A stretch of DNA of 5,501 nucleotides, from contig SLKW01000229.1 in NCBI GenBank assembly GCA_007134405.1, forward strand, positions 1 to 5,501. The letters run 5' to 3'. Source of the DNA: Paracoccaceae bacterium (GTDB lineage: Bacteria; Pseudomonadota; Alphaproteobacteria; Rhodobacterales; Rhodobacteraceae). The notes beneath the pieces are model-generated. The model saw nothing but the letters and a program-made list of their open reading frames with translations. It did no database searches and was not told where the DNA came from. A program made the translations under genes and the position numbers. Of the stretch, positions 1-5,501 are shown one piece after another. Position 1 is the stretch's first letter, and each line of letters starts with the position of its first letter.

Positions 1-45
1 CCGGTCACGACGCCAACCGATCGCAGGCGTCTTTCCAATGGTGCC

Positions 46-741
46 TCACCCGGCTTGACGCGCGCGCCAGATGGCGCCGTCGCCCAGGCCCTCGACGAAG
101 GCCGCATGGGCCGACAGTTCGGCCTCGGTCAGACGCGGCGGCAGGGCGCGCGGTCGGGCCGGCGGGCGCCAGGCCTGGGCCTGAGGCATCGGGCCCGACG
201 CGGTCGTCACCGTCAGTGCGAAATCGGGCTGCCGGCCGCCGATGAGTTCCAGATAGACCTCGGCAAGAATCTCGCTGTCCAGCAGCGCGCCGTGCTTTTC
301 GCGGGCCGAATTGTCCACGCCGAAGCGCCGGCACAGCGCGTCGAGCGATGCCGGCGAGCCGGGAAACCGCCGGCGGGCAATCGCCAGGGTGTCGATCGCG
401 ATGTCGGCCGCGAGAAGCGGTCGCCCCGCCCATTTCAGCTCCGCATTCAGGAATTTCATGTCGAACGCGGCGTTGTGGATCACAAGCCGCGCATCGGCGA
501 CGAAGGTCAGGAAGGCATCCGCGATCTGGGTGAAGGGGGGAAACCCGCGCAGGAAGTCTTCCGCCAGCCCGTGAACCTCGAAAGCTTCGGTGGGCATGTC
601 GCGCTGGGGGTTGATGTATTGATGATAGGTGCGCCCCGTGGGCATGTGGTTGAACAGCTCGACCGCACCGATCTCCACGATCCGGTGGCCTTCGGCCGGC
701 TCGAAACCGGTCGTCTCGGTGTCTAGGACGATTTCGCGCAT
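46..741 (-). CDS. dnaQ: DNA polymerase III epsilon subunit (3'-5' proofreading exonuclease)
   Basis: 231 aa. Epsilon proofreads for the replicative polymerase in the cytoplasm by removing mispaired 3' nucleotides, bound between the alpha subunit and the sliding clamp. All five DEDDh-family active-site residues are visible: D7 and E9 in LDTETTG (Exo I), D94 in HNAAFD (Exo II), and H150 and D155 in HGALLD (Exo III). The nuclease domain covers about residues 1-170. The remaining ~60 residues are a proline- and alanine-rich tail ([14 protein letters not shown]), which in this family links to alpha; I see no certain clamp-binding motif. The ATG is supported by a GAGGA Shine-Dalgarno site (748-752, minus strand) 6 nt upstream, inside the end of coaE. 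It is the last gene of the maf-aroE-coaE-dnaQ operon, 3 nt after coaE. Bases 1-45 beyond its TGA show no recognisable gene or terminator. Confidence 0.96.
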
Positions 742-744
742 GCT

Positions 745-1335
745 CTATCCTCGTGTCAGCTCGTCGATCAGCGCCTCGACCGCGGCGCGGGTCTGCCCCA
801 GTCCCGTCGTCTCGATCACATGGGTGGCGCGCGCCCGTTTCTCGTCGTTGGGCAATTGCTTGGCAAGAAGAGTCTCGAAGGTTTCCTCGGAGACGCCCGG
901 CCGGGAAAGAACGCGCTTGCGCTGAACCTCGGGCGGCGCGGTGACGGTCAGGGTCGCATCGCAAAGCGCGTCGGCGCCGGTCTCGAAGAGCAGGGGTATG
1001 TCGAGCACGACCAGCGGCGTTCCGGCCTGGCGGTGGCGGGCGACGAACTCCGTGCGGTCCGCCGCGACCAGGGGGTGAACGGCCGCCTCGATCGCCTTGA
1101 GCGCCGACGGGTCCGCCGCGATCCAGTCCTTGAGCGCGGCCCGGTCGATCGCGCCGTCCTTGTGCGCCTGCGGACACAGCTCTGCCAGCGGTGCAACCGC
1201 CTCGCCGCCCACGCCGTAGAGGCGATGCACGGTCGCATCGGCATCCCAGACCGGAACGCCGGCGTCGCGAAAGAACCCGGCGGTCGTGGACTTGCCCATT
1301 CCGATCGATCCGGTCAGGCCCAGAACCACGGTCAT
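745..1335 (-). CDS. coaE: Dephospho-CoA kinase
   Basis: 196 aa, normal for the family. The enzyme phosphorylates the 3'-hydroxyl of the ribose of dephospho-CoA with ATP, the last step of coenzyme A synthesis, in the cytosol. Visible motifs in order: the P-loop GSIGMGKS (residues 9-16) within GLTGSIGMGKST; the DAD motif (31-33), which in this family includes the catalytic aspartate; HP at 87-88; DIPLLFETG (112-120), the signature of the CoA-binding/lid region; and a C-terminal QLPNDEKRARA stretch matching the family's conserved Q...K.RA segment. The ATG overlaps the TGA of aroE by 4 nt (ATGA). No clear Shine-Dalgarno site lies upstream, so translation probably depends on coupling to aroE. It ends in TAG 3 nt before dnaQ. 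Placement between aroE and dnaQ is the usual alphaproteobacterial arrangement. Confidence 0.96.
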   Translation of the reverse strand: MTVVLGLTGSIGMGKSTTAGFFRDAGVPVWDADATVHRLYGVGGEAVAPLAELCPQAHKDGAIDRAALKDWIAADPSALKAIEAAVHPLVAADRTEFVARHRQAGTPLVVLDIPLLFETGADALCDATLTVTAPPEVQRKRVLSRPGVSEETFETLLAKQLPNDEKRARATHVIETTGLGQTRAAVEALIDELTRG

Positions 1336-2156
1336 GGCGCAAGCACGGCATCGCGCAGCGCCGCATCCACGGCTGGACGCAACCCGAACCAGCCTTCGAA
1401 ACCGGGCACCGCCTGATGCAGAAGCATCCCCAGCCCGTCGACCGCCGGATTGCCCCGGGCGCGCGCCGCCGCCAGAAGCGCGGTTTCGAGCGGCGCGTAG
1501 ACCAGGTCATTGACGATCGCATCCTGCGGCAGCGCATCCAGCGAAAGCTCGAGCGGCGGCTTGCCGGTCATGCCAAGCGCCGCGGCGTTCACGAGCGTGT
1601 CGCAGCCCGACAGCATGTCCGAACGCGCCTGCCAGGGGTGCACGCGGATCGCCGCGCCGAATTCCTGGGCCAGGTGCGCCGCGCGGTCGGGTGTCCGATT
1701 GGTGAGCCTGATCTCGTGCGCGCCCTGGTCGAGAAGGGCCACGATGATCGCCCGTGCCGCACCTCCGGCCCCGATGACGGCGGCGACCCGTGGGCGCCAG
1801 TCCGGCCGATGATCGAGGATGTTCCGCGTGAAACCGTAGGCATCGGTATTGTCCGCGCGAATCCCCGCGTCGCTGAAGAACAGGGTATTCGCCGCACCGA
1901 TCCGGCGCGCGGTGGGCGTCGCCTCGGCGGCGAGCGCGAGCGCGGCCTCCTTGTGGGGCAGGGTCACGTTGGCGCCGCGAAATCCGAGCCTGGGCAGGAG
2001 CGCGAGCGCTGCCTCCAGATCTTCAGGCGCGACCTGGAGCGGAACGTAATGGCCGGCAATCTTGTGGCGCTCAAGCCAGTGTCCGTGCAGGCGGGGCGAC
2101 CGGCTATGGGTCACCGGATAGCCAAGCACGGCAGCGATCGGAGGTGAGGGTGTCAT
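1332..2156 (-). CDS. aroE: Shikimate dehydrogenase (NADP+)
   Basis: 274 aa. It reduces 3-dehydroshikimate to shikimate with NADPH in the pathway to chorismate and the aromatic amino acids. The N-terminal substrate domain has GYPVTHSRSP (12-21, the serine pair that binds the shikimate carboxylate), NVTLPHKE with catalytic K69, AANTL with N90, and DNTDAYGF with catalytic D105. The Rossmann domain has the dinucleotide loop GAGGAARA (129-136) and the adenine-phosphate-binding NRT (153-155). The C-terminal part has DLVYAPLETALL and DGLGMLLHQA with Q248. The usual N-T-T/S-S-x-G-M segment reads NAAALGM here (190-196). An in-frame ORF runs 42 codons further upstream into maf, but the chosen ATG begins right before the first conserved strand and overlaps the maf stop by 4 nt (ATGA), the same junction as aroE/coaE. 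A GGAG sequence lies about 10 nt upstream. Confidence 0.96.
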   Translation of the reverse strand: MTPSPPIAAVLGYPVTHSRSPRLHGHWLERHKIAGHYVPLQVAPEDLEAALALLPRLGFRGANVTLPHKEAALALAAEATPTARRIGAANTLFFSDAGIRADNTDAYGFTRNILDHRPDWRPRVAAVIGAGGAARAIIVALLDQGAHEIRLTNRTPDRAAHLAQEFGAAIRVHPWQARSDMLSGCDTLVNAAALGMTGKPPLELSLDALPQDAIVNDLVYAPLETALLAAARARGNPAVDGLGMLLHQAVPGFEGWFGLRPAVDAALRDAVLAP

Positions 2157-2749
2157 CCGGCGATATCTCCGCGCCGTATCAGGAAGGTGAGGAGTTCGAT
2201 CAACGGCAGTCCGAGGATGGCGTGGTAATCGCCAGAGATCCGTTCGAAGAGACGTATTCCGATTCCTTCCAGCTGGTAGCACCCGACGCAGTGGTGAATT
2301 TCTGACCAGTTTGCCTCAACGTAATCAAGGATGTAGTTGTCAGAAAGGTCACGCATCTTAAGCTCCGGCGTGCTGACGTGGCGCCAGATGGGCTGTGCCT
2401 GACTGTAAAGCACGGCGGCGGTGTGAAGCCGGTGCGGGCGACCGCGCAATTGCCGAAGCTGCCTGATCGCATCCTCGGGCGTCGCGGGTTTCGTATGCAG
2501 CCTGCCCTCGCAGTCAAGTATCTGGTCGCACCCGAGGACCAGAGCCTGCGGGTTTCGGCCCGCGACCTTCATGGCTTTCTGTTCGGCCAGGGCATCGGCG
2601 ATGTCGCGCGGCCTGGCGCCTTCCGCTTCGAGAGACGCCCGCAGCGCGTTCTCGTCGATCCGGGCCAGGACGACGTCGAATTCGACCCCCGCCTGCCGCA
2701 GAAGCTGCGCGCGGATCGTCGAGGCCGAGGCGAGGATGAGGACAGTCAT
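2153..2749 (-). CDS. maf: Maf-family nucleotide pyrophosphatase, YceF-like
   Basis: 198 aa. Maf proteins hydrolyse nucleoside triphosphates to the monophosphate and pyrophosphate, mostly non-canonical, methylated or pyrimidine nucleotides. Seen here: the N-terminal signature LASASTIRAQLL with S8, S10 and R13; ARIDE (29-33); EQKA with K58; LGCDQIL with D75 and Q76; KP at 87-88; and a C-terminal EGIGIRLFERISGDY block followed by ILGLPL. The GCDQ form, instead of GADT, resembles the YceF subfamily (7-methyl-GTP pyrophosphatase in E. coli) more than the dTTP/UTP-cleaving YhdE type; the exact substrate is inferred. The frame stays open 91 codons upstream to 3022, but that extension crosses the DnaA-box region and looks unlike protein, so I chose the ATG at 2749, which gives the standard family length. 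No good Shine-Dalgarno site precedes it. It is the first gene of the leftward operon. GC content falls to 50% over 2221-2340. Confidence 0.92.
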   Translation of the reverse strand: MTVLILASASTIRAQLLRQAGVEFDVVLARIDENALRASLEAEGARPRDIADALAEQKAMKVAGRNPQALVLGCDQILDCEGRLHTKPATPEDAIRQLRQLRGRPHRLHTAAVLYSQAQPIWRHVSTPELKMRDLSDNYILDYVEANWSEIHHCVGCYQLEGIGIRLFERISGDYHAILGLPLIELLTFLIRRGDIAG

Positions 2750-2850
2750 GGGGAAAAGTCGTGTAGAGCGCGCGGCAAGCACGGGGGAGAAAACGGCGAC
2801 CCGGTCTGGATGGCGCGTTCGGCGCGTCCTTGTCAAGAAATGCGCACCGG

Positions 2851-2859
2851 TTTTCCACG
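2851..2859 (+). promoter_or_regulatory. DnaA box-like site, TTTTCCACG (7/9)
   Basis: Differs from TTATCCACA at positions 3 and 9. A T at position 3 is common in functional boxes; the final G weakens it. It is the leftmost box-like sequence of the cluster, about 100 bp upstream of the maf start codon. Confidence 0.45.
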
Positions 2860-2867
2860 GGGGTACT

Positions 2868-2876
2868 TTGTCCCCA
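2868..2876 (+). promoter_or_regulatory. Weak DnaA box-like site, TTGTCCCCA (7/9)
   Basis: Two mismatches to TTATCCACA (positions 3 and 7). It follows the site at 2851 by 17 bp in the same orientation. The position-7 change lies in the normally conserved CCACA core, so binding is doubtful except as a low-affinity site helped by neighbours. Confidence 0.25.
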
Positions 2877-2901
2877 GAATGGCACAGGCAAGGGAGAAGG
2901 C

Positions 2902-2910
2902 TGTGGATAA
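2902..2910 (-). promoter_or_regulatory. Consensus DnaA box, TTATCCACA (9/9)
   Basis: The plus strand reads TGTGGATAA, so the minus strand carries the exact high-affinity DnaA consensus. A GAGTC (GANTC) site, the CcrM methylation sequence of alphaproteobacteria, starts 6 bp to its right at 2917-2921. The next 40-60 bp to the right become AT-rich. This would be the anchor site for DnaA in the origin. Confidence 0.75.
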
Positions 2911-2953
2911 GTTTTCGAGTCTCTACGCCAAGTTTCAGATTTGATTTGTATAT

Positions 2954-2978
2954 TTTCCCACATGAGTTTTGTGGAAAG
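2954..2978. promoter_or_regulatory. Inverted pair of DnaA box-like sites
   Basis: TTTCCCACA on the plus strand (2954-2962) faces CTTTCCACA on the minus strand (2970-2978), with 7 bp between. Each matches TTATCCACA at 7 of 9 positions and both keep the terminal CACA. The pair forms an imperfect inverted repeat: one arm is TTTCC-C-ACA and the other TTTCCACA. This could hold two DnaA molecules in opposite orientation. The flanking sequence from 2936 is AT-rich. Confidence 0.45.
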
Positions 2979-2987
2979 ACTGCTTTC

Positions 2988-3011
2988 TGTGGGCAGCTGT
3001 GTGGGCAGATG
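2988..3011. repeat. Tandem 12-bp direct repeat in the origin region
   Basis: TGTGGGCAGCTG (2988-2999) is followed directly by TGTGGGCAGATG (3000-3011), identical at 11 of 12 positions. On the minus strand each unit contains CTGCCCACA, sharing the CCACA end of a DnaA box but only 6/9 overall. The exact 12-bp spacing of two identical cores points to a protein-binding array, either low-affinity DnaA sites or an unknown origin-binding protein. Confidence 0.55.
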
Positions 3012-3022
3012 AAGAATACCAC

Positions 3023-3031
3023 TTATCCGCA
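3023..3031 (+). promoter_or_regulatory. DnaA box, TTATCCGCA (8/9)
   Basis: One mismatch (A to G at position 7) to the consensus. It is followed at once by GGCCC (3032-3036) and then a pyrimidine-rich, AT-rich tract. It is the last box before the presumed unwinding region, so it would be the one that places DnaA next to the melted strand. Confidence 0.6.
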
Positions 3032-3034
3032 GGC

Positions 3035-3081
3035 CCTACATCTTCATCTTTCTTTTCATAATCTATTTATTGAGATGTAGG
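3035..3081. repeat. 9-bp inverted repeat around AT-rich tract
   Basis: CCTACATCT (3035-3043) and AGATGTAGG (3073-3081) are perfect reverse complements, separated by 29 bp (3044-3072) in which only 6 bases are G or C. With one extra base in the left arm the match extends two more positions (CCTACATCTTCA against TGAGATGTAGG). There is no T-run after the right arm and the loop is long, so an intrinsic terminator is unlikely. The element lies just upstream of the hemJ ribosome binding site. Confidence 0.6.
3037..3072. other. Candidate DNA unwinding element
   Basis: This is the most AT-rich stretch of the window: 3041-3080 holds 10 G/C in 40. It starts with the tandem hexamer CATCTT (3039-3050, two perfect copies), continues through a pyrimidine-rich run and ends in CATAATCTATTTATT. 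It begins 5 bp after a DnaA box. In known origins such a segment melts first and single-stranded DNA is bound by DnaA. It may also hold the hemJ promoter (a -10-like CATAAT lies at 3057-3062). Confidence 0.55.
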
Positions 3082-3086
3082 TGATC

Positions 3087-3091
3087 GGAGG
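3087..3091 (+). promoter_or_regulatory. Ribosome binding site of hemJ
   Basis: GGAGG lies 4 bp before the ATG at 3096 (or GGAG with a 5-bp gap), inside GGAGGGGAC. It decides the hemJ start: the in-frame GTG at 3081 lies upstream of this site and has no Shine-Dalgarno of its own, and the ATG at 3075 is followed directly by a stop codon. Confidence 0.7.
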
Positions 3092-3095
3092 GGAC

Positions 3096-3533
3096 ATGCT
3101 GACCGACTGGTATCTTTGGATCAAAGCTTTCCATATCATGGCCGTGATCGCCTGGATGGCCGGGCTGTTCTATCTGCCGAGGCTCTTCGTCTATCATGTC
3201 GAGCGCGCAGAGGGTCCCGAACCGTCGGCGACGCTCGCGGTCATGGAGGTGAAGCTCCTGCGGGTGATCATGAATCCCGCCATGATCGCGAGCTGGCTTC
3301 TCGGCCTCATGCTGGTCGCGATTCCGGGTGTGGTCGATTTCGGAGCGCCCTGGGTCTGGCTGAAGTTCGTCGGAATCGTGTCGATGACCTGGTTTCATAT
3401 GTGGCTCGCCCGTCATCGGCGGTTCCTGGCCGAGGACGGACCGGTGCTGACGGGTCGCCAATATCGGCTGATGAACGAAGTGCCGACCGTCCTGATGGTT
3501 CTGATCGTGCTTTCCGTCGTCGTTAAGTTCTGA
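3096..3533 (+). CDS. hemJ: Protoporphyrinogen IX oxidase, HemJ type
   Basis: 145 aa. HemJ oxidises protoporphyrinogen IX to protoporphyrin IX, the next-to-last step of heme synthesis and the branch point to bacteriochlorophyll. It is an integral inner-membrane protein unrelated to HemG and HemY. About four membrane segments can be seen: residues 7-28, 57-77, 86-104 and 129-143. Conserved family features are present: K10 and H13 in WIKAFHIMAVIAWMAGLFYL, the PRLFVYH motif (28-34), WLKF (88-91), a HMWLARHRRF block (101-110), and RLMNEVP (124-130, the R-x-x-N-E-x-P motif). The conserved histidine early in helix 1 is a candidate heme ligand. The first gene to the right of the presumed origin, it is alone on its transcript unless it reads through the 141-bp gap into rho. 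No hairpin terminator follows its TGA. The family assignment is firm; the electron acceptor is unknown. Confidence 0.93.
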   Translation: MLTDWYLWIKAFHIMAVIAWMAGLFYLPRLFVYHVERAEGPEPSATLAVMEVKLLRVIMNPAMIASWLLGLMLVAIPGVVDFGAPWVWLKFVGIVSMTWFHMWLARHRRFLAEDGPVLTGRQYRLMNEVPTVLMVLIVLSVVVKF

Positions 3534-3558
3534 GGTTGCTGTCCGCCGCTGCGCATCG

Positions 3559-3587
3559 TTGACTCAGGGCGCGTTCTTCCCTATCTG
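3559..3587 (+). promoter_or_regulatory. Possible sigma-70-type promoter for rho
   Basis: TTGACT (3559-3564, 5/6 to TTGACA), 17-bp spacer, then TATCTG (3582-3587, 3/6 to TATAAT). It lies in the 141-bp gap between hemJ and rho and would give a leader of roughly 80 nt before the rho ATG. The -35 is good and the -10 poor. GACTC at 3561-3565 is a GANTC methylation site inside the -35. The leader also holds a direct repeat CGGTGCTG (3598-3605 and 3608-3615) and the palindrome CCCCGGGG (3659-3666), whose right half is the only Shine-Dalgarno-like sequence for rho. Rho usually controls its own leader; nothing here proves that. Confidence 0.35.
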
Positions 3588-3674
3588 GATGCCTTCGCGG
3601 TGCTGTCCGGTGCTGGCGCTTCCCTTCGATACCACAACTGATGGCACGGCTTGTCCGGCCCCGGGGTTTCTATC

Positions 3675-4946
3675 ATGTCGCAAAATCGTTTGAACCTCTC
3701 CGATCTGAAGGCCCAGACTCCGGCTGCGCTCTTGGACATGGCCGAGGATCTGGACATCGAGAACGCGCCTTCGATGCGCAAGGGCGAGATGATGTTCTCG
3801 ATCCTGAAGGAGCGCGCGGAGGAAGGTTGGGAAATCTCGGGCGATGGCGTGCTCGAGGTCTTGCAGGATGGCTTTGGCTTTCTGCGCTCGCCCGAAGCGA
3901 ACTACCTGCCGGGACCGGACGACATCTACGTGGCGCCCGACATGATCCGGCAATTCTCGTTGAGAACCGGCGACACGGTCGAGGGCGTTATCCAGGCTCC
4001 GGCCGAGAACGAGCGTTACTTTGCCCTCACCCGCGCCACCAAGATCAACTTCGACGATCCCGAACGCGCGCGCCACAAGGTTCACTTCGACAACCTGACG
4101 CCGCTTTACCCCGACGAACGGTTCAAGATGGAGATCGAGGATCCGACGATCAAGGATCGCTCGGCCCGGATCATCGATATCGTGGCACCGATCGGCAAGG
4201 GCCAGCGCGCGTTGATCGTGGCGCCGCCGCGCACCGGCAAGACCGTGCTTTTGCAGAACATCGCGCATTCGATCGAGGTCAATCACCCCGAATGCTACCT
4301 GATCGTGCTGTTGATCGACGAACGGCCCGAGGAAGTGACCGACATGCAGCGCTCGGTGAAGGGCGAAGTCGTCTCCTCGACCTTCGACGAACCGGCGACG
4401 CGGCACGTCGCGGTGGCCGAGATGGTCATCGAGAAGGCCAAGCGCCTCGTCGAACACAAACGCGACGTGGTTATCCTGCTCGATTCGATCACTCGCCTGG
4501 GTCGCGCGTTCAATACCGTGGTGCCTTCCTCGGGCAAGGTGCTGACGGGGGGCGTCGACGCCAACGCGCTGCAGCGGCCGAAGAGATTTTTCGGGGCAGC
4601 GCGAAATATCGAGGAGGGTGGTAGCCTGACGATCATCGCGACCGCGCTCATCGATACCGGCAGCCGCATGGACGAGGTGATCTTCGAGGAGTTCAAGGGC
4701 ACCGGCAACAGCGAACTCGTGCTCGACCGCAAGATCGCCGACAAACGTGTCTTCCCGGCCATGGACATCCTCAAGTCCGGCACGCGCAAAGAGGACCTGC
4801 TGATCGACAAGGGGAACCTGCAGAAAACCTTTGTCCTGCGCCGGATCCTCAACCCGATGGGCACGACCGATGCGATCGAGTTCCTGATTTCGAAGCTGAA
4901 GCAGACCAAGACGAACTCGGAATTCTTCGATTCGATGAATTCGTGA
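3675..4946 (+). CDS. rho: Transcription termination factor Rho
   Basis: 423 aa, the usual length. Rho is a hexameric RNA-dependent ATPase/helicase that loads on unstructured RNA and ends transcription. Domains in order: N-terminal helical domain (about 5-50, [11 protein letters not shown] onward); cold-shock-like RNA-binding fold (about 55-120) with the [12 protein letters not shown] motif (65-73); and a RecA-like ATPase. ATPase motifs: Walker A APPRTGKT (183-190, catalytic lysine K189); IDERPEEV (214-221) with the catalytic-glutamate region; Walker [15 protein letters not shown] (265-278); Q-loop TGGVDANAL (291-299); and the R-loop/bicyclomycin region FKGTGN (340-345). E. coli has K-A where this protein has R-T before GKT in the P-loop. 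The ATG is preferred over the TTG at 3651, which would add 8 residues and lacks support; the Shine-Dalgarno is weak (CGGGG, 8 nt upstream). mnmE follows after 13 nt. No insertions or missing motifs. Confidence 0.97.
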
Positions 4947-4959
4947 TGGGCCGTGCGGC

Positions 4960-5501
4960 ATGGACACGATTGTCGCCCAGGCAAGCGCGCGAGGCCGCGC
5001 CGGTGTCGCGGTAGTCCGAATCTCGGGCCCCGATGCGTGGCGCGCCTGCGAACGGATGGCGGGCGCCATTCCTCCGCCGCGCACCACGTCGCTGCGGCGA
5101 CTGCGCGATCGGCACGGAGAAACGCTTGACCACGCTCTGGTAGTGACCTTCGAAGAGGGGCGCAGCTTTACGGGCGAGAAGATCACGGAACTTCATTTGC
5201 ACGGGAGCGTGGCCGTGGTTTCGGCGGTGATGCGCGAGTTGGTGACCTTCGATGGCCTCCGCCCGGCGGAGCCAGGCGAGTTCACGCGGCGTGCCTTCGA
5301 GGCGGGCCGGCTGGATCTGACCGAAGTCGAAGGGCTGGGGGATCTGCTCGAGGCCGAGACCGACGCACAGCGCAAGCACGCGCAACGCATCATGGAAGGC
5401 AACTTGGCGCGGATGGTCGCGGATTGGCGCGCAGATCTCCTCCAGGCCCTGGCGATGAGCGAAGCCGCGATCGACTTTGCCGACGAGGACCTGCCGCCCG
5501 A
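4960..5501 (+). CDS. mnmE: tRNA uridine-5-carboxymethylaminomethyl modification GTPase MnmE (5' part)
   Basis: The first 180 codons, open to the window edge; the full protein is normally about 430-450 aa. MnmE (TrmE) acts with MnmG to modify the wobble uridine U34 of several tRNAs, using a methylene-tetrahydrofolate unit and GTP hydrolysis. Seen: the typical start [34 protein letters not shown] (70-83) and [20 protein letters not shown] (101-120), which belong to the N-terminal folate-binding domain (about 1-120). The start of the central helical domain follows, with [13 protein letters not shown] and [10 protein letters not shown] (168-177). The G domain and the C-terminal C-x-G-K motif lie outside the window. 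It starts 13 bp after rho, so the two are probably cotranscribed. In alphaproteobacteria mnmG, rsmG, parA and parB usually follow; that cannot be seen here. Confidence 0.95.

Follow-up and report, generated by a model that had tools for sequence, protein, structure and literature searches.

The 346-bp intergenic region between the divergent genes maf and hemJ raises the question of whether it is the site at which this Rhodobacterales bacterium begins to replicate its chromosome, as an initial annotation of the sequence had proposed. The window analyzed here, a stretch of 5,501 nucleotides, is a complete contig (G000:C424) of a 2.83-Mb MAG that comprises 502 contigs and is 83% complete, and its closest named relatives by HemJ are Rhodobacteraceae, including Pararhodobacter sp. 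SW119 (81%). We propose that the maf-hemJ gap is the chromosomal oriC, with a probability of about 0.93. This proposal is supported by the DnaA boxes, by an AT-rich block recurring in relatives, by a GC-skew minimum lying at the orthologous gap in one related genome (G020) and near it in another (G017), and by the nearness of parS and parB. The origin is of the ordinary chromosomal kind, with a predicted anatomy sharper than the one first given (Table 1).

Table 1. Positions of genes and of predicted origin features in the 5,501-nucleotide window
Feature	Position	Strand	Details
dnaQ (dnaQ-type exonuclease)	46-741	-	Pfam; leftward arm of conserved cluster
coaE	745-1335	-	Pfam; leftward arm of conserved cluster
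aroE	1332-2156	-	Pfam; leftward arm of conserved cluster
maf	2153..2749	-	PF02545
Further DnaA box	2749-2757	-	7/9; overlaps first base of maf
maf-hemJ intergenic region, predicted chromosomal oriC	2750..3095	.	346 bp
DnaA box TTTTCCACG	2851..2859	+	7/9
DnaA box TTGTCCCCA	2868..2876	+	7/9
DnaA box TTATCCACA	2902..2910	-	9/9
DnaA box TTTCCCACA	2954..2962	+	7/9
DnaA box CTTTCCACA	2970..2978	-	7/9
DnaA box TTATCCGCA	3023..3031	+	8/9; adjoins conserved block; predicted anchor of unwinding system
Conserved block GGCCCTAC-ATCTTCATC-TTTCTTTT-AT-rich	3032..3071	+	PWM 37.6 bits
AT-rich predicted DNA unwinding element	3036..3076	.	Window's lowest-GC 36-mers lie here (22%)
Predicted DnaA-trios, eight 3'-NAN-5' trinucleotides, bottom strand	3040..3063	-	8-nt spacer from box; rule of PMC8287927
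hemJ	3096..3533	+	PF03653, UPF0093
rho	3675..4946	+	Pfam
mnmE	4960..5501	+	Pfam; cut by contig end, frame carries on in C427

The box cluster occupies 181 bp (2851-3031) and comprises one perfect box, one box matching at eight of nine positions and four matching at seven, exactly as counted in the initial annotation. Compared with 2,000 dinucleotide shuffles of positions 2751-3095, the gap holds more boxes than chance predicts at every threshold: 1 versus 0.002 expected without mismatch (P 0.002), 2 versus 0.06 with at most one mismatch (P 0.0015), and 6 versus 0.82 with at most two, a number that none of the 2,000 shuffles reached. Over the whole 2.83-Mb MAG, there are four perfect boxes versus six occurrences of the reversed control pattern; it is the cluster, not perfect boxes as such, that is unusual in this MAG. 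The repeats noted at the outset are present but minor, consisting of a 12-bp tandem pair together with three inverted pairs, all of them short; the two best DnaA boxes, facing each other, make up one of these inverted pairs. The tandem pair is made of two copies of TGTGGGCAGMTG located between boxes, at 2988-3011.

The base composition supports part of what had been described. A GC content of 40% fits the hemJ half of the gap (42% over the 196 bp of 2900-3095), not the gap as a whole (51%), in a window of 64% GC. Beside the boxes, GC content drops to 22% at 3040-3075, within the AT-rich predicted unwinding element, whereas the lowest-GC 36-mer of the window outside the gap has 39%. The divergent polarity of the flanking genes holds, with dnaQ, coaE, aroE, and maf read leftward and hemJ, rho, and mnmE read rightward; the names of these flanking genes come from Pfam, and remaining neighbors were identified by position or by eye.

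The conservation in relatives, suggested earlier as a check, is extensive. A divergent maf-hemJ gap is found in 70 of the 80 named relatives, and 67 of these 70 gaps keep at least two boxes of one mismatch or fewer. Boxes with at most two mismatches reach a median of 7 per gap (range 3 to 11, 70 loci) versus 1.3 in mononucleotide shuffles, and control windows of 400 bp (n = 643) hold 0.86 such boxes, eight windows reaching 4. The ten other named loci are two that are cut by a contig end (L064 and L117) and eight that belong to Paracoccus. No maf match was found in the flank examined (up to 5 kb) of all eight Paracoccus loci, and their best box window still lies just before hemJ; an upstream gene is aroE in L057. 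A DctM transporter gene (2519-4594) stands upstream of the gap in Paracoccus L093, where the origin boxes still adjoin hemJ.

The neighbors of the gap change in other ways. hemJ is missing, leaving the order maf, gap, rho, in eight loci of the same genus and in L138, L139, and L148, with 3 to 8 boxes of at most two mismatches in 520 bp. Two same-genus loci (L010/L039 and L013/L041) have no box of one mismatch or fewer. Among other family members, a DUF299 kinase/pyrophosphorylase gene lies between maf and the gap in L281 and L282 (G018 and G032), an order that is possibly intermediate towards that of Caulobacter, and both DUF299 and hemE flank the gap in L283. In G034 (L278), maf and hemJ are 1.5 kb apart with a weak cluster between them (score 5, versus 6 elsewhere in 6.4 kb), and the origin may have diverged or be situated elsewhere. 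At the class level, L269, L271, L273, and L277 have their boxes between maf-DUF299 and hemE, followed farther on by hemJ-rho; L275 has them between maf and hemE; and L270, L272, L274, and L276 show box-cluster scores of 3 to 6 between maf and hemJ.

GC skew changes no sign at the gap within the window, which at 5.5 kb is too short to tell. Because the MAG, with its 502 contigs, is too broken for this analysis, skew was sampled in 20-kb stretches in two relatives: G020, a single-contig genome of 3,558,757 bp from the same family, of which about one-third was covered, and G017, a same-genus genome in two contigs, of whose large contig (4,423,864 bp) about one-quarter was covered. The cumulative skew minimum of G020 is at 3,476,001 (1-kb resolution), within 2 kb of the maf-hemJ gap at about 3,477,449-3,477,858 and roughly opposite the maximum near 1.6 Mb; dnaA, at base 316, is 81 kb away. 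The agreement expected between skew minimum and gap was looser in G017: the minimum, at 553,001, lies 23 kb from the gap, which stands just before the start of maf at 576,534, and close to the gap the curve shows just a smaller dip, at 579 kb, though the gap is nearer to the minimum than dnaA (420,206; 132 kb). The gap is moreover the top box cluster of both samples, with a score of 18 in G020 (next, 10; 24,366 overlapping 400-bp windows in 1.24 Mb) and of 10 in G017 (next, 6; 22,794 overlapping 400-bp windows in 1.16 Mb).

The partition genes point to the same region. At up to two mismatches, parS occurs once in the MAG, as a perfect copy on contig C427, and the best parB match lies 1.5 kb beyond it on this contig. 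C427 overlaps the end of the window by 121 identical bases, and the mnmE frame crosses the join to give a 426-amino-acid protein; parS is therefore about 5 kb to the right of the gap. Measured from the hemJ start, 60 of the 70 named gap-bearing loci extend for 5.2 kb, and every one of these 60 has parS (TGTTYCACGTGRAACA), at a distance of about 3.1 to 3.3 and/or 5.0 to 5.2 kb.

On the hemJ side of the gap, a MAFFT alignment of 17 gaps and a listing of 97 revealed a fixed order: a box, CCCTAC, ATC repeats, a pyrimidine tract, and an AT-rich tract. The PWM of this block was derived from 52 of 66 training loci, 14 being dropped for lack of a good anchor; the four closest relatives of the window and L045 were kept out of training, and the training loci have a HemJ identity of 71% or less. 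The base table of the trio analysis has high values at CCCTAC by construction, its anchors having been picked for CCCTAC likeness, and the claim of conservation rests on the held-out PWM. The best other matches listed for the window overlap the block and reach 5.5 bits or less. On 120 stretches of 20 kb (2.4 Mb from G020 and G017), the top two matches are the two gaps, at 41.1 and 39.2 bits, and the next is at 16.0. Of 103 distinct gaps, 37 were held out, that of the window among them; the block exceeds 16 bits in 34 of these 37 and in 63 of the 66 from training genomes, being absent or weak in the held-out L014, L024, and L127 and in the training genomes' L065, L085, and L110.

This conservation of the block within the family is well supported. 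Scores are 22.5 to 40.1 bits in the four same-genus loci with hemJ; among the eight without hemJ, six reach 39.2 to 45.5, L129 has 21.5, and L127 has 10.3; L138, L139, and L148 have 46.0, 20.1, and 21.4, and the Paracoccus loci range from 23.4 to 46.0. The block falls below 16 bits in family members L278, L282, and L283. At the class level, 9 of 11 loci score no higher than 14.4 bits in the interval from maf to hemJ; the block of L279 and L280 reaches 21 to 22 bits there, but higher chance matches occur elsewhere in these loci.

The role of the ATC repeats as DnaA-trios is a prediction. The published rule for origin unwinding, the BUS (as given in the available text of PMC8287927), combines a box, a spacer of up to 16 bp, and at least three 3'-NAN-5' trios. 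The window has this arrangement, with a box of one mismatch (two or fewer being allowed) at 3023-3031, a spacer of 8, and a run of 8 trios, a run matched by 1 of 2,000 shuffles. Across relatives, 103 of 120 gaps were retained after near-identical ones had been dropped, with spacers of up to 17 against the published limit of 16, and the rule discriminates only weakly: runs of at least three are found in 63 of the 103 gaps on the expected strand versus 54 on the other, and 14% of shuffles pass. Runs of at least five number 21 on the expected strand versus 9 on the other. In L141, L142, L145, and L147, another gene follows maf; these loci were excluded from the trio, stem, and gap-count analyses, and their genomes are covered instead as L281, L282, L283, and L270.

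Three other readings have to be weighed. The gap could do no more than serve as a promoter region for divergent genes under the control of DnaA, a known transcription regulator, with the origin elsewhere, such as at dnaA; maf and hemJ do diverge from a shared gap. However, the cluster persists where hemJ is missing or maf is not adjacent, the skew minimum is nearer to the gap than to dnaA in both G020 and G017, and the 6 kb around the dnaA of the MAG contain no box cluster, the best score being 2. We regard a mere promoter region as very improbable. The pyrimidine-rich block, for its part, could be an RNA element, serving hemJ or rho as a leader or terminator, rather than an unwinding element: it lies 25 to 64 bp before the hemJ start and would be transcribed if a promoter lies upstream. 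Yet the block precedes hemJ and rho alike, and no Rfam match was found up to E = 1 in 2700-3700. The perfect 9-bp inverted repeat CCTACATCT/AGATGTAGG that flanks the AT-rich element (3035-3043 and 3073-3081) was considered as a conserved hairpin and rejected, the mean stem score being 6.15 with the own arm versus 6.08 with swapped arms (standard deviation 0.10) over 94 of 120 blocks, weak or truncated blocks and near-duplicates having been dropped; this also speaks against an RNA element, which we consider unlikely.

A stronger objection leaves the origin in place and concerns only how it opens: the AT-rich element may melt by some other means than DnaA-trios, the ATC repeats being incidental. 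The weak discrimination of the trio rule over the 103 gaps agrees with this, as does the one-base phase shift between the preceding CTA and the start of the window's trio run. Moreover, the window trios are mainly 3'-TAG-5' and 3'-AAG-5', and none of the eight is 3'-GAT-5', the commonest trio in the available text of PMC8287927. On the other side, box, short GC-rich spacer, repeats, and AT-rich tract follow one another in this order in the window, the block recurs in most held-out gaps, and a run as long as that of the window is rare in shuffles. Opening without trios is possible, although in our view less likely than not.

We propose that, at a maf-hemJ origin, DnaA would bind the box cluster, and the box at 3023-3031 would be the point from which it extends along the adjoining trio-like repeats. 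The AT-rich stretch before hemJ would then melt, with unwinding presumably directed towards hemJ, and helicase loading would lead to a bidirectional start.

Compared with known origins, the gap resembles Cori of Caulobacter crescentus, which the available text of PMC1914354 places between hemE and DUF299/COG1806, in having DnaA boxes and an AT-rich region. Its place in the conserved gene cluster is also the same, as seen in the class-level L269, L271, L273, and L277. Unlike Cori, the window gap has maf and hemJ as neighbors, without DUF299, hemE, or hemH; the claim that it shares the gene set of the Caulobacter and Rickettsia origins does not hold for the hemE and DUF299/COG1806 pair. Gene orders alone suggest that the gap corresponds to the origin position of the Caulobacter type (DUF299, ori, hemE) after loss of DUF299, hemE, and hemH. 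No match for hemE (uroporphyrinogen decarboxylase, PF01208) was found in the 83%-complete MAG, which does have hemJ, and a missing contig may explain this.

Control of the Caulobacter type is probably lacking in this case, because the window gap contains neither a CtrA site (TTAA-N7-TTAA with one mismatch or fewer, or the TTWW form) nor an IHF consensus (WATCAN5WTR). This absence is claimed for the window only, because the gaps of relatives exceed shuffles: a CtrA site with at most one mismatch is found in 26 of 70 gaps versus 18.75 expected, the loose form averages 2.3 per gap versus 0.57 in mononucleotide shuffles, and an IHF site is found in 24 of 70 gaps versus 14% of shuffles. AT tracts may partly be behind the excess of IHF-like and loose CtrA-like matches.

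To call the origin undescribed, as was done initially, was too strong, since Kopejtka et al. (2019, PMC6699656) had already predicted oriCs with Ori-Finder in 101 Rhodobacteraceae chromosomes. That study concerns the same family and likewise uses boxes, the GC disparity minimum, and nearness to parAB as evidence, whereas the available part of its text names neither flanking genes nor an unwinding element. Similarly, the oriC1 region of Rhodobacter sphaeroides was located from cumulative GC skew together with boxes called by Ori-Finder, and ParB1 foci were tracked; in the available text of that study, gene neighbors are not given, and it uses microscopy where ours uses sequence alone (PMC6315104). 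According to the portions available, marker-frequency profiles have been published for Cereibacter sphaeroides and Paracoccus (PMC13342612), and dnaA was close to ori in three of five alphaproteobacterial orders surveyed (PMC8116508). In a limited literature search, we found no paper naming the maf-hemJ gap or the 40-bp block.

A broader idea, which we put forward tentatively and hold at just short of even odds, is that the Rhodobacterales possess a clade-specific opener: a fixed 40-bp module (box, CCCTAC spacer, ATC-phased trios, pyrimidine/AT tract) would sit at the ancestral alphaproteobacterial origin, without CtrA control, while the genes around it (hemE, hemH, DUF299, maf, and hemJ) change. 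For an order that is large and of ecological importance, our analysis provides a predicted origin with a predicted opening site, and it would make it possible to study how an origin of the Alphaproteobacteria functions without CtrA sites. In both sampled genomes, the 40-bp signature singled out the origin gap, and it could serve for fragmented MAGs, to which skew analysis is not applicable.

The fate of hemJ can also be followed within the genus. A close hemJ match (72 to 82% identity) is present in only 4 of the 17 same-genus genomes (G001, G002, G011, and G014), and eight others within G001-G017 have maf, the gap, and rho without hemJ, which seems to have been lost or moved beyond recognition.
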